Positions 1 through 64,000 of a DNA stretch of 64,000 bases are shown here, in pieces. The notes beneath the pieces are model-generated. The model did no database searches, had not been told where the DNA came from, and saw only the letters and a program-made list of their open reading frames with translations. The position numbers and the translations under genes are program-made. Origin of the DNA: Herbidospora daliensis (GTDB taxonomy: Bacteria; Actinomycetota; Actinomycetes; Streptosporangiales; Streptosporangiaceae); the NCBI RefSeq assembly GCF_001570585.1, contig NZ_BBXF01000004.1, forward strand, positions 1 to 64,000, in the 5' to 3' direction. Within the stretch, counting starts at the first letter, position 1. Each line of letters begins with the position of its first letter.

Positions 1-240
1 GGCACGATCACGACGTACCGCAGGCGCACTTGCAGGTCGGCCGTGACCGGGCCGCACACGACGGGCAGCCCGATCACGCCTGCCCTCGGCGCACTTGCGG
101 ATCGCGGTGACCTGGACGCACACGTCGGGCGGCACGATCACGACGTACCGCAGGCGCACTTGCAGGTCGGCCGTGACCGGGCCGCACACGTCGGGCAGCC
201 CGATCACGTCGTGCCGGAGGCGCACTTGCGGGTCGGCCGG
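1..240. repeat. Tandem repeat, ~65-bp units in a 130-bp higher-order pattern
   Basis: Bases 1-78 recur at 131-208 with one mismatch (position 61 against 191). Between and after them lie more diverged copies that share GGCGCACTTGC, a following G-rich GGTCGG-like block and GCACACG, so the layout is A-B-A'-B' with units of about 65 bp. No reading frame stays open with a credible start and normal actinomycete codon use across all units: on the minus strand the repeat phase shifts near base 90. The array probably continues left of the window. It could be the decayed end of a repeat-containing gene or a non-coding satellite. Bases 241-388 hold no gene I can support. Confidence 0.7.
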
Positions 241-388
241 TAGCGGCGGCTGCGGTCCCGGCTCTTCTTGGAGTCGCTGTCCAAGCTGAGCATGGCAGCC
301 ATCGGCCCACTTGTGCGCTGGGTCGACTATGACGACGGCATCGACCCCAGCTGCTGGGGTGTCGTCTACCGACCGCCCGGGGTCGAAG

Positions 389-2014
389 CTAGCGGCGTGA
401 AGTGCCGAGGGCCGCGAAGTAGTCGTTGTATCTGGTCAGTTCGCGTTCGACCGGTTCGATCACCAGGTCCTGCGCAACGCCCGCCACCCGGCGGCGCATG
501 TCCCGCTCCAGCTGGTCGCGTTCCTTCCCCGCCGCCATCACCACGAAGTTGCGGCTGGCGATGGCCGACAGCAGGCCCACGCCGAGCACGCTGACCATCA
601 TCAGCAGCACCCACGGCAGCGCCGCCACGTCGCCCAGCAGCTCGGCGGGAGGCTCGCCGACCTTGAAGATCCCGTAGGCCACGATCGACCCGGTCACCCC
701 CAGTCCTGCCACGAACAGCAGGACGAGGAGGAGCTGCCACGTCTTCGCCAGCCGCCACCAGCCCGGTACCCGGTCCAACGGCGGTGCGATCTCGGCCAGT
801 TCGTCGGTCAGCACCTTCGGGAGCTGGCCCGATCGGGAGCGGGCCGCGTCGCGGACCGCGTCCTGCCAGGGTTCGGGCATGCCCTGGGTCAGGCCGTCGG
901 ACAGGGCCTGGACGGCGTTGTCGACCTCGGCCGGCTGGGCGTGGACAGAGTCGGAGACCAGGGTCCGGATCTCGTCTTTCACGTCGCCGAGCTTCAGGTG
1001 CTTCAGCGGGTCGCCGCGGAAACGACTGGCCCAGCGGGCCCATGGCCAGCCGACCCAGTCGATCGAGCGGGTGCCGTAGACGTTCTCTAGAGCCTCGCCC
1101 ACCGCCGGGGCGCCCACGGCGTCGCACAAGGCGTCGGTCAGGCCGGCGCGGCGGGCGGGGTCGATCGTGGGGTCGACCTTGAGGAGGGCCGGCATGTCCT
1201 TGGCCAGGCGGAGCATCAGGCGGTCGAGGTCGGCTTCCAGGCGCAGGTAGCCCGCCTTGCGGGCGCTGACCGACTCGGCGAGTTCGACGCGCAGGTCGTC
1301 GATGCCGCCGCCGGTCACGGCCGAGGTGGCGACCACGCGGGGGTTGTCGACGCCCTCGCGGCCTAGGAGGTCGCGGAGGTCGGTGAGGCACTCCTCGACC
1401 TCCTCCGGGGTGAGGCGGTCGGCCTGGTTGAGGGCGAAGACCGTCACGGCGTCGTGGCCGGCGAGTTCGGTCACGTAGCGGCGGTGGGTGGAGGCGTCGG
1501 CGTACTTCTGGGGGTCGAGGACCCAGACGATCAGGTCGGCCGAGGTGATGAGGCGGTCGGCTTCGGTGTCGGTCAGGGCGCGGATGGAGTCGTGGTCGGG
1601 GAGGTCGAGCAGGATGAGGCCGTTGAGCTGGCCGTCGCCCTTGTCGAGAGCGCTCGACCGGGAGAAGCGGTGGCGCCACTGGATCTGGAGCCAGTCGAGC
1701 AGGGGGGCGGCGCCTTCGAGGCCCCAGACGCACGCGTGGGTGCGGGCCGTCGTGGGGCGGCGGACGCCCGTGGGTGACAGGTCGAGGCCCGAGATGGCGT
1801 TGAACAGGGAGGACTTGCCGCTGCCCGTGCCGCCGGCCAAAGCGACCACGGTGTGGTCGGGCGACAGCTTCAGGCGGTTGCCGGCCCTGATGATCAGCTG
1901 GGTCGCCTCGGTGAGCAGGTCGGCGTCTTCGCGGCCCTGGCCGAGATCGACCACCCGGGTCAGGGCGGCCAGCCGTGTGCCCAGCCCGTGCCTGGGCTCG
2001 GCGGTGATCGTCAT
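389..2014 (-). CDS. Dynamin-like GTPase with C-terminal membrane hairpin
   Basis: A 541-residue protein with a G domain and a membrane-anchored tail. The P-loop GGTGSGKSS is at about residues 61-69, switch-type DLPD at 137-140 and the base-binding NQAD at 196-199. Two hydrophobic helices (about 427-450 and 465-487) with a short linker would place it in the cytoplasmic membrane. The ATG at 2014 overlaps the TGA of the upstream gene (ATGA), so the two are translationally coupled; longer reading-through starts lie inside that gene. A pair of unequal GTPases of this kind matches the bacterial dynamin-like pairs of actinomycetes, for example Streptomyces DynA/DynB, which support FtsZ rings in sporulation septa. 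That role is inferred from family and pairing. Other GTPases with Era-like or YfjP-like domains are the main alternative. Confidence 0.8.
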   Translation of the reverse strand: MTITAEPRHGLGTRLAALTRVVDLGQGREDADLLTEATQLIIRAGNRLKLSPDHTVVALAGGTGSGKSSLFNAISGLDLSPTGVRRPTTARTHACVWGLEGAAPLLDWLQIQWRHRFSRSSALDKGDGQLNGLILLDLPDHDSIRALTDTEADRLITSADLIVWVLDPQKYADASTHRRYVTELAGHDAVTVFALNQADRLTPEEVEECLTDLRDLLGREGVDNPRVVATSAVTGGGIDDLRVELAESVSARKAGYLRLEADLDRLMLRLAKDMPALLKVDPTIDPARRAGLTDALCDAVGAPAVGEALENVYGTRSIDWVGWPWARWASRFRGDPLKHLKLGDVKDEIRTLVSDSVHAQPAEVDNAVQALSDGLTQGMPEPWQDAVRDAARSRSGQLPKVLTDELAEIAPPLDRVPGWWRLAKTWQLLLVLLFVAGLGVTGSIVAYGIFKVGEPPAELLGDVAALPWVLLMMVSVLGVGLLSAIASRNFVVMAAGKERDQLERDMRRRVAGVAQDLVIEPVERELTRYNDYFAALGTSRR

Positions 2015-3843
2015 CGGGCGACCTCGAGGTTGTAGGTGGCCTGGTAGAGCCGGGTGGCCGCGGCTTCGTCGGGGATCCCGGCTCCGTCGAGGGCGTCGAC
2101 GTAGCGCAGCGTCTCGTCGTCGAACAGTAAACCGACGCGGGCGCGCAGGTCGGAGCGGGCCTTGGCGCTGATGCTGCGCAGCGACTCGGCGCCGAGCAGG
2201 CCGCGCAGGAGCCGCTGCGGGAGGGCTCCGTTGCCGCCGGGGGCGTCGCCGGTGCCGTAGCCGAGCAGGCCGACGGTGAAGATCAGGGCGAGCGACTCGA
2301 CGTCGAAGGAGACCAGGCGGGCGACCGAGCGCTTCGTGACGCCCTCGGTGCGGACCAGCTCGGTCACGTGGTCCTGCCACGAGGCGACCATGCGGGCGGT
2401 ACGGCGGTCGACGTCGTCGGCCGGGCGGCCGAGGCCCGGGAGGGCGGCCAGGCGGTCGCCCGCGCCGGCGCGCTGCCGCCAGCGGGTGACGACCTCTTCG
2501 GAGGCGCGGTGGACGGCCGTGCTGATGACCGATTCCAGGCCGCTGCGCAGGGCGCCCCGGAGCGCGCCGATGCGTTCGGGGCCGTGGTTCTTAGCGCGGC
2601 GGATCTGGAGGGTGCGCATCAGGTCGCCCGACCCGGCGAAGTCCTGCCAGCGGGCCAGTACCTCACCGCGCAGCAACGAGCCGTCGCGGGTCGACTCCTC
2701 GATCTCGGCCAGGGCTCCGGAGAACGCCGCGTCGATGTCGGAGCGCAGGTCGGCGCGCAGGGCCACCTGGGTCTCCAGGTGGCGGGCCAGCGCGGGGACG
2801 CGGGCGCGGAAGCTGTTGAGCACGCCGTTGAGCGTCGCCTGGACGGCCAGCGCCCGCCGCTGCTCGTCGACCGAGAGCTCAGACAACCACATGCGCAGGT
2901 CGGCCACCTCGTCGTCGGGCAGGCGGCCGTTGGTGACGGTGGTCTCGTTGATGATGAACCGCTCCACCTCGCCGAGGCCGTACTCGTCGAGCATGCGGGT
3001 GAAGTGCTTGGCCACGACCTCGCGGGAGCGGGCCGGGACGCGGGACAGGATGATCACCAGCCGGGCGCCGCGTTCCTTGGCCAGCTTGAGCAGGCCCCAC
3101 GAGGGGGCGTCGGCGTAGCGGGCCGCGCTGGTGACGAAGACCCACAGGTCGGCGGCGTCGAGCATGCGGTGGGCGATGTCGTGGTGTTCCTCGACGACCG
3201 AGTCGATGTCGGGGGTGTCGAGGAGGGCGACGCCGTGGGGCAGCCACTTGGTGGAGGCGACCACGATCGAGTCGGATCCGGGGCCCTCGCCGGGTTCGGC
3301 GATCCGGTTGAGGCCGCTCAGCAGGGTGCCCTTGGTGAACCAGCGCTCGTCGGCCGGGTTGCAGACCAGGACGGGGGTGCCGGTGGTCGGGCGGCGTACG
3401 CCGGTGGCGCTGACGGCCTGCGCGGCGAGGGTGTTGACAAGGGTGGACTTCCCGGCTCCCGTCGATCCGGCGACGACGATCAGGGCGGGGGCGGTGCTCA
3501 TGTGGACGCGGGGGATGACGTAGTCGTCGAGCTGGGCCAGCACGGCGGCCTGGGACTTCCGGGCCTCGTCGGCGCCGGGGACGTCGAGGCCCAGGTGGAG
3601 GCCGGTGACGGCCTCGCGGAGCTGGCTGAGGGCGTCGGTCAGGGCGCCCGACACCTGCTCGGGGAGGGCGAACTCCTCCTCGTAGGAGTCGTCCTCCTCG
3701 GGAGCCGCCTCCTCTTCGGGGGGCTCGTCTTCTCGTATCGCCCGGAAGCTGAGTGTCTGCTCGCCGGGCGACTCTGGTTCTTCCTCGGGCATGGCGGCCT
3801 CGTCTGCGGGTTCGGACCGCGGTGTCTGGTTGGCAGCCTTCAT
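2011..3843 (-). CDS. Dynamin-like GTPase, partner of the downstream GTPase
   Basis: A 610-residue protein. Residues 1-60 are a very acidic, proline-rich, probably disordered leader. A G domain follows, with P-loop GSTGAGKST at about 126-134, a conserved GVRRPTTGTP switch region shared with the neighbour, and DTPD at 209-212. The rest is helix-rich with many Arg/Glu heptads. One hydrophobic segment (SLALIFTVGLLGYG) lies near residues 515-530. The gene overlaps cobA by 4 bp on one side and the second GTPase by 4 bp on the other, so all three form one operon. The two GTPases probably act as a hetero-complex at membranes. The linkage to tetrapyrrole synthesis has no obvious mechanistic meaning and may reflect shared expression only. 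Confidence 0.78.
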   Translation of the reverse strand: MKAANQTPRSEPADEAAMPEEEPESPGEQTLSFRAIREDEPPEEEAAPEEDDSYEEEFALPEQVSGALTDALSQLREAVTGLHLGLDVPGADEARKSQAAVLAQLDDYVIPRVHMSTAPALIVVAGSTGAGKSTLVNTLAAQAVSATGVRRPTTGTPVLVCNPADERWFTKGTLLSGLNRIAEPGEGPGSDSIVVASTKWLPHGVALLDTPDIDSVVEEHHDIAHRMLDAADLWVFVTSAARYADAPSWGLLKLAKERGARLVIILSRVPARSREVVAKHFTRMLDEYGLGEVERFIINETTVTNGRLPDDEVADLRMWLSELSVDEQRRALAVQATLNGVLNSFRARVPALARHLETQVALRADLRSDIDAAFSGALAEIEESTRDGSLLRGEVLARWQDFAGSGDLMRTLQIRRAKNHGPERIGALRGALRSGLESVISTAVHRASEEVVTRWRQRAGAGDRLAALPGLGRPADDVDRRTARMVASWQDHVTELVRTEGVTKRSVARLVSFDVESLALIFTVGLLGYGTGDAPGGNGALPQRLLRGLLGAESLRSISAKARSDLRARVGLLFDDETLRYVDALDGAGIPDEAAATRLYQATYNLEVAR

Positions 3844-5072
3844 CGGGCTCGCTCCGCTCGCACCATCTCGATCTCCTGACCGACCTTGACGACGTCGCCG
3901 ACGACGACGATCGCCGGTGGCCGTACGCCCGCGGAGGTGACGCGCTCAGCCACGTCGAGCAAGGTGGCGCGCACCGCCCGCTGGGTGGGAAGAGTACCGT
4001 CCTGTACCACCATTACGGGAGTTTCCGGTGAACGTCCCTCACGCAGCAATGTGTCGGCGATCTCCGCGATGCGTTCCACGGCCATCAGCAGTATCAGGGT
4101 TCCCTCTGATCCCGCCAATAGCTTCCAGTCGACGGTCGAGGCCGGATGTCCGGGGGCGACGTGCACCGAGACGACGTGGAAGTCCTGGCTGACGCCCCGG
4201 TGGGTGACCGGCACGCCCGCCGCGGCGGGCACCGCGACGGCGCTGGTGATGCCCGGTACGACCGTCACGGGCACCCCGGCCTCGGCGCAGGCGAGCATCT
4301 CCTCGCCGCCCCGGCCGAACACGAACGGGTCGCCGCCCTTGAGGCGGACCACGAACTTGCCTTCGAGGGCGCGGGCGACCAGCAGCTCGTTGATCTTCTC
4401 CTGGGCCAGGAACCGGCCGTAGGGGACCTTGGCGGCGTCGATGAGCTCGACGTCGGCGGAGAGCTCGTCCAAGAGGGAACGAGGGATCAGGCGGTCGGCG
4501 ATCACGACGTCGGCTTGGGCGAGAAGCTGGCGTCCCCGGACGGTGATCAGGCCCGGGTCGCCGGGGCCGCCGCCGACCAGGGCGACGCCGACGGGCTTGT
4601 CGCGGTGGCGGCGGGCGTCGATCGCGCCGTCGCGCAGGGCGTCGACGACCGCGTCGCGGATGCCGGCCGCCCGACGGGGGTCTCCCCCGGCGGTGACGGC
4701 GACGCCGATCTCGTCGACCCGGCCGCTGGCCGGCGTCCAGGCCGCCGAGGCGTCCTTGTCGTCGGCGCGGACGCACCAGATGCGCTTGGCCTCGGCCTCT
4801 TCGGCGATGGCGGCGTTCGCGGCGCGGTCGCTGGTGCAGGCGTGGACCAGCCAGGCGTCGTCGACGTCGCCCGCCTGGTAGCGGCGGCGTTCCCAGGTGA
4901 CGCGGCCGTCGGCGATCAGGTCGTCGAGCGCGGGCGTCGCGCTGGGCGAGACCAGGGTGACCGCGGCGCCGGCGTCGAGCAGGGCGGGGATGCGCCGCTG
5001 GGCGACCCGGCCGCCGCCGACGACCAGCACCCGCCGCCCGTCGAGCCGCAGGCCGAGCAGATAGGGGGCCAT
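3840..5072 (-). CDS. cobA: Uroporphyrinogen-III C-methyltransferase fused to precorrin-2 dehydrogenase
   Basis: A 410-residue bifunctional protein of the tetrapyrrole branch leading to cobalamin and siroheme. The N-terminal half (about 1-150) is a CysG-type Rossmann domain with [11 protein letters not shown]; it oxidises precorrin-2 with NAD. From about residue 160 comes the SAM-dependent methyltransferase, with [15 protein letters not shown], the [14 protein letters not shown] signature and PGITSA, which methylates uroporphyrinogen III at C2 and C7. The chelatase activity of complete CysG is less certain, and a separate CbiX-type chelatase gene lies at 9399-10289. The start at 5072 has a GGGAG ribosome site. 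It heads the operon with the two GTPases. The 216-bp divergent gap to the CHRD gene shows no cobalamin riboswitch that I can recognise. Confidence 0.92.
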
Positions 5073-5288
5073 TTCTCCCTCGTTGTGGCACAGGTTTCGT
5101 TAGGCAGTAAACCTACCGGCTGACCTGTGACGCGACTCAAGAGATCGCCGGTATCGGTCTTGTCGCACCCAAAGGAGTGACGTCGGTCACAGCGTTGCCG
5201 AGTGGGTAATTGACCACAGAACGGGGCTATCCGCAACTCCTACTGTCATCGCAAGCACCCAGAAGCGAACAAACAGGAGTTACCCGAA

Positions 5289-6257
5289 ATGCTGCGCAAG
5301 CTGATCGTCCCCGGTCTCGCCCTCGCCGTCACCGCCCTCGCCGCCGCCCCCGCCTCCGCCCACCCCGGCAACGGCCACGGCCACGGCGCGCCCGCCGGCG
5401 GGCAGTCCACCACCGAGTCCGTCCAGCTGCCCTCGACCCCGCAGGCGGGCGACACCTACTTCGCGGCGACGCTGCTGGGCAAGAACGAGGTCCCGGCGCC
5501 GGGCGCCAAGGTGGGCGACAAGAACGGCATCGCGGTCGCGGTCTTCCGCATCCACGGCAACCAGATGGAGTACGCCATCCGCTGGGCGGGCACCGCCGCC
5601 CCCAGCGCCTTCCACATCCACCAGGGCGTCAAGGGCAAGAACGGCGACGTGAAGATCCCGTTCTTCGGGGCCGCCCTCCCGTCCACCCTCAGCGCCGTCA
5701 AGGGCGTCGTGAAGGTCGACGACAAGGGCCTGCTGAACGGGATCAAGCGGAACCCGAAGAACTGGTACGCCAACCTGCACACCAGCGAGTTCCCCGGCGG
5801 CGCCGTGCGCGCCCAGCTCCAGCGCATCCGGCCGGTCAACCTCGACTCCGTCCTGGCCAACGGCTCGCGCTCGACGCTCACCGCCATCGCCGACGGCAGG
5901 CAGGAGGTGCCCGCCCCCGGCACGAAGGTCGGCGACAAGAACGGCAAGGCCGTCTGGCTGGTCTGGGTGAAGGGCACCAAGGTCCACTTCGCGACCGTGT
6001 GGAAGAACATCGCCCAGCCGACCCTCGCGCACATCCACAAGGCGCCCAAGGGCAAGAACGGCCCGGTCGTCGTCGACTTCCTCGCCGCCCCCTCGGGCCT
6101 CCCGGCGGGCATCAACGGCATCGCCGGCACCGGGAAGGCCTCGTCGTCGGTGGCCAAGGGCATCAAGAACAACCCGAAGAACTGGTACACCAACCTGCAC
6201 ACCAGCGAGTTCCCCGGCGGCGCCGTGCGCGGCCAGCTGCACGGCGGCGGCTGGTAA
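5289..6257 (+). CDS. Secreted protein with two CHRD domains
   Basis: A 322-residue exported protein. Residues 1-24 form a clear signal peptide (basic MLRK, hydrophobic core, cleavage after AxA before HPGNG). Then come a His/Gly-rich stretch and two tandem CHRD domains of about 130 residues, each ending in the same NPKNWY(A/T)NLHTSEFPGGAVR block. Both carry FHIH or AHIHK histidine motifs in the position typical of CHRD domains, which are thought to bind metal or other ligands; the biochemical role of the family is not settled. The start has the Shine-Dalgarno AGGAGT 8 bp upstream. It is divergent from cobA and convergent with the ureohydrolase, so it is probably transcribed alone. Confidence 0.85.
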   Translation: MLRKLIVPGLALAVTALAAAPASAHPGNGHGHGAPAGGQSTTESVQLPSTPQAGDTYFAATLLGKNEVPAPGAKVGDKNGIAVAVFRIHGNQMEYAIRWAGTAAPSAFHIHQGVKGKNGDVKIPFFGAALPSTLSAVKGVVKVDDKGLLNGIKRNPKNWYANLHTSEFPGGAVRAQLQRIRPVNLDSVLANGSRSTLTAIADGRQEVPAPGTKVGDKNGKAVWLVWVKGTKVHFATVWKNIAQPTLAHIHKAPKGKNGPVVVDFLAAPSGLPAGINGIAGTGKASSSVAKGIKNNPKNWYTNLHTSEFPGGAVRGQLHGGGW

Positions 6258-6261
6258 TCCC

Positions 6262-7263
6262 TCAGCGCCCGTCGAGCAGGGGCCGGCGGGGGTCCCAGGG
6301 ATCGCCCGACCGCCTCCGGGCGATCGCCGACAGGGCCTCCAGCACGACCCGGTTGCCCAGCAGGGCGGTGATGTCGGCATGGTCGTACGGCGGCGCGACC
6401 TCCACGACCTCCAGGCCGACGACCGGCAGTTCGTAGCAGATGCGCCGGACGGAATCGAGCAGCTCCCTGGCCGACAGGCCCCCCGGTTCGGGGGTGCCGG
6501 TGCCGGGGGCGTGGCCCGGGTCGCAGACGTCGATGTCGATCGACAGGAAGACGCCGTCGCAGTCGTCCAGGGCGATGGCGAAGGCCTCGGTCAGGCACTC
6601 GGAGAGACCTCTGTGGACGATCTCGGTCATCTCGTAGGAGCGCATGTTCTGCGCCGCCATCCACGACAGGACCTCGGGGCCGGGCCAGTAGCCACGCAGG
6701 CCGATCTGGAGGAACCGGTCGCCTCGGATGGCGCCCGACTCGATCAGCCGGCGCATGGGCTGGCCGTGGCCGTAGAGGTGGCCGAACTCGATGTCGCCGG
6801 TGTCCGCGTGGGCGTCGAAGTGGATCATCGAGACCCGGCCGAAGCCGTGGTGGCGGGCCACGCCCCGGGCGTCGGGCAGGGCGATCGAGTGGTCGCCGCC
6901 GAGGACGACGGGGATGGCCCCGGAGGCGGCGACCGTGTGCACGGCCGCCTCGATGTCCCGGATCGAGGTCTCCAGGTCGCCCGAGAAGCACTCGACGTCG
7001 CCCGCGTCGCGGACCGTGAGGTCACGCAGGCCGTCGACCCGCAGGGCGAGACTCGGGCGGGAACCGTCGTGGGCCAGGTAGCAGGCCTGGCGCAGGGCCG
7101 ACGGGCCGAACCGGGCGCCGGGGCGGTGGCTGGTGCCGCCGTCGAAGGGGGCGCCCAGGATGACGACGTCGACGCCCTCCAGCGAGGCCGGGTCGGTCAG
7201 GTCGCAGCGGTCGACGCCAAGGAACGTGATGTCGGGGCCGTACATCGGGCCGTAGCGGGTCAT
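6262..7263 (-). CDS. Agmatinase/ureohydrolase family Mn-enzyme
   Basis: A 333-residue protein of the arginase-agmatinase fold. The bimetal-site motifs are all present: GGDHS, HFDAHAD and SIDIDVCDP (SxDxDxxDP), with the family-typical PGTGTPEPGG following. The substrate (agmatine, guanidinobutyrate or another guanidino compound) cannot be told from sequence. The ATG at 7263 overlaps the cobT stop (ATGA), which couples it to the cobalamin operon; longer upstream starts lie inside cobT. Its position as last gene behind cobT is unusual, because no cobalamin step needs a ureohydrolase. Confidence 0.85.
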   Translation of the reverse strand: MTRYGPMYGPDITFLGVDRCDLTDPASLEGVDVVILGAPFDGGTSHRPGARFGPSALRQACYLAHDGSRPSLALRVDGLRDLTVRDAGDVECFSGDLETSIRDIEAAVHTVAASGAIPVVLGGDHSIALPDARGVARHHGFGRVSMIHFDAHADTGDIEFGHLYGHGQPMRRLIESGAIRGDRFLQIGLRGYWPGPEVLSWMAAQNMRSYEMTEIVHRGLSECLTEAFAIALDDCDGVFLSIDIDVCDPGHAPGTGTPEPGGLSARELLDSVRRICYELPVVGLEVVEVAPPYDHADITALLGNRVVLEALSAIARRRSGDPWDPRRPLLDGR

Positions 7264-8285
7264 GCGAGGGCCTCCTTGTCGGTGACGCCCGCGGCGTCGA
7301 AGGTGGCGACCTCGTGCAGCACACGGGCGGCGGCCACGACGATCGGGTGGGCCAGCAGGCCGCCGGTGCCCTCGCCGAGGCGGAGTTCCAGGTCGACGAG
7401 CGGGCGCAGGCCGAGATGGGCCAGCGCGGCGGTGTGACCGGGCTCGGCCGAACGGTGGCCCGCGATCCAGTAGCCGGCCGCGTCGGGCTCGATCGCGGCG
7501 GCGGCCAGCGCGGCCGATCCGGCGATCACGCCGTCGAGGATGACCGGGACGCGCAGCTCCGCCGCCTTCAGCAGGTATCCCGCGATGGCGGCGTGCTCCA
7601 GCCCGCCCAGGGCGGCCAGCGGGTCTTCGCCGCGGTTGACCTCCAGGGCCCGCGCGACCACCGCGATCTTGTGGGCGAGCATGGCGTCGTCGATCCCGGT
7701 ACCGCGTCCCGTGACCTCGCCCGGCTCTTTGCCCGTGTACGCGCAGATCAGCGCCGCCGAGGCCGTCGTGTTGGCGATGCCCATGTCGCCGGTGACCAGG
7801 CACCGCGCTCCCTGCGTGACCAGCTGCTCGGCCACCTCCGCGCCGACCTGCCGGGCCCGCGCGGCCTCTTCACCGGTCATCGCCGGGCCCAGCGACAGGT
7901 CGGCGGTGCCCCTCCTGACCTTGCGCGACACCAGGCCGGGGGCCTCCGGCAGGTCGCCGTTCACGCCCACGTCCACCACGGTCACCGACGCGCCGACCTG
8001 GCCCGCGAAGGCGTTCGCCACCGCGCCGCCGGCCAGGAAGTTGGCGACCATCTGCTGGGTCACCTCTTGGGGCCAGGGCGAAACCCCTTGGTCGTGTACG
8101 CCGTGATCGCCTGCGAAGATCGCCAACGCCACCGGCTCGGGCAGCGGCGGCGGGGAGACCGCCGCGATGCCCGCCAGCTGCACGGCCACGTCCTCAAGAG
8201 CGCCGAGCGCGCCCCTGGGCTTGGTCAGGCGGTCGTGGTGGGCCCTGGCCTCGGCCATGGCGGCGGGGTCAAGCGGGGAGATCAT
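7260..8285 (-). CDS. cobT: Nicotinate-nucleotide--dimethylbenzimidazole phosphoribosyltransferase
   Basis: A 341-residue CobT. It transfers ribose phosphate from nicotinate mononucleotide to dimethylbenzimidazole, making alpha-ribazole phosphate for the lower ligand of cobalamin. The family marks are TKPRGALGALE near the N-terminus, FAGDHGVHDQGVS, the VTGDMGIANTTASAAL block and the C-terminal RLGEGTGG. It overlaps the upstream aminotransferase gene by 17 bp and the downstream ureohydrolase by 4 bp, so it sits mid-operon behind cbiX and the CobC-like gene. Confidence 0.95.
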   Translation of the reverse strand: MISPLDPAAMAEARAHHDRLTKPRGALGALEDVAVQLAGIAAVSPPPLPEPVALAIFAGDHGVHDQGVSPWPQEVTQQMVANFLAGGAVANAFAGQVGASVTVVDVGVNGDLPEAPGLVSRKVRRGTADLSLGPAMTGEEAARARQVGAEVAEQLVTQGARCLVTGDMGIANTTASAALICAYTGKEPGEVTGRGTGIDDAMLAHKIAVVARALEVNRGEDPLAALGGLEHAAIAGYLLKAAELRVPVILDGVIAGSAALAAAAIEPDAAGYWIAGHRSAEPGHTAALAHLGLRPLVDLELRLGEGTGGLLAHPIVVAAARVLHEVATFDAAGVTDKEALA

Positions 8286-9399
8286 CGCGGGCCTCCTTCA
8301 GGGCCGCCAGGAAGGCGGCCGTCGTCTCATCGTCGCGCACCGCCACCCGCAACCATTCGGGGCCCAGGCCCGGGAAGGTGTCGGCCCTCCTGACCGCGAA
8401 TCCCCTCTCCCGCAGGAGCGTTCTGAGGCGGAGGGCGTGCGGGAGGCGTACACAGAGGAAGGAGCCCTGCGCCCCCGGCACGACATAGCCCCCGAGATCG
8501 GTCAGGCCGTCGGCGAGCACCCGCCGCCGGTCGGCCATCTCCCGGGCCCACGCGGCGGCCTCGGCCTGGGCACGCGGCGAGACGCACGCCTCGGCGGCGG
8601 CCAGCGCGGGCGTGGAGACCGCCCACAGGGGCTGCGCCTCCCGCATGGCGGCGATGAGCTCCGGCGGGCCGATGACGTAGCCGATCCGGAGCCCGGCCAG
8701 CCCCCAGGTCTTGGTGAGGCTGCGGATGACCACCAGACCGGGCAACCGGGCCGAAGCGAGCGATTCCGGCTCACCGGGCACACAGTCGGCGAACGCCTCG
8801 TCGACGACGAGATAACGGCCTTCCCTGGCGAGCGAGGCGATCGTCGCGGCGGGGTGCAGCACGGACGTGGGGTTGGTCGGATTCCCGATCATGACCAGAT
8901 CGGCGTCGTCGGGGACGAGCGAGGCGTCCAGCACGAACGGATCGGGCAACAACACCCGATCGGGCACCAGCCCGACGGCCCGCAGCGCCGCCTCGGGCTC
9001 GGTGAACTGCGGATGCACCACAACCGGCCGCGACACGGGCAGCCCGACCAGTGATCGTTCGGACAATGCGCGCTCGGCCCAACCGGGCTTGGACAATGCA
9101 AGCCCGGGTTCGGCCGGCTCGGTCAAAACGTGCTCGCGTCCGGCGAGGACTCTGGCCAGCAACGTGAACGCCTCGGCTGCGCCCACTGTGAGCAGGACCT
9201 CTTCTGGGTCCCGCCCGTGGTGGGCGGCGACGACCCGGGTGGCATGGTCGGCGTTGGGATATGCCGAGATTTCCGACAAAGACGCTACGAGGAGGTCGCG
9301 TAACCACGTCGGGGGCATGCCCTGGCGGACGTTCACCGCCAGGTCGACCAGGCCCGGTCCGACTTCGCTGTCCCCGTGGTGGCGGAGATCGACGGGCAT
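8269..9399 (-). CDS. cobC: CobC-type PLP aminotransferase/threonine-phosphate decarboxylase
   Basis: A 376-residue class I/II fold-type I PLP enzyme. The lysine that binds PLP lies in SLTKTWGLAGLRIGY, the Asp partner in VVDEAFADCVPGE, and an AxNVRQG-like N-terminal segment matches CobC/CobD enzymes that make the aminopropanol arm of cobalamin from threonine phosphate. The cobalamin operon context supports this over histidinol-phosphate aminotransferase, its nearest relative. The ATG at 9399 shares a base with the upstream stop (TGATG). The segment of about residues 90-130 is rich in repeated Ala-Glu-Arg and looks slightly expanded. Confidence 0.85.
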   Translation of the reverse strand: MPVDLRHHGDSEVGPGLVDLAVNVRQGMPPTWLRDLLVASLSEISAYPNADHATRVVAAHHGRDPEEVLLTVGAAEAFTLLARVLAGREHVLTEPAEPGLALSKPGWAERALSERSLVGLPVSRPVVVHPQFTEPEAALRAVGLVPDRVLLPDPFVLDASLVPDDADLVMIGNPTNPTSVLHPAATIASLAREGRYLVVDEAFADCVPGEPESLASARLPGLVVIRSLTKTWGLAGLRIGYVIGPPELIAAMREAQPLWAVSTPALAAAEACVSPRAQAEAAAWAREMADRRRVLADGLTDLGGYVVPGAQGSFLCVRLPHALRLRTLLRERGFAVRRADTFPGLGPEWLRVAVRDDETTAAFLAALKEARDDLPA

Positions 9400-10289
9400 C
9401 AGACGCGGGCCGGGACCGGGAAGATCTCCTGGAGCCGTTCGGTGGCCAGGGCCTGGGAATAGCGCTGGCGGGCCGTGGTGGCGGCAGCGCCGGCCAGGGC
9501 CTCCTCGTAGCGGTCGATCACCACGTCGGCCAGGCCCTCGCAGTCGCCGATGACCTCGGCGCAGCGGATGTCGAGGCCCTCGTGGTTGGCGCCGTAGGCG
9601 AGGGCCTGGGCCCAGATGCGCTCCAGGACGCCGCCGGCGAACAGCACGTAGGGCAGCACGATGACCCGCTTGGCGCCCAGGCGGCGGCAGCGCTCCAGGC
9701 CGCCGGGCACGCCCGGCCGCGCGTGGGACACGTAGGCCGTCTCGACCGTCAGGTAGTCGGCCGCGTGGGTCTCCCAGAACAGCCGCGACACGCGGTGGAC
9801 CTCGGCGTTGGCCGCGGTGCTCGGCGAGCCGTGGCCGACCAGGACGACGGCGGTGTCGGCGAGCGCGATCGGCTCGGGCTCCTCGACGAAGGCCCCGCGC
9901 ACGAACGTGGGCATGTCGGCGGCGGCGTCGGCGAGGCGTTCGGCCAGCAGTTCCAGGATGCGCGGGTCGGGGCCGAGCGGGCGGCCCAGGTCGTATCCGA
10001 GCGTCGGGTGGAGCTCCTGGGCCAGCGCCAGCGTGCCGGGGATGTCGCCCAGCGCGGCGCGGTCGCCGGTGAGGCTGAGCGGCTGGGCGACGAGGTGGTG
10101 GTGGCCGCGCGCGACGAGCGAGGCGACCGACTCGGTCAGCGGTGGGCGGGCTCCCGCGACGAAGCCACCGGAGACGTCCGCGACGTCGCCGTCGAGGCGG
10201 CAGCGGAGCCGGTGAACGAACCGGCCGAATTCGGCTACGCCGGTATCGTCATGCGTGCCGTGCCCGATGAGCAGCAGCGGCGGTCTCAT
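9399..10289 (-). CDS. cbiX: Sirohydrochlorin cobalto/ferrochelatase (CbiX family)
   Basis: A 296-residue two-lobe chelatase that inserts cobalt (or iron) into sirohydrochlorin. Each half begins with the family histidine motif: LLLIGHGTHD near residue 5 and VVLVGHGSPST in the second half. HARPG and VLPYVLFAGG are further signature segments. The start chosen, ATG 10289, puts the first GHG at the usual distance; a longer frame to 10355 adds 22 residues with no homology feel. This is the first gene of the operon cbiX-cobC-cobT-ureohydrolase. The 86 bp upstream show no clear promoter or riboswitch. Confidence 0.88.
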   Translation of the reverse strand: MRPPLLLIGHGTHDDTGVAEFGRFVHRLRCRLDGDVADVSGGFVAGARPPLTESVASLVARGHHHLVAQPLSLTGDRAALGDIPGTLALAQELHPTLGYDLGRPLGPDPRILELLAERLADAAADMPTFVRGAFVEEPEPIALADTAVVLVGHGSPSTAANAEVHRVSRLFWETHAADYLTVETAYVSHARPGVPGGLERCRRLGAKRVIVLPYVLFAGGVLERIWAQALAYGANHEGLDIRCAEVIGDCEGLADVVIDRYEEALAGAAATTARQRYSQALATERLQEIFPVPARV

Positions 10290-10375
10290 GTCAACGATCT
10301 CCCCTGGCTTGACCTGCTCCGCAAAGATAGCCGAGCTTGTCGTGCAATGGGGCATTCTTCCTAGGTTTGCCCAGC

Positions 10376-11458
10376 TCAGAGCTCACCGATCAAGAGACCG
10401 TAAACCACCGTGTCGGCTCTGCCGCCCGGAATCGGGATCGCCCCGCGCAGCACGCCCTCTTCGGCGAAACCGGCCTTCCTGGCCACTTTCCGGCTCGCCG
10501 TGTTGCCCTCGGCGATCATCAGCTGCACCCGCGCGAACCCCTGGGCGAACAGGAACGCGGTGAGCGTACGGGCGGCCTCGACGGCGTATCCCTGCCGCCG
10601 GGCCCACGGGGAGATCCAGTAGCCGATCTCGGCGTCGCCGCGTTCGCGGTCGGTGCGCACCACCGAGACCGCCCCGGCCAGCCGGCCGCCCTCGACCGGT
10701 TCGAGCGCGTAGGTGACGCTCTGCCGCCGGTCGGTGTGGGACAGGCGGGTGGTCCAGTCGAGCGCCTTCTCCAGCGTGTAGTCGACCGCCCACGGCATCC
10801 AGCGGGCGATCTCGGGGTCGTCGCGCACGGCGGCCAGCACGTCGAACGCGTCGCGTTTGGCGAACGGCCGCAGCTCCAGCCGGTCGCCCGCCAGCCGCGC
10901 CGGGAACCCGCCCGGCCGGTCGCCCTTCAGCAGCCCGAAGACGACCACGTCGTGGGGCCCGTCGTCTTCGAACCCGGCGCCGCGCAGCAGGCCCTCGCGG
11001 GTGAACCCGGCCTTCTCGGCCACCCTGATCGAGGCGGCGTTGCCCGCGATGGCGCGCAGTTCGACCCGCCGCAGCCGGGCCGTGCCGAGCGCCCAGGCGG
11101 CCAGCCCGCCGAGGGCCTCGGGGGCGTAGCCGTTGCCCCGGTGGGCGGGGTGCACGCCGTAGCCGACCTCGGTCGTGCCGGCCCCCCAATGGGTCTTGAA
11201 CAGGCTGATCGCCCCGACGATGCGGCCGTGGCGCTCGATCGCCAGGTGGATGCCCTGGTTCGACCGGCGCAGTTCGTGCACGCCGTTGACGAGCCACGAG
11301 ACGATCCCGCCCGCGTAACCGGGGGCTCCCGGCGGGAGCGCGGTGGGATGGGCGCCGTCCTGCACGATCGCCCGGACCTGGTCGTGGTCGGCGGGGCGGA
11401 AGTTCCGCAGGACGAGCCGGTCGGTGGCGATGGACAGGCGCTCGTCGAACACGCCCAA
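10376..11458 (-). CDS. Tandem GNAT acetyltransferase (RimJ/RimL-like)
   Basis: A 360-residue protein made of two GNAT domains in a row. The first has RLVLRNFRPADHD, GYGVHPAHRGNGYAPEAL and NAASIRVAEKAGF; the second has RLELRPFAKRD, GYWISPWARRQGYAVEA and NTASRKVARKAGF. Both therefore keep the acetyl-CoA-binding (R/Q)xxG(N/Y)G/A-type loop and the NxxSxRVxxKxGF helix. Substrates are not predictable; relatives acetylate protein N-termini, antibiotics or small amines. It lies between the cobalamin operon and lutC, separate from both. Confidence 0.85.
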   Translation of the reverse strand: MGVFDERLSIATDRLVLRNFRPADHDQVRAIVQDGAHPTALPPGAPGYAGGIVSWLVNGVHELRRSNQGIHLAIERHGRIVGAISLFKTHWGAGTTEVGYGVHPAHRGNGYAPEALGGLAAWALGTARLRRVELRAIAGNAASIRVAEKAGFTREGLLRGAGFEDDGPHDVVVFGLLKGDRPGGFPARLAGDRLELRPFAKRDAFDVLAAVRDDPEIARWMPWAVDYTLEKALDWTTRLSHTDRRQSVTYALEPVEGGRLAGAVSVVRTDRERGDAEIGYWISPWARRQGYAVEAARTLTAFLFAQGFARVQLMIAEGNTASRKVARKAGFAEEGVLRGAIPIPGGRADTVVYGLLIGEL

Positions 11459-11468
11459 TACCGTACGA

Positions 11469-12035
11469 CTACCCGATGACGATGACGACCTCGAGCGTGC
11501 GGGGCCCGTGCACGCCCTCGACGCGGTTCAGCTCGATGTCGCTGGTGGCCGAGGGGCCGCTGATCCAGGTGAGCGGGCGGGCCGGGTCGAGGCGGGCGAC
11601 CGCGTCGGGGACGTTCGGCACGATCTGGTCGTCGCGGACCACGCACAGGTGGTAGTCGGGGATGAGGGTCTGCGCGCGGGTGCCCTGGCCGGGGTCGGCG
11701 TCCAGGACGATCGTGCCGGTCTCGGCGACGGCGACGGCGCAGGTGGAGATCACTCCGTCGGGTTCGCCTTCGGAGGCGGCGTACATGTCGGAGGGAAAGC
11801 CTGCTGGAACGGTCAGCACCCTGCCCTCGGTGATCCGGGCCAGCGTCGCCGCGACCTCGGCGCGCGGCACGACGTGCACGATCGCCTTGTAGTCGCGGAC
11901 CCGTTCGGCGAACAGGTCCACGTCGCCGCGTTCGCCGGTGGCGCCCCGGTAGCCGCGCTCGATCCCGGCCTCGGGCGCGCCCTCGACGGCCGAGCGGATG
12001 CGCCGCAGGATGACCTCGCGTGCCGCCGCGCTCAT
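11469..12035 (-). CDS. lutC: L-lactate utilisation protein LutC
   Basis: A 188-residue LUD-domain (DUF162) protein, the smallest subunit of the LutABC L-lactate dehydrogenase complex. It shows the family's TGTIVLD and PDYHLCVV segments and a C-terminal SATSDIELNRVEGVHGP motif. The ATG at 12035 overlaps the lutB stop by 4 bp, so lutA-lutB-lutC form one leftward operon. Expression is probably controlled by the GntR-type protein encoded divergently at 14192, through the palindromes at 14139-14164. Confidence 0.92.
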   Translation of the reverse strand: MSAAAREVILRRIRSAVEGAPEAGIERGYRGATGERGDVDLFAERVRDYKAIVHVVPRAEVAATLARITEGRVLTVPAGFPSDMYAASEGEPDGVISTCAVAVAETGTIVLDADPGQGTRAQTLIPDYHLCVVRDDQIVPNVPDAVARLDPARPLTWISGPSATSDIELNRVEGVHGPRTLEVVIVIG

Positions 12036-13420
12036 CTGTTCCCCTCTCTGACCCACCAGTCGCGGAACGACTCGGCGGGGATCTCCGGCATGTCGCGGGT
12101 GTCGGTCCAGCCCGACAGCGGGCCGGGCAGCCGTTTGGGCACCAGCCTGCGCATGCGCCCGCCGAACCGCTGCGCCTTGGCCAGCCGCTTCGACCGGCTG
12201 AAGACCCATCCGGCGGCGGCCATGCCCGCCTTCTCGGTCCGGGGGTGCCGCGCCTTCGCGCGCAGGTCGACGAGCACCGACGGGATGTCGATGGCGACCG
12301 GGCAGACCTCGTAACACGCCCCGCAGAGCGACGACGCGTAGGGCAGCGACCGGTCGAGCTCGGTGTCCATGCCGCGCAGCTGCGGCGTCAGGATCGCCCC
12401 GATCGGCCCCGGGTAGACCGAGCCGTAGGAGTGCCCGCCGGCGCGTTCGTAGACCGGGCAGACGTTCAGGCAGGCCGAGCAGCGGATGCAGCGCAGCGCC
12501 TGGCGGCCCACCTTGTCGGCCAAGACCGAGGTGCGCCCGTTGTCGAGCAGCACGAGGTGGAACTCCTGGCCTTCGGTCGCGCCGGTCCACATCGAGGTGT
12601 ACGGGTTCATGCGCTCCCCCGTGGAGCTGCGCGGCAGCAGCTGGAGGAACACTTCGAGGTCCTGCCAGGCAGGCAGCAGCTTCTCGATGCCGACCACGCT
12701 GATCAGGGTCTTGGGCAGCGTGAGGCACATGCGCCCGTTGCCCTCCGACTCCAGCACCACCAGCGTGCCGGTCTCGGCGATCATGAAGTTGGCGCCCGAA
12801 ATCGCGACCTTGGCCTCCAGGAAGCGTTTGCGCAGGTAGAGCCGGGCCGCTTCGGCGAGCGCGCGCGGCTCGTCGGTGAGGTCCTTCGGCGCCCCGGCCA
12901 TCTTCTTGAGGAAGAGCTCGCGGATCTCGGCCCGGTTGCGGTGGATCGCCGGGACCAGGATGTGCGACGGGAAGTCGTCGCCGAGCTGCACGATCAGCTC
13001 GGCGAGGTCGGTCTCGAACGCCTCGATGCCCTCTTCTGCGAGCGCCTCGTTGAGGCCGATCTCCATGGTGGCCATCGACTTGACCTTGACGACCTCAGTC
13101 TCGCCGGTGTCCTTGACCAGGCGGGCGACGATCCGGTTGGCCTCGGCCGCGTCGCGGGCCCAGTGGACGACGCCGCCGGCCGCGGTGACCTTCTCCTCCA
13201 GCTCGATCAGGTAGCGGTCGAGGTGGCGCAGCGTGTGGTCTTTGATCGTCTTGCCGGCCTGGCGGAGCTCGGCCCAGTCGGCGAGCTCGCCCACCACGGC
13301 GGCGCGCCGCCCCCGGATCGTGTGGGTCGCCTTGCGCAGGTTGAAGCGCAGCTGGCTGTTCTGCACGGCCTTGGCGGCGTTCTGCGGGAACGCCGGCATG
13401 CCGATGTAGACGCCGCTCAT
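12032..13420 (-). CDS. lutB: L-lactate utilisation iron-sulfur protein LutB
   Basis: A 462-residue LutB. The N-terminal two thirds is a LUD domain with GANFMIAETGTLVV, and the C-terminal third carries two [4Fe-4S] motifs, CIRCSACLNVCPVY and CGACYEVCPV. It passes electrons from L-lactate oxidation within the LutABC complex in the cytoplasm. The ATG at 13420 overlaps the lutA stop by 4 bp. The C-terminal tail after the clusters is basic and ends in DWWVREGNR, normal for actinobacterial LutB. Confidence 0.93.
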   Translation of the reverse strand: MSGVYIGMPAFPQNAAKAVQNSQLRFNLRKATHTIRGRRAAVVGELADWAELRQAGKTIKDHTLRHLDRYLIELEEKVTAAGGVVHWARDAAEANRIVARLVKDTGETEVVKVKSMATMEIGLNEALAEEGIEAFETDLAELIVQLGDDFPSHILVPAIHRNRAEIRELFLKKMAGAPKDLTDEPRALAEAARLYLRKRFLEAKVAISGANFMIAETGTLVVLESEGNGRMCLTLPKTLISVVGIEKLLPAWQDLEVFLQLLPRSSTGERMNPYTSMWTGATEGQEFHLVLLDNGRTSVLADKVGRQALRCIRCSACLNVCPVYERAGGHSYGSVYPGPIGAILTPQLRGMDTELDRSLPYASSLCGACYEVCPVAIDIPSVLVDLRAKARHPRTEKAGMAAAGWVFSRSKRLAKAQRFGGRMRRLVPKRLPGPLSGWTDTRDMPEIPAESFRDWWVREGNR

Positions 13421-14121
13421 TCGGCGCCCTCCTCGGTCGACGCGAGGATCTCGGCGAGGTGGAGCACGCGTACCCCCGACTTCTGGCGTTTGAGGGTGCC
13501 GCCGATGTGCAGCAGGCACGAGTTGTCGGCGGCGCAGAGCACCTCGGCGCCGGTCTTCATCACGTTGCCGATCTTGTCGGCGCACATCGCCGCGCTGACG
13601 TCGCGGTTCTTGACGGCGAAGGTGCCCCCGAAGCCGCAGCACTCCTCGGCGCCCGGCAGCGGGACGAGTTCCAGGCCCCGGACGTTCTCCAGCAGCGTGA
13701 ACGGCTTGTCGCCGACCTTGAGGCCGCGCAGGGAGTGGCAGGTCGGATGGTAGGTGACCTTGTGGGGGAAGTAGGCGCCCACGTCGGTGGTCTTCAGGAC
13801 GTCCACCAGGAACTCCGACAGGTCGTACACCTTCGGGATGTTCTCGATGTCGAGGTGGGGATACTGCTCGCGGACCATCGCGGCGCACGAGCCGCTGGGC
13901 GCGACGACGGCGTCGTAGCCGGCGAACGTCTCGGCGAACCGGCCGGCCAGCTTGACCGCCTCGTCGCGGTAGCCGGTGTTCAGGTGCATCTGGCCGCAGC
14001 ACGTCTGGGCGAGGGGGAAGTCGACCTCGACGCCGAGCCGCCGCAGCAGCCCGACGGTCGCCTTCCCCGTGCCGGGAAAGAGCGTGTCGTTGACACAGGT
14101 GATGAAGAGCGCGACCCGCAC
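13417..14121 (-). CDS. lutA: L-lactate utilisation cysteine-rich protein LutA
   Basis: A 234-residue LutA with two CCG domains: TCCGQMHLNTG in the first half and EECCGFGGTF in the second. These bind an unusual Fe-S cluster, as in heterodisulfide reductase subunit B. The GTG at 14121 is preferred: it follows a GGGAG site, and the first residues VRVALFITCVND are the usual N-terminus. Further upstream the frame runs through the operator and the divergent regulator gene. This is the first gene of the lutABC operon. Confidence 0.93.
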   Translation of the reverse strand: MRVALFITCVNDTLFPGTGKATVGLLRRLGVEVDFPLAQTCCGQMHLNTGYRDEAVKLAGRFAETFAGYDAVVAPSGSCAAMVREQYPHLDIENIPKVYDLSEFLVDVLKTTDVGAYFPHKVTYHPTCHSLRGLKVGDKPFTLLENVRGLELVPLPGAEECCGFGGTFAVKNRDVSAAMCADKIGNVMKTGAEVLCAADNSCLLHIGGTLKRQKSGVRVLHLAEILASTEEGAE

Positions 14122-14136
14122 CGGGACTCCCGCAGG

Positions 14137-14167
14137 TATGGTCAGACCAAATATGGTCAGACCATAC
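14137..14167. promoter_or_regulatory. Twin operator between lutA and its GntR-type regulator
   Basis: Two copies of TGGTCAGACCA, at 14139-14149 and 14154-14164, are spaced 15 bp centre to centre. The outer flanks (GTA on the left, TAC on the right) extend the block into one large near-palindrome. TGGTC-N-GACCA fits the known operator style of FadR-subfamily GntR regulators. The site lies 18 bp from the lutA start and about 28 bp from the regulator start, so one dimer pair could repress both divergent promoters. Confidence 0.8.
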
Positions 14168-14191
14168 ACCTTTCCGGCGGAGGGGACAGGA

Positions 14192-14863
14192 GTGCGTACC
14201 TTCGAAACGGTGCTGGCCCAGATCGAGCAGCGGATCGCGGCCGACGGCCTGACGGTCGGCGACCGGCTGCCCGGGGAACGGCAACTCGCCGAGCAGCTGG
14301 GGGTCGGGCGGTCGTCCGTCCGGGAGGCGCTGCGGGTGCTGGAGACCCTCGGGGTCGTGTCGTCGCAGGTGGGGCGGGGTCCCGACGCGGGCGCGGTGCT
14401 GATCTCGCGGCCCGACGGCACGCTGGCCGACCTGCTGCGGCTGAACCTCGGGCTGGCGACGATGTCGGCGCGCGAGGTCCTGGACACCCGGCTGATGATC
14501 GAGCGCTGGTCGGCGGCCCGGGTGACGTCGGCCCCGGCGGCGATGACCGAGGCGCTGGCCGCCATGGACGCGGCGGGGTCGCCGGAGGAGTTCGTCACCC
14601 ACGACATCGCCTTCCACGTGGCGCTGACCGACGCGGCCGGCAACCGGCTGCTGTCGGCGGTGCTGCGGGCGCTGCGCGACGCGCTGGTGTCGAACGCGGT
14701 CGAGGCGGTGCGCAGGCTCGGCCACACGGGCGACCTGCAGGCCGACCACCGGCGCATCCACGCGGCGATCGAGGCGGGCGACGCGGCCGAGGCCGTCGCG
14801 GCGGTGACCGCCCACCTCGCCCGCGCCTACCCGGGGCTTTCACTGACCCAGAACGTGTTCTAG
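14192..14863 (+). CDS. FadR/LldR-type GntR transcriptional regulator
   Basis: A 223-residue regulator. Residues 1-70 form a winged helix with GDRLPGERQLAEQLGVGRSS and REALRVLETLGVV. The C-terminal FCD domain has the metal/ligand histidines of the family in THDIAFHVAL and DHRRIHAAI. The GTG at 14192 is chosen because a GGAGGGGACAGG ribosome site precedes it and the first residues are VRTFETVL; longer frames run through the operator. Divergent from lutABC, it probably senses lactate or a related acid and binds the twin operator at 14139-14164. Confidence 0.88.
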   Translation: MRTFETVLAQIEQRIAADGLTVGDRLPGERQLAEQLGVGRSSVREALRVLETLGVVSSQVGRGPDAGAVLISRPDGTLADLLRLNLGLATMSAREVLDTRLMIERWSAARVTSAPAAMTEALAAMDAAGSPEEFVTHDIAFHVALTDAAGNRLLSAVLRALRDALVSNAVEAVRRLGHTGDLQADHRRIHAAIEAGDAAEAVAAVTAHLARAYPGLSLTQNVF

Positions 14864-14872
14864 TTTTCGTTC

Positions 14873-15865
14873 ATGAAGCTGGGTCTGAACCTCGGTTACT
14901 GGCAGCGCTCCCCCTCCGACGCCACCGCTCTCGTGCAGGCCGCCGAACGGCTCGGCTACGACTCGGTGTGGACCGCCGAGGCGTACGGCAGCGACGCCTT
15001 CACCCCGCTGGCCTGGTATGGCGCCCGGACCTCCCGCATCAAGCTGGGCACCTCGGTCGTGCAGCTCAGCGCCCGTACGCCGGCCGCCACCGCGATGACC
15101 GCGATGACGCTCGACCACCTCACCGGCGGGCGGCTGCTGCTCGGGATCGGCGCCTCGGGGCCGCAGGTGGTCGAGGGCTGGTACGGCGTCCCGTTCGCCC
15201 GCCCGCTGGCCCGGACCCGCGAGTACGTCGAGATCATGCGCAAGATCTGGCGGCGGGAGGAACCTGTTACCAACGAGGGCCCGCACTACCCGCTGCCGCT
15301 GCCCCAGGGCAAGCCGCTGAAGCTGATTACCCACCCGCTGCGCCCGGACATCCCGGTCTACCTCGGCGCCGAGGGCCCGAAGAACGTCGCGCTGGCCGCC
15401 GAGATCGGGCAGGGCTGGCTGCCCCTGTTCGCCCTCCCGTCGAAGATCGAGTCCATGTACGGCGACGCGCTCGCCGCCCGTACAGAGGACTTCGACATCG
15501 CGGCAATGGTCATGACGCTGATCACCGACGACGTGCGGGCCGGGCTCGACATGGTCAAGATGATGCTGAGCCTCTACATCGGCGGCATGGGGTCGTCCAA
15601 GAGGAACTTCCACGCCGACATCATCGGCCGCATGGGGTTCGCCGAGGAGGCCGCCCACATCCAGGGCCTGTTCCTCGACGGACGCCGCGAGGAGGCCTTC
15701 GCCGCCATCCCCGACGACCTGGCCGACGGGATCTCCCTGATCGGCCCGCCCGGACGGATCAAGGAACGCCTCGGCCCGTGGCGGGCCAGCCCGGTGACGT
15801 CGCTGCTGGTCATGGGCCCGCGGACCGAGGACGAACTGCGCACGATCCGCGAACTCGTGGGTTAA
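14873..15865 (+). CDS. F420-dependent LLM-class oxidoreductase
   Basis: A 330-residue luciferase-like (TIM-barrel) oxidoreductase. It starts MKLGLNLGYW and has AERLGYDSVWTAEAYGSDAF, RIKLGTSVVQLSART, HLTGGRLLLGIGASGPQV and VYLGAEGPKNVALAAEIGQG, the standard pattern of actinobacterial F420-binding LLM enzymes. Substrate unknown. It starts 9 bp after the GntR gene and may be co-transcribed with it; its stop overlaps the stop of the convergent downstream gene. Confidence 0.88.
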   Translation: MKLGLNLGYWQRSPSDATALVQAAERLGYDSVWTAEAYGSDAFTPLAWYGARTSRIKLGTSVVQLSARTPAATAMTAMTLDHLTGGRLLLGIGASGPQVVEGWYGVPFARPLARTREYVEIMRKIWRREEPVTNEGPHYPLPLPQGKPLKLITHPLRPDIPVYLGAEGPKNVALAAEIGQGWLPLFALPSKIESMYGDALAARTEDFDIAAMVMTLITDDVRAGLDMVKMMLSLYIGGMGSSKRNFHADIIGRMGFAEEAAHIQGLFLDGRREEAFAAIPDDLADGISLIGPPGRIKERLGPWRASPVTSLLVMGPRTEDELRTIRELVG

Positions 15866-16842
15866 CCGGGCAGGTCGGACCAGCCCGACTCCAGGTAGGC
15901 GTAGGCGGTGCCCTGCCGGATCGGGATCATCGTGGTGCCCGGCGGGGTGTCGACCGGCCGCTCATCGGGGCCGTCGTAGACGTAGGCGAGCAGCGTGGCG
16001 GTGGCCGGGTCGACCACGAGCGTGTGGTCGCCGGTCGCGTCGGTGATCGCCAGGCCGGGCCTGCCGACCGGGTCCGTCGCGTCGTCGTCCAGGTGGAGGC
16101 CGCCCTGGTCGGCGAGGATGCGCAGCAGCGTGGCGCGGGTCGCGTTGGGGGCCGGCGAGGTCAGGATGTGCCGGGCGGCGGCGAAGGCGAACGCGCCCGC
16201 GTCCTCGCCGCGCGGGCGGGCGTCGTCGAGCCACTTCTGCAGGGCGGCGCGATCGGCGGGCAGCTTCTTCAGGTCGGCCTGCCTGACCTGCTTCGTCCCG
16301 ATCCCCCAGGCCAGCACCAGGCCCGTGAACGACTGGTCCTTCGTCGCTTCGGGGAGTCCGGGGCGGCCCTCGGCGCGCCAGGTCTTTTCGGCCCGGTCGC
16401 CGGTGAACGTGGTCCGCACGTCGGTGGTCGCGCCGATCCTGCCGTCGCGGCCGTCGTACCAGGTCTCGGCCGTCGACGCGACGGTCACGCCGTCGAGCGG
16501 GGAGGTGAAGGTGCGGATCTTCTCGTGCCAGTACGTCCCCTTTTCGGGCCGGGTCCGCTCCAGCGTCTCGGCCCCCGCCAGCAGCACACTGCGCGCGGTC
16601 AGCACCGGGGTGCCCACCGGGACCGGGTCGGGCCGTGTCACGACCGTCGTCGACGGCGCGAACACCACGAAGGCGGCCGCCGCTGCCGCGAGCAGTCCGG
16701 ACGCCGCCAGCAGCCGGGTCGGGGGCCGCTTGCGCGCGGGCCGTTCGGCGAACGCCCTGGCCAGGTCGTCGGCCCGCCTGGCCCGGTGGGACTCCTCGGT
16801 CACGTCGTCGGGCCGCAGGCTCCGCACGAGGTCGTCGATCAT
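15862..16842 (-). CDS. CU044_5270-type membrane protein, partner of the ECF sigma factor
   Basis: A 326-residue protein. A basic, cytoplasmic N-terminal segment of about 45 residues (RRADDLARAFAERPARKRPP) is followed by one membrane helix (LLAASGLLAAAAAAFVVFAP) and an extracytoplasmic domain of about 255 residues. This is the layout of CU044_5270-family proteins, which lie beside ECF sigma genes in actinomycetes and probably act as anti-sigma or signal-sensing partners. The ATG at 16842 overlaps the sigma stop (ATGA). No zinc-binding anti-sigma motif (HxxxCxxC) is visible. Confidence 0.75.
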   Translation of the reverse strand: MIDDLVRSLRPDDVTEESHRARRADDLARAFAERPARKRPPTRLLAASGLLAAAAAAFVVFAPSTTVVTRPDPVPVGTPVLTARSVLLAGAETLERTRPEKGTYWHEKIRTFTSPLDGVTVASTAETWYDGRDGRIGATTDVRTTFTGDRAEKTWRAEGRPGLPEATKDQSFTGLVLAWGIGTKQVRQADLKKLPADRAALQKWLDDARPRGEDAGAFAFAAARHILTSPAPNATRATLLRILADQGGLHLDDDATDPVGRPGLAITDATGDHTLVVDPATATLLAYVYDGPDERPVDTPPGTTMIPIRQGTAYAYLESGWSDLPG

Positions 16843-17333
16843 GATTGCTCCTGGAGGGTTCGGGGCCGCAGCGCCTCGGTGAGGCGGCGGCGCGCACGGT
16901 GCAGTCGGACGGCGAACGTGCCGGCGGCGCAACCGGCGATCTTGGCGGCCTCGCGGGGCGTCAGGCCGTACCAGCTGGTCAGGATCAGCGCCTCGGCGTC
17001 GGCCTCCGCCATCGCGGCGAGCACGATCAGCGCCGCCTCGCGCTCGGTGACCTGGTCGGCGACGTCGGGGGTGGTGCGAACCGGCAGGTAGGCGAGCAGC
17101 CGTTCGGCCCGGATGCCGGAGTCGCGCTGTTTGCGGAGCAGGTTCCTGGCGACGCCGAGCAGCCACGGCAGCGGCTCCGGCGGCAGGTCGGCGAACCGCC
17201 GCCAGGCGATCAGGAAGGTCTCCCCGACGACGTCCTCGGCCGCCGCCCGGTCGGCACGCAGCAGCGCGTATCCGAGGACGGCCCGGTAATGCCGGTCGTA
17301 GAGGTCGGTGAATCGTGTCTCTGGATCGTCCAC
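16839..17333 (-). CDS. ECF RNA polymerase sigma factor
   Basis: A 164-residue ECF sigma factor. Region 2 is FTDLYDRHYRAVLGYALLRA with AEDVVGETFLIAWRRF; region 4 is LTPREAAKIAGCAAGTFAVR. The GTG at 17333 is chosen because it gives the usual ECF opening VDDPETRFTDLYDRHY and leaves 52 bp for divergent promoters. An upstream ATG at 17375 would add 14 residues but would lie only 10 bp from the divergent regulator start. Translationally coupled to the CU044_5270-type gene. Confidence 0.85.
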   Translation of the reverse strand: MDDPETRFTDLYDRHYRAVLGYALLRADRAAAEDVVGETFLIAWRRFADLPPEPLPWLLGVARNLLRKQRDSGIRAERLLAYLPVRTTPDVADQVTEREAALIVLAAMAEADAEALILTSWYGLTPREAAKIAGCAAGTFAVRLHRARRRLTEALRPRTLQEQS

Positions 17334-17385
17334 ACCCAGTAGTCCCGCCAGTGGAGCCCGGATTACACATGACATCATTTCGGGC

Positions 17386-18024
17386 GTGAAGGTGCTGATA
17401 GCCGACGACCAGGAGCTCGTCCGCACGGGTTTCCGCATGATCCTCGACGCGCAGCCCGACATCGAGGTCGTGGCGACCGTGGCCGACGGCGCGGCGGCCG
17501 TCGCCGAGGCCCGCCGCCTGCGCCCCGACGTGTGCCTGCTCGACATCCGCATGCCCAAGCTCGACGGCATCGAGGTCACCCGCCTGCTGGCCGGTCCGGG
17601 CGTGCCCGACCCGCTCCGCGTGGTCATCGTCACCACGTTCGACCTCGACGACTACGTCTACGGCGCGCTGCGCGCCGGAGCCTGCGGCTTCCTGCTCAAG
17701 GACAGCGGCCCCGCCCTGCTCATCGAGGCGGTCCGCGCCGCCGCCGCGGGCGACGCGCTGGTCTCCCCTTCGGTGACGGTACGGCTCCTCGCCCACCTCG
17801 CCCGTCCACGCCAGCCGGTCAGCCCGCCCGAATCGCTGACCGACCGAGAGCTCGACGTGGTCCGGCTGGTCGCCCGGGGCCGGACCAACCAGGAGGTCGC
17901 CGCCGAGCTGTTCGTCTCGTTGTCGACGGTGAAGACGCACATGGCCAGCGTCCAGACCAAACTGGGCCTGCGGAACCGCGTCGAGGTCGCCGCGTGGGCC
18001 TGGGAGTCCGGTGTCGTGAGTTGA
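17386..18024 (+). CDS. NarL/FixJ-family response regulator (orphan)
   Basis: A 212-residue response regulator. The receiver domain has the acidic pair in LIADDQE, the phosphorylated Asp in CLLDIRMPKLDG and the Lys in GFLLKDSG. The C-terminal LuxR-type HTH reads LTDRELDVVRLVARGRTNQE followed by VSLSTVKTHM. The GTG at 17386 is the natural N-terminus (VKVLIADDQE). No histidine kinase is adjacent, so its sensor must lie elsewhere. It is divergent from the ECF sigma gene across 52 bp. Confidence 0.9.
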   Translation: MKVLIADDQELVRTGFRMILDAQPDIEVVATVADGAAAVAEARRLRPDVCLLDIRMPKLDGIEVTRLLAGPGVPDPLRVVIVTTFDLDDYVYGALRAGACGFLLKDSGPALLIEAVRAAAAGDALVSPSVTVRLLAHLARPRQPVSPPESLTDRELDVVRLVARGRTNQEVAAELFVSLSTVKTHMASVQTKLGLRNRVEVAAWAWESGVVS

Positions 18025-18086
18025 CCGGATTAGCGGAGGTTCTCCCTGGAAACGAAGGGGTCAGGTAACACCGGGGGGAGAGTTCC

Positions 18087-18695
18087 GTGCGCATGCCACA
18101 GAGATCCGCGTTCGGGGTCTATGCCGCCCTGACCAGCCAGATCGCCTCCCTCGCGGCCTTGGTGGCCTTCGAGGAACTCCGCGGCCGCGACCTGGCCCTG
18201 CAGATCGCCGCCTTCGGCGGCGACCCGAAGGCCCCGGGAGCCGAAGCCGTCATCGGCGACGTGACCGTCTTCGCGGTCCTGGTGATGGCCGTGGTCGTCA
18301 CCACCATCGCGGCGGCGGCGACCTACCTCGGCTGGCTCGCCTCTGCGGCCCGCGTCCGCAAGCTGACCGCGACGGCGGCCTGGCTGATCCCCGTCGTCAA
18401 CCTGGTCGCCCCGGTGCTGCTGGCCGACCAGGCGTGGCGGGAACGCGCCAAGGAGTCGCGGCTGCGCTGGCTCGTGCTGGTGAGCGCGTGGTGGGTGGCG
18501 GGCCTGACGACGATCTCCCTGATCGTCGAGAGCGCCACCGCCCACACCAACCTGACGGGCCTGGGCCTGCGCGAACTGACGGCGGCGGGAGTGACGGCGC
18601 TGTTGTGCGCGGCGACGATCTGGGAGGTCTCGTCCCCCCGCGCCGTCCGCCTCCCCCGTCAGGCGATCGCCGCGATGTCCCCGTCGTCGAAGTAG
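18087..18695 (+). CDS. DUF4328-like membrane protein
   Basis: A 202-residue protein with four or five hydrophobic helices, including VFAVLVMAVVVTTIAAAATY, TATAAWLIPVVNLVAPVLL and LRWLVLVSAWWVAGLTTISL. TYLGWLASAARVRKLT followed by a proline-bearing helix and WRERAKESR resembles DUF4328 proteins; the function of the family is unknown. The GTG at 18087 has GGGGGAGAG upstream; ATG 18093 is possible. The 3' end overlaps the convergent higA end by 37 bp. Confidence 0.7.
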   Translation: MRMPQRSAFGVYAALTSQIASLAALVAFEELRGRDLALQIAAFGGDPKAPGAEAVIGDVTVFAVLVMAVVVTTIAAAATYLGWLASAARVRKLTATAAWLIPVVNLVAPVLLADQAWRERAKESRLRWLVLVSAWWVAGLTTISLIVESATAHTNLTGLGLRELTAAGVTALLCAATIWEVSSPRAVRLPRQAIAAMSPSSK

Positions 18696-18976
18696 ATCGA
18701 CTGGTGGTATCGCCCGCCCAGTGCGGCGGCATAGCGCACGAGAACATCATGTCCCGAGATCGAGCCCTGCTCGATCTCCGCTATCCGCTCTTCGGTGACC
18801 CCCATCCGGTTGGCGACCTGCTGCCGGGAGAGCCCACGCGACTGGCGGATTTCCGCGAGACGGTGCCCGAGCACTTCAGCCAGAAGCCGCTGCTTGCCCA
18901 GGGCCACCGCTTCTTCTCCCCCCACCCCTTCGACCAGATCGGCCCGGATGTCCTGCCACCGCGCATATCCGCTCAT
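18659..18976 (-). CDS. higA: HigA-type XRE antitoxin
   Basis: A 105-residue antitoxin when started at ATG 18976. MSGYARWQDIRADLVE and EALGK-like helices precede an XRE helix-turn-helix (LSRQQVANRMGVTEERIAEI, EQGSISGHDVLVRYAAALGG) and the typical end YFDDGDIAAIA. A GAGGAG ribosome site lies 7 bp upstream of this ATG. The frame is, however, open upstream into the toxin remnant, so a 199-residue toxin-antitoxin fusion starting at GTG 19258 is also possible. The ATGA at 18973-18976 shows that the antitoxin was once coupled to an intact toxin. Confidence 0.85.
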   Translation of the reverse strand: MSGYARWQDIRADLVEGVGGEEAVALGKQRLLAEVLGHRLAEIRQSRGLSRQQVANRMGVTEERIAEIEQGSISGHDVLVRYAAALGGRYHQSIYFDDGDIAAIA

Positions 18977-19258
18977 CGCCGCTGCTCCTCTTCGCGATCC
19001 CTCCCCGGCGACCAACAAGATGCATGCCCTCCATGGATCGAAGACGAAGAGGATACGTACCGTCCCTGGTCTGAGTTCTTTGAGATTACGGAGGCTCGAA
19101 CCAGAGATGACGTCAACCAGCGGCCGCCCAAGCCCGGGGCCGCAAGCGGCGAGCACGTCGATCGCTTCCACCACTCGCTTACGGGTTTCACGATCGAGGG
19201 CGAAGATCCATTCACGGACCTCATTTACCGCGTAGATGTCCCATTCATCATTCGACAC
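18977..19258 (-). pseudogene. higB: HigB-type RelE-fold toxin, internally deleted and fused in frame to higA
   Basis: The first 86 or so residues from GTG 19258 are a good HigB/Gp49-family toxin: DEWDIYAVNEVREWIFALD, GPGLGRPLVD, SLRNLKELRPGTVRILFVFD and PWRACILLVAGE. A normal toxin goes on for 25-35 more residues with a GDK...W..WY segment; here that is missing. Right after ILLVAGE the toxin's own C-terminus (DREEEQRR, stop at 18973-18975) appears in a different frame, and the original frame instead runs into higA. An out-of-frame deletion inside the toxin explains this. The product is either a dead toxin fragment or a natural toxin-antitoxin fusion. Confidence 0.75.
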
Positions 19259-19306
19259 TCACGGTAGTTTAGCGATCACCATATGCAATGGCGGCAAATC
19301 CACTGA

Positions 19307-22300
19307 TCAGGCGACCTTGCCCGAGCTGCCCATGCTGGCGTGCCACAACACCCGTTGCGGTTCCTTCACCCCCAGGTCCGCGTACGGCGACAGTTCGTAG
19401 CCGTTCTCGTAGGTGATCTTCTTGCCTCCGATGACCCCGCGACCCTCCTCCGGTCTCTCGGACAGGATCTCCCTGACCGCTTCGATGCCGCGAGTCCGCC
19501 ACAACCGGTCGAGGTCGGTCAGGTTCCAGGCGTGCAGGGCGCGCATCGAGATGCCCCTCCGGCCGGTACGCCGGATCACCCCCCGGGCCACCATCAGCCA
19601 CGAGCCGAACACGGTCGCCGCCGTGTGGGCCTGGACCGACTCGAAGAACGTCAGGTCGATCGGGCCGGTCGAGTCGTCGAGGGTCGTGAAGATGACGCGC
19701 TGGCCCGACCGTACCGCCGGGGTCTGGGTCGCCACCTTCACCCCGGCGACCAGGATCTCCGCGCCGTTGCGCTGTTTCAGCAGGTCACGGGCGCGGATCA
19801 CCCCCAGGGCGTCGAGGAAGTCGTCGTGGAAGGCGATCACGTGGCGGGTGACGTCCATGCCCAGGACGCTCAGTTCCGCCTCTACCGCCTCCGCTTCGCT
19901 CATCTCCGGGAGTTCTCCGGGGGTCACGTGGTCGGCGAAGTTCATCGGCAGCTGGCCCGAGCCCTGGCCGCCGGCCCGGTCGAGGGCGCCCACCTGGGCC
20001 ATCAGGTCGCGGCGGGTGAGGCGGCCGGGACGCCAGCGGGGTTCTCCCGGGCGCAGGCCGTGGACGGCGTCGAGGCCGCCGACCTCGATGACGTGTTCGG
20101 CCACCGGCCGCGACGGGCGGGCGCGCTCCCAGAAGTCGGCCATCGACACGTACGGCTGGCCGGCGATCATGCGGTCGACCTCGGCCTCGCTGATGCCCTT
20201 GATGGCGGAGAAGGGGACACGCAGGCCGTAGCCCCGGCCGAAGAGGGGCGGGTCGGCGAGGGCGGGGCCGAGTTTCTCCACGCGCCAGTCGCGCGCGGAG
20301 CGGTTGACGTCCAGGGGAAGGACCTCCACGCCGCACTGGCGGGCCTCGTCGAGGATGACGCGGTTGGGGTACATGCCCGGTTCGTGGGTGAGCACGCCGG
20401 CGAAGAAGGCGGCCGTGTGGTGGCGTTTCAGCCAGGCCGACTGGTAGGTCGGCAGGGCGAAGGCCGCCGCGTGGGCCTTGCAGAAGCCGAAGGCGCCGAA
20501 CGCGTCGAGCACGCGCCAGGTCGCCTCGACCGTCGCGGCGTCGAACTCGGGGCGCACGTTCAGCTCCCACCAGGCCCGGACGCGGGCGCGGCCGTCGGGT
20601 GAGGACAACGAGCGGCGGACCTTCTCGGCCTCGGACAGGCCGCAGCCGGTCATGACGTCGACGATCCTCAGGACCTGTTCGTGGAAGACCACGACGCCGT
20701 TGGTCTCGGCCAGCGCGGCGCGCAGTTCCGCGTGGGGGTAGACGGCCGCGCGGAAGCCGTGCCGAGACTCCAGGTAGGGGGTGACCATGTCGGAGTTGAC
20801 CGGGCCGGGGCGGAACAGCGAGATGTCCACGATCAGGTCGTGCATGGTGCGGGGTTCGAGCTTGGCGACGAGTTCGCGCTGGCCGGGCGACTCGATCTGG
20901 AAGCAGCCGATGGTCCGGCTCTCGCGCACCATGTCGTACGTCGCCGCGTCGTCGTGCGGCACCTCGTCGAGGGCCACGTCGGCGTCGTCGACCCGCTTGA
21001 TCTCGGTGAGCGCGTAGGCCAGCGCCGACTGCATGCGCACCCCCAGGACGTCGAGCTTCAGCAGCCCGGCGTCCTCGACGTCGTCCTTGTCGAACTGCGA
21101 CATGGGGAACTCCAGCAGGCTGCGTTCGACCGGGGTGCGGCCGCGCAGGCCCATGTTCCCGACCAGCACGCCGCACGGGTGCAGCGCGATGTGCCGGGGC
21201 AGGCCGTCGAGGCGTTCGGCCAGCCGGAAGACCGTCTCCAGGGCCCGGTCGTTGAGCCCGCTGTCGCGCAGCTCGGGCAGGTCGTCGAGGGCGGCGCGGA
21301 TCTGCTTGGCCCTGACGTGCGGGAACGCCTTGGCGATGGCGTCGATCTCGTGGGGCGGCAGGCCCATCGCGGCCCCCACGTCGCGGATGGCGCTGCGGGC
21401 CCGGTAGGTCTCCATCATCGACACGCAGGCGACGCGCGACTCCCCGTACCGGTCGAGGATGGCCCGGTAGCAGTCGAGGCGGCGGGCCGACTCGACGTCG
21501 ACGTCGATGTCGGGCAGCCCGACGCGGCCCTCGGACAGGAAACGCTCCATCAGCAGGCCGTGTTCGAGCGGGTCGACCTCGCCGATCTTGATCAGGTAGT
21601 TGACCAGGCTGCCGGCGCCCGAGCCCCGGATCGCGCAGCGGACGCCCATGCCGCGGATCATGTCGGTGATGCCGGCGACCGCGACGAAGTAGCCCGACAG
21701 GCGCTTCTTCTCGATGATCGCCAGTTCGGCGGCCAGCCGTTCGCGCGCCTCCCGCGACCGGCCGAGGCCGCGGTCGAGCAGGCCGTCTTCGCACCGGTGG
21801 CGCAGCAGCGGCACCGGGTCACCGCCGATCTCCGGCAGGTGCAGGCGGGGGTCGACCTCGTCGATCAGCGGCACGATCTCGACCGGGTCGAGCACGCACG
21901 CCTCGGCCGCGCGCCGGGTCACGCCCAGCAGCCGGCTCGCCCGCGCCCGGTCACCGCCGCACACCCGCAGGGCGACGCGGCCCATCTCCTCGGCGCTCTT
22001 CAGGTAGGCGTGCGACGACGACTCGACGTGGCGGCCGTGCAGCGGGACGAGTTTCCTGGCCGCGTCGAGCACGTTGCCGACCTGGTAGTCGGCCGGGTCG
22101 AGGTGGCGGACCGCGTTGGTGAGGATCGTGGGCAGCCCGAGGGAGTCGGCCAGGGCGAGCAGGTGGGTGGCGGTGTTGACGTCGCGGTAGCCGTACAGGT
22201 CGACGATCTCCACGGCGGTGCCCGGCACCGCCGCGCGCCAGCGTTGCAGCAGGTCGCGGGCCTGTTGGTCGCGGCGGGCCGCGACCGCGCGGCCGACCTC

Positions 22301-22687
22301 GGAGCGCGGGCCGAGCAGCACGATGAGGCGGCCGTCGGCGGCGTGGCGGCCGACCAGGTCCATGGTGACGCGGGGCTGCCCGCGGTCGCCCGCGTAGTGG
22401 GCGGCGGTGACCAGGCGGCACAGGTCGGCCCAGCCGTCGCGCCGGGCCAGGACCACGATCCGGTCGTCCTCGTCGGACATGGCGAGGTCGACGCCGACGA
22501 CCGCGCCGATGCCGGCCTCGTGACAGGCCCTCACGTGCTTGATCGCGCCGTAGAGGCCGTCGCGGTCGGTCAGCGCGAGGGCGTCCATGCCGTGTTCGAC
22601 CGCGCGCGCGACCAGGGCCGGCGGGAAGGCGGAGCCGTAGCGCAGCGAATAGGCGGAGGCGACGTGGAGGTGCTGGAACGGTCCCAT
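19307..22687 (-). CDS. dnaE2: Error-prone DNA polymerase III alpha subunit DnaE2
   Basis: A 1126-residue C-family polymerase that copies damaged DNA during the SOS response. Residues 1-210 or so form the PHP domain (FQHLHVASAYSLRYGSA; ALALTDRDGLYGA). The catalytic palm has GSGAGSLVNY, the aspartates of LPDIDVDVESARR and LFRPGPVNSDM. It ends with an HhH/OB region. The start at ATG 22687 is set by the conserved opening and by overlap with the upstream DUF6504 stop. No imuA' or imuB lies here. Two LexA boxes at 23012-23045 probably drive this operon. Confidence 0.95.
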   Translation of the reverse strand: MGPFQHLHVASAYSLRYGSAFPPALVARAVEHGMDALALTDRDGLYGAIKHVRACHEAGIGAVVGVDLAMSDEDDRIVVLARRDGWADLCRLVTAAHYAGDRGQPRVTMDLVGRHAADGRLIVLLGPRSEVGRAVAARRDQQARDLLQRWRAAVPGTAVEIVDLYGYRDVNTATHLLALADSLGLPTILTNAVRHLDPADYQVGNVLDAARKLVPLHGRHVESSSHAYLKSAEEMGRVALRVCGGDRARASRLLGVTRRAAEACVLDPVEIVPLIDEVDPRLHLPEIGGDPVPLLRHRCEDGLLDRGLGRSREARERLAAELAIIEKKRLSGYFVAVAGITDMIRGMGVRCAIRGSGAGSLVNYLIKIGEVDPLEHGLLMERFLSEGRVGLPDIDVDVESARRLDCYRAILDRYGESRVACVSMMETYRARSAIRDVGAAMGLPPHEIDAIAKAFPHVRAKQIRAALDDLPELRDSGLNDRALETVFRLAERLDGLPRHIALHPCGVLVGNMGLRGRTPVERSLLEFPMSQFDKDDVEDAGLLKLDVLGVRMQSALAYALTEIKRVDDADVALDEVPHDDAATYDMVRESRTIGCFQIESPGQRELVAKLEPRTMHDLIVDISLFRPGPVNSDMVTPYLESRHGFRAAVYPHAELRAALAETNGVVVFHEQVLRIVDVMTGCGLSEAEKVRRSLSSPDGRARVRAWWELNVRPEFDAATVEATWRVLDAFGAFGFCKAHAAAFALPTYQSAWLKRHHTAAFFAGVLTHEPGMYPNRVILDEARQCGVEVLPLDVNRSARDWRVEKLGPALADPPLFGRGYGLRVPFSAIKGISEAEVDRMIAGQPYVSMADFWERARPSRPVAEHVIEVGGLDAVHGLRPGEPRWRPGRLTRRDLMAQVGALDRAGGQGSGQLPMNFADHVTPGELPEMSEAEAVEAELSVLGMDVTRHVIAFHDDFLDALGVIRARDLLKQRNGAEILVAGVKVATQTPAVRSGQRVIFTTLDDSTGPIDLTFFESVQAHTAATVFGSWLMVARGVIRRTGRRGISMRALHAWNLTDLDRLWRTRGIEAVREILSERPEEGRGVIGGKKITYENGYELSPYADLGVKEPQRVLWHASMGSSGKVA

Positions 22688-22941
22688 CAATCCCACGCCC
22701 GCAGCAGCAGCCACGCGTCGGTGGCGGTGTCGTAGCGGAGTTCGTAGGTGCCCGACTGCGCCTCCACCCGCCAGAAGCGCCGTTCGCCGGGGTCGGTGGC
22801 GGAGGTCTTCCACCATTCCCGGGCCACCACCCAGTGGTCGAGGATCTGCCGGACCACATAAAGCCGGTCACGCCAGACGAACCTGACGGGCCGGCCGTCG
22901 CGGACCCACACCTCGATCGGATCGCCATACAGTCTGCTCAC
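22687..22941 (-). CDS. DUF6504 family protein, mutasome-associated
   Basis: An 84-residue protein: MSRLYGDPIEVWVRDGRPVR then FVWRDRLYVVRQILDHWVV and a C-terminal YDTATDAWLLLRAWD. This matches the small DUF6504 proteins that accompany dnaE2/imuB genes in actinobacteria; their function is not known. Its stop overlaps the dnaE2 start (TGATG), so it is the first gene of the SOS operon. Tandem LexA boxes lie 70-105 bp upstream. Confidence 0.85.
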   Translation of the reverse strand: MSRLYGDPIEVWVRDGRPVRFVWRDRLYVVRQILDHWVVAREWWKTSATDPGERRFWRVEAQSGTYELRYDTATDAWLLLRAWD

Positions 22942-23011
22942 GGACCTTCTCCCGATGGCTCCCAGTTGCCTGCGATCGCCACCCGGGGGAAGGGCGGGCG
23001 GTGCTGTACTC

Positions 23012-23045
23012 GAACATATGTTCTCAGGACGTTGAACGCAAGTTC
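23012..23045. promoter_or_regulatory. Two LexA (SOS) boxes
   Basis: GAACATATGTTC at 23012-23023 and GAACGCAAGTTC at 23034-23045 both match the Gram-positive/actinobacterial LexA box GAAC-N4-GTTC exactly; the second also has the favoured flanking G and A positions in part (TTGAAC...GTTCGA). Their starts are 22 bp apart, about two helical turns, so two LexA dimers could sit on one face. They lie between the leftward DUF6504-dnaE2 operon and the rightward kinase gene at 23101. Confidence 0.9.
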
Positions 23046-23100
23046 GAACGTCAGGGTATGACGTAGTTCATTTCCCCTGGTTTCTGTACGGTTGGTCGTC

Positions 23101-24705
23101 GTGGCGAACGAACCTCAGCAGATAGGGCCTTATCGCATCACCGGCCGGCTCGGCCGGGGCGGCATGGGCACCGTCTACCTCGGCCAGGATGACTCCGGCC
23201 GGAAGGTCGCCGTGAAGGTGATCAACGCCGAGTACAGCCAGCACGAGAACTTCCGAGTGAGGTTTCGCCGCGAGGCCGAGTCGGCCCAGCGGGTGCGCCG
23301 CTTCTGCACCGCCGCCGTGCTCGCCGCCGACCTCGACGGCGAGCAGCTCTACGTCGTCACCGAATACGTCGAGGGCCCCAACCTCGAACAGGCCGTGGAG
23401 AAGTCGGGCCCGCTGACCGGGTCGAGCCTGGAGGCCCTGGCGGTCGGCGTGGCCACCGCCCTGACCGCCATCCACTCCGCCGGCATCGTCCACCGCGACC
23501 TCAAGCCCTCCAACGTGCTGCTGTCCCCCGTCGGCCCCCGGGTGATCGACTTCGGCATCGCCCGCGCGCTCGACACCTTCGGCGGGGTCACCCACACCGG
23601 CGAGCTCGTCGGCACCCCCCGCTACATGGCGCCCGAGGTGCTGCGCGGCGAGGCGATCTCGCCCGCCTGCGACGTGTTCTCGTGGGGCTGCCTGGTGGCG
23701 TTCGCGGCCAGCGGCCGGGCCCCGTTCAACGGCGAGGCGCTGCCCGCCGTGATCTTCCAGGTGCTCAACTCCGAGCCGGTGCTCGACAACCTCGAACCGC
23801 AGATGCGCGACCTGGTGCGGACCGCCCTCGACAAGGAGCCGCGCAACCGCCCGAGCGCCCAGCAGCTCCTCGACAACATGGTCGGCCGGGTCAGCCCCGA
23901 GATCGCCCAGCACACGGTGGCGGAGACCTGGAAGCAGAGCGCGCCGTTGCGCCGCAGCACGGACAACCGCGGCCGGCTGATCGCCGGGGTCGCCGTCGCG
24001 GCGGCCGTCGCGGTGACGGCCGGCGTCATCGGGGTGCGCGCGCTGGCCGGGCCGGGCGGCCCGCCGGTCAACCTGGCCACCCTCTACCAGGAGGACTTCA
24101 CCACCAACGGCGACTGGCCCGGCACCTACGACCCCGGCTCGGGTTACGGCTTCGGCTACACCCCGCAGGGCACCTACGCGGTCGACCTGAACTCCGAGAG
24201 CCCCGAGAACGTCACCCCCGCGCCGATCCCGTTCGTGGCGGAGCAGGAGCCGACCCCCGGCCCGTCGCCGACCCCGGTCACCCCGCTCGGCGTGACCGTC
24301 GGCGTCGACGTCCAGACCGCCGACCTGGTCGGCAGCGGCGAATACGGCCTCTTCTGCCGCGCGTCCAAGGACAACTACAAGGACAACCGCTACGAGTTCC
24401 TGCTGACCAGCACCGGCGAGGCCCGCATCCGCCGGGTCGCCGGCGGTTCCGGGGGCATCATCGCCAGCGGCACCGTCGACGGGCTCACCGACAAGTTCAA
24501 CCTGTACGTCTCCTGCGACCCCGGCGAGGGCAGGTCCGTCGTGCTGAACATGTGGGTCAACGGGCAGCAGGTGCTGTCGCACACCGACACCAACGGCCTG
24601 CCCACCGGAGACATCGGCACCATCGGCCGCGTCCAGCCCGATGGGGAGTCGTCGATGAGGCTGGCCTTCGACAACTTCATACTCAGAGGACAACTGGACG
24701 GGTAG
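23101..24705 (+). CDS. Transmembrane Ser/Thr protein kinase
   Basis: A 534-residue PknB-type kinase. The kinase domain spans about residues 9-270: GRLGRGGMGTVYLG, VAVKVI, the catalytic HRDLKPSN, DFGIAR and GTPRYMAPE. One membrane helix follows at about 300-325 (LIAGVAVAAAVAVTAGVIGV). The extracellular part is a concanavalin-like (LamG-type) beta domain containing a Pro-rich insert (PTPGPSPTPVTP). The GTG at 23101 gives VANEPQQIGPYRI, a standard opening; a TTG at 23092 is possible. It is divergent from the SOS operon, and the nearer LexA box is about 55 bp upstream, so damage control of a kinase is conceivable. Confidence 0.9.
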   Translation: MANEPQQIGPYRITGRLGRGGMGTVYLGQDDSGRKVAVKVINAEYSQHENFRVRFRREAESAQRVRRFCTAAVLAADLDGEQLYVVTEYVEGPNLEQAVEKSGPLTGSSLEALAVGVATALTAIHSAGIVHRDLKPSNVLLSPVGPRVIDFGIARALDTFGGVTHTGELVGTPRYMAPEVLRGEAISPACDVFSWGCLVAFAASGRAPFNGEALPAVIFQVLNSEPVLDNLEPQMRDLVRTALDKEPRNRPSAQQLLDNMVGRVSPEIAQHTVAETWKQSAPLRRSTDNRGRLIAGVAVAAAVAVTAGVIGVRALAGPGGPPVNLATLYQEDFTTNGDWPGTYDPGSGYGFGYTPQGTYAVDLNSESPENVTPAPIPFVAEQEPTPGPSPTPVTPLGVTVGVDVQTADLVGSGEYGLFCRASKDNYKDNRYEFLLTSTGEARIRRVAGGSGGIIASGTVDGLTDKFNLYVSCDPGEGRSVVLNMWVNGQQVLSHTDTNGLPTGDIGTIGRVQPDGESSMRLAFDNFILRGQLDG

Positions 24706-24715
24706 GACAGGCCCC

Positions 24716-25663
24716 ATGCAAGCGATCATCGTCACCACACCAGGCGACTCTTCGGCTCTCGGCTACGCGGAGGTGCCCGACCCCGTCCCCGGGGAGGGCC
24801 AGGCCCTGGTCGGCGTCGCCGCGAGCGGCGTCAACTTCATCGACGTCTACTACCGCGAGGGCCGCTATCCGCTGCCCACCCCGTTCGTCCCGGGCTCCGA
24901 GGGCGCCGGCACGGTTCTGGCCGTCGGCCCCGGCGTCACCGAGGTCGCCGTGGGCGACCGGGTGGCCTGGGCCAACATCGTCGGCAGCTACGCCGAGAAG
25001 CAGATCGTGCCGGCCGAGCGGCTGGTGCCCGTCCCCGGCCACCTCGACCTCGACCTGGCGGCGGCGGTCCTGCTCCAGGGCATGACGGCCCACTACCTGA
25101 CCCACGCGACCCACGTGGTGCGCGAGGGAGACGTCGTGCTGGTGCACGCCGCCGCCGGGGGCATGGGCCTGCTGCTGACCCAGACCGCCAAGATGCGGGG
25201 CGCCCACGTGATCGCCACCGTGTCCTCCGACGCCAAGGAGAAGCTGGCCCGCGCGGCCGGCGCCGACGAGGTCCTGCGCTACGGCGACGTGGCCGCCGCC
25301 GTCCAGAAACGCTGCCATGTCGTGTACGACGGCGTCGGCGCCGCCACCTTCGAGGACTCCCTGGCCGCCCTGCGCCCCCGGGGCGTGCTGGCCCTCTTCG
25401 GCGCGGCCAGCGGCCCGGTCCCGCCGTTCGACCCCCAGCGGCTGAACGCGGCCGGATCGTTGTTCCTCACCCGCCCGACCCTGGGCCACTACGTCACCAC
25501 CCGCGCCGAACTGCTCGAACGGGCCGAAGACGTGCTGGGCTGGGTCGCCGACGGCTCGCTCGACGTGGCGGTCTACAACCGCTACCCCCTGGCCGACGCC
25601 AAGCGGGCCCACGACGACCTGGAAGGCCGCCGGACGACCGGCAAACTGCTCCTCATCCCTTGA
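24716..25663 (+). CDS. NADPH:quinone oxidoreductase (zeta-crystallin/QOR family)
   Basis: A 315-residue zinc-independent medium-chain dehydrogenase. It shows ASGVNFIDVYYREGRYP, PGSEGAGTVLAVGPGV and the NADPH-binding VLVHAAAGGMGLLLTQTAK. The C-terminal AHDDLEGRRTTGKLLLIP is typical of QOR. It reduces quinones by NADPH in the cytosol; the exact substrate is not set. It starts 10 bp after the kinase gene and is probably co-transcribed. Confidence 0.9.
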   Translation: MQAIIVTTPGDSSALGYAEVPDPVPGEGQALVGVAASGVNFIDVYYREGRYPLPTPFVPGSEGAGTVLAVGPGVTEVAVGDRVAWANIVGSYAEKQIVPAERLVPVPGHLDLDLAAAVLLQGMTAHYLTHATHVVREGDVVLVHAAAGGMGLLLTQTAKMRGAHVIATVSSDAKEKLARAAGADEVLRYGDVAAAVQKRCHVVYDGVGAATFEDSLAALRPRGVLALFGAASGPVPPFDPQRLNAAGSLFLTRPTLGHYVTTRAELLERAEDVLGWVADGSLDVAVYNRYPLADAKRAHDDLEGRRTTGKLLLIP

Positions 25664-25677
25664 CTAGGTTGGAAGAC

Positions 25678-26490
25678 GTGAACCAGACGGCGTTCGTACT
25701 CGGCGGCGGCGGGGTCCTCGGCGCCCACGAGGTGGGCATGCTGCGCGCCCTCGCCGAGGCCGGGATCAAGCCCGACCTCATCGTCGGCACCTCGGTGGGG
25801 GCGCTCAACGGGGTCGTGCTGGCGGCCAACCCGGTCGACGCCGTCGAACGGCTCAGCGACTTGTGGAGCACCCACATCGTGCGCACCGCGTTCGCCGGTT
25901 CGTGGATGACCCGCCTGTCCACCCTGGCCCGGACCGGCACCCACCTCCACCCGATCGACCCGCTGCGCCGCCTGCTGGGGGGCCACCTCCCCGACACGTT
26001 CGAAGACCTGGAGGTCCCCTTCCAGTGCGTCGCGGCGTCGATCCAGAAGGCCCGCGCCCACTGGTTCACCGAGGGTCCGCTGGCCGACGCGGTGCTCGCC
26101 TCCTGCGCGGTGCCGGGGCTGCTGCCGCCGGTCCGCATCGACGGCGAGCACTTCGTCGACGGCGGGCTGGTGCACAGCATCCCGGTCGGCCGCGCGGTGG
26201 CCCTGGGGGCGACCCGCATCTTCGTGCTGCACGTCGGCCGGATCGAGCGGCCCCTCGAACCCCCGGCGAAGCCGTGGGAGGTCGGCCTGGTCGCCTTCGA
26301 GATCGCCCGCCGCCACCGTTTCGCCGAGGAGATGGCCGCGTTGTCCGACGACATCGAGGTCCACGTGATGCCGGCGGCCTTCGGGGGCCGTCCGGGCCTG
26401 TCCGACCTCCGCTACCGCGACGCCTCCCGGATCGCCCGCCACGCGGGCCGCGCCTACGAGGCCTCCGCCGCCTATTTGGCAGACCTATGA
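25678..26490 (+). CDS. Patatin-like phospholipase (RssA-type)
   Basis: A 270-residue patatin-fold hydrolase with a Ser-Asp dyad. LGGGGVLGAHEVGMLRAL is the oxyanion-hole block, IVGTSVGALNG holds the nucleophile Ser in GxSxG, and FVDGGLVHSIPV holds the Asp in DGG. No signal peptide. The GTG at 25678 has GGAAG upstream and gives VNQTAFVLGGG. It lies in a row with the quinone oxidoreductase and the PlsC-like gene, suggesting a small lipid-turnover operon. Confidence 0.88.
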   Translation: MNQTAFVLGGGGVLGAHEVGMLRALAEAGIKPDLIVGTSVGALNGVVLAANPVDAVERLSDLWSTHIVRTAFAGSWMTRLSTLARTGTHLHPIDPLRRLLGGHLPDTFEDLEVPFQCVAASIQKARAHWFTEGPLADAVLASCAVPGLLPPVRIDGEHFVDGGLVHSIPVGRAVALGATRIFVLHVGRIERPLEPPAKPWEVGLVAFEIARRHRFAEEMAALSDDIEVHVMPAAFGGRPGLSDLRYRDASRIARHAGRAYEASAAYLADL

Positions 26491-26507
26491 ACTAAGGAGG
26501 CCCGGTC

Positions 26508-27554
26508 GTGCTCCCTCCCCGGATCGTCCGGCGGCTGATCTTCGCGCCGCTGGTGATCGTGCTGACCGTCGCCGTCATCCTCACTCTGCCGGTGTGGCTC
26601 GTCTTCGGCTTCATCGTCGGGCTGCGCCTGCCGCCGCCGCGCCGCCGGGGCCTGCGGCTGGTGGTGTTCGCCGTGGTGTGGCTCGCGCTGGAGTCGGCGG
26701 CGCTGATCGCCAGCCTGGAGTTGTGGGTGGCGTCGGGCTTCGGGGGGCGCCTGAGCGAGGCCAGCCACCAGGAACGCCACTACGCCCTGATCCGCTGGTT
26801 GCTGACGAACGTCTACGGCGCGGCGGTGGCCATCTTCCGGTTGTCGGTCTCGATAGACGAGCCCGCGCTGACCGGCGAGGAGGCCGCCCGCCGGCTGACC
26901 CGGCCGATCATCGTGTTGTCGCGGCACGCCGGGCCCGGCGACTCGTTCCTGCTCGTCTACCACCTGCTGGCCCGCTACCAGCGGCGGCCGCGCATCGTGA
27001 TGAAGGCGGCTTTGCAGTTCGACCCGTCGGTCGACGTGGTGATCAACCGGCTGCCCAACGCGTTCGTGCCGAAGAAGACCGCCGAGAGCGGGATCGTGAC
27101 GGAGATCTCCCGCCTGGCCGCCGACATGGACGCCGACGACGCCCTGGTGATCTTCCCGGAGGGCGGCAACTTCACCCCGGCCCGCCGGTTCCGGGCGATC
27201 AGGCGGCTGCGCGAACGCGGCCTGCGCGCCGAGGCGGCCCGCGCAGAACGCCTCGCCCACCTGCTGCCGCCCCGCCCCAACGGCGCGATCGCGGCCATGA
27301 CCGCCTGCCCCGAGGCCGACGTGATCTTCGTCGCGCACACCGGCCTCGACGACCTGATCACCATCGGCGACGTGTGGCGGCACCTGCCGGAAGAGGCCCG
27401 CATCACCGCGAAGTGGTGGCGCTGGGCGGCCGAGGACGTGCCGAGGGAGCGCGAGGCCCAGATCTCCTGGCTCTTCGACCAGTGGACGGCCATCGACAAG
27501 TGGATCAGCGCCCAGAAGGACGCCGCCACCGCGGAGAACACCGAGACACCCTGA
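26508..27554 (+). CDS. PlsC-like acyltransferase
   Basis: A 348-residue membrane acyltransferase. Residues 1-75 contain two hydrophobic helices (LVIVLTVAVILTLPVWLVFG; LVVFAVVWLALESAALIAS). The catalytic HX4D is in SRHAGPGDSFLLV, and VIFPEGGNFTPARR is the glycerol-phosphate binding EG motif. It probably acylates lysophosphatidate or a related lipid at the membrane. AAGGAGG lies 8 bp before GTG 26508, a strong ribosome site. The neighbouring patatin could supply or remodel its lipid substrate. Confidence 0.88.
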   Translation: MLPPRIVRRLIFAPLVIVLTVAVILTLPVWLVFGFIVGLRLPPPRRRGLRLVVFAVVWLALESAALIASLELWVASGFGGRLSEASHQERHYALIRWLLTNVYGAAVAIFRLSVSIDEPALTGEEAARRLTRPIIVLSRHAGPGDSFLLVYHLLARYQRRPRIVMKAALQFDPSVDVVINRLPNAFVPKKTAESGIVTEISRLAADMDADDALVIFPEGGNFTPARRFRAIRRLRERGLRAEAARAERLAHLLPPRPNGAIAAMTACPEADVIFVAHTGLDDLITIGDVWRHLPEEARITAKWWRWAAEDVPREREAQISWLFDQWTAIDKWISAQKDAATAENTETP

Positions 27555-27583
27555 CGCGGCTGACCGGCGCGCCCGCGCGGCGA

Positions 27584-27688
27584 TCAGTCGTGCGGCGGCC
27601 GTCGCCTGTGGTGCCGGCGAGCCGTGGTGAGCAGGGCGATTCCCACCAGCAGCCCGACGGCGGCGACGGCGGCCGTCGCCGCGATCAC
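27584..27688 (-). CDS. 34-residue single-helix membrane microprotein
   Basis: Starting at GTG 27688, which overlaps the cobQ stop as GTGA, the frame encodes 34 residues: one helix ([20 protein letters not shown]) and a basic tail ([11 protein letters not shown]). The junction and the clean TM-plus-basic layout suggest a real, coupled gene. It has no family I recognise, and a chance reading frame cannot be excluded. Confidence 0.4.
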
Positions 27689-29151
27689 GACCACGCGGGG
27701 CCTCCCGGGGGGATGACCGGCTTCGGCGCGCCCGCGCCCCCGTCGATCAGTTCCCTGAGCGCGTCGGTGTCCATGTGGTGTTCGACCAGGTCGCCGATGG
27801 CGTCGAGGCGCTGTTCGCGCAGGGCGGCGAAGTCGACGTCGCTCTCGACCGGCAGGCCGGTCTCGGCCAGGAAGGCACGGCGGAACCCGTCGTTCTCGAA
27901 GGCCCCGTGCCAGGTGGTGCCCCAGACCTCGCCCCGGCGGCACCCGTCGAGGAACGGTTCGGCACCCGGGGCGGGGGTGACGACGCCGTGGTGGATCTCA
28001 TACGCGGCCACCCGGTGACCGTATGCCGCGCCCGTCGGCCTGGCCAGCACTTTTTCCGGGCCGAACCGGACTGTGGCCGGCAGGAGGCCCAGCCCCGGCA
28101 CGGTGCCCTGCCGCGATTCGACGTCGTCGTGGATGGTCTCGGCGAGCATCTGGTAGCCGCCGCAGATGCCGACGATCGGCCCGCGCCGCCTGACCAGGGC
28201 GTCGGCGATGCCGCGTTCCCTGAGCCAGGCGAGGTCGTTCACCGTGGCCCGCGACCCGGGCAGCACCACCAGGTCGGCGCGGGCGACGTCGCCCGGCGAG
28301 GTGACGAAGCGGACGTTCACCCCGGGTTCGGCGGCGAGGGCGTCGATGTCGGTGAAGTTGGAGATGCGCGGATAGCGCACCACGACCACGTCGACGGCGC
28401 CGTCGGCGTGGTCGGCCGGGGGCCGGTTGTCGAGCGCGAGGGAGTCCTCGACGTCCATCCACAACCCGTCGAGCCACGGCAGCACGCCGTAGACCTCCCG
28501 ATGGGTGAGCCCGCGCAGCATGTCGAGCCCCGGTTCGAGCAGTTCGACCGCGCCCCGGAACTTGTTGATCACGAAGCCGGAGATCAGCGCCTGGTCCTCG
28601 GGTTCCAGCAGCGCCAGGGTGCCGTAGAGGTGGGCGAACACGCCGCCCCTGTCGATGTCGCCCACGACGATCACCGGCAGGCCGGCCGCCCGCGCCAGCC
28701 CCATGTTCGCGATGTCGTTCGCCCGCAGGTTGATCTCCGCCGGGCTGCCCGCCCCCTCGCACACGACGACGTCGTAGTCGGCCCGCAACCGGGCCAGCGA
28801 CTCCAGCGCCACCGACTTCAGGTGCTTCTTCAGGTCCGGGTACGTCAGCGCGTCGACGTCGGCCAGCGGCCGGCCCTTCACCACGACCTGGCTGCGGCGG
28901 TCGCTGCCCGGCTTGAGCAGGACCGGGTTCATGTCGGCCGTCGGCTCGATCCCGCAGGCGGCGGCCTGGGTCGCCTGCGCGCGGCCGATCTCGGCGCCGT
29001 CGGCGGTGACGAAGGAGTTGAGCGACATGTTCTGCGCCTTGAACGGCGCGACCCGCACGCCCCGGCGGGCCAGCCACCGGCAGATGCCCGTGGTGACGAC
29101 GCTCTTCCCGGCGTCGGAGGTGGTGCCGGCGACCAGCAGCGCGCCCGTCAT
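27685..29151 (-). CDS. cobQ: Cobyric acid synthase
   Basis: A 488-residue CobQ/CbiP that amidates four side chains of adenosylcobyrinate a,c-diamide using glutamine and ATP. The N-terminal dethiobiotin-synthetase-like domain has the P-loop [21 protein letters not shown] and [11 protein letters not shown]. The class I glutamine amidotransferase domain has its nucleophile Cys in [11 protein letters not shown] and a His in [13 protein letters not shown]. The ATG at 29151 overlaps the cobD stop by 4 bp. The C-terminus carries an extra 20 or so residues rich in Gly and Pro. Confidence 0.95.
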
Positions 29152-30038
29152 CGCCGCCTCGCCAGCACCGCGAGCGCCGCCGCCGCCCAGGCCACCCGCC
29201 GGGCCAGCGTCACCGCGCGGGAGATGTCGGGCGTGGCCGGGCGGGGGCCGTCGCCCAGTTCGGGGCGGTGTTCCAGGCGGCCGCCGTAGTCGTTCACGCC
29301 ACCGAGGGTCACGTTCAGGGCTCCGGCGAAGGCCGCCTCGCACTGGCCCGAATTGGGGCTGGGGTGGCGGGAGCCGTACAGGACCATGGATCTGAGCGCG
29401 GCCCGGGGACGGCCGGAGCACAACGCGGTGAGCACCCCGGTGAGACGGGCGGGAACGTAGTTGGCCGCGTCGTCGAGGCGGGCCGCCGCCCAGCCGAAGC
29501 GCTCATAGCGGGGCGAACGGTGGCCGATCATCGCGTCGAGGGTGTTGATCGCCCGGTAGGCCAGCAGGCCGGGCACGCCCGCGACCGCGCCCCAGAAGAG
29601 CGGCGCGACGACGGCGTCGGAGGTGTTCTCGGCGATCGACTCGACGGTCGCGCGGGCCAGTTCGGCTTCGCCCAGGTTGCTCGGGTCGCGGCCGCACAGG
29701 TGCGGCAACCGGCGCCGGGCCGCCTCGATGTCGTCGTCGGCCAGGTGACGGGCCATGTGCGCGCCCTCACGGGCCAGCGTGGTCCCGCCGAGGACCGCCC
29801 ACGTGGCGGCGGCGGTCACCGCGGTCCTCCTGGGGAGCAGGGCCCCCAGCGCGGTCACCGCGCCGACGCAGACGGCGGTGAAGAGCACCCCCCGGGTACG
29901 CGAGTCGCGATGCACCCGCCGTTCCAGCGCGGTCGCCGCGGTGCCGAAGATCGCCACCGGATGCCCGCGCCGGGGATCTCCGATGACCGCGTCCAGAACC
30001 ACCCCGAGCGCGATGCCCCGCGCCTCTTCCCCCATCAC
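29148..30038 (-). CDS. cobD: Adenosylcobinamide-phosphate synthase (CobD/CbiB)
   Basis: A 296-residue membrane protein that joins the aminopropanol phosphate arm to adenosylcobyric acid. Family marks are [14 protein letters not shown] at the N-terminus, [17 protein letters not shown] and the [25 protein letters not shown] region (shown in parts). Several hydrophobic helices fit an integral protein. It overlaps cobQ by 4 bp and starts 14 bp after the APH-like gene. Two adjacent ATG codons (30038, 30035) are possible starts. Confidence 0.93.
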
Positions 30039-30052
30039 GCCCGCATTCTCTC

Positions 30053-30838
30053 CTATTGGAGAAAACGGTGCAGATCATCCTCATTCGCATCAAGCCACGC
30101 GGCGGCCCGCCGGATACGCTGCCCGATGCCCGACTCCCACATGACCGCCCACCCGCCGCCGTCGGTCTCGGCCTTGCGCTTCATGGCCGTGTACGAACGG
30201 TCGAGACGCAACCGCGCGGTCGGCAGCAGCCGCAGCCTCTCGGCGGCGGTCAGCCCGTAGGCGTCGGCGAACACCCGGATGCGCCGCCCGGTGTCGAGAC
30301 CCGGCTGGTCGCGGTCGACCGGATCGGCGATCGGCGCCCAGTGACGCAACGTGGTCACCACGTCGAACAGCCGCGACACCGGCCGCGCCATGTCGAAGTC
30401 GATCAGCGCCACCGGCAGCCCGTCGCGGAAGACCACGTTCTCCGGGGTGACGTCGCAGTGCCCCACGACCTCGGGCGCGGCGTCGTCGGCCGACCCGGTC
30501 TCCCAGACCAGGCCGGGCGCGGGCCGGAACCCCGCCACCGCCTCGTGGTAACGCCGCTGCAACCGGGCCAGCTCGGCCAGCACGTCGTCGCCGGCCGGAA
30601 AGGGCCGCCCCGGCACGTCGCCGGGCACGAAGGTCAGCACCTCGCGCCCCAGCTCGTCGATGCCCAGCACACGCGGCGCGCCGTCGAACCCGACGGCCTC
30701 AAGGTGGCGGAGCAGGGTGTGGACGGCGGGCGAGGTGGCCTTCAACGGGCGGCGGACCGTGTCACCGACCCGCACCACACCCTCGGTGACGTCGCCGCCG
30801 GACAGCGGGACTTCGTCGGCCCGCGACACAACGAACAT
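30053..30838 (-). CDS. Aminoglycoside-phosphotransferase-like kinase
   Basis: A 261-residue APH-fold protein, read from ATG 30838 (MFVVSRADEVPLSGGDVTEG). The catalytic loop is VVGHCDVTPENVVF (HxDxxxxN) and the Mg-binding motif is LIDFDMA. The N-lobe has GVVRVGDTVRRP in place of a clear Lys-Glu pair, so substrate and even activity are uncertain; many such proteins phosphorylate small hydroxyl compounds. First gene of the leftward run APH-cobD-cobQ, which may be accidental. Confidence 0.8.
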   Translation of the reverse strand: MFVVSRADEVPLSGGDVTEGVVRVGDTVRRPLKATSPAVHTLLRHLEAVGFDGAPRVLGIDELGREVLTFVPGDVPGRPFPAGDDVLAELARLQRRYHEAVAGFRPAPGLVWETGSADDAAPEVVGHCDVTPENVVFRDGLPVALIDFDMARPVSRLFDVVTTLRHWAPIADPVDRDQPGLDTGRRIRVFADAYGLTAAERLRLLPTARLRLDRSYTAMKRKAETDGGGWAVMWESGIGQRIRRAAAWLDANEDDLHRFLQ

Positions 30839-31000
30839 GCGGACTGAGGGTAGCGGAAGCACGACCGGGACGGCACTGGAAAAACCACCCACGACCTGCT
30901 ACGGAGCGTGACTACCGTCGGGTAGGCTCGCGGCAAGCAAGGGCTTGATCTTGTCGAGTCTCTGCTGAGCGAAGGGACCCGGACACGAAATGTCTCTCCC

Positions 31001-31255
31001 GTGAACGCCAGGTGGGTCGTGCCCACGTCGAGCGCCGCCGCCGCTGGGTCATTCGCGATGGCCCCGGAGGATTCCACCGGCCTGTTCCTCGCGGTCGCGC
31101 TCGGAGTGGCGGCCGTGCTCGCGATATTGCTGGTCGTCGAGGCGTCGACCGCCACCTTCTCCGAGAAACACAGCGCCAGGGCCCTGAAGGTGCTGGCCCT
31201 GCTGTTCGGCAGGGAGGAACCGGCCGACGAGCCCGAGGAGGAGTCGTCGGCTTAG
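31001..31255 (+). CDS. Small single-helix membrane protein
   Basis: An 84-residue protein from GTG 31001, or 65 residues from ATG 31058 (MAPEDSTGLF). One membrane helix (LFLAVALGVAAVLAILLVVE) is followed by a charged tail ending in EEPADEPEEESSA. Codon use is that of a real gene, but no family is recognised. It lies between the APH-like gene and the tRNA and is the last chromosomal gene before the prophage. Confidence 0.6.
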   Translation: MNARWVVPTSSAAAAGSFAMAPEDSTGLFLAVALGVAAVLAILLVVEASTATFSEKHSARALKVLALLFGREEPADEPEEESSA

Positions 31256-31265
31256 GGGAGATGCG

Positions 31266-31339
31266 CGCGCCCTGAGGGATTCGAACCCCCGACCGGTGGA
31301 TTAGAAGTCCACTGCTCTATCCGGCTGAGCTAAGGGCGC
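31266..31339 (-). tRNA. tRNA-Arg (anticodon TCT)
   Basis: A 74-nt cloverleaf on the minus strand: acceptor stem GCGCCCT/AGGGCGC, D stem GCTC/GAGC, anticodon stem GTGGA/TCCAC with loop CTTCTAA (anticodon TCT, reads AGA), T stem GGGGG/CCCTC with loop TTCGAAT, and discriminator G. CCA is not encoded. The 5' end lies 38 bp from the integrase start, so the gene is the likely attachment site of the prophage. The prophage lies on the 5' side of the tRNA. Confidence 0.95.
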
Positions 31340-31377
31340 TCAAAACGTCCCCCTGAACAGGGAGGCGTTAAAAAATC

Positions 31378-32403
31378 TTGGACACGACCACGGATGCACA
31401 ACGGATGCTGAGCATAGTATTCGCGGCCATGACCCGCCGAAGACAGGATAGATCACCCTCGCTCTTAGCGCTCCTCGACTCCTACACCCTCGCCCTCGAC
31501 GCCGCCAACCGCTCCCCCGGAACCATCCGCTCCTACGAACACACCATCCGCCTCCTCGCCGCCTACCTCAACGCCCACCAGCTCCCCCACGCCGTCGGCA
31601 CCATCGACGCCGAAGCCATCCGCCGCTTCCTCCTCACCGCCCGAACCGGATGCGACCTCGACCCCTGCACATGCCGGCTCCAACCCAGCAAGCCGGGCAA
31701 CGTCGACAAGCACCGCCGCAACCTCCGCGCCTACTTCAGCTGGCTCATCGCCGAAGGCATCCTCACCGGCGCCAACCCCATGGCCACCGTCAGCCGCATC
31801 GAAGTCCCCGACGACCCCGAGGCGCTCTTCACCGACGACGAACTCGCCGCGCTCCTCAACAGCTGCGGAGGCCGGGCATTCACCGACCGCCGCGACCTGG
31901 CCATCATGCGCGTCTTCATCGACACCGGCCTGCGCATCCACTCCGTCGCCGGCATCCGCTTCGACCCCGACGACCCCGACGCCTCCGACCTCGACCTCCG
32001 GAAGAAGCTCATCAGCATCCGCCAGAAAGGCGGGTCCCGCCTCTGGGTGCCCATCGGCAAGAAGGCCGCCGTGTCGCTCGACCGCTACCTGCGCGAGCGC
32101 GCCGCCCACCCCCACGCGGACTCCGGATGGCTGTGGCTCGGCGAACGCGGCGGGATGACCACGTCCGGCATCCACCAGATGCTGCGCCGCCGCGGCGAGC
32201 GGGCCGGGCTGAAGCGTGTCCACGCCCACCGGTTCCGGCATGGCTTCGCTGACGCGTGGCTGGATGCCGGCGGGAACGTGCAGGACCTGATGCGCATCGC
32301 TGGCTGGAAGTCGGTGGAGATGGCGGCCCGGTACGGCCGGGCGGCGGCGGACCGCCGGGCGTGGGCCGCGCATGCTCGGCTCTCTCCGGGCGACCGGATA
32401 TAG
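31378..32403 (+). CDS. int: Tyrosine recombinase/phage integrase
   Basis: A 341-residue integrase. Residues 1-170 or so contain a SAM-like core-binding domain (NRSPGTIRSYEHTIRLLAAY). The catalytic domain has the first Arg in DTGLRIHSVAG, the beta-hairpin Lys in ISIRQKGGSRLWVPIGK, HRFRH for the HxxR motif, and GWKSVEMAARYGRA with the nucleophile Tyr. The family's usual GHS is here GWK, a common variant. A CGCDLDPCTC-like Cys-rich insert lies near residue 95. The TTG at 31378 has GGGAGG 12 bp upstream; an ATG at 31405 is the alternative. It reads away from the tRNA. Confidence 0.93.
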   Translation: MDTTTDAQRMLSIVFAAMTRRRQDRSPSLLALLDSYTLALDAANRSPGTIRSYEHTIRLLAAYLNAHQLPHAVGTIDAEAIRRFLLTARTGCDLDPCTCRLQPSKPGNVDKHRRNLRAYFSWLIAEGILTGANPMATVSRIEVPDDPEALFTDDELAALLNSCGGRAFTDRRDLAIMRVFIDTGLRIHSVAGIRFDPDDPDASDLDLRKKLISIRQKGGSRLWVPIGKKAAVSLDRYLRERAAHPHADSGWLWLGERGGMTTSGIHQMLRRRGERAGLKRVHAHRFRHGFADAWLDAGGNVQDLMRIAGWKSVEMAARYGRAAADRRAWAAHARLSPGDRI

Positions 32404-32530
32404 CTGGTCGGCCACGAAAGGCTGTCCTTCCTGTTCTTCCCTTCGGCGTGGATCCGGGAGGAATCGGGATGTTACGGGGCGAGGTGGCGCGTCCAGGAGA
32501 TCCTTCGGCTAAATCGGTCCAATATCGCCA

Positions 32531-32559
32531 TTCACACCGTGCGCGTACGCACCTAAAGT
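32531..32559 (+). promoter_or_regulatory. Candidate promoter with a repressor-type operator in its spacer
   Basis: TTCACA (32531-32536) and TAAAGT (32554-32559) are separated by exactly 17 bp, and the spacer holds GTGCGCGTACGCAC (32539-32552), an inverted repeat with 5-bp arms. The same GTGC-N6-GCAC design recurs at the two divergent genes of the phage switch (33652 and 33850). It would serve the membrane-protein gene at 32638, about 70 bp downstream. The rest of the 234-bp gap 32404-32637 shows nothing else clear. Confidence 0.6.
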
Positions 32560-32637
32560 GAAGGCTTCGCGTCTCGCCTGGAACCGAATCGCGAACGGGC
32601 CGTCCCGGGGAATGCACACGGCCAGAAAGGCACCACC

Positions 32638-33075
32638 TTGAAATCTGTGCGCCTTATCCGCCTGGCCTGGGCAATCTGGGCCCTCATCATCGCCGACCTC
32701 GGACTGGGCTTCATGGGGGGAAAGGGGTTCGCCGTCGCGCTCACCACGCTGGCGATAACGGCCGCCGCCGCCCTCGCCTCCTGGCACTACGAGCGCGTCG
32801 AGAGGGCCCGGGTGGCTCAGGCCGAACAGGCGGAGAGGACCGCCAGCGAGCACCTCGAACAGCTCAAAGCCGCTCTCGCGGCCCACTGCGAACAACTGAA
32901 GTCCGCCCTGGCGGGCCACTGCGAACAACTACGACAGCACGTACTCGCCCTCGACCGGTGGTTCGCGCTCGGGGCCAAGTCGGAGGCGACGGCAAAGATC
33001 GACGCCGCCATGCTGCGTGAAGCCGCACCCGACGACACCGGCCCCTTCTCCGCATTCAGAAGAAGGGCCTACTAA
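32638..33075 (+). CDS. Membrane protein with coiled-coil repeats
   Basis: A 145-residue protein from TTG 32638 (AGAAAGG site). Two hydrophobic helices (LAWAIWALIIADLGLGFMGG; AVALTTLAITAAAALASW) form a hairpin. The following cytoplasmic segment is a coiled coil with a repeated heptad-like unit, AHCEQLKSAL then GHCEQLRQHV. No family recognised. Its place between integrase and repressor, with a repressor-type operator in its promoter, resembles lysogenic-conversion or superinfection-exclusion genes of temperate phages; that is inference. Confidence 0.7.
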   Translation: MKSVRLIRLAWAIWALIIADLGLGFMGGKGFAVALTTLAITAAAALASWHYERVERARVAQAEQAERTASEHLEQLKAALAAHCEQLKSALAGHCEQLRQHVLALDRWFALGAKSEATAKIDAAMLREAAPDDTGPFSAFRRRAY

Positions 33076-33080
33076 GACGG

Positions 33081-33116
33081 GCAGGCCGGGCGAGGACTAT
33101 CCCTTGCCCGGCCTGC
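33081..33116. terminator. Hairpin between convergent genes
   Basis: GCAGGCCGGGC (33081-33091) and GCCCGGCCTGC (33106-33116) form a perfect 11-bp stem with a 14-nt loop. It lies just after the membrane-protein stop and includes the last codons of the leftward repressor. A bidirectional terminator is likely, although no U-tract follows on either side. Confidence 0.6.
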
Positions 33117-33657
33117 GGCGATTCTCAGCGTCCTTGCGTGCCTGCTCAATGTGGCCGGCCCGGATTTTCAGGTGCATCCGGATGATGGCGATCTTCGCCT
33201 CCTCTGACAGGTCGGACACCTCGATCTCGGCAAGGATCTGCTGCAGGACCGAATCCGGAGGCAGGGCGTCAGGGACGAGCAGCTCATCCACGCTGACCCC
33301 ATGCTCCATCAGCAGCTCGCCCACCGACTTGCCCTCGGCGCGGGCTGTGGCCCGGACCGTGGAGACAACGGCATCGGGGGCGGCCTGGTCGCCCGGCGCG
33401 GGCGAGGCGTAGCCGGCGGCGCGCAGAAAGTCGTCGACGAGATCACCCACCTCGGGATGCCGGGCCCTGAGCGCTGTGGCCAGGCGCATTGCGGCGTCAT
33501 GCCCGGGTCGGGTCGGCTTCTCGCTCAGCCAGCGGTTCGCGGCGGTGCGGTCTCGCCCTGCCATCTCCCCTAGGTCGGACTGGTTGAGGTCGGTGGCGGT
33601 CATGATGGCGATGAGCGCGCGGCGGAGGGAGTCGCGGTCCCACTCTGTCGTGTGCAC
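33097..33657 (-). CDS. Prophage repressor-like HTH protein
   Basis: A 186-residue protein from GTG 33657 (VHTTEWDRDSLRRAL). An XRE-like helix-turn-helix occupies about residues 20-50 (DLNQSDLGEMAGRDRTAANR then WLSEKPTRPG). A middle linker and a C-terminal helical region (SVGELLMEHGVSVDELLVPD; EEAKIAIIRMHLKI) may dimerise. It is the only leftward gene of the left prophage arm and is divergent from a Cro-like gene, the place of a CI-type immunity repressor. No RecA-cleavage (S24) domain is visible, so induction would need another route. The GTG lies inside an operator-like site and 6 bp after TATGGT, suggesting a leaderless message. Confidence 0.8.
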   Translation of the reverse strand: MHTTEWDRDSLRRALIAIMTATDLNQSDLGEMAGRDRTAANRWLSEKPTRPGHDAAMRLATALRARHPEVGDLVDDFLRAAGYASPAPGDQAAPDAVVSTVRATARAEGKSVGELLMEHGVSVDELLVPDALPPDSVLQQILAEIEVSDLSEEAKIAIIRMHLKIRAGHIEQARKDAENRRRPGKG

Positions 33658-33863
33658 GCACGCACCATAACACGCGGCTTTACTTACCCCATCGCAGGTG
33701 ATCCCCCTCTTACCCAAGCGGTCACGGTGCGCGCACGTGACAGACGGTGTACCCGATGAAACAAGCATTAACAGAGGCAGGTCAAGCCCGTCGCGTGCGC
33801 GCACTCATCTCCGCACAACTGTTGCGTGCACGCGCTCACCTGTGATGTAGTGCGTACATGCAC
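33652..33863. promoter_or_regulatory. Phage switch region with operator-like inverted repeats
   Basis: The divergent gap holds 14-bp GTGC-N6-GCAC sites at each end: GTGCACGCACGCAC (33652-33665) over the repressor start and GTGCGTACATGCAC (33850-33863) over the Cro-like start. Between them are two copies of the palindrome GTGCGCGCAC (33727-33736 and 33795-33804), the first inside a larger near-palindrome with GTCAC/GTGAC arms (33721-33741), and GCGTGCACGC (33824-33833). TGATGT (33843-33848) is a possible -10 for the Cro-like gene, about 7-9 bp before its ATG. Confidence 0.65.
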
Positions 33864-34133
33864 ACCACAACGAAACGCCGGGCCGTCATCAGGCTCCGAC
33901 GTCGCGAGTGGGACCGGCGCATGAACGCAAAGGGCCTCACCACCAGCGCAAGCCGGGCCGACCACATCGGCGTCAGCCGATGGACCGTCAGCCGCATCGA
34001 GGGCGACGAAATCGCCCCCGGCGAGCGCTTCATCGCCGCAGTGCTCCTGGCCCACCAAGAACTCAAGTTCGAAGACCTCTTCGAGGTCGAGGAGGTCGAG
34101 GTCACCGACCCGACTGACCAGGAGGACGACTAA
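33858..34133 (+). CDS. Cro/excisionase-like HTH protein
   Basis: A 91-residue protein with a compact helix-turn-helix (TTSASRADHIGVSRWTVSRI, EGDEIAPGERFIAAVLLAH) and an acidic tail (FEVEEVEVTDPTDQEDD). Divergent from the repressor and first gene of the long rightward early transcript, it fits a Cro-type or early regulatory protein. An operator-like site covers its start codon. The ATG has no Shine-Dalgarno and may be leaderless. Confidence 0.75.
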   Translation: MHTTTKRRAVIRLRRREWDRRMNAKGLTTSASRADHIGVSRWTVSRIEGDEIAPGERFIAAVLLAHQELKFEDLFEVEEVEVTDPTDQEDD

Positions 34134-34399
34134 TGCCCGTGTCCAACGCCGACCGGCGCGAACTCGCCCGGATCGCCGCCAACGAGCGCTGGGCCCGCGA
34201 GCGCGACCGGACCGCCGCCACGTCGGCGGCCCGCGCGGCCGGGCCCGGCTCGATCGAGTACTGGCTCAAGCGCGTCGATCCCGACGGCGTCATGTCCGAC
34301 GCCGACCGCCTCAAGGCCGCGGGGAACGCGAAGGCCGCCTTCTACGCCCGCCTCACCCGCGCCGGCCGCCAGGCCCGTGCCGCGAAGCGCGCTTCCTGA
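34133..34399 (+). CDS. Small basic phage protein, unknown function
   Basis: An 88-residue, Arg- and Ala-rich protein (NADRRELARIAANERWARER; ending RAGRQARAAKRAS) coupled to the HTH gene by TAATG. It is strongly basic and helical, so DNA binding is possible. No family recognised. A hairpin at 34408-34435 follows at once. Confidence 0.7.
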   Translation: MPVSNADRRELARIAANERWARERDRTAATSAARAAGPGSIEYWLKRVDPDGVMSDADRLKAAGNAKAAFYARLTRAGRQARAAKRAS

Positions 34400-34407
34400 C
34401 AACAAAG

Positions 34408-34435
34408 GCGGGCCCCGGAGGCACCCGGAGCCCGC
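34408..34435 (+). terminator. Hairpin after the two-gene Cro-like unit
   Basis: GCGGGCCCCGG (34408-34418) pairs with CCGGAGCCCGC (34425-34435), an 11-bp stem with one mismatch and a 6-nt loop. No U-tract follows. It may attenuate transcription into the early region rather than stop it, since the next promoter is not evident. Confidence 0.5.
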
Positions 34436-34478
34436 GAGCCCCGCTCCATCCCCCTATTTCACAGAAGGAGAGCAGGAC

Positions 34479-35027
34479 GTGACGTCCATCATCCCTGAGA
34501 TCGACGCGCGCAGCACCCGGGAGGTGCTCGCCGCCGCTGACGTCGGCCCCATCGTCGAAGCGCTGCTGGTCGACCACCACGAGATCATCATCCGCAAGCC
34601 GCGCGCCCCGTTCGTCTCGCGCTGGAGCGTCCAGGCGCTCAACGGGGAGCTCCGCCACGGCGAGGGCCTGGACTTCCAGGCGGCGTTGGTCGCGTGTGGT
34701 GTGGACGCCGACGTGGCCGGCCGCGTGAAGGAGCTGGCCGAGCCGTCGCCGGAGACCGTCGTCGACCGCGTGCTGGCCGCGCTGGCCGAGTGGGCGGTGG
34801 AGTACCCGTACGGCCACTCGGCGCAGAACATGCTGATGGTGGCTCAGCTGGCCGCCGCCGGGTTCAGCCCCGCCGAGGCGGTGCGGCTCGGGTACGAGGG
34901 CAGCTTCGCGCCGGAGTTCCGGGCGGCGTCGGCGCGGACGGACGAGCTGATCAAGGCGGCCGGTCGGGCGATCTGCGCCCGCGAGGCCGTCGAGGTCGAG
35001 GACGAGCTCGCGGCGGTGGCGTCGTGA
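34479..35027 (+). CDS. Phage early protein, unknown function
   Basis: A 182-residue protein from GTG 34479, chosen because AGAAGGAGAG lies just upstream; longer frames run back through the hairpin. It is mixed alpha/beta with VDHHEIIIRKPRAPFVSRWS and a helical, Ala-Glu-rich second half. No domain recognised. Its stop overlaps the next start as GTGA. Confidence 0.75.
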   Translation: MTSIIPEIDARSTREVLAAADVGPIVEALLVDHHEIIIRKPRAPFVSRWSVQALNGELRHGEGLDFQAALVACGVDADVAGRVKELAEPSPETVVDRVLAALAEWAVEYPYGHSAQNMLMVAQLAAAGFSPAEAVRLGYEGSFAPEFRAASARTDELIKAAGRAICAREAVEVEDELAAVAS

Positions 35028-35389
35028 CGAACCTCGACATGTCCGTCCCGGCCGTGCTGCGCCGGGCCGCCGAGGTCTACCAGCGCAACGGCGCGCACAA
35101 GGGCTCGTACTACAACGCCCAGCAGGAGCGCGAGGGCGTCCCGGTCAGCGAGTGCCGCGTGTGCGTCCTCGGCGCGATCGACATCGCCGCCGGCGGGGCC
35201 CCGGCGTCGTTCCCGGACGCGGGTGACCAGCCCCGGCTGGTGCTGGCTGGGCACCTGGGGATCGACACGTCGGAGGCGCACGTCGACGGTGACGTGGCGG
35301 CTTGGCACGACGCCCGGCAGACGACGCCGAAGCAGGTCGTTGAGGCGCTGCTGGCTGCCGCTGCGGCCGCTGAGGCGGTGGCTTCATGA
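35024..35389 (+). CDS. DUF6197-like protein
   Basis: A 121-residue protein. CRVCVLGAIDIAAG in the middle and VAAWHDARQTTPKQVVEALL at the end resemble the small DUF6197 proteins found in actinobacterial phages and mobile elements; function unknown. The GTG overlaps the previous stop and the next ATG overlaps this stop, so it is embedded in a coupled early operon. Confidence 0.7.
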   Translation: MTNLDMSVPAVLRRAAEVYQRNGAHKGSYYNAQQEREGVPVSECRVCVLGAIDIAAGGAPASFPDAGDQPRLVLAGHLGIDTSEAHVDGDVAAWHDARQTTPKQVVEALLAAAAAAEAVAS

Positions 35390-36177
35390 AGCCGTTGTCG
35401 ATGCGCGTGTTCGACGTGCTCACCTACATGGACTGCCACCCGGGCGGCAACATCGCCGGCGCGGTCACCGCCACCGCCGACGGGTCCGGCAAGGACGTGT
35501 ACGAGGCGCTCGCCACCCACCTGGGCCTGTCGGTCGAGGAGTCCGCGACGGAGCCGGCCGACGCCGTGTACGCCTGGGAGGGCCGGGCGTCGGGCTGGGA
35601 GATCCGGGCGGCGCTGACCGCCTGCGGGCGGGCGGAGCGCCGCCGGGAGCGGGACGCCCAGGAGGACGCCGACCTCATCCGGCACATGGCCGAGGCCGAC
35701 GCCCTGACGGCGGAGCAGGTCGCCGCCGAGCTCGCCGAGCTGGAGGTGCGGCCGATCTACGAGCCGACCCGCTGGGACTACGGCTACCGGGTCCACCTGG
35801 AGAAGCTGCACCGCAAGCACCAGGGCCTCCCGGCGATCCCGCCGCTGCGGGAGTGCTGCCGGGAGGCGGCCGGCCGGACGTCGCACTACCACTGCGAGCG
35901 GTGCGACGAGCTGGTGAGCATGTACGGGCACCAGCGGTGCGACTCGCCGGTCCCGGTCGACCTGGCCGACGAACCCGTGCCGGTGAAGACGGTGACGATC
36001 AACTGGATCCCCGGCAACGACTTGGGCGGGCCGACGCACGTCGTCGTCTACAAGGTGAACGGGAAGTCGACGGGGTCGGAGTACGTCCAGCCGGCCCGGA
36101 TCGACGCCAAGCGGGCGTCGCTGGAGGCCGACGGCTGGACCATCACGGTCGACGAGCGGCCGGGCGGTGCGCTGTGA
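35386..36177 (+). CDS. Phage early protein with a zinc-finger-like segment
   Basis: A 263-residue protein of unknown function. Near residues 160-190 it has CCREAAGRTSHYHCERCDEL followed by YGHQRC, a set of Cys and His that could bind zinc. The N-terminal 60 residues could be a winged helix (FDVLTYMDCHPGGNIAGAV). The C-terminal 60 residues repeat the VxADGWTITVDERPGG style seen at the end of the next gene. Confidence 0.65.
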   Translation: MKPLSMRVFDVLTYMDCHPGGNIAGAVTATADGSGKDVYEALATHLGLSVEESATEPADAVYAWEGRASGWEIRAALTACGRAERRRERDAQEDADLIRHMAEADALTAEQVAAELAELEVRPIYEPTRWDYGYRVHLEKLHRKHQGLPAIPPLRECCREAAGRTSHYHCERCDELVSMYGHQRCDSPVPVDLADEPVPVKTVTINWIPGNDLGGPTHVVVYKVNGKSTGSEYVQPARIDAKRASLEADGWTITVDERPGGAL

Positions 36178-36578
36178 CGACCTACCAGCGCGGCGAGACC
36201 GTGCGAATCAGCTTCGAGGCCAAGCTTCACGACGCCCACGACGACGGCACCGTCCACCTCCGCGTCCCCGGCAACATGGGCGACGACTTCTTCACCCGCC
36301 TCGACTTCGCCGAAACGGCCCTCACGATCGAGCGGACTCTGCCGGCCGATGGTGACGCCCAGCCGGGCGACGTCTGGCGGGACGCGAGCGGCGGCATGTG
36401 GTTCGCGCAGACGGTCGACACCGACGACGCGGCCGGTGAGCCGTACGTGATCCTCATCCCCGCTCAGACGAGCCGGTGGGGGCGTCGGCCCACGCACGAC
36501 GACTTGTACGGCGTGAACCGCGAGTTCGGCCCGATGGCTCTGATCTGGCGCGACGAGCGGCCGGGCGGTGACGTCTGA
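36174..36578 (+). CDS. Phage early protein, unknown function
   Basis: A 134-residue, beta-rich acidic protein (KLHDAHDDGTVHLRVPGNMG; GDVWRDASGGMWFAQTVDTD) ending in WRDERPGGDV, an ending shared with the previous gene. GTG 36174 overlaps the upstream stop. No family recognised. Confidence 0.7.
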   Translation: MTTYQRGETVRISFEAKLHDAHDDGTVHLRVPGNMGDDFFTRLDFAETALTIERTLPADGDAQPGDVWRDASGGMWFAQTVDTDDAAGEPYVILIPAQTSRWGRRPTHDDLYGVNREFGPMALIWRDERPGGDV

Positions 36579-36829
36579 TGGGCAGCGCGTACGCCACCTC
36601 GGACTGGCGGTCGAGGAACATCCACACCGTCACCAAGGCGCTCGACGGCCTGGAGCTGACGGACGAGGACAAGGCCGCGATCACGTGGCTGTCCCGTTGG
36701 AAGCCCGAAACGGTCGCCACGCTCGCCCTGACCGCCGCGACCGCCACGATCGCGAACCAGGACACCACCGCGTTCCTGTCGCCCGGAGCGGCTGACTGGA
36801 ACAGGGCTATCGAGGGGCGCACCTCGTGA
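36578..36829 (+). CDS. Small phage early protein, unknown function
   Basis: An 83-residue, mostly helical protein (LTDEDKAAITWLSRWKPETV, ATLALTAATATIANQDTTAF). Shares a base with the upstream stop. No family recognised and no transmembrane segment is convincing. Confidence 0.65.
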   Translation: MGSAYATSDWRSRNIHTVTKALDGLELTDEDKAAITWLSRWKPETVATLALTAATATIANQDTTAFLSPGAADWNRAIEGRTS

Positions 36830-37188
36830 CCGCTCGCCTTCTGGCCCCCGCCGCGCACACCAGCGCGGCGGGCACCGCCACCCGCGACCAGCTCCTCCAG
36901 CTCGCCCGCGACCACGCCGACGGCAACCTCTACGAGATCCACAAGACCGTCGACCACCTCGCCGGGGCCGGACGCACCGAGGCGCAGACCTGGGCCCTGT
37001 TCGAGGACCTCGTCCGAGCCGTCGAACAGCGCGACCTCCTCGACGCCGGGCTCCTCCACTGGACCGAGATCGAGCCCGACCTCGCCGGGCCCGACCCCAG
37101 CGACGCCGCCGCCGACATCGCACGCGGGCGCGTCACCGACGCCCTCAACGCACTCCTCAAGACCACCGACCGGAGGACCAACCCGTGA
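36826..37188 (+). CDS. Phage early protein, unknown function
   Basis: A 120-residue helical protein (TRDQLLQLARDHADGNLYEI, ALFEDLVRAVEQRDLLDAGL). GTGA overlap at its start and again with the RecT-like gene at its end, so it is likely translated with the recombination pair that follows. No family recognised. Confidence 0.7.
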   Translation: MTARLLAPAAHTSAAGTATRDQLLQLARDHADGNLYEIHKTVDHLAGAGRTEAQTWALFEDLVRAVEQRDLLDAGLLHWTEIEPDLAGPDPSDAAADIARGRVTDALNALLKTTDRRTNP

Positions 37189-38018
37189 CCCTTCAGCACG
37201 TCGAAAACACCAACGGGAACACGCCGGCCGTCCCCGCGCCCCAGCAGCCGCCCATGGCCAAGGCGCCGGTCCCGCTCGGAGCCCCCCTGTCCGACCTTGA
37301 CCAGGCGTGGCGGCTCGCCGGCGCGCTCATGCAGTCCTACCTGCTGCCCGCCAGCCTCACCAAGAACCCGAAGGCGACCCAGGCGAACGTCACCCTGATC
37401 CTGCTCTACGGCGCCGAGCTCGGCCTCGCGCCGATGCAGTCCATCCAGGAGATCTACGTCGTCAACGGCCGCCCTCAGCTCTCCGGCCGCCTGTGGCTGG
37501 CGAAGGTCCGGTCCGCCGGGCACAAGGTCGAGAAGGTCGTCCACACCGCCCAGGAATGCACCATCCGCATCACGCGCGGCGACACCGGCGAGGACTGGGA
37601 AGAGACCTTCACCATCGACGACGCCCGCCTCGCGGGCCTCCTCGGCAAGGACACCTACAAGCAGCACCCGAAGCGGATGCTGCTGTGGCGGGCCGTCGCC
37701 AACTGCGCCACCGGCATCTGCCCCGAGGTCGCCATGGGGTTCGGCTCCGAACTCCCCGACGAGGACGCCCCGCCCCCGCCGCCGGAGGTGTCGCTGGCCC
37801 GCGCCGTCGACGCCCGCACTACCCCGGCCGCGCAGCCGCCCGCCGAGGACATCGCCGACGGCGAGATCGTCGACGACACCCCCGACGAGGCACTCCGCGA
37901 GGAGATCCTCGGCATCGCCAACGCCCACACCTCCGGCTCGGCCGACGGCGGCCCGCTCACCTGCACCATCTGCATGGGCCCGCACGACGAGAGCGACTGC
38001 CCGGACGGTGGCGCGTGA
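37185..38018 (+). CDS. RecT-like single-strand annealing protein
   Basis: A 277-residue protein. The core (about residues 35-190) contains SLTKNPKATQANVTLILLYG, AELGLAPMQSIQEIYVVNGR and LLGKDTYKQHPKRMLLWRAV, the pattern of RecT-family annealing proteins in actinobacterial phages. It would coat single strands and pair them with homologous DNA. The tail is acidic and ends in a possible zinc knuckle, CTICMGPHDESDC. It overlaps the Cas4-like exonuclease gene by GTGA, a classic annealase-exonuclease pair. Confidence 0.8.
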   Translation: MTLQHVENTNGNTPAVPAPQQPPMAKAPVPLGAPLSDLDQAWRLAGALMQSYLLPASLTKNPKATQANVTLILLYGAELGLAPMQSIQEIYVVNGRPQLSGRLWLAKVRSAGHKVEKVVHTAQECTIRITRGDTGEDWEETFTIDDARLAGLLGKDTYKQHPKRMLLWRAVANCATGICPEVAMGFGSELPDEDAPPPPPEVSLARAVDARTTPAAQPPAEDIADGEIVDDTPDEALREEILGIANAHTSGSADGGPLTCTICMGPHDESDCPDGGA

Positions 38019-39028
38019 AGTCGCTGACCACCGCCGACCTGCTGCTGGAGTGGGACAAACGACGGCCCCGCTCCCGGCAGCGCCAGTTCGGCATGAGCGA
38101 GCTCGGCGGCTGCCGACGCCGCGCCGGATACCGGCTGGCCGGGGTCGAGCCGACGAACGACGGCGGGTCGCTCCCGGCGATCATGGGCACCGGCATCCAC
38201 GAGGCCGTCTCCACGGTATTCGGGCAGATGCAGGCCGACGGGCTCATTCCGGCCGACGACCTCGTCGAGCACGAGGTCGAGTTCGCCGGGATCCTCGGCC
38301 ACCTCGACCGCTACGAGAAGGCGACGGCGTCGCTGATCGACGTCAAGACGACCTCCCAGCGGCGGCTCGACAAGCTGAAGGTCCAGGGCCCGGACCGGGG
38401 CCACCTGTGGCAGACGCACGGTTATGGCGCCGCGCTCATCTCGCAGGGCCTGCCGGTGCGCCGGATCGTCATCGACTACCTCGCCCGCGACACCGGCGAG
38501 CAGTGGCGTTACGTCGGCAGGTTCGACCCGCAGGTGGTCCGCGACGCGCTGGCGTGGGTGGCCGAGGTCCGCTCGACTGAGCTCGACTACCTGCCGCGCG
38601 ACTTTCAGCCGGACTCGCCGTGGTGCGAGCACTGCCCCTTCCGCGACGCCTGCTGGGAGGGCGCCGTCGACGGCCGCGACCCGCGCAGCGTCCTGTACGT
38701 CGAGGACCCGGACGCCGCCGGGTGGGCGGCAAAGCTGGAGGACGCCCGCGCCCGCAAGAAGGCCGCCGAGTCCGACGAGAAGACCGCCCGGGGCGCTCTC
38801 GATGCGCTGCGCCCGAACGACGCCGGCGTGGAGCACGTCGCGGTTCCGGGGTTCGGCAAGGCGATCCGGTTCACGGTGACGTCGCCGGAGCGGCTGGACG
38901 GGACGCAGATCCGCAAGGACTACGCGGCGGCTGGCCGGCCGGTGCCGGTGAAGCCGGGCAAGCCCGAGGTCCGGCTGGACCTGGTGGACGCCAGCGACGA
39001 CGTGTTCGTGCCGGGAGGTTCTCAGTGA
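38015..39028 (+). CDS. Cas4/RecB-family PD-(D/E)XK exonuclease with Fe-S cysteines
   Basis: A 337-residue nuclease. The active-site core is GILGHLDRYE and ASLIDVKTTS (Asp ... Asp-x-Lys). Cysteines in LGGCRRR near the N-terminus and in PWCEHCPFRDACWEG near residue 205 match the [4Fe-4S] arrangement of Cas4 and AddB nucleases. It probably makes single-stranded ends for the RecT-like partner encoded just upstream. The C-terminal 100 residues form a helical extension that is not part of the nuclease. Confidence 0.85.
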   Translation: MKSLTTADLLLEWDKRRPRSRQRQFGMSELGGCRRRAGYRLAGVEPTNDGGSLPAIMGTGIHEAVSTVFGQMQADGLIPADDLVEHEVEFAGILGHLDRYEKATASLIDVKTTSQRRLDKLKVQGPDRGHLWQTHGYGAALISQGLPVRRIVIDYLARDTGEQWRYVGRFDPQVVRDALAWVAEVRSTELDYLPRDFQPDSPWCEHCPFRDACWEGAVDGRDPRSVLYVEDPDAAGWAAKLEDARARKKAAESDEKTARGALDALRPNDAGVEHVAVPGFGKAIRFTVTSPERLDGTQIRKDYAAAGRPVPVKPGKPEVRLDLVDASDDVFVPGGSQ

Positions 39029-39426
39029 CGGGTTCGAAGGAGATCGCGATCCGTCACGTGGCCCGGTTCGGCGGCTTCCGTGGTGTGGTGCTGCCGCTGT
39101 CGGCGCCGCTTCCGGAGAACACGATGGACCCCCGCTGGCTCGCCTGTGCCAGCCACCGCACCGCCTGTGACTGCCGCGAGGCCGAGTTCGGCGAGCGCAT
39201 CAACGAGTACCGCTCGGACGAGGAGCAGGCCAAGAAGGTCTTCGCCGAGGTCCTGGCCGGTCACCAGACGTTCGCCTACACCGCCACCGGTGCGGTCGAC
39301 ACGGTCGCCCAGTGCAAGTGCTCGGGCTGCGAGATCGCCCGGCGCACGTACTTTCGGCGGCCGTGGGACGTCGACGCCGACCGCGAGGCCGCTGGGCTGG
39401 TGGAGCGGACGGAGGTGCCGTTCTGA
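39025..39426 (+). CDS. Phage early protein with zinc-binding cysteines
   Basis: A 133-residue protein that follows the exonuclease by GTGA overlap. It has [12 protein letters not shown] and, near the end, [16 protein letters not shown], four or five Cys that could hold zinc. No family recognised. Its TGA shares a base with the ATG of the HNH-like gene. Confidence 0.7.
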
Positions 39427-40019
39427 TGGGCCGCCCCCGGATCGTCCCCGTCGGTGCGGTGTTCGGCCGCCTCACCGTGATCAAGCAGCGCAACCCGCCG
39501 GAGACGCATGTCGAATGCCGATGCTCCTGCGGGACCGCCAGCGTCCTGGTGCCGATGACCTCCATCGGCAAGAGGGGCTTCTCGTGCGGCTGCCTACAGC
39601 GTGAGCGGACCGTCGCCGCAAATACCTCTCACGCGATGACCGGCACCCGCGACTACTTCAGCTGGCACATGATGATCCGCCGCTGCACCGATCCCCGAGT
39701 CGCCGCCTACGCAGGCTATGGCGCCCGCGGCATCACGGTGTGCGAGCGCTGGCTGGACTTCGCCACCTTTTACGCCGACATGGGGCCCCGGCCGGCCGGG
39801 ATGACTCTCGACCGGATCGACAACGACGGCCCCTACAGCCCAGAGAACTGCCGATGGGCCACCCCTTCGGAGCAGGCGAAGAACCGACGTCCCCGGAACG
39901 GGGGCCGCTGCGCCCGTGGGCACGAGCGGACGCCTGAGAACGCCCGGCCTCGCAAGAGCGGTGGGTTCCAGTGCCGCGTCTGTGAACGCCTGCGCCGGAA
40001 GTCCCTCACTTCCCCCTGA
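39426..40019 (+). CDS. HNH/AP2-type phage endonuclease-like protein
   Basis: A 197-residue protein. The first part has [11 protein letters not shown] and a zinc site ([20 protein letters not shown], then CGC). The middle has the widely shared [23 protein letters not shown] and [20 protein letters not shown] segments of phage HNH-like homing-type nucleases. The end has a zinc knuckle [11 protein letters not shown]...CRVCERLRR. It may be a selfish endonuclease gene or serve in packaging; the knuckle recurs in the sigma-like protein at 45875. Confidence 0.8.
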
Positions 40020-40028
40020 AACACGTTC

Positions 40029-40054
40029 GGGCCCCGCCATGCCCGGCGGGGCCC
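40029..40054 (+). terminator. Strong hairpin after the HNH-like gene
   Basis: GGGCCCCGCC (40029-40038) and GGCGGGGCCC (40045-40054) make a perfect 10-bp GC stem with the 6-nt loop ATGCCC. It fills the 55-bp gap before the next gene. There is no U-tract, as is common in actinomycetes. Confidence 0.65.
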
Positions 40055-40074
40055 TCACTCCCTGAAGGAAGCAC

Positions 40075-40482
40075 ATGTCTCACCCCAGTATCCCCCAGCC
40101 CGTCCCGCTGGTTCTGTCGCGGACGACCATCGACCGGATGGCCGGCCGGGTCGAGGACGACATCAAGGCACTGGCCGACGAGGTGGACGCCAAGGTCGCA
40201 CCGCTCCAGCAGCAGATCGACGCGCTGCGGGCGCAGCAGACCCGGACCGTGTTCGAGATGCGGGCGGCCGTCGAGCAGCTCGGGGCGTTCGCGGAGCCGG
40301 AGCCGACGTTGTCGGCGTTTCTGCCGCCGGACCGCCGCCACTACCCGCCGACGCTGGAGCCGGGCCAGGAGGCGGCGCTGGAGCGGATCAACGAGGCGCA
40401 CGACGAGCAGGACCGGGCGGAGGGTGTGACGCACCCGTCGTACCAGCGGCCGTACGTGCAGCAGGGCCAGGTGCAGCAGTGA
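40075..40482 (+). CDS. Coiled-coil phage protein, unknown function
   Basis: A 135-residue protein. Residues 20-70 are a likely coiled coil (VEDDIKALADEVDAKVAPLQ, QQIDALRAQQTRTVFEMRAA). The C-terminus is rich in Gln and Tyr (SYQRPYVQQGQVQQ). A GAAGGA site precedes ATG 40075, after the hairpin, so it begins a new coupled set of genes. Confidence 0.7.
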   Translation: MSHPSIPQPVPLVLSRTTIDRMAGRVEDDIKALADEVDAKVAPLQQQIDALRAQQTRTVFEMRAAVEQLGAFAEPEPTLSAFLPPDRRHYPPTLEPGQEAALERINEAHDEQDRAEGVTHPSYQRPYVQQGQVQQ

Positions 40483-40679
40483 GCCGCCGTCGTGGCCGCC
40501 ACGAGCGGCCGGGCCCGGCCCCGGAGCGGCTCTCCGGCCTGCTGGGCCGCCGTGAGCGGCACGGGACTCTCACCGGCTGGGCTGCGCTGGCCCGCGTGGT
40601 GGACGCCGCCCGCCAGCAGCAGGCCGACCTGAACCGGGCCTGCTACACCCCCACCCCTGACCTGCGGAGCGCCTCATGA
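40479..40679 (+). CDS. Small basic phage protein, unknown function
   Basis: A 66-residue, Arg-rich protein (VSRRRGRHERPGPAPERLSG) coupled by GTGA to the coiled-coil gene and by ATGA to the next gene. No family recognised. Confidence 0.6.
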   Translation: MSRRRGRHERPGPAPERLSGLLGRRERHGTLTGWAALARVVDAARQQQADLNRACYTPTPDLRSAS

Positions 40680-41260
40680 GCCTGTTCACCCCCGCCGACG
40701 CCGCGAGCGTCCTCACCGCCCACAACGGGACCTACTCGTTCGACGACGACAACGAGCGCGTGGCCCTGCCCGAGGTGACCTGGGTGGAGGACCTGCCGGT
40801 TGTCGAGATCCGGATGATCCCCGTCCGGGACGCTGTCCGGCCGGACCGCAAGGCGTCCGAGCACTTCGAGGCGCACGTGTTCGCGGTCGAGAAGCCCGGC
40901 CCGGTCGCCACCGAGCCGGTCACGCTGCCCGTGTACGTCGCCCGGGAGCTGGCCCAGCGGGAGCCCAACCCGGATGTGTCCGTCAACGGCTGGACGGTCG
41001 TGGCCAACTCCGAGGGTGAGGCCCGCCGGGACATGCGGTGGTGGCACCTCGTCATCCGCGACGAGGCGGGCCGCCACTTCAGGGCCTCGTATCTGGTTGA
41101 CCCTGACGGTCTGGGTCCGAAGCCGTTCGAGGACGACGAGCCGGTGTTCACGCCGGTCGAGCGCCACACGCGGGTCGTGCAGGTCGAGGAGTGGTGGGTG
41201 GTCATCCCGCCCGCTGACGGCCCGTCCGACCTCGACGCGCCGGAGGCCACCGATGGCTGA
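40676..41260 (+). CDS. Phage early protein, unknown function
   Basis: A 194-residue acidic, beta-rich protein (LPEVTWVEDLPVVEIRMIPV; RHTRVVQVEEWWVVIPPADG). It contains two Trp-rich patches but no recognisable domain. ATGA overlap with the preceding gene and an 8-bp overlap with the next. Confidence 0.7.
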   Translation: MSLFTPADAASVLTAHNGTYSFDDDNERVALPEVTWVEDLPVVEIRMIPVRDAVRPDRKASEHFEAHVFAVEKPGPVATEPVTLPVYVARELAQREPNPDVSVNGWTVVANSEGEARRDMRWWHLVIRDEAGRHFRASYLVDPDGLGPKPFEDDEPVFTPVERHTRVVQVEEWWVVIPPADGPSDLDAPEATDG

Positions 41261-41453
41261 GCCCGCACTGATCGTCCCGTCCGGCTGCCGCCACTGCGGC
41301 GTCGAGGAGCGCACCCACTACACGCGTTACGCCACCACCGACGAGCACGGCAACCCGCTCCCGGGCCACCAGTACGTGCAGCCCACGCAGGAGCAGATCA
41401 AGGCCCGCATGAACGCCCGCGCGAGCCAGGAGGAGGCGACCGATGGCCGCTGA
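41253..41453 (+). CDS. Small zinc-ribbon-like phage protein
   Basis: A 66-residue protein with GCRHCGVEERTHYTRY, a single CxxCG plus a later His (PGHQYVQP), so zinc binding is possible but incomplete. It overlaps both neighbours. No family recognised. Confidence 0.65.
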   Translation: MAEPALIVPSGCRHCGVEERTHYTRYATTDEHGNPLPGHQYVQPTQEQIKARMNARASQEEATDGR

Positions 41454-41811
41454 CCGCACCCCCGCCGAGACGATCCTCGCCGCCGTCGCCAAGCTGCGCG
41501 AGCGCGCCGAGAAGGCCGCCCCAGGCCCGTGGAACGTCGACGGCCCGTTCTGGTGGGGCCCCGAACTCACCGGCGACGGCGTCCAGCCGTCGTCCACCAT
41601 CAGCGACCCCGACCGCGTCTCCCTCGCCCTCATCCCGTCGCCACTCCCCGACGCGCACCCGCGTTCGGAGGAGAGCGCCCACTGGATCGCGATGATGTCG
41701 CCCGCGCTGGCTGGCCCGCTGGCCCGCGTCCTCGACGAGCATCGGGCCGCGTACTGCACGCCCGGCTGCTCGGTCCTGGAGATCGCCCGCACCCTCCTCG
41801 GGGAGGCGTGA
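41443..41811 (+). CDS. Conserved-style phage protein, unknown function
   Basis: A 122-residue protein. The KLRERAEKAAPGPWNVDG opening and SEESAHWIAMMSPALAGPLA, RVLDEHRAAYCTPGC segments form a pattern that I associate with small actinophage proteins of the same length; no function is known. TGATG-type junction with the next gene. Confidence 0.7.
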   Translation: MAADRTPAETILAAVAKLRERAEKAAPGPWNVDGPFWWGPELTGDGVQPSSTISDPDRVSLALIPSPLPDAHPRSEESAHWIAMMSPALAGPLARVLDEHRAAYCTPGCSVLEIARTLLGEA

Positions 41812-42161
41812 TGGACGCCCTCTTCCACGTCGACACCCCGCCGCCCCCGCCTGCGGCTCCGAAGGAGTCGGACGGCGTCAGCCGCACCCGACGCCAGCGC
41901 GAAGCCCTCGCCGCCGGACACCACCCCCTGTCGCTCGTCCTCACCCGGCCGCTCCGTCTCCACGACGGGGCGGCCCCCGCCGACGACGCGCACGCGGACG
42001 GGCACCGCTGCGGCGGCTGCGCCCACCGGACCCACGCCGCCCACAACGGCCACCGCTACCCCAAGTGCGACATCCCCGGACGGTTCAGCAACGGCGCGGC
42101 GACCGACTGCCGGGCGTGGTGGCCGGCGTGTGTTGACTACCAGCCCAAGGAGGCGCAGTGA
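41811..42161 (+). CDS. Small phage protein with Cys/His-rich centre
   Basis: A 116-residue protein. The first 60 residues are Pro- and Arg-rich and probably disordered. The second half has CGGCAHRTHAAHNGHRYPKC and later DCRAWWPACVDY, enough Cys and His for a zinc site. GTGA overlap with the downstream membrane gene. Function unknown. Confidence 0.65.
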   Translation: MDALFHVDTPPPPPAAPKESDGVSRTRRQREALAAGHHPLSLVLTRPLRLHDGAAPADDAHADGHRCGGCAHRTHAAHNGHRYPKCDIPGRFSNGAATDCRAWWPACVDYQPKEAQ

Positions 42162-42508
42162 TCGCCCTGACGATCGCCGCCGCCGTCGTGGCCACCGTGG
42201 TCGGCTGGCTGGCCGGCCGCATCCCCGCCATGCGGAAGGTGCGCGGCGAACGCGCCCTCACCAACGCCGCCGAACGCAAGCGCAACGACCTGATCGGCGG
42301 CCTGCTCACCCTCCACGCCACCCTCCTCGGCTCCGGCCAGCAGCGCACAGCCGACCAGGTGGCGCGCATCCTCTGGCCCGACGACGCCCCCACCGTCGTC
42401 GTCACCGAAGACGAGATGCGGCTCCGCCGGGCGCTCCGCAACATCGGCGACCAGATGCTCGCCGAGGGCTACTTCATCGCCGACCAGATCGAAGGCCGCC
42501 CCCGGTGA
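42158..42508 (+). CDS. Membrane-anchored phage protein
   Basis: A 116-residue protein with an N-terminal signal-anchor (LTIAAAVVATVVGWLAGRIP) and a helical cytoplasmic region of about 90 residues (ERKRNDLIGGLLTLHATLLG). Coupled to the following two-helix microprotein by GTGA. No family recognised. Confidence 0.65.
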   Translation: MIALTIAAAVVATVVGWLAGRIPAMRKVRGERALTNAAERKRNDLIGGLLTLHATLLGSGQQRTADQVARILWPDDAPTVVVTEDEMRLRRALRNIGDQMLAEGYFIADQIEGRPR

Positions 42509-42657
42509 CCCAGCTCGTCATCCTCGCCGCGCCCGCGCTCGCCCTGACGTCCCTCGCGGCGCCCAGGGCGGCGTGGGCGCGAGCCCTCATCCTCGGCGCA
42601 CACCTCGCCACCGCCGCCGGCGTCATCGCCGCAGACCTCATCAGGACCACACGATGA
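42505..42657 (+). CDS. 50-residue hydrophobic microprotein
   Basis: Two short hydrophobic helices (LVILAAPALALTSLAAPRAA; ALILGAHLATAAGVIAADL) separated by an Arg-containing turn. GTGA and ATGA overlaps on both sides indicate a real coupled gene. It could be a small membrane accessory of the preceding protein. Confidence 0.6.
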   Translation: MTQLVILAAPALALTSLAAPRAAWARALILGAHLATAAGVIAADLIRTTR

Positions 42658-43193
42658 CCCACCACGTGATCGGGCTCGACCTCGCCGCCGAACAGAGCGG
42701 CGTCGCCCACCCCGACGGCACCGGCCTCATCACCGCCCCCAAGAAGGCCGGCAAGACCCGCACCCTCGGCGACGACCTCAACCGACTCAGCAACGCCGAG
42801 CAGGCCGTCACCCACCTCCTGGAGCACTACCGGCCGCAGCTGGTCGTCATCGAGGACTACGCACCCGGTATCCGTTCCGCCGCCGCCCACCGCCTCGCCG
42901 AGATCAGCGGCGTCGTCCGCCTCGCCTGCTACCGCGCCGGGGCCCCGCTCGCCCTCGTCAACGTCAAGCACCTCAAGCAGTACGCCACCGGCAAGGGCGG
43001 CGCCACGAAGAGCGAGATGGCCACCGCCGCGCTCAAGCGCGCCGGACTGGAGTTCCCCACCGAAGACGAGTGCGACGCCTGGTGGCTTCAGGCGATGGGC
43101 CTGGCCCGCCTCGGGAGCCCCGTCGTCGAAGTCCCCGCGCTGCACCGCGAGGCGCTCGACAAGGTGTTCTGGCCCATGGCGGAGGCCCGCTGA
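42654..43193 (+). CDS. RuvC-like Holliday junction resolvase
   Basis: A 179-residue RNase H-fold nuclease of the RuvC type. The catalytic acids are in HHVIGLDLAAEQSG, LVVIEDYAPG and ECDAWWLQAMG, with basic residues in LKQYATGKGGATKSEM for DNA. It would cut branched intermediates made by phage recombination or replication before packaging. ATGA overlap at the start and TGATG-type overlap with the WhiB-like gene at the end. Confidence 0.82.
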   Translation: MTHHVIGLDLAAEQSGVAHPDGTGLITAPKKAGKTRTLGDDLNRLSNAEQAVTHLLEHYRPQLVVIEDYAPGIRSAAAHRLAEISGVVRLACYRAGAPLALVNVKHLKQYATGKGGATKSEMATAALKRAGLEFPTEDECDAWWLQAMGLARLGSPVVEVPALHREALDKVFWPMAEAR

Positions 43194-43612
43194 TGGCACC
43201 CAAGCCCGCCACCCTCGCCAAAGCCCACCGCGCCGCCCGCCTCGCCGACCTCGGACGCACCCACCACGAAATCGCCACCACCCTCCACCTCACCCCCAAA
43301 ACCGTCGAGAACCTCCTCGCCATCGCCCGCCGCTACCCCACACCGGCCGCCGTCCAAGGCCCCGCCTTCCCCGACACCAGCCGGGCCGCCTGCCGCGACG
43401 CCGACACCGAGATGTTCATGTCCGACCACCGCGTCATCCAGAACGACGCCAAGAAAATCTGCGCCAGCTGCCCCGTCCTCGACGCCTGCCTCGAATACGC
43501 CCTCCACTGGCAACTCGACGGCGTCTGGGGCGGCCACTCGCGCGCACAACGCCGCGCCATCCAGGAAGAACGCGGCATCGTCCCCCAGCCCGTCCACCGG
43601 GTGGCGGCGTGA
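43193..43612 (+). CDS. HTH-WhiB fusion regulator
   Basis: A 139-residue protein. Residues 10-45 form a LuxR/sigma-4-like helix-turn-helix (ADLGRTHHEIATTLHLTPKT, VENLLAIARRY). Residues 65-130 form a WhiB domain: CRDADTEMFM, CASCPVLDACLEYAL with the spacing of the [4Fe-4S] cysteines, and the GVWGG turn. WhiB proteins bind sigma factor region 4 and act as redox-sensitive regulators; phage WhiBs can inhibit the host protein. A short separate HTH joined in front is unusual. Confidence 0.85.
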   Translation: MAPKPATLAKAHRAARLADLGRTHHEIATTLHLTPKTVENLLAIARRYPTPAAVQGPAFPDTSRAACRDADTEMFMSDHRVIQNDAKKICASCPVLDACLEYALHWQLDGVWGGHSRAQRRAIQEERGIVPQPVHRVAA

Positions 43613-44139
43613 AGCCCGCCGCGCTCTACCGCCTCGCCAAAGCCTCCGGCCACGGAAAGGCCACGCTGACCATCGCCCGCCACGACGGCCACACCTACGC
43701 CGGCTGGTCACACGGCTGCGTCCTGCTACCCGACCCGCTCGTCGACCGGCTCGGATACCCCGAGCCCGGCACCTACCTGATCACCTCCAACGGCGACCTG
43801 ACCAACGTCAGCCCGACGAGCGCGTTCAACCCCGAAACCATCACCCGCCAGGCACTCCCGCTGCTCGACAAGCAGCCCCGGACCGCCGTCACCGACACCC
43901 CCTGGATCTACCAGCGCGGCCACCTCAACGCCCGCTACCTCCTCCACCCCGACGCGACCGTCGTCGTCCACGACCCCCACTGGCAGGCCTGGAGCGCCGC
44001 CCTGTCGGGCGTCCGGTACGCGGTCCCGCTCGGCCGCATCCACGCCATCGCCTGGGCCGCCGACCCGCAGGCGCGGGCGACCGGATTCCTGCTCACCGCC
44101 CACACCGGCACCCTGCCCCCACGCCCCGAAGGAACCTGA
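43609..44139 (+). CDS. Phage early protein, unknown function
   Basis: A 176-residue protein, mixed alpha/beta, with AGWSHGCVLLPDPLVDRLGY and a C-terminal YAVPLGRIHAIAWAADPQAR. It lies between the WhiB fusion and the clamp-like gene with 4-bp and 1-bp overlaps. No domain recognised. Confidence 0.7.
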   Translation: MKPAALYRLAKASGHGKATLTIARHDGHTYAGWSHGCVLLPDPLVDRLGYPEPGTYLITSNGDLTNVSPTSAFNPETITRQALPLLDKQPRTAVTDTPWIYQRGHLNARYLLHPDATVVVHDPHWQAWSAALSGVRYAVPLGRIHAIAWAADPQARATGFLLTAHTGTLPPRPEGT

Positions 44140-44924
44140 TGCCGCGCATCGACATGCTCACCAGCGAACTCCACGCCCTGCTCGTGCCTGTCCTCCCGCA
44201 CGCCTCCACCGACCCCGACGACATCAAGGGCCTCAACACCGTCCGCTTCGAGATCCGCCACGACGTGCTCTACACCGTCGGCTTCGACCGCTACACCATC
44301 GCCGTCCGCCGCCACCCCATCCCCGACGGAGCCGACAACACCGCGATCAGCATCCTCCGCGAGGACGCCGCCAACCTCCTCAAGATCTTCAAGTTCACGA
44401 AGAAGACCAACCCCGAGCTGCGCATCCTCATCGAAGAGATGACCATCGGCGACGAACGCCGCCTCGGCCTGCGCGTCGACTCCGAAGACGACAAAAGGAT
44501 GGTGCTCGGCTCCCTCCGCTGGGGCGACGGCACCCCGCCCGCGTACCCGAACTGGCGCGGCATGATCGCCGACGCGCTCGCACGCCCGCTCACCCCGGCC
44601 GGGCCGATGCTCGGCATGAGCGCCCAGCTCATGGCCCGCTGGGCGAAGGCCGCCCCACAGGGGACGCCGCTGCGGCTGTTCATCGCCGAAGACGAGGAGC
44701 GGCCTCTCGTGCCGCGCCGGGCCCGGCCGGTCCTCGTGCTGGCCGAGGACACGATCGGCCTGATCACGCCGGTCACGCTCGACGACGACCCCGCCAGCGT
44801 GCTCGCCGCCTCGCCCTGGAATAGCGACTTGGCCGACGCGGCGCCCGAGGACCTGACCCCGCCGCCGCGCGAGGCCGACGCCGCCGGGCCGGACGACGAC
44901 GATGACGACGAGGAGCCGTTCTGA
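44139..44924 (+). CDS. Two-domain sliding-clamp-like protein (DnaN domains II-III)
   Basis: A 261-residue protein whose order of motifs follows the second and third domains of bacterial beta clamps: VRFEIRHDVLYTVGFDRYTI (compare 'VRFE...L..VATDRYRLA'), PPAYPNWRGMIADAL for the 'YP..R.L.P' turn, MSAQLMARWAKAA, and PLRLFI...VLVLAEDTIGLITPVTL for the closing 'GLLMPVR' strand. Domain I (about 120 residues) is absent. The C-terminus is very acidic (AGPDDDDDDEEPF). It could load host polymerase on phage DNA or block the host clamp. Confidence 0.7.
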   Translation: MPRIDMLTSELHALLVPVLPHASTDPDDIKGLNTVRFEIRHDVLYTVGFDRYTIAVRRHPIPDGADNTAISILREDAANLLKIFKFTKKTNPELRILIEEMTIGDERRLGLRVDSEDDKRMVLGSLRWGDGTPPAYPNWRGMIADALARPLTPAGPMLGMSAQLMARWAKAAPQGTPLRLFIAEDEERPLVPRRARPVLVLAEDTIGLITPVTLDDDPASVLAASPWNSDLADAAPEDLTPPPREADAAGPDDDDDDEEPF

Positions 44925-45286
44925 TGGACCTCCTCATCGGCCTCGGCCTGCTGCTCGTCGGCTACCTGGCCGGCCGCGCCCGCTCCTGGCGCCGCGAACT
45001 CACCCTCGCCGTCGGGGAAGACCCGTTCGCCGTCGACCTCGACCACAGCGACGACCCGACCGCCGACGAGCTCGCAGCCGACCTCGCCGACGCCCAGCAG
45101 CGCATCGGCGACCTGGAGAAGCAGATCGCCGGGACGGCTGAGGCGCGCGTGAACGAGTTCGGCCGTGAGGTCGACGTCCCGGCCCGGCTGTGCCTGCGGG
45201 CCCGTGAGGAGTGTCTGCGCGAAACCGCGCGAGCCGACCAGGCGAACCGGCAGCTCGCCGAGCTCACCAACCGGGGCTACCGCTGA
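44924..45286 (+). CDS. Membrane-anchored coiled-coil phage protein
   Basis: A 120-residue protein with an N-terminal anchor (MDLLIGLGLLLVGYLAGRA) and a coiled coil (LAADLADAQQRIGDLEKQIA ... ETARADQANRQLAELTNR). Starts within the TGATG of the clamp-like gene. The 163 bp after it hold no convincing gene, although one frame ends in a GTGA overlap with the next start and lacks only a normal start codon. Confidence 0.65.
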   Translation: MDLLIGLGLLLVGYLAGRARSWRRELTLAVGEDPFAVDLDHSDDPTADELAADLADAQQRIGDLEKQIAGTAEARVNEFGREVDVPARLCLRAREECLRETARADQANRQLAELTNRGYR

Positions 45287-45449
45287 CCGGCCAGCCCGCC
45301 GCCCGCCCCGTATCGCGCCTGTTTGGCCGGTGCGGGGCTCCCGGCCGCACGCGCACCGACACCCGGCCGTACATCGTCGGCGCGAGATGCGCGGCGGGCA
45401 GGCCCCGGCTCGGCGACCGCTGGTGGACCACCCCTGAAAGGACTGACGC

Positions 45450-45878
45450 GTGAACGACGACTACCGCAAGCGCGTGGCCGAGGCCATCGGCCGGAACATG
45501 ATCCTCCGCACCTCACCCGACGAGATCGCCGGTGCCGTGCTCGCCGTCCGCGACGAGGAGATAGAGGCGCTCAAAGCGGCCGTCTCCTCGACTGCGGCAG
45601 ACGCCCTCACACATGGAGGGTGCGGGATGCGCCAGGAAGCCCTCCTTCGACGCGCAGAGAAGGCGGAGGCCGAGAACCAGCGCCTCCGCACCGCCCTCCA
45701 CAACCTCAACGCCGAATGGACCCACCGCGCCACCAACATGGCCGCAGCCTCCGGCGCCGCCCCCGACATCGAGTGCGCCCGGATGCTCGCCGGGGCCGAC
45801 GAACTCGACCGTGCCCGGTTCGCCATCAGCAAGGTCCTCAACAGCGGCCCGGCTGAGGCCGAAGGGCGGCAGGCGTGA
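45450..45878 (+). CDS. Coiled-coil phage protein, unknown function
   Basis: A 142-residue protein with heptad-like segments (LLRRAEKAEAENQRLRTALH). The opening DDYRKRVAEAIGRNMI and SPDEIAGAVLAVRDEEIEAL resemble small actinophage proteins of unknown role. GAAAGGA precedes GTG 45450; GTGA overlap with the sigma-like gene. Confidence 0.65.
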   Translation: MNDDYRKRVAEAIGRNMILRTSPDEIAGAVLAVRDEEIEALKAAVSSTAADALTHGGCGMRQEALLRRAEKAEAENQRLRTALHNLNAEWTHRATNMAAASGAAPDIECARMLAGADELDRARFAISKVLNSGPAEAEGRQA

Positions 45879-46666
45879 CGCAACTGACCTACTTCGCCAC
45901 CGACGCCGAACCCAACGGCATCGAACAGCAGGAGACCGCTGAAGCCCGCGACGGCCTCCGCTGGGGCTACCTCGCCTCCGACCTCGACCGCCTCGCACGC
46001 ATGGCCGTGTCCCGCGGCATCGGCGAATACGCGCTCTCCCGCGCCGATCGCTACGAGATCGCCTGGTCAGCGATCGCGACCGAGCTGTACGCCTGCATCG
46101 ATCGCCCCACACCCACCCACCTGATCTTTGTTGGCTGGAACGCCATCTCCCAGGCCAGCGCCGACGAAGCCCGCCACCACGGCCGCGACCGGATCCGCCA
46201 CAAGGGCACGACTCGCACCTCGTTCTGGCTGTACTGGGACGAGGTTCAGCGGTACGCGGGCAGCCCCGAGAACGGCATCGTCGAGCGATTCGCCGTCGAC
46301 CAGATCTGGCCTGCGCTCACCGCCGGCCAGCAGGAAGCGCTCACCGCTCTGGCGACGTTCGGCAGCATCGACACCGCAGCCCAAGCCCTCGGCCGTTCGC
46401 GTGCTGCGCTCCACCAGCTCGCCCACAAGGGCCGCGGCCGATTTAAGGAGCTCTGGCACGAAGGCGAAACACCGTCGCCGGCGTGGGGACGCGACCGGCG
46501 CCGCAAGGACCCTTCGCCCACGTGCCCGGCCGGCCATGAGCGGACCGACGAGACCTCGTACGTGAAGCACACCATGCGGGGCGGGAAGCCGAAACAGCAG
46601 ATCATCTGCCGGATCTGCCGTGAGGCCCGCAGAGCGCCTGCCGGGACGAAGGCGGGGATGGCGTGA
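45875..46666 (+). CDS. Sigma-factor-like phage protein with zinc knuckle
   Basis: A 263-residue protein. Residues 25-150 are helical. Residues 145-195 resemble sigma region 4 (IWPALTAGQQEALTALATFG, SIDTAAQALGRSRAALHQLA, HKGRGRFKELW). The end has CPAGHERTDETSY and IICRICREARR, the same CxxGH ... CRxC knuckle as the HNH-like protein at 39426. It may direct polymerase to late phage promoters or bind DNA in another role; region 2 cannot be identified with certainty. Confidence 0.6.
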   Translation: MTQLTYFATDAEPNGIEQQETAEARDGLRWGYLASDLDRLARMAVSRGIGEYALSRADRYEIAWSAIATELYACIDRPTPTHLIFVGWNAISQASADEARHHGRDRIRHKGTTRTSFWLYWDEVQRYAGSPENGIVERFAVDQIWPALTAGQQEALTALATFGSIDTAAQALGRSRAALHQLAHKGRGRFKELWHEGETPSPAWGRDRRRKDPSPTCPAGHERTDETSYVKHTMRGGKPKQQIICRICREARRAPAGTKAGMA

Positions 46667-46998
46667 AACTGACCGACTTTCGCCACCCGCTCCTGCCCGC
46701 GCTCTCCGCCGCCGTCCAACTGGAGATCGCCGCCCTGCGCGCCGTCGACGACGAACTCCGCGCCACCCAGATCGCCCACCACACCGGCCGCGCGTCCGCG
46801 ACCTTGCTCGGCGAGAAAGGCGACGTCCTGCTGTACGGCGGCAAGGGCGCCGGGGAGACCTTCACCGCGCTGGCCCGAGGCCTCGCCTGCCTGGCCTTCG
46901 CTCCCGGAGGCGTGACCGCGTTCGGGCAGCACTGGTGCGCCGACCACCGGGAGTGCCTGCTCGCGGATCGCGAAGTGGCCGCGAGGCGGGAGCCGTGA
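46663..46998 (+). CDS. Phage protein, unknown function
   Basis: A 111-residue protein (RHPLLPALSAAVQLEIAALR; GEKGDVLLYGGKGAGETFTA). The GGKGAGET stretch is not a proper P-loop. Two His-Cys clusters occur near the end (HWCADHRECLL). GTGA overlap with the sigma-like gene. Last rightward gene before the RHH repressor. Confidence 0.6.
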   Translation: MKLTDFRHPLLPALSAAVQLEIAALRAVDDELRATQIAHHTGRASATLLGEKGDVLLYGGKGAGETFTALARGLACLAFAPGGVTAFGQHWCADHRECLLADREVAARREP

Positions 46999-47051
46999 CC
47001 GTGACCGCGCGGCGGACGCGCCGAACACAGCAGACAAGCGGGGCCGGCCGA

Positions 47052-47237
47052 TCAGTCGCGGTCGGTGCGGGACGGGCGAGTCGGCAGCTCCGCGCCCGGC
47101 ATGTCGAGGAACCAGCGGATGAAGGCCCGGAGCAGGGCCGCCCGGTCGCTACCCGACATGGCAGCGATTTGGCCGAACTGCTCCCACAGGGACGGCTCGA
47201 CGCGGAACGCCTGGCGAGGCGTGCCCTTGGACGGCAT
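47052..47237 (-). CDS. Ribbon-helix-helix repressor
   Basis: A 61-residue Arc/CopG-type protein from ATG 47237 (MPSKGTPRQAFRVEPSLWEQ). The RQAFRVEP strand is followed by two helices (SLWEQFGQIAAMSGSDRAAL, LRAFIRWFL). A GGGAGC site precedes the ATG. It is the second leftward gene in the prophage. Three perfect GTGTCGCGACAC palindromes between it and the helicase gene are its probable operators, so it should repress the helicase promoter and itself. A longer frame to 47324 would translate the operators and is rejected. Confidence 0.75.
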   Translation of the reverse strand: MPSKGTPRQAFRVEPSLWEQFGQIAAMSGSDRAALLRAFIRWFLDMPGAELPTRPSRTDRD

Positions 47238-47251
47238 CGGCTGCTCCCTTC

Positions 47252-47325
47252 GTGTCGCGACACCGATAAGCGTACTTCCACATTGAGGTGTCGCGACACC
47301 CCCGCTAGGATGGTGTCGCGACACC
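47252..47325 (+). promoter_or_regulatory. Helicase promoter with three perfect RHH operators
   Basis: GTGTCGCGACAC occurs at 47252-47263, 47288-47299 and 47313-47324; the last two extend to GGTGTCGCGACACC. A promoter TTGAGG (47283-47288) - 17 bp - TAGGAT (47306-47311) reads right, with the middle operator filling its spacer and the third just downstream of the -10. The first operator lies 14 bp before the RHH start, placed for autorepression. Confidence 0.85.
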
Positions 47326-47454
47326 GTAAGAGTCGCCCAACCTGCGAAGACAGCCCGCCACGGGCTCTATTCGGCATGCCCGCAGGAGGCCGAATACGGA
47401 CCTGACAGACCCCGCCCCAGCCCACCAACCAGCACACGCACCATGGGGAGCACG

Positions 47455-48831
47455 GTGACCACCACCTACGAACCGCTGTACGACCTCGACGCAGAGAAAG
47501 CGGTTCTCGGCGCCTGCATGGAAGCGCCCGCGATCGTCGACGACGTTCGCAAAACCCTCACCGACCCCGTCGCCTTCTACCGGCCACAACACCGCGTCAT
47601 CTACCGCGCCCTGCTCGCACTGTCCGACGCCGGAAACGCCACCGACCCCATCAACGTCACCGACTACCTCCGGCGCACCGACGAACTCCGCCAAATCCCC
47701 GACCCGACCTACGTCTTCGAGGTCTTCGAGCACGGCCGGTTCATCGCCAACTACCCCGAGCATGTCGAGATCGTCGCCCGGCACGCCGCCACCAACCGCG
47801 CCACCGCCACCCTCGTCCGCGCCCTCGACCAGCTCCGCCGCCCCGGCAGCGCCGACGACGTCCAAGGCGCGCTCTCCTTCGTCCGCGACGACATCGACAA
47901 GGCGCTCGGCGACATCACCGCCACCACCAGCGCCGCCAACCCCGTCGTCAGCCTCTACCAGCCCCTCGACTGGCAGATCGCCTTCGCCAGCAAACCCGCC
48001 GAAGTGCCCTGGCTCGTCGAGAACCTCATCGAGGCCGGCCGCTCCATCGCCATCTACAGCCCGCCCAAGACCGGCAAAAGCTTGCTCACACTGGAGATCG
48101 CCGCCGCGCTCGCGGCTGGGCGCCCCGTGCTCGGCCAGGCCGCCAAGCCGCCGATGAAGGTCGTGTACGTCGACATCGAGAACACCATCGACGACGTCAC
48201 CGAACGCCTCGCCAACCTCGGCTACGGCCCGGAGGACCTGAGCAACCTCGTCTACTACAGCTTCCCCAGCCTCCCCGTCCTCGACAGCGCCGCCGGCGGC
48301 CAGCACCTCATGGCGCTCGTGAAGTACCACGAGGCCGTGCTCGTCGTCATCGACACCGTCTCCCGGGTGATCGAGGGGTCGGAGAACGACGCCGACACCT
48401 TCTCCAACCTCTACCGGCACGCTCTGGCCCCGCTGAAGGGGATGGGGGTGGCGGTGATCCGGCTCGACCACTCCGGCAAGGACCTGGAGAAGGGGCAGCG
48501 CGGCTCGTCCGCGAAGGGCGCCGACGTGGATGCGGTGTGGCTGATGGTGAAGATCAGCGAAACGGCGCTGTACCTGAAGCGGGAGATGAGCCGCGCCAAC
48601 CACGGCGTGCCGCTGATCGAGCTCCGGCGCCGCGCTTACCCGCTGCGGCACGAGCTGGCGACCGGTGGGTTACCGCCGCGCGTGCAGCAGGTTGTGGACG
48701 TCCTGGAGGAGCTTGGCGTGCCGAAGGAGGCGGGCCGGGACGCGGTCCGTGAGGAGCTTCACGGGGCGGGGATCAAGGCGTCGAACGAGACGATTTCGGC
48801 GGCGATCGCGGCCCGTAAGGCGGGGCTGTGA
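47455..48831 (+). CDS. Phage replicative helicase, DnaB-N plus RepA-type ATPase
   Basis: A 458-residue protein from GTG 47455 (GGGGAG site; ATG 47443 would add 4 residues). Residues 1-140 match the DnaB N-terminal domain (YDLDAEKAVLGACMEAPAIV, FYRPQHRVIYRALLAL). Residues 165-390 form a RecA-fold ATPase of RepA type: IYSPPKTGKSLLTLEIA (Walker A), VYVDIEN, VLVVIDTVSRV (Walker B) and VIRLDHSGKD. The end is a winged-helix-like segment (VVDVLEELGVPKEAGRDAVR). It probably unwinds the phage origin, perhaps at the repeat array just downstream. Confidence 0.85.
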   Translation: MTTTYEPLYDLDAEKAVLGACMEAPAIVDDVRKTLTDPVAFYRPQHRVIYRALLALSDAGNATDPINVTDYLRRTDELRQIPDPTYVFEVFEHGRFIANYPEHVEIVARHAATNRATATLVRALDQLRRPGSADDVQGALSFVRDDIDKALGDITATTSAANPVVSLYQPLDWQIAFASKPAEVPWLVENLIEAGRSIAIYSPPKTGKSLLTLEIAAALAAGRPVLGQAAKPPMKVVYVDIENTIDDVTERLANLGYGPEDLSNLVYYSFPSLPVLDSAAGGQHLMALVKYHEAVLVVIDTVSRVIEGSENDADTFSNLYRHALAPLKGMGVAVIRLDHSGKDLEKGQRGSSAKGADVDAVWLMVKISETALYLKREMSRANHGVPLIELRRRAYPLRHELATGGLPPRVQQVVDVLEELGVPKEAGRDAVREELHGAGIKASNETISAAIAARKAGL

Positions 48832-49223
48832 AGGACCTGAACTGTCCGGGACAGGTGCCCGGACAGGGCTCCCAGATACCCCCTGCCGCCTATGTCGGAT
48901 GTGCTCTGACCTGCTGTCCGAGCTGTCCCGGACAGTTCGGCGGACAGTCCGGGACCGGCTGTCCTGGCGGCATCGTCGCAGGTAGCGGCGCTTCGCAGGT
49001 CGTGATACCCCCCTCAGGTATTTCGGGGCTCTCGGACCTGTCCGGAAGCTGTCCGTGCGTCTCGCGTTTCTGCAGGTCGGAGCTGTCCCGGACAGGTCGC
49101 GGACAGGCAGACGATCAAGGTGCGGGCAAGGCGTCCGTCCTGCTGTCCCTGTCCTCTCCTCTCGTAAGAGAGGACAGGGATGGGACGGGCAGCCCCTGTC
49201 CCGAAATTTGGGGGAGTTCATGA
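48828..49223 (+). CDS. Doubtful open frame over the repeat array
   Basis: A 131-codon frame that begins with a GTGA overlap on the helicase stop. The predicted protein is a run of Cys, Pro, Gly, Ser and Gln, with CPGQ-like pieces produced by the DNA repeats. Third-position GC preference is weaker than in real genes around it. It is most likely non-coding sequence under the repeats, though a coupled disordered protein is possible. Confidence 0.25.
   Translation: MKDLNCPGQVPGQGSQIPPAAYVGCALTCCPSCPGQFGGQSGTGCPGGIVAGSGASQVVIPPSGISGLSDLSGSCPCVSRFCRSELSRTGRGQADDQGAGKASVLLSLSSPLVREDRDGTGSPCPEIWGSS
48842..49202. repeat. CTGTCC/GGACAG iteron-like array, candidate replication origin
   Basis: Seventeen copies of the hexamer CTGTCC or its complement lie in about 360 bp. 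Three form the 13-bp inverted repeat CTGTCC-(G/C)-GGACAG (48842-48854, 48923-48935, 49083-49095). Single sites are at 48861, 48914, 48942, 48959, 49038, 49049, 49101, 49143, 49149, 49172 and 49196. The array lies directly after the helicase gene. Such clusters are typical of iteron origins or of multi-site regulators; the origin role is inferred. Confidence 0.7.
49147..49179 (+). terminator. Hairpin at the right end of the array
   Basis: CCCTGTCCTCTC (49147-49158) and GAGAGGACAGGG (49168-49179) are perfect 12-bp arms with a 9-nt loop. Each arm contains an array hexamer. It could end the helicase transcript or be a structural element of an origin. Confidence 0.5.
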
Positions 49224-49321
49224 AGCCCCCGGGAGGCGATCTCTACGCCGCAGCCGAGCTGATTCAGCTCCGAGCCAAGACCCACGCGAAGCCCGATCCC
49301 CAGAAAGGCGCGACCACGTGA
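49220..49321 (+). CDS. 33-residue phage microprotein
   Basis: ATG 49220 follows a GGGGGAG site and encodes 33 residues (GGDLYAAAELIQLRAKTHAK). Its stop overlaps the next start as GTGA, which argues for a real coupled gene. No family recognised. Confidence 0.5.
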   Translation: MKPPGGDLYAAAELIQLRAKTHAKPDPQKGATT

Positions 49322-49869
49322 TCACCCCCATCGAGACCACATACGCCGGCCACCGCTTCCGCTCCCGCCTCGAAGCACGGTGGGCCGTCTTCTTCGACCG
49401 CCTTGGCCTCGAATGGGAGTACGAGCCACAGGGCTATGTCGTCAGCGGGCGCCCGTACCTGCCTGACTTCCGGATCACTCTGCCGACTGGCGAACGCGTG
49501 TTCGCCGAGGTCAAGAACGCCGATGTCGGCGAGCACGAAGGCGAGCACGTCGACCTGTGCCGCGCTCTCGCTGATGGGGCAGAGCTGCCCGTTCTGCTGC
49601 TGACGGGCATTCCCGCCCATCGGCTCTATCACCAGTTCACGCCAGGCCTGTCCGCCAGCTCATTCACGGCGGCGTTCTTCCACGACTACGGCCGGAAGCT
49701 GACGACCGCCGACCAGTACTGGTTCCAGACGGTCGAGCTGGACGAAGCGACCGGCGTCCTCAAGTTCACCCACGACGAGCGCGGCCTCACCGAGTCATTC
49801 GGCGAAGGGCTCGTTCAGGCTGTCACCGCCGCACGGTCGGCCCGTTTCGAGCACGGCGAGACGCCATGA
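49318..49869 (+). CDS. PD-(D/E)XK nuclease-like protein
   Basis: A 183-residue protein. RFRSRLEARWAVFFDRLGLE supplies the Glu, GRPYLPDFRI the Asp and RVFAEVKNAD the ExK of a restriction-endonuclease-fold active site. The C-terminal half (QFTPGLSASSFTAAFFHDYG) may recognise DNA. Related small nucleases are common in actinobacterial phages; their role is unclear. Coupled at both ends by 4-bp overlaps, directly upstream of the GIY-YIG gene. Confidence 0.75.
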   Translation: MITPIETTYAGHRFRSRLEARWAVFFDRLGLEWEYEPQGYVVSGRPYLPDFRITLPTGERVFAEVKNADVGEHEGEHVDLCRALADGAELPVLLLTGIPAHRLYHQFTPGLSASSFTAAFFHDYGRKLTTADQYWFQTVELDEATGVLKFTHDERGLTESFGEGLVQAVTAARSARFEHGETP

Positions 49870-50564
49870 CCCTCCCCACGAGCCTCTACCGACTGTTCGC
49901 CGCCGACGGCTCCCTGCTCTACGTCGGCATCGGCGGCAACCCCGGCCGCCGCTTCGAACAGCACCGCTCCGACAAGCCCTGGTGGGGCGACGTCGCCTCC
50001 ATGACGATCGAGCACCACCCGACCCGTGAGGCCGCACTCGCCGCCGAGCTCCAGGCCATCAAGACCGAGAACCCCCGCCACAACATCGCCGGCCGAATCG
50101 ACGACGCCTTGCCCCGCTGGGAGCACCGCCCCCTCTCCAACGGCGCCTACCTCGACACCGAAGACCGAGGCGACCACTTCTACGTCGGCATCAACCGCGA
50201 CGAGCTGGTCGACCGGCTGCACCATTGCGGGCAGTGGTGGCTGACCCCCAGCTCGATCCTCGAAGCAACAGACTTCCTCAACCAGGTCTCGATCTTCTGG
50301 CTATGGGCCGACGGCTGCCAGCAGGAGACCTTCACCGGCATCGGCAACTCCCGCTACCGGGGCGTCAACGTCCGCCGGACCCATGTCGAGGCTGCCCAAC
50401 GGGCTCTGACCGCCTCCGAGATCAAAGGGGACATCGCCCCGATCAACCGCCTCGTCGAAAGGCTCCAGCGCACCTTTCCGAGCATCGAACGGATCGACGA
50501 CATGCTCGATCGGACAGAGCTGACCGGCTACCTCGTCGAACCTGGCCCAGAGGTCAAGGCATGA
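49866..50564 (+). CDS. GIY-YIG-type nuclease-like protein
   Basis: A 232-residue protein. The first 85 residues resemble a GIY-YIG domain: SLYRLFAADGSLLYVGIGGN for the GIY-YIG strands, RRFEQH for the Arg, EAALAAELQAIKTENPRHN with the catalytic Glu and closing Asn. The rest (about 145 residues) is unassigned and may bind DNA. Next to another nuclease gene just after the candidate origin. Confidence 0.75.
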   Translation: MTLPTSLYRLFAADGSLLYVGIGGNPGRRFEQHRSDKPWWGDVASMTIEHHPTREAALAAELQAIKTENPRHNIAGRIDDALPRWEHRPLSNGAYLDTEDRGDHFYVGINRDELVDRLHHCGQWWLTPSSILEATDFLNQVSIFWLWADGCQQETFTGIGNSRYRGVNVRRTHVEAAQRALTASEIKGDIAPINRLVERLQRTFPSIERIDDMLDRTELTGYLVEPGPEVKA

Positions 50565-51013
50565 CCCGCCGCTCCCAGGTCCTCGACCACCCCGGCCTGT
50601 TCGACCTCGCCCAGCCCGAAGCGACGCCCCCGGCAACCATCAACCCCGAGTTGAAAGTCCGACGCAGCCGCCACGTCCTCGACCTCCCCCGGAAACCCGC
50701 ACCCGGGCCGTGCGCCCCGACCTGCCTCACCTGCGGACGCGAAGAGGGCTACGGCCTCTGCAACCCGTGCGCCGTCATCTGCGAACGCCCGAAGACCCGC
50801 GTGCTCGTCGAGGTGTGCATCATCCGCGACCACGTCACCGCCTACCTCACCGACGGCATCCCCATCGCCGGCCGCCTCATGCACCAGCTCGCCCGGGTCG
50901 TCTGCCCGAAGTGCGGCGACCTCCACTGGCACACACCCGGCGCGACGCGCGTCGTCAACGGGCGGTGCGGAGCCAGCTACGTCATCCACCACACCGAAAG
51001 GACCAGCACGTGA
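50561..51013 (+). CDS. Phage protein with two zinc-ribbon-like sites
   Basis: A 150-residue protein. CAPTCLTCGREEGYGLCNPC near residue 52 and CPKCGDLHWH near residue 115 give enough cysteines for two zinc ribbons. Function unknown. Coupled to both neighbours by 4-bp overlaps. Confidence 0.65.
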   Translation: MTRRSQVLDHPGLFDLAQPEATPPATINPELKVRRSRHVLDLPRKPAPGPCAPTCLTCGREEGYGLCNPCAVICERPKTRVLVEVCIIRDHVTAYLTDGIPIAGRLMHQLARVVCPKCGDLHWHTPGATRVVNGRCGASYVIHHTERTST

Positions 51014-51168
51014 ACCAGTGCCCCGGCCCCCTCATCTGGCACGACGCCCCCGGCGGAGCCCTCCTCGAATGCGCCCGACTCGACTGCGGCTACCTGATCG
51101 TCACCGGCAACTTCAACGACGACCAGCACCAGACCACCCCGCTCCTGCGCGCCGGACTCGCCTCATGA
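51010..51168 (+). CDS. Small phage protein, unknown function
   Basis: A 52-residue protein (CPGPLIWHDAPGGALLECAR, LDCGYLIVTGNF) with Cys pairs that could hold zinc. GTGA/ATGA overlaps support translation. No family recognised. Confidence 0.6.
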   Translation: MNQCPGPLIWHDAPGGALLECARLDCGYLIVTGNFNDDQHQTTPLLRAGLAS

Positions 51169-51374
51169 GCGTCGAGGTCACGCTCATCTGCGACGCCTGC
51201 TTCACGATCATCAACGCCGCCAAGACCGCCCGAGCGGCCCGCGACACCGCCAACCCCGACTGCAAGGTCGGACTCCCCGGCGGACGCGACCTCTGCGGCG
51301 TCTGCGCCAACCAGCCCGCCCCCGCAGTCCGCACCCGCACGATCACCGCTGTGCGGCCCTCAGATCGAAACTGA
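51165..51374 (+). CDS. Small Cys-containing phage protein
   Basis: A 69-residue protein with CDACFTIINAAKTARAARD and DLCGVCANQ, two CxxC pairs that make a plausible zinc ribbon. ATGA overlap at its start; a 73-bp gap follows with no clear signal. Confidence 0.6.
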   Translation: MSVEVTLICDACFTIINAAKTARAARDTANPDCKVGLPGGRDLCGVCANQPAPAVRTRTITAVRPSDRN

Positions 51375-51447
51375 GCCGCACCCCACCAGAACCACACGCC
51401 AGCGCTGAACGCCCGCCACAGAACGCCACAGAGCCCAGGAAGGCCAC

Positions 51448-51714
51448 ATGAGCACCACCCGACGCAGACCCCGCATCCGCCTCTACCGATGGAGCTTCGG
51501 CCCCGGCCCCGGCCGCATCGTCATCGACGTCTCGGTCAAACCGCGCGGCGTCCCCCTGCCGTACGTCGCCCGCCGAGCTCTCGCCCTCGCGACCCGCAGT
51601 GCTCCACTGCGCGGCGTCAGGAACCACCTGCGGCTGGAATCCGGCAGCTTCGAGGATGCCCCGAACGGCACCATCTGGCGGCTGGAGTACGTCCGAGGAC
51701 GCCGCCACCCGTGA
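51448..51714 (+). CDS. Small basic phage protein, unknown function
   Basis: An 88-residue Arg-rich protein (TTRRRPRIRLYRWSFGPGPG). AGGAAGGCC precedes ATG 51448. No family recognised. GTGA overlap with the following gene. Confidence 0.6.
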   Translation: MSTTRRRPRIRLYRWSFGPGPGRIVIDVSVKPRGVPLPYVARRALALATRSAPLRGVRNHLRLESGSFEDAPNGTIWRLEYVRGRRHP

Positions 51715-51968
51715 CCGACCGCGCCGCCATCTGGGCCGCCATCCACACCAACCTCACCGGACGCGACCACGGCTCCCACAAAGCCACCATCCACCGCGCC
51801 ACCCAAGCCACCGGATGCACCGCAAAAGAAGCCTGGGACGTCCTCACCGCCGCCACCCGAGCCGGATGGCTCACCAGCACCACCATCCGCCGACCCGGAC
51901 GACGCAGCTACCGACGCATCGCACTCACCGACAAAGCACCAGCCCCGACCGAGAAAGCCAGCACATGA
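51711..51968 (+). CDS. Small winged-helix-like phage protein
   Basis: An 85-residue protein. ATIHRATQATGCTAKEAWDV, LTAATRAGWLTSTTIRRPGR and a final strand make a plausible winged helix. It could regulate the late genes that follow, but no family is recognised. Confidence 0.6.
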   Translation: MTDRAAIWAAIHTNLTGRDHGSHKATIHRATQATGCTAKEAWDVLTAATRAGWLTSTTIRRPGRRSYRRIALTDKAPAPTEKAST

Positions 51969-52270
51969 CCAGCCCCTTCAACGACGCCACCCGACGCGCC
52001 CTCGACGACCTCCACACCGCCTACCCCCCAGACCCGAACCCCGACGCCCCCACACCCATCCCGATCAGGAGACTCACCGGATACGTCAAGATCCCCAACG
52101 AACTCCTCGCCGACTACGGCCTCGCCCCCGACGGCTACGCGCCCCCGCCCACCGCCAAGATCTCCCGCTGGCGGCAACTCCGCTGGAAGCTCGGCGACCG
52201 ATGGACCAACCTCAGGCTCCGCGCCGGATCCTGGATCGCCGGAATCAACCTCAACCACGAGGACTGGTAG
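51965..52270 (+). CDS. Phage protein, unknown function
   Basis: A 101-residue protein: Pro-rich centre (YPPDPNPDAPTPIPIRRLTG) and a Trp/Arg-rich end (RWRQLRWKLGDRWTNLRLRA). No family recognised. ATGA overlap with the preceding gene. Confidence 0.6.
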   Translation: MTSPFNDATRRALDDLHTAYPPDPNPDAPTPIPIRRLTGYVKIPNELLADYGLAPDGYAPPPTAKISRWRQLRWKLGDRWTNLRLRAGSWIAGINLNHEDW

Positions 52271-52272
52271 CC

Positions 52273-52560
52273 GTGAACCTCGAAGGCCTCCGACGCGCCG
52301 CCCAACGCAACACCGGCACCCAGCCCAAAACCAGCCCGATCACCATCAACGTCACCGGCCAGGCCCTCGTCATCCAACCTGGTGACCGAGTGCTCATCGC
52401 TGGCCAGTTCGACGACGAGACCAAGACCGCGCTGATCGACCACTTCGAAGACAACTGGTCCGACGTCGAACTCGTCATCGTCAACAACGTCGCCGAACTC
52501 GCCGTCGTCCGAGCCGACCGCGCCGTCATCCGCGATCAGGAGGCTGCCGATGTCCGATGA
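52273..52560 (+). CDS. Phage protein, unknown function
   Basis: A 95-residue protein (ITINVTGQALVIQPGDRVLI; FEDNWSDVELVIVNNVAELA), a probable small alpha/beta fold. It overlaps the terminase small-subunit gene by 11 bp. Similar short genes sit just before the terminase in many actinophages. Confidence 0.6.
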   Translation: MNLEGLRRAAQRNTGTQPKTSPITINVTGQALVIQPGDRVLIAGQFDDETKTALIDHFEDNWSDVELVIVNNVAELAVVRADRAVIRDQEAADVR

Positions 52561-53080
52561 GCTCGAACCCCGCCCTGACAACATGGCCAGCAGGGCACGC
52601 GACGGAAAAGGCCGCTACGACCGAGACCCCACCGTCGCAGAACGCGACGCCCAGGCCGCTGCCCTCCGGGCCCGATCCCTCACCTACCAGCAGATCGGCG
52701 ACCAGCTCGGCATCTCCCGGCAGAGCGCCTACGAAGCCGTCAAGCGCGCCCTGGCCGACACCCTCGCCGAGCCTGCCGAGGCCGTCCGCACCCTGGAGTT
52801 GGAGCGGCTCGACGGCATGTGGCAGGCCGTTCAGGGCGTGCTGGAGCGCAAGCACCTGACCGTCTCCAATGGCAAGGTCGTCCAGCTCCCCGACGAAGAC
52901 GGCAAGCTCGTGCCGATCGAAGACGACGCCCCGATCCTCCAGGCCGTCGACCGGCTTCTCAAGATCCAGGAACGGCGCGCGAAACTCCTCGGCCTCGACA
53001 CACCGGTCAAGCAGGAACTCACCGTCGACGCGGGCATCCGCTGGGAGATCGTCGGAGTCGACGCGGACGTCGTGAAATGA
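52550..53080 (+). CDS. Terminase small subunit
   Basis: A 176-residue protein. Residues 35-75 hold the DNA-binding helix-turn-helix (SLTYQQIGDQLGISRQSAYE), followed by a helical oligomerisation region and a C-terminal segment likely to contact the large subunit (KIQERRAKLLGLDTPVKQEL). It recognises the packaging site. AGGAGG precedes ATG 52550. The 4-bp overlap with the large subunit gene is typical. Confidence 0.82.
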   Translation: MSDELEPRPDNMASRARDGKGRYDRDPTVAERDAQAAALRARSLTYQQIGDQLGISRQSAYEAVKRALADTLAEPAEAVRTLELERLDGMWQAVQGVLERKHLTVSNGKVVQLPDEDGKLVPIEDDAPILQAVDRLLKIQERRAKLLGLDTPVKQELTVDAGIRWEIVGVDADVVK

Positions 53081-54456
53081 CCACCCAGACCGTCATCCGC
53101 TTCGAACCCCGCGGCGCCGCCAAGGAAGCCTTCGCTCGCACCGACCCTGAGCTGCTGCTGTCTGGTGCGGCCGGCACCGGCAAAAGCGTCGGAGCCTTGT
53201 ACAAGGTCTTCTTCGCCTGCCTGATGACTCCTCGCGTCCGCGCGCTGATCGTTCGCAAGACGCACGCCTCCCTCACTGCCTCGACCCTCGTCACCTTTCG
53301 GGAGAAGATCGCCGCCGAGGCGATCGAGCACGGGTACGTCCGCTGGTACGGCGGCTCCGGCTCCGAGCCCGCCTCGTTCAAGTTCCGCAACGGCAGCGTG
53401 GTCGTGGTCGGCGGGCTCGACCGCGCGACGCGGCTGCTCAGCACCGAGTACGACCTGTGCTTCATCGACGAGGCGATCGAATGCACCGAAGAGGACATCG
53501 ACACGATCGTCACCCGTTTGCGCAATGGGCGGTTGTCCTACCAACAATTGATCATGGCGACCAATCCCGGCCCGCCTACCCACCATCTGAAGATCCGCGC
53601 CGATGAAGGCCGCGCCGTCATGCTGTATTCCAAGCATGAAGACAACCCCCGAATGCACGACGGCACCGAATGGACCGAATACGGCCGCGACTACCTGACC
53701 CGCCTGGAGTCGCTCACCGGCGCCCGCTACCACCGGATGCGCTGGGGCAAGTGGGTCGCCAACGAGGGGATCATCTACGAGGGCTGGGACCCGAGTGTCC
53801 ACGTCGTTGACCGGTTCGTGGTGCCGGACGATTGGACCAGGTATTGGACAGTCGACTTCGGTTACGTGAACGCCTTCGTCTGCCAGATGTGGGCCGAGGA
53901 TCCGGACGGCCGCCTGTTCATGTACCGCGAGCACTATTCGACGAAAAAGACCGTGGACGAAATGGCCGAGGCCATTCTCGAAACCGTCACGAAGCCGAAC
54001 CCTGATTTCGTCGCCCCCCGCGATGGGTCGCATGTGCCGGCTCATCGCAAGCGAGGCGAGTGGACGGAGCCCATGCCGCGGCTGATCCTCGCCGACCACG
54101 ACGCCGAGGGGCGCGCCGTGCTGGAACGGGAGCTGGGCCGCTCGACGCGTGCGGCGAAGAAGGCCGTGCTCGACGGGATCCAGGCCGTGCAGCAGCGGAT
54201 GAAGGTCGCCTCCGACGGCCGGCCGCGTCTGTTCCTCCTGCGCGACTCCCGCGTCGCCCGGGATCAGGAGCTCGCGGACGCGAAGAAGCCCACCAGTACG
54301 GAGGAGGAGATCCCCGGGTATGTGTGGGACGTTGGCGCGGGTAAGAACCCCAAGGAGCAGCCCCTCAAGGATGGTGACCACGGCTGCGACGCCATGAGAT
54401 ACCTGGTGCTGCACCGCGACCCGCGGAACAAGCCCAGCATTCGTGTCATGAAATGA
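53077..54456 (+). CDS. Terminase large subunit
   Basis: A 459-residue packaging motor. The ATPase domain has LLSGAAGTGKSVGALYK (Walker A), YDLCFIDEAIECTEED (Walker B with catalytic Glu) and IMATNPGPPTHH (coupling motif). The nuclease domain has WTVDFGYVNAF, LILADHDAEGRA and DGDHGCDAMRY for the metal-binding aspartates. Length is normal and the gene looks intact. Parts of the middle have lower GC at the third position than neighbours, as in recombined phage modules. Confidence 0.93.
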   Translation: MTTQTVIRFEPRGAAKEAFARTDPELLLSGAAGTGKSVGALYKVFFACLMTPRVRALIVRKTHASLTASTLVTFREKIAAEAIEHGYVRWYGGSGSEPASFKFRNGSVVVVGGLDRATRLLSTEYDLCFIDEAIECTEEDIDTIVTRLRNGRLSYQQLIMATNPGPPTHHLKIRADEGRAVMLYSKHEDNPRMHDGTEWTEYGRDYLTRLESLTGARYHRMRWGKWVANEGIIYEGWDPSVHVVDRFVVPDDWTRYWTVDFGYVNAFVCQMWAEDPDGRLFMYREHYSTKKTVDEMAEAILETVTKPNPDFVAPRDGSHVPAHRKRGEWTEPMPRLILADHDAEGRAVLERELGRSTRAAKKAVLDGIQAVQQRMKVASDGRPRLFLLRDSRVARDQELADAKKPTSTEEEIPGYVWDVGAGKNPKEQPLKDGDHGCDAMRYLVLHRDPRNKPSIRVMK

Positions 54457-54547
54457 GCAGGGCCCCGAGGCTCGTCACAGCCCGGGACCCCAGCGCCCTG
54501 TAACGCGCGCCACTCGTGCCTCGCAGCGTACACAGGGAGCCCCACAC

Positions 54548-54703
54548 GTGAAGCGATCGATCTTCGACCTCATCAAGCCCGGCGCGGTCCTCGTGCTCGC
54601 CGGTCTCGGCTGCCTGGTGGCCGCCGCCTGGACGTGGAACACCATCGCGGGCCTCGCCGCCACCGGCCTCGCCTGCCTCTACACCGAGTGGGCGTCGCGA
54701 TGA
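54548..54703 (+). CDS. 51-residue two-helix membrane microprotein
   Basis: From GTG 54548 (GGGAGCCCC upstream) the frame encodes VKRSIFDLIKPG, a hydrophobic helix (AVLVLAGLGCLVAAAWTW), a short turn and a second helix (TIAGLAATGLACLYTEWA). Its stop overlaps the portal start as ATGA. A membrane hairpin in the gap between terminase and portal is odd for a head gene; a small holin-like or membrane-docking role is possible but unproven. Confidence 0.65.
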   Translation: MKRSIFDLIKPGAVLVLAGLGCLVAAAWTWNTIAGLAATGLACLYTEWASR

Positions 54704-56793
54704 GCGGCCTGTCCCTCCGCAACCCCCTCGCCCCTGCCGTCGCCAACCAGGCCCCGGTGCCGTACGTCAGCCGGGCCGGCGCACGAGGCCTGGGCGGTCT
54801 CCTCGGCGCCGCTGCCGTCTCCCCGGCCACCCAGATGGACGCGTTCGGCGCGGTCGGAACCCTGTTCTCGATCGTCACCCGCACCTCGAACGCGACCGCC
54901 CAGGTCGACTGGAAGCTGTGGCGCAAGGCCAAGAGCGGCCTCAAGGAAGACCGCGTCGAGATCACATCCCACCTGGCGCTCGACATCTGGAACAAGCCCA
55001 ACCCGTTCATGACCCGCCAGGAGAACGTCGAGGCCACACAGCAGCACGTCGACCTCACCGGCGAGGGCTACTGGGTCGTCGCCTACGACCCGCGCGTCGC
55101 CACCCTGCCGATGGAGCTGTGGCCCGTCCGCCCCGACCGGATGACGCCGGTCCCCGACCCGAAGACGTTCCTCAAGGAGTGGGAGTACTCCACCCCCGAC
55201 GGACAGAAGATCACCCTCGACGTCAAGAACGTCATCCAGCTCCGCATGCCCAACCCCATGGACCCCTACCGCGGGCTCGGGCCGGTGCAAACGATCCTCA
55301 CCGACCTCGACTCCTACCAGGCCGCCGCCACCTGGAACCGGAACTTCTTCCGCAACTCGGCGCTGCCCGGCGGCCTCATCCAGATCGACACGCAGCTCGT
55401 CGACGACGAGTACAACGAGATGGTCGAACGGTGGCGCGAGTCCCACCAAGGGCTGTCGAACGCGTGGCGCGTCGCCATCCTGGAGAACGGCGCCAAGTGG
55501 GTCGACCGCTCCTACAGCATGGCCGACATGCAGTTCGCCGAACTACGGAGCGTCTCCCGGGACGTGATCCGCGAGGCGTTCGGGATGCCGAAGTTCGCGC
55601 TCGGCGACGTCGACGACGTCAACCGCGCCACGGCCGAGGCCAGCAAGGCGTGGTTCGCGGAGATGCTGACCGTACCCCGACTGGAGCGCATCAAGGGCGC
55701 GCTCAACAACGACTTCCTGCCCCTCTTCGGCGCGAGCGCCCGCGACCTGGAGTTCGACTATGAGAACCCCGTGCCGCCGGACGCCGAGGCCCGGAACGCC
55801 GAGCTGACCACGAAGGCCGGCGCCGCCGCCACGTTGGTGGCCGCAGGGTTCGAGGCGGCCGACGTGCTCGACGTGGTCGGGCTCCCGCAGATGGGCCACA
55901 CGCCGCGGCCGGTCGTTGGCATCCCTGGCCAGGGGCTGCCCGGCCCGGGTGTCGTGCCCGAGACGCCGGAGAACGTCCTTGCCCGCGCCCGCGCCCGCCT
56001 CACGCGCAGCCCGCGCCGGCCGCGCGCTGCCGCGTCCGATGACGAACAGGAGGAGGCCCGAGCGGACTGGAAGGACCTCCTCGACGAGCTGCTCGCCGAC
56101 TGGGAGGACATCACCGCCGCGCAGCGTGAAGCCCTGCGTGAGCAGATCGAGGAGATCGTCGACGGCGGAGACCCCGAGGCGCTCGCCACCCTGACCGTCC
56201 CGACCGATGACGCCCACGCGGCGCTGCTCGCGGCGATGGTCGAGCAGGCGAAGGCCGCGCAGCAGCGGATGGCCGACATGGCGGCCGAGGCCGGCGAGGA
56301 GGTCGAGCCGATCGACCCCGAGGAGGACGGCGGTGAGGAGCTGCTCGCCGCGCTGGCCGCTGCCGCGCTGCTGCTGGTCCTGCTGCTCGCGTCCTCGCTC
56401 GCTGCTGCCGCTGCCCGGCTGGCGTGGTGGTACTGGGGACAGGGCGAATCCGGCGCTGACGTCGCCGCAGAGGTCGACGCCAAGCTCGCAGGCATGTCTC
56501 CGGCGGAGCGGCGCCGCTACCTCGGGTGGGCGCTGTGGCAGGCGGAGGGCGAAGCGCGGTGGGAGATCCTCGCCCGGATGGATTGGGATCACCTCGAAGC
56601 AGTCGAAGAGGATGATCGCTCAACGTGCAAACCATGTGGCACGATTGACGGAACGCAGTTCCCTGATATAGAGACTGCGAGGAAGGCCTACCCCACGGGT
56701 GGCTACGTTCACTGCCTCGGCGAGCTTCACTGCCGCGGCAACGTAGAGCCACGGTGGGAGGCGCGTAGTGCGCGGCAGGCGTCAGGCACGTAG
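54700..56793 (+). CDS. HK97-type portal protein fused to a MuF-like C-terminal domain
   Basis: A 697-residue protein. Residues 45-400 or so are a phage portal (TRTSNATAQVDWKLWRKAKS; MDPYRGLGPVQTILTDLDSY; FRNSALPGGLIQID; FGMPKFALGDVDDVNRATAE). Residues 430-545 are acidic and helical. A very hydrophobic run (LLAALAAAALLLVLLLASSL) lies near 545-565. The last 60 residues (CKPCGTIDGTQF, YPTGGYVHCLGELHCR) match the end of MuF/SPP1 gp7 minor head proteins. Usually these are two genes. The C-terminal piece has much lower third-position GC than the rest. Confidence 0.85.
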   Translation: MSGLSLRNPLAPAVANQAPVPYVSRAGARGLGGLLGAAAVSPATQMDAFGAVGTLFSIVTRTSNATAQVDWKLWRKAKSGLKEDRVEITSHLALDIWNKPNPFMTRQENVEATQQHVDLTGEGYWVVAYDPRVATLPMELWPVRPDRMTPVPDPKTFLKEWEYSTPDGQKITLDVKNVIQLRMPNPMDPYRGLGPVQTILTDLDSYQAAATWNRNFFRNSALPGGLIQIDTQLVDDEYNEMVERWRESHQGLSNAWRVAILENGAKWVDRSYSMADMQFAELRSVSRDVIREAFGMPKFALGDVDDVNRATAEASKAWFAEMLTVPRLERIKGALNNDFLPLFGASARDLEFDYENPVPPDAEARNAELTTKAGAAATLVAAGFEAADVLDVVGLPQMGHTPRPVVGIPGQGLPGPGVVPETPENVLARARARLTRSPRRPRAAASDDEQEEARADWKDLLDELLADWEDITAAQREALREQIEEIVDGGDPEALATLTVPTDDAHAALLAAMVEQAKAAQQRMADMAAEAGEEVEPIDPEEDGGEELLAALAAAALLLVLLLASSLAAAAARLAWWYWGQGESGADVAAEVDAKLAGMSPAERRRYLGWALWQAEGEARWEILARMDWDHLEAVEEDDRSTCKPCGTIDGTQFPDIETARKAYPTGGYVHCLGELHCRGNVEPRWEARSARQASGT

Positions 56794-57814
56794 AACGGCC
56801 CGGGCCGCCATCCGCACGGCCCCTACCCCCGTCGAGCAGCCGCAGACCTGGTTCCGCATCGAGAACCTCGTCGCCCCCGACACGACGGCGATCTACATCT
56901 TCGACGAGATCGGGTATTGGGGCGTCACCGCCGCCGACTTCGCCCGCGAGCTCGCGTCCATCGCGGCGCCGAACATCGACCTGCACATCAACTCGCCTGG
57001 CGGGGATGTCTTCGAGGGTCTGGCGATCTACAACACGATCCGCAAGCACCCGGCGAACGTGACCGTGTACATCGACGGCATCGCCGCCTCGGCCGCCAGC
57101 TTCATCGCGCAGGCCGGGGATCGGGTGCTGATCTCCCCGAACGCCGTGATCATGATCCATGACGCGTCCGGGATGTGCATCGGCAACGCCGAGGACATGG
57201 CCGAGATGGTCGAGCTCCTCAATGGTGCCTCCGACAACATCGCCGACATCTACGCACGTCGCGCGGGCGGCACCGCCGAGGAGTGGCGGGCCCTGATGCG
57301 CGCCGAAACCTGGTACCACAACGGCCCGGATGCGGTCGCGTCCGGACTCGCCGACGGCCTCGACGAGGACGACGACGAGGCCGAGGAGGAGCCGGAGGAG
57401 CGCGTGCGCCGTTCGGCCGCCGCCCGTTACGCCCCGGCCGCCCGCGCTGAGCTGGCCGGCCTGGTGCTCAACACGACCGCCCCGGCTGAGCCGGAGGCTC
57501 CTGAGGCTCCCGCTGTTCTCCCAGGTCCGGCGGTTGAGGAGGTGGCGGCCGAGGTCGAAGAGGGTGCCGAGGCCGCCACCGAACCGCCCGCCGTCGAGGA
57601 GCCCGTCGAGGAGCCGCCGGTCGAGGTCGAGGAGACCCCGGCCGAACCCCAAGAACCCGAGGGCGTCGAGCCCTCCGCCGAGGCAGCCGCGCCGGACGCC
57701 TGGGCCACCGCAACAGCTGGCCTGCTGGCCGACCACGACGACTGGGCCGCGCTGACGGCCGGTCTGCTCACCGACGCCCCGACATGGGCTGACCTCACGG
57801 AGGCACTGCTGTGA
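56768..57814 (+). CDS. ClpP-type prohead protease with scaffold-like tail
   Basis: A 348-residue protein overlapping the portal end by 26 bp. Residues 25-195 are a ClpP/S14 prohead protease: NSPGGDVFEGLAIYN, the Ser in GIAASAASFIA, the His in VIMIHDASG and the following Asp in NGASDNIADIYA. From about residue 200 the chain becomes a long acidic Pro-Glu segment, ending in a twice-repeated TAGLLADHDDW/TAGLLTDAPTW unit. Protease-scaffold fusions of this order are known in HK97-like phages. Confidence 0.85.
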   Translation: MRGRRQARRTARAAIRTAPTPVEQPQTWFRIENLVAPDTTAIYIFDEIGYWGVTAADFARELASIAAPNIDLHINSPGGDVFEGLAIYNTIRKHPANVTVYIDGIAASAASFIAQAGDRVLISPNAVIMIHDASGMCIGNAEDMAEMVELLNGASDNIADIYARRAGGTAEEWRALMRAETWYHNGPDAVASGLADGLDEDDDEAEEEPEERVRRSAAARYAPAARAELAGLVLNTTAPAEPEAPEAPAVLPGPAVEEVAAEVEEGAEAATEPPAVEEPVEEPPVEVEETPAEPQEPEGVEPSAEAAAPDAWATATAGLLADHDDWAALTAGLLTDAPTWADLTEALL

Positions 57815-59247
57815 CCCGTCCGACCACGCTCACCCCGGGGCAGCGCCACCGCCTGGCCAGCCTCGGCATCCCGCTCCACCGCGTCGGCAAGGTGATGAAC
57901 CGTGCCGGTGCACTGCCGCGCCCGAAGAACGCCGACGAGCTCGAAGAGGCGCTCGGCGACACCGCCAGCCTCAAGCAGATCGCCGCCAGCCGCGACAGCC
58001 TCAAGGACTTCGTCCTCGCCTACGCGCAGGACCAGGCGCGCAGCGATGAGAGCATCGAGCAGCAGATCACCGAGCAGGTGCAGCGCGCGTTCGGCGGGGC
58101 CCTGCGCGGCGACCAGATCAACAACATCAACCGGCTCAACCTCGACCCCACCGGCAGACCTGCCGCCAGGTCCAAGCACTACAACCCGAAGGCACCCGGG
58201 GCCAAGCTCGACGCCGAGTTCGCCGACTGGGGCGGCTACCTGTCCGCGACGTGGGACGGCGCCAAGGGCGCGGCCGCGATGGAAGCCCAGGACAAGATCC
58301 AGCGGATCCAGAACGCGTTCGGGTCCTCAGTCCCCTCCGACGGCGGGTTCCTCATCCCCGAGACGCTCCGGGCCGAACTGCTGCGCGTCGCGCTGGAGAT
58401 GGCCGTGGTGCGGTCCCGCGCCCGCGTCGTCCCCATGGAGAGCCTGACCGTCCCCTACCCGATGATCGACTCCACGTCGAACGCGAGCAGCGTCTACGGC
58501 GGAGTCCTCGGCTACTGGACCGAAGAGGGCGGCGCGCTGACCGACTCCTCGCCGTCGTTCGGCCGCGTCGAGCTGCTCGCCAAGAAGCTCACCCTCTACA
58601 GCGAGGTCCCCAACGAGCTGTTCCAGGACTCGCTCATCACGCTGATCCAGTTCATGAACGAGTCCTACCCCGAGGCGCTGGCCTGGTTCGAGGACGTCGC
58701 GTTCACCTCCGGCAACGGTGTCGGCCAGCCGCTGGGCTACCTCAACGCCCCCGCCGCCGTCTCGGTCGCCAAGGAAGCGGGCCAGGCCGCCGACACGATC
58801 GTGTGGGAGAACCTGGTCAAGATGTACGCCCGCATGCTGCCCAGCTCGATGAGCCGCGCCGTGTGGGTCGCCAACCTCGACACCTTCCCCGAGCTCGCCA
58901 CCATGGCCCTGTCTGTCGGCACCGGCGGCTCGGCGGTGTGGATCGGCGACGGCGGCGGCGAGGCCGCACCCCCGATGCGGATCCTGGGCCGGCCGGTCAT
59001 CTTCACCGAGAAGGTCTCCACCGTCGGCGACGCCGGCGACATCAACCTCGTCGACTTCGGCTACTACCTGATCGGCGACCGGCAAACGATGCAGTCGGAG
59101 ACGTCGGCGCACTTCAAGTTCGGCAACGACAAGACGGCGCTGCGCGTGATCGAGCGGGTGGACGGCACCCCGTGGATCAAGTCGGCGGTAACGCCGAAGA
59201 CCGGCAGCAACACCCTGTCCCCGTTCGTGAAGATCGCGGCCCGCTAA
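57811..59247 (+). CDS. Major capsid protein (HK97 fold)
   Basis: A 478-residue capsid protein. Residues 1-130 form a helical delta-like region that the protease may remove. The mature HK97-fold part starts near FGSSVPSDGGFLIPETLR and includes VPMESLTVPYPMID, FEDVAFTSGNGVGQPLGYLN and the C-terminal PPMRILGRPVIFTEKVSTVG, DFGYYLIGDRQTMQ segments, all typical of gp5-family capsids. GTGA overlap with the protease-scaffold gene. Confidence 0.93.
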   Translation: MTRPTTLTPGQRHRLASLGIPLHRVGKVMNRAGALPRPKNADELEEALGDTASLKQIAASRDSLKDFVLAYAQDQARSDESIEQQITEQVQRAFGGALRGDQINNINRLNLDPTGRPAARSKHYNPKAPGAKLDAEFADWGGYLSATWDGAKGAAAMEAQDKIQRIQNAFGSSVPSDGGFLIPETLRAELLRVALEMAVVRSRARVVPMESLTVPYPMIDSTSNASSVYGGVLGYWTEEGGALTDSSPSFGRVELLAKKLTLYSEVPNELFQDSLITLIQFMNESYPEALAWFEDVAFTSGNGVGQPLGYLNAPAAVSVAKEAGQAADTIVWENLVKMYARMLPSSMSRAVWVANLDTFPELATMALSVGTGGSAVWIGDGGGEAAPPMRILGRPVIFTEKVSTVGDAGDINLVDFGYYLIGDRQTMQSETSAHFKFGNDKTALRVIERVDGTPWIKSAVTPKTGSNTLSPFVKIAAR

Positions 59248-59271
59248 CCCTCGCCCCCGAGAAGGAGAGCC

Positions 59272-59697
59272 ATGGCAATGGAAGGGCTGGGGCGGCTGTT
59301 CAACGTCGTCCCGCAGGCAAACGGGGTTCACATCCCGCTGAAGAACGCCGGTGGCGTGACGTTCATCTGCTTTGAGGATGACGGCTCGCAGATCGTCACC
59401 CTGAAGGAGAGCGCCGACGGCCTGTCGGAGCAGAACCTCGCGGTGATCTCGAAGGTGTACAAGGGCCCGGGCGTCGGCGGCGTGTGGACGAAGGTCACGC
59501 AGAACGCGGCGGCGACGTTCGACCTGGCGGACGACACCGCCAACGACGCGATCGCGATCTACGTGTCCGCGAGTCAGCTGTCCGACGGGTTCAACTGCGT
59601 CGAGCTGACCAACGACGGCGGCAACCCGGTCATCGCGATCATCCACGACCTGAACACGCAGCGGAAGCCGGAGCTGCTGGCCCGGAGCGTGGTCTGA
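59272..59697 (+). CDS. Head protein, possible decoration protein
   Basis: A 141-residue beta-rich protein (LFNVVPQANGVHIPLKNAGG; DDTANDAIAIYVSASQLSDG) encoded directly after the capsid, where decoration proteins lie in many siphophages. AGAAGGAGAG precedes ATG 59272. No family recognised with confidence. Confidence 0.65.
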   Translation: MAMEGLGRLFNVVPQANGVHIPLKNAGGVTFICFEDDGSQIVTLKESADGLSEQNLAVISKVYKGPGVGGVWTKVTQNAAATFDLADDTANDAIAIYVSASQLSDGFNCVELTNDGGNPVIAIIHDLNTQRKPELLARSVV

Positions 59698-60167
59698 TGT
59701 CGACGATCATCAAGGGTGATGAGGTCCGGGCGGTCACGCTCGGCATCAAGGTCGAGAAGTCGTCGGGTGCCACGGTCAACGGCAGCACGCCGATTTTCAC
59801 GGTGTCGGGTCTCGTGCTCGTGCGGGCGATCGTCGGCGTGGTCACGACCGCGTTCGACGGCACCACGACGAGCCTGAACCTCACGCACGATCCGACGATC
59901 GGCGCGGCGGTGGACATCTGCGCGGCGACGGTCGTGACCTCGGATGAGGTGGGGACGGTCTACTCCTACCTGGGTGCGGCGATCACGACGCTGCTGGTGT
60001 CGTCGGGGACGACGGTGCCGGGGACGGCGTATGCGCCGAGGCCGCAGGAGGCGTTCTTCCAGCCGGGTGTGATCAACCACAAGGGGACGGCGGCGGACGC
60101 CGGCACGGTGCTGTGGCGGTGCCTGTACGTGCCGATCTCCGATGGCGCGTCCGTGGCGGCGGCCTGA
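59697..60167 (+). CDS. Head-region protein, unknown function
   Basis: A 156-residue, Val- and Thr-rich beta protein (SSGATVNGSTPIFTVSGLVL; TSLNLTHDPTIGAAVDIC), coupled to the previous gene by TGATG. Composition suggests a virion surface or tail-tube-like fold. No family recognised. Confidence 0.65.
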   Translation: MSTIIKGDEVRAVTLGIKVEKSSGATVNGSTPIFTVSGLVLVRAIVGVVTTAFDGTTTSLNLTHDPTIGAAVDICAATVVTSDEVGTVYSYLGAAITTLLVSSGTTVPGTAYAPRPQEAFFQPGVINHKGTAADAGTVLWRCLYVPISDGASVAAA

Positions 60168-60168
60168 C

Positions 60169-60636
60169 GTGTCGTTGTGGCGCTGCCGGGGGTGCTCCAC
60201 CGCCTATGCGGTGGGGCTCCCGGCGTGCCCCCACTGTTCATCGACGGAGTGCGAGGAGGACGGCGGGATGCCGAAGATCACACGTCATGGTGGGCCGTCG
60301 ATCGCGGGTCCGCAGGGGATCAGCGGGGCGTGGTCGGACACGACGACGCGTGACCCGTGGCCGGACCTAGGAGTGCCCGACGCCGACGCGGCGGTGTCCG
60401 AGACCGTGGCCACGCCGGTGGACTGGGATCCCGGCCCGACGCTGCACGTCCCGGGCGATTCCGAGGGCGCGGAGACGTCGGTCGAGGTGTCTGGCCTGCC
60501 CGCCCCGGACTACACGGACATGACGGTGGCCCAGCTCCAGGCGGAGCTGAAGGAGCGCGGGCTGCCGACGTCGGGCAACAAGCGGGACCTCATCGAGCGT
60601 CTCGAAGAGGACGACCTCGGAGAGGCCGGCGCGTGA
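60169..60636 (+). CDS. Zinc-ribbon and SAP-domain protein in the head module
   Basis: A 155-residue protein from GTG 60169 (VSLWRCRGCSTAYAVG). The N-terminus has CRGCSTAYAVGLPACPHC, a complete CxxC...CxxC zinc ribbon. The C-terminal 35 residues form a SAP motif (YTDMTVAQLQAELKERGLPT, SGNKRDLIERLEE), a DNA-binding helix-extension-helix. Short proteins with SAP-like tails occur in phage head-tail regions; here the added zinc ribbon is unusual. Between lies a long acidic linker. Confidence 0.7.
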   Translation: MSLWRCRGCSTAYAVGLPACPHCSSTECEEDGGMPKITRHGGPSIAGPQGISGAWSDTTTRDPWPDLGVPDADAAVSETVATPVDWDPGPTLHVPGDSEGAETSVEVSGLPAPDYTDMTVAQLQAELKERGLPTSGNKRDLIERLEEDDLGEAGA

Positions 60637-60794
60637 GCTGGGAGCAGCTCTCCGACATCGCGCGTGAGGCGTCGGCGGTCCGTGAGGCGGAGCGGTCGGC
60701 GCCTCCGGTGGCGTGCCCGAATGACGGGGAGCCGCTCGTCTCCAACGGCGCTGGTGTGTTGGGCTGCTCGTTCGACGGCTGGCGGGCGTCATGA
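60633..60794 (+). CDS. Small zinc-ribbon-like protein
   Basis: A 53-residue protein (VACPNDGEPLVSNGAGVLGC) with CPNDGxPL ... GxLGCSFDGW, the half-ribbon often seen in short phage head-tail proteins. Coupled by GTGA and ATGA to its neighbours. Function unknown. Confidence 0.6.
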   Translation: MSWEQLSDIAREASAVREAERSAPPVACPNDGEPLVSNGAGVLGCSFDGWRAS

Positions 60795-61837
60795 CCGAGG
60801 TGTGGTACGTGACCCGGGAGGCGGTGGTGGCCGCCCCCGACATCAAGGAGACGGCCCAGGCCAACGCCCAGGTCGGCCGCGCCATCGAGACGTCCTCGCG
60901 CACGGTCGAGGCGCTGTGCCACCGCCGGTTCTACCCGTTGCGTGAGGTGCGGGCGTTCGACTGGCCGCAGCCCTACAGCCGGTCGTGGCGGCTCTGGCTC
61001 GACGGCAACGAACTACTCGAAGCGCACTCCATCACGTCCGGCGGCGTCACCCTGGCCCCATCCGAATACCTGCTGCGCCGCAGCGACGGGCGCGAAGGCC
61101 CGGCAACGCACATCGAGATCGACCTGTCGCAGGGCGGGGCCTGGTCGGCGGGCTCCACCCACCAGCGGGCCATCTTGATCGACGGCACCTGGGGTTCGTG
61201 GTCGGCGGCCGTGCTGGCCGGGTCTCTGGCCGGCGCGGTGGCTACGACCGATGGGACGCAGATCACCGTGGCCAACGGCAGCGGCGTCGGTGTGGGTGAT
61301 CTGCTGCGTGTCGACGACGAGCGGATGATCGTCACGGATCGGCGGCTGGCGGACACCGGGCAGGACCTCGGCACCGCGCTCACCGCCTCGGCGGCGGACA
61401 CGATGTTCGCCGTCGCCGACGGCGCCGTGTTCGCGCCCGGCGAGGTGCTGCTGATCGACGCCGAGCGGATGATGGTGCTCGACGTCGCCGGGGACAACCT
61501 CGTGGTGAAGCGGGCGTTCGACGGCAGCGTGCTGGCCGCGCACTCCACGGCCGACATCTACGCCCCCCGCTCCCTCACCGTCGCCCGCGGGGTTCTCGGC
61601 ACCACCGCCGCCACACATGCGTCGGCTACGCCGATCGCCCGGCATACGCCGCCTCCGCTGGTTCGGGACCTGTCGCTCGCGGGCGCGGTCAACCAGCTGC
61701 TCCAGGAGTCCAGCGGCTACGCACGCACCAGTGGCTCCGGGGAGAACGCCAAGGAGTACGGCGGCCGGGGCCTCGCCAAGCTGCGCGAGGACTGCATCCG
61801 GGCTCACGGCCGGCGGCTGAGGGCGAGGGCCATATGA
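60791..61837 (+). CDS. Head-tail connector-like protein
   Basis: A 348-residue protein. The opening AAPDIKETAQANAQVGRAIE and SSRTVEALCHRRFYPLREVR is the helical pattern of head-completion/adaptor proteins (HK97 gp6-like). The middle contains two similar beta units with VGVGDLLRVDDERMIVTD and FAPGEVLLIDAERMMVLD, which look like an internal duplication. The end is helical. It probably sits below the portal. Confidence 0.7.
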   Translation: MTEVWYVTREAVVAAPDIKETAQANAQVGRAIETSSRTVEALCHRRFYPLREVRAFDWPQPYSRSWRLWLDGNELLEAHSITSGGVTLAPSEYLLRRSDGREGPATHIEIDLSQGGAWSAGSTHQRAILIDGTWGSWSAAVLAGSLAGAVATTDGTQITVANGSGVGVGDLLRVDDERMIVTDRRLADTGQDLGTALTASAADTMFAVADGAVFAPGEVLLIDAERMMVLDVAGDNLVVKRAFDGSVLAAHSTADIYAPRSLTVARGVLGTTAATHASATPIARHTPPPLVRDLSLAGAVNQLLQESSGYARTSGSGENAKEYGGRGLAKLREDCIRAHGRRLRARAI

Positions 61838-62058
61838 GCTGCGAGTCGTTCCAGGAGATCCGGCTGACGAAGGACGTCACCCCGGACGGAGCTGAATGGG
61901 TTGTCCGCGAACCCATCGCCACGTCGACCTTCGTGTGCAGCTGCGGCCTCACGATCAGCGGGCCGCCCGAGCGGGTTCGGGACGCAGCGACGCCGTGCAT
62001 GGAGCGGGCCACCGGCCTCGTTCTCCGGCAGTCCGAGGCGGTGCCGGATGGACGTTAG
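61834..62058 (+). CDS. Small phage protein, unknown function
   Basis: A 74-residue protein (TSTFVCSCGLTISGPPERVR) with a CxCG pair and little else. ATGA overlap before it and an 11-bp overlap after it. No family recognised. Confidence 0.6.
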   Translation: MSCESFQEIRLTKDVTPDGAEWVVREPIATSTFVCSCGLTISGPPERVRDAATPCMERATGLVLRQSEAVPDGR

Positions 62059-62434
62059 GTTTCACGTCGAGATCAGCGGCCCCGCGTTCGACGGCCGCGC
62101 CCGCCAGGCCGTCCACGACTTCCTGCGCGCCGCCGAATGGGACGTCGCCCAGCAGGGCGAGACCGAGGTCCACCGCGAGCTCGACGCCAACCTGCGCAAC
62201 CCCACTGGCAACTACCAGGACCACGTCACGACCGAGCGCGGCGGCGGCGGAGTCATGGTCTGGGACCAGGACATCATCTACAGCTTCTGGCTGGAGGGCG
62301 TGCCCGAACGCCGCGACCGGCGGCACCAGTTCCCCGGCTACCACAGCTTCCGCGACGCCGCCGTCGCCCTCGACCGCGTCGCCGGACCGATCGCCGAGCG
62401 CACCCTCGTGCCCTACCTGGCGAGGATGCAATGA
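62048..62434 (+). CDS. Head-tail joining protein, HK97 gp10-like
   Basis: A 128-residue protein between the connector and the tail-terminator-like gene, the usual place of gp10-type joining proteins. It has FHVEISGPAFDGRARQAVHD, NPTGNYQDHVTTERGGGGVM and a final helix AGPIAERTLVPYLARM. The assignment rests on position, length and general pattern. Confidence 0.6.
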   Translation: MDVRFHVEISGPAFDGRARQAVHDFLRAAEWDVAQQGETEVHRELDANLRNPTGNYQDHVTTERGGGGVMVWDQDIIYSFWLEGVPERRDRRHQFPGYHSFRDAAVALDRVAGPIAERTLVPYLARMQ

Positions 62435-62892
62435 ACCTCGACATCAAGGCCGCACGCCAGGTCATCCTCGACCACGCCGCCCAATCCGGCCTATACGACG
62501 GCGTCCTCGGCCACGAACCCATCAGCGCGCCACGCACAGGGCTGACGATCGGCGTGTGGGCGCACCACATCAAGCCCATCGCCAAGGCCTCCGGCCTCAA
62601 CGTGACCTCGGCGCGGGTGCTGATGTTCGCGCGGATCTACACCTCAACGATCCAAGCCCCGGCCGATGACATCGACCTGCTCGTCGGCAACGCGTGCGCC
62701 GACCTGATCGGCCGCCTGACGGGCGACTACAACCTCGGCGGCACGGTGTCGAACATCGACCTTCTGGCCGCGCACGGCATCGCGATGGAGTCCGAGCTGG
62801 GCTATCTCCCGCAGCCGAACGGCGAGAAGTCGCGGATCGCCTCGATCGTCATCCCGCTGGTTTTCAACGACGTGTGGACACAGGAGGCCTGA
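62431..62892 (+). CDS. Tail terminator/completion-like protein
   Basis: A 153-residue protein (RTGLTIGVWAHHIKPIAKAS; SELGYLPQPNGEKSRIASIV, ending IPLVFNDVWTQEA). Alpha/beta layout, length and order just before a tail-tube-like gene fit a tail-completion protein. ATGA overlap with the joining-protein gene. Confidence 0.6.
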   Translation: MNLDIKAARQVILDHAAQSGLYDGVLGHEPISAPRTGLTIGVWAHHIKPIAKASGLNVTSARVLMFARIYTSTIQAPADDIDLLVGNACADLIGRLTGDYNLGGTVSNIDLLAAHGIAMESELGYLPQPNGEKSRIASIVIPLVFNDVWTQEA

Positions 62893-62893
62893 C

Positions 62894-63640
62894 GTGGGCA
62901 AGCAGAGCGGCCTCGGCGACAACCTTTACGTCAGCGGCTACAACTACAGCGGCGACATCGGCTCCATCGGCCGCATCGGCGGCGGCCCGACGCCCCTCAT
63001 CGTGACCGGCATCGACAAGTCCGGCCAGGAGCGCATCGGCGGCCTGATCGACGGCGCGATCGAGTACAACGGGTTCTTCAACCCCGACGAGGGCCGCGCC
63101 CACGAGCGCCTGTCCCTGCTGCCGACCGGCAACCAGCTCCTCTCTTACTGCCGAGGCACCGGCCTCGGTAGCCCCGGCGCCGGGCTTGTCGCCAAGCAGG
63201 TCAACTATGACCCGACGCGCGGGCAGGATGGCTCGATCACGTTCGCCATCTCCGCGCAGTCGGCCGGCGGGTGGGGCCTGGAGTGGGGTCGGCAAGGCAC
63301 GGCGGGCGTCCGGTCGGACACGACGGCGACGAACGGCGCGAGCATCGACGACAGCGCCTCATCCGCTCACGGACTGTCCGCCTACCTGCACGTCTTCTCC
63401 TTCACCGGGACGTCGGTCACGGTGAAGCTGCAACAGTCCTCCGACAACGGCGGCGCCGACGCGTGGACTGACGTCGTCGGCGGCGGGTTCACCGCGGCGA
63501 CCGGCGTCACGTCGCAGCGGATCGCCACAGCGAACGATCTGGCGGTGGAGCGCTATCTGCGGGTCGTCACGACCGGGACGTTCTCGGCCGTCACGTTCGC
63601 CGTCCTGATCTGCCGTAACGAGATCGAACCGGGGTTCTGA
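62894..63640 (+). CDS. Major tail tube-like protein
   Basis: A 248-residue protein. DNLYVSGYNYSGDIGSIGRI at the start and the IDGAIEYNGFFNPDEGRAHE segment resemble tail-tube proteins of actinophages. The second half (SDNGGADAWTDVVGGGFTAA; VERYLRVVTTGTFSAVTFAV) is a beta-sandwich like those that decorate tail surfaces. Starts 1 bp after the preceding stop. Confidence 0.7.
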   Translation: MGKQSGLGDNLYVSGYNYSGDIGSIGRIGGGPTPLIVTGIDKSGQERIGGLIDGAIEYNGFFNPDEGRAHERLSLLPTGNQLLSYCRGTGLGSPGAGLVAKQVNYDPTRGQDGSITFAISAQSAGGWGLEWGRQGTAGVRSDTTATNGASIDDSASSAHGLSAYLHVFSFTGTSVTVKLQQSSDNGGADAWTDVVGGGFTAATGVTSQRIATANDLAVERYLRVVTTGTFSAVTFAVLICRNEIEPGF

Positions 63641-64000
63641 TGCGCCAGGGTCTGCCACCTCGGGCCTACCAGACGTTCGGCATCGCGGCGCCCGCCGACC
63701 GGCTGGTCAAAGCCGCGTGTCCGCAGGTCGGCTGTGTGGCGTGGCGAAAGGGCTGGGAGTCCGTCATCGACGAGAAGACGGCCCTCGGTGCCTCACAGGC
63801 GGCATGGATCAGGACCTACTCAGCCCGGACCTTCCGCGAGTCCCGGGCGGCGGGGTTGACGGTGTTCCGGTTCGAGCCCGGCCAGCGGTGCTTCGCCGAC
63901 CATCACACCCGGCCGGAGATCTACTTCGTCCGCCCCGGCGACCTCACCACAGCGCTCGGCCAGCCGCGGCGGCATTCGCGGCCGGCTGACTGGGTCGAGG
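63640..64000 (+). CDS. Phage tail-region protein, cut by the window edge
   Basis: From ATG 63640, sharing a base with the upstream stop, the frame stays open for at least 120 codons to the window end. It encodes LPPRAYQTFGIAAPADRLVK, a Cys pair (ACPQVGCVAWRKGWES) and FEPGQRCFADHHTRPEIYFV. No family recognised; in this position tail-assembly or chaperone proteins are common. Confidence 0.7.
   Translation, partial: MRQGLPPRAYQTFGIAAPADRLVKAACPQVGCVAWRKGWESVIDEKTALGASQAAWIRTYSARTFRESRAAGLTVFRFEPGQRCFADHHTRPEIYFVRPGDLTTALGQPRRHSRPADWVE

What the first reader, a model, noticed from the sequence alone, without database searches (positions are those of the whole stretch)
48842..49202. Dense CTGTCC/GGACAG array behind the phage helicase: candidate origin
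Seventeen hexamer sites, three as perfect 13-bp inverted repeats, and a 12-bp hairpin occupy about 360 bp right after the replicative helicase gene. The overlapping reading frame has weak codon bias and a composition dictated by the repeats. This is what an iteron origin would look like, and the motif is not one I know from described phage origins.
Basis: partly seen in the sequence, partly recalled or inferred. Interest (0 to 1): 0.75.

Follow-up and report, generated by a model that had tools for sequence, protein, structure and literature searches.

The report
Phage helicase with its own origin
A bacterial virus appears to mark the start of its DNA copying with a cluster of short sequence tags that its own DNA-unwinding enzyme reads through a small extra domain, and many related viruses have matching enzyme and tag pairs with different tag sequences.

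Summary
In detail: 17 CTGTCC/GGACAG sites in 360 bp (Markov control: at most 5), three perfect 13-bp palindromes that are the only ones in the 8.52-Mb genome, and a 13-bp hairpin. The overlapping ORF does not look coding. Best reading: an iteron-type replication origin whose initiator is the upstream DnaB-like helicase, reading the sites with a C-terminal three-helix domain (CTD). Of 69 related loci with this CTD, 60 have their most repetitive 300 bp right after it. The repeat differs between lineages (CTGnCC, CGTTCC, SSTTCCC, CTCCCC) and tracks CTD residues 432/433. Among all helicase columns, 433, 432 and 448 coincide best with 11 motif switches on the ATPase tree; in the AlphaFold model they start CTD helices 2 and 3. 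A CAGRTCA box (57 of 70 loci) and a hairpin (56 of 69) are shared. A DNA scan for box plus loose repeat found the CTD 82-203 nt upstream in 34 of 35 stretches (the other is cut). Three helicases with no such tail (L015, ArV2, Appa) have no array within 600 bp. SaPI/PICI Rep-ori works alike with another helicase class. Binding and replication are inferred, not measured; GC skew gave no support.

The parts
47443..48831 (+). DnaB-like replicative helicase, 462 aa: DnaB N-terminal domain, AAA_25 RecA-type ATPase, C-terminal domain
   Evidence: Pfam DnaB 2.2e-20, AAA_25 1.2e-29; Foldseek best hits are DnaB-type helicases
48676..48828 (+). C-terminal three-helix domain (CTD), residues 412-462; helices 412-424, 432-441, 448-459; inferred reader of the array
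   Evidence: AlphaFold2; covariation
48736..48741 (+). codons of R432 and D433, first turn of CTD helix 2, residues that track the array motif best
48784..48786 (+). codon of N448, first residue of CTD helix 3, third best column
48842..49201 (.). array of 17 CTGTCC/GGACAG sites: inferred iteron-type origin
48842..48854 (.). perfect palindrome CTGTCCGGGACAG
48923..48935 (.). perfect palindrome CTGTCCCGGACAG
49083..49095 (.). perfect palindrome CTGTCCCGGACAG
48995..49002 (+). GCAGGTCG, variant of the family's SCAGRTCA box
   Evidence: family box
49072..49079 (+). second GCAGGTCG box, shortly before a palindrome
   Evidence: family box
49146..49180 (.). terminal hairpin, 13-bp arms containing the motif, 9-nt loop
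48828..49223 (+). 131-aa ORF over the array, probably not a gene

Best explanation
The segment is the replication origin of a temperate actinobacterial phage, placed directly after the gene of its replicative helicase. The helicase carries an added C-terminal three-helix domain (shown as a predicted model) that reads the short repeats (inferred from covariation). Several helicase subunits would gather on the 17 sites and three palindromes, so the helicase recruits itself to the origin. The strands then open, perhaps near the CAGGTC boxes or the hairpin, the helicase is threaded on, and priming starts (all inferred). Each lineage pairs its own repeat with its own CTD residues.
For: 60 of 69 CTD loci have the region just after the CTD as the most repetitive 300 bp of the locus; median best hexamer 10 copies against 4 in 1961 background windows (the better of two overlapping windows was taken at the array). 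Column 432 is the strongest of 218 helicase columns (r .571, next .282; 57 loci, 831 pairs with ATPase identity below 60%); with 56 loci the top three of 409 columns are 433, 448, 432 (0 of 100 permutations); with 17 diverse loci 432 is top (9 of 500). On the ATPase tree of 55 tips, 11 motif switches: column 433 changes on 10, 432 on 6 (of its 7 changes), 448 on 8; the best three of all columns. Classes in 83 unique pairs: RD/RE 22 of 22 CTGnCC, NR 20 of 21 CGTTCC, NP 17 of 17 SSTTCCC, SP 12 of 12 CTCCCC, 11 rows with other residues. These residues start helices 2 and 3 in the model. SCAGRTCA box in 57 of 70 loci; DNA-first scan: CTD upstream in 34 of 35. L015, ArV2 and Appa, without such a tail, have no array within 600 bp.
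Against: No binding or replication was measured. CTD and array are neighbours, so recombination moves both together; this alone could give joint switches, though it does not explain why helix-start residues outrank the rest of the CTD. Many loci are close relatives, so class counts are not independent. The four motif classes were named after looking at these loci. Held-out test: of two new loci with a predicted class, L146 fitted and L147 (NR, array CGTGCC) only in part. With 17 diverse loci the max-statistic is reached by 9 of 500 permutations, and by 11 of 200 with 7-mers. SPI1 and L088 have tails that look like winged helices by eye but no array within 600 bp. Appa has 11 CGTCGA in 392 bp about 650 nt after its helicase, inside a ParB-like gene. 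GC-skew extremes are not at the array in mu1/6 or the window. Foldseek finds no firm match for the CTD (best E 1.2). The window's own array lacks the exact box on the + strand.
Confidence: 0.82

Rival explanations
1. The array is an operator: the helicase CTD (or a phage repressor) binds it to control transcription of the replication or downstream genes, and replication starts elsewhere.
For: Palindromic sites in clusters are typical of operators (recalled); the array lies between two co-directional genes. A separate likely operator, three GTGTCGCGACAC palindromes beside a small gene, lies before the helicase.
Against: The array lies at the 3' end of the gene, and in mu1/6 inside the coding sequence; typically about ten sites, a hairpin and a shared box are more than an operator needs; what tracks the motif is a domain of the replicative helicase.
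Confidence: 0.1
2. The array is a partition, packaging or incompatibility site that the helicase or another phage protein binds, not the place of initiation.
For: Clustered palindromes also occur in centromere-like and packaging sites (recalled). No skew extreme at the array.
Against: The partner found next to the box is the helicase CTD (34 of 35 stretches). Partition or packaging proteins were not sought.
Confidence: 0.05
3. A repeat-rich coding or decaying stretch: the repeats encode a linker in the helicase tail and have no DNA role.
For: In mu1/6 and L009 the array is read as a Pro-rich tail of the helicase ORF.
Against: In the window, L010, L011, L013, L014 and L020 it lies after the stop codon; sites occur on both strands; the frame opening at the helicase stop is not kept.
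Confidence: 0.02

Closest known systems
SaPI / PICI Rep-ori and SCCmec Cch2 (self-loading initiator helicases)
   Same: [quoted passage not shown] PICI origins follow rep and carry iterons (PMC7581432 and PMC6092414, passages read).
   Different: Those helicases belong to other families (DUF927, Primase_Cterm/D5 type). Here it is a DnaB-N plus AAA_25 RecA-type helicase, with a CTD matching no Pfam or PHROG family firmly, a shared CAGRTCA box and a hairpin, in actinobacterial phages and prophages.
pRN1 ORF904 and its 3' stem-loop origin
   Same: Replication protein with a C-terminal winged helix; origin just downstream of its gene with a needed stem-loop; a repressor gene in the same operon (PMC4234260, abstract and passages).
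   Different: SF3 helicase with archaeo-eukaryotic primase; no iterons.
Phage lambda O protein and ori
   Same: Iterons inside the initiator gene (recalled).
   Different: O is not a helicase; DnaB is brought by the separate loader P (recalled).
RSF1010 (IncQ) RepA/RepC/oriV
   Same: RecA-type helicase RepA, iterons and hairpins at the origin (recalled).
   Different: Iterons are read by separate RepC, not by the helicase (recalled).
RepA origins of extrachromosomal mycobacterial prophages
   Same: Actinobacterial prophage origin tied to an initiator gene (PMC7157519, passages).
   Different: 320-350-residue plasmid-type RepA with N-terminal HTH, no helicase mentioned; [quoted passage not shown]

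Membership tests
Iteron-type replication origin | clustered short repeats beyond chance | tested here: met
Iteron-type replication origin | next to or inside the initiator gene | tested here: met
   position beside the helicase gene; that the helicase is the initiator is inferred
Iteron-type replication origin | specific binding by the cognate initiator | tested here: inconclusive
   covariation only; no binding assay possible
Iteron-type replication origin | AT-rich unwinding element | tested here: inconclusive
   only a modest GC dip to 0.588 at 90-120 nt after the CTD, lowest of 50 bins, mean of 70 loci
Iteron-type replication origin | supports autonomous replication | not testable with these tools
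   needs a plasmid test
SaPI/PICI self-loading initiator helicase | DUF927 or Primase_Cterm/D5-type helicase | tested here: not met
   only DnaB N-domain and AAA_25 matched
SaPI/PICI self-loading initiator helicase | C-terminal domain reads repeats directly downstream of the gene | tested here: inconclusive
   position met; reading supported by covariation, not assayed
DnaB-like phage replicative helicase | DnaB N-terminal domain and RecA-type ATPase with Walker A | tested here: met

The most novel reading that the evidence does not exclude
A large group of actinobacterial temperate phages starts replication with a DnaB-type helicase that recruits itself to its origin, without a separate initiator or loader, through a portable C-terminal recognition domain whose two or three helix-start residues set the repeat sequence; domain and array are swapped together, giving many mutually exclusive origin types.
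Probability: 0.5. Interest if true: 0.85.

Novelty: new variant of a known kind. Interest (0 to 1): 0.74.

Why it matters
DnaB-type helicases are normally brought to origins by separate initiators and loaders (established knowledge); a DnaB-type helicase with its own origin-reading domain would be a minimal route to helicase recruitment, so far known to me from other helicase classes. Origins could be predicted from sequence in a large set of poorly studied phages, and the natural set of domain-repeat pairs makes a protein-DNA recognition code directly testable.

Tried and rejected
Chance and whole-genome repeat: rejected. Real gene over the array: thought unlikely for the window. GC-skew extreme at the array: tested on mu1/6 and the prophage part of the window, no support. 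Single-sequence searches found few relatives (one weak and one identical locus); the alignment search gave 73. The plasmid search matched 27 records (25 listed), each covering at most 44% of the query, on its N-terminal side. Pfam, PHROG and PDB-sequence searches of the CTD gave nothing firm. Ten paper searches, seen as listings, showed no description of this system: (open PMC papers only). Six papers were seen only as found passages: PMC3218068, PMC4569894, PMC4234260, PMC6092414, PMC7581432, PMC7157519. L150 is a partial match with no helicase context and was set aside. L019 and L022 were left out of the tree test as unclassed; L043 had too little sequence; L038 was dropped and scored on its displaced array.

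In one search my script took the wrong domain hit for some loci; one search repeats it with the right coordinates. The first tree count lost the CTCCCC loci through de-duplication; one search replaces it. L087 is a very remote match.

Full report
What is there. The array is real and confined to one place. Seventeen CTGTCC/GGACAG sites lie from 48842 to 49201, with three perfect 13-bp palindromes that are the only copies in the 8.52-Mb genome, and a 13-bp hairpin at 49146-49180. In 200 Markov sequences of the same length the densest 361 bp held at most 5 sites. It starts 10 nt behind the stop codon of a 462-residue helicase with a DnaB N-terminal domain and an AAA_25 ATPase; its best PDB matches are DnaB-type helicases. 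The ORF over the array has flat codon-position GC (.62/.65/.67), no family match, and the frame opening at the helicase stop is broken in L008, L017 and L018, though another frame is open in two of them. A 52.8-kb IMG/VR contig carries the identical helicase; by its coordinates the provirus would start near window 31405 (inference).

Relatives. One query sequence found few relatives. The family search gave 9 of 341 genomes, own included, the order search 10 of 345 and the class search 7 of 394; these sets overlap. A search with the CTD alone gave 8 of 396 genomes of the phylum, own included, one of them (L150) set aside. The eight-row alignment A1 found 73 viral loci. From 97 loci with a helicase match, 15 duplicates were dropped, leaving 82. 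Seventy carry the C-terminal domain (CTD), taken as a profile match reaching position 450 or more with over 200 bits.

The array belongs to the family, its sequence does not. Of 69 CTD loci with enough DNA, 60 have the region after the CTD (better of two overlapping windows) as their most repetitive 300 bp; the best hexamer occurs 10 times (median, lowest 3) against 4 in 1961 background windows, whose 99th percentile is 7. The nine that do not are L019, L022, L038, L040, L042, L057, L058, L063 and L071. In L038 the expected CGTTCC array lies about 3.3 kb away on the other strand, as after an inversion. The repeat differs by lineage: CTGTCC, CTGTTCC, CTGTACC, CTGCCC, CGTTCC, GGTTCCC/CCTTCCC, CTCCCC and rarer forms. 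In mu1/6 the array lies inside the helicase ORF, before a Cys-rich end; in others it is non-coding. So the DNA element is kept whatever the reading frame.

Three further shared parts. (1) An oriented box SCAGRTCA on the plus strand within 420 bp in 57 of 70 CTD loci (median 108 nt after the CTD; background 0.066 per 420 bp; on the minus strand in 4 of 70), often AAACCSCAGGTCARAC followed by a repeat. It lies near the lowest mean-GC bin (0.588, 90-120 nt). The window has only GCAGGTCG variants, at 48995 and 49072. (2) A hairpin of at least 11 bp with at most one mismatch in 56 of 69 loci against 129 of 1331 background windows; its centre lies 140-240 nt after the CTD in 40 of the 56 (in the window at 337). 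(3) The CTD itself: a scan of the viral collection for the box plus a loose repeat gave 35 stretches; in 34 the CTD is encoded 82-203 nt upstream and the other, L140, is cut 20 nt before the box. Of the 35, 21 are contigs already and 14 are new. Eleven of the new ones have a far-diverged helicase body (113-142 bits to the A1 profile; the window's own scores 716).

The CTD tracks the repeat. In the AlphaFold2 model (mean pLDDT 88.9) the CTD is three helices, 412-424, 432-441 and 448-459 (alone 87.6). Without any motif classes, array 6-mer similarity corrected for ATPase identity was compared with every variable helicase column: 432 scored r 0.571 and the next 0.282 (57 loci, 831 pairs, 218 columns). 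With 56 loci (L038 dropped) the top three of 409 columns were 433, 448 and 432 (0 of 100 permutations); with 17 loci below 75% ATPase identity, 432 was top with the max-statistic reached by 9 of 500 permutations (3 of 200, 11 of 200 and 2 of 200 with other settings). A partial Mantel test gave 0.385 for CTD given ATPase (0 of 500 permutations) and 0.283 for ATPase given CTD. On an ATPase tree of 55 tips with 11 switches of motif class among 108 branches, column 433 changed on 10 of the 11 (17 changes in all, nominal p 5e-9), 432 on 6 (7 changes, 1.6e-6) and 448 on 8 (18 changes, 1.5e-5): the best three of all columns, and all at the first turns of helices 2 and 3. In plain classes, 83 unique CTD-array pairs (one too short dropped): RD 19 of 19 and RE 3 of 3 CTGnCC; NR 20 of 21 CGTTCC, the other being L038; NP 17 of 17 SSTTCCC; SP 12 of 12 CTCCCC; 11 rows have other residues and some weak class calls, such as L040, L064 and L071. 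These classes were named after seeing most of these loci, and many loci are close relatives. On four later loci: L146 (SP) has CTCCCC as predicted; L147 (NR) has CGTGCC, only partly as predicted; L149 (VN, no prediction) has GGTTCC; L150 is no family member.

Controls. None of seven helicases taken as controls has a CTD match. L015, ArV2 and Appa, which end without such a tail, have best counts of 2-5 within 600 bp after the gene; L087, a remote match, has 3. Farther off, Appa has 11 CGTCGA in 392 bp about 650 nt after the helicase, inside a ParB-like gene. SPI1 and L088 have winged-helix-like tails by eye and no array (counts 4-5 and 2-6), which is against a simple rule that any such tail brings an array. 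L086 has such a tail and six AGTGCGC after its gene, a weak array. Five loci with a different C-terminal end (L083, L084, L085, L098, L102) have arrays of yet other motifs, 9-14 copies; three of them carry a Prim-Pol domain, and L102 ends in an IclR-type HTH at E 7.7e-5. This suggests the same logic with another reader.

How it would work. Shown: array, hairpin, box, CTD model, covariation. Inferred: the CTD binds the repeats, so the helicase collects at its origin; opening, loading and priming follow near the box and hairpin. Whether a separate initiator or loader exists was not tested. A small gene with a weak, below-cut-off ribbon-helix-helix match (E 0.17) and three unique GTGTCGCGACAC palindromes before the helicase suggest separate control of helicase expression.

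Caution. CTD and array are neighbours and recombine together. No binding or replication data exist here. GC-skew extremes in mu1/6 (6 and 35 kb; array near 14.1 kb) and in the window do not mark the array. The CTD has no firm structural match (best Foldseek E 1.2, Fur; ArgR/AhrC also listed).

Known systems. SaPI Rep helicases use the C-terminal domain to recognise iterons directly downstream of the gene, and SCCmec Cch2 binds repeats downstream of its operon through its C-terminal domain (PMC7581432, passages); PICI origins follow rep (PMC6092414, passages); pRN1 joins a C-terminal winged helix with a downstream stem-loop origin (PMC4234260, abstract and passages). The present case works like these but is not a member: the helicase class differs. 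I found no description of it in ten paper searches, which cover open PMC papers only; no paper on the mu1/6 genome appeared in them and none was read.

Noticed in passing
window 47252-47324: Three perfect GTGTCGCGACAC palindromes, the only ones in the genome, between a small minus-strand gene with a weak ribbon-helix-helix match (E 0.17, below cut-off) and the helicase: likely an operator.
   Followed up: partly
L038 about 9600-9800: Expected CGTTCC array lies about 3.3 kb from the helicase on the other strand with a Cys-rich ORF after it: inversion or misassembly just after the CTD.
   Followed up: partly
L071 2092-3765: A second CTD-like domain (GRP) lies after the helicase frame and before the CTGTCCC array: possibly a stand-alone origin-reading protein.
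   Followed up: partly
L083, L084, L085, L098, L102: Helicases with a different C-terminal end, three fused to Prim-Pol, also have arrays of other motifs.
   Followed up: partly
L086 about 5930-6090: A remote helicase with a winged-helix-like tail (by eye) is followed by six AGTGCGC copies: perhaps a weak array of the same kind.
   Followed up: partly
L040 about 2.8 kb after the CTD: Ten copies of TCAGAGA in 400 bp, unexplained; this locus has no array after the CTD.
   Followed up: no
L004, L039, L054, L108 after the array: A short Cys-rich, zinc-ribbon-like segment (by eye) follows the array in the helicase ORF.
   Followed up: no
window 48876 and 49005; L008, L017, L018: ATACCCCC element within the arrays of the window and its closest relatives.
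   Followed up: no
window 49866-50564: GIY-YIG endonuclease-like gene after a phrog_21138 / resolvase-like gene.
   Followed up: no
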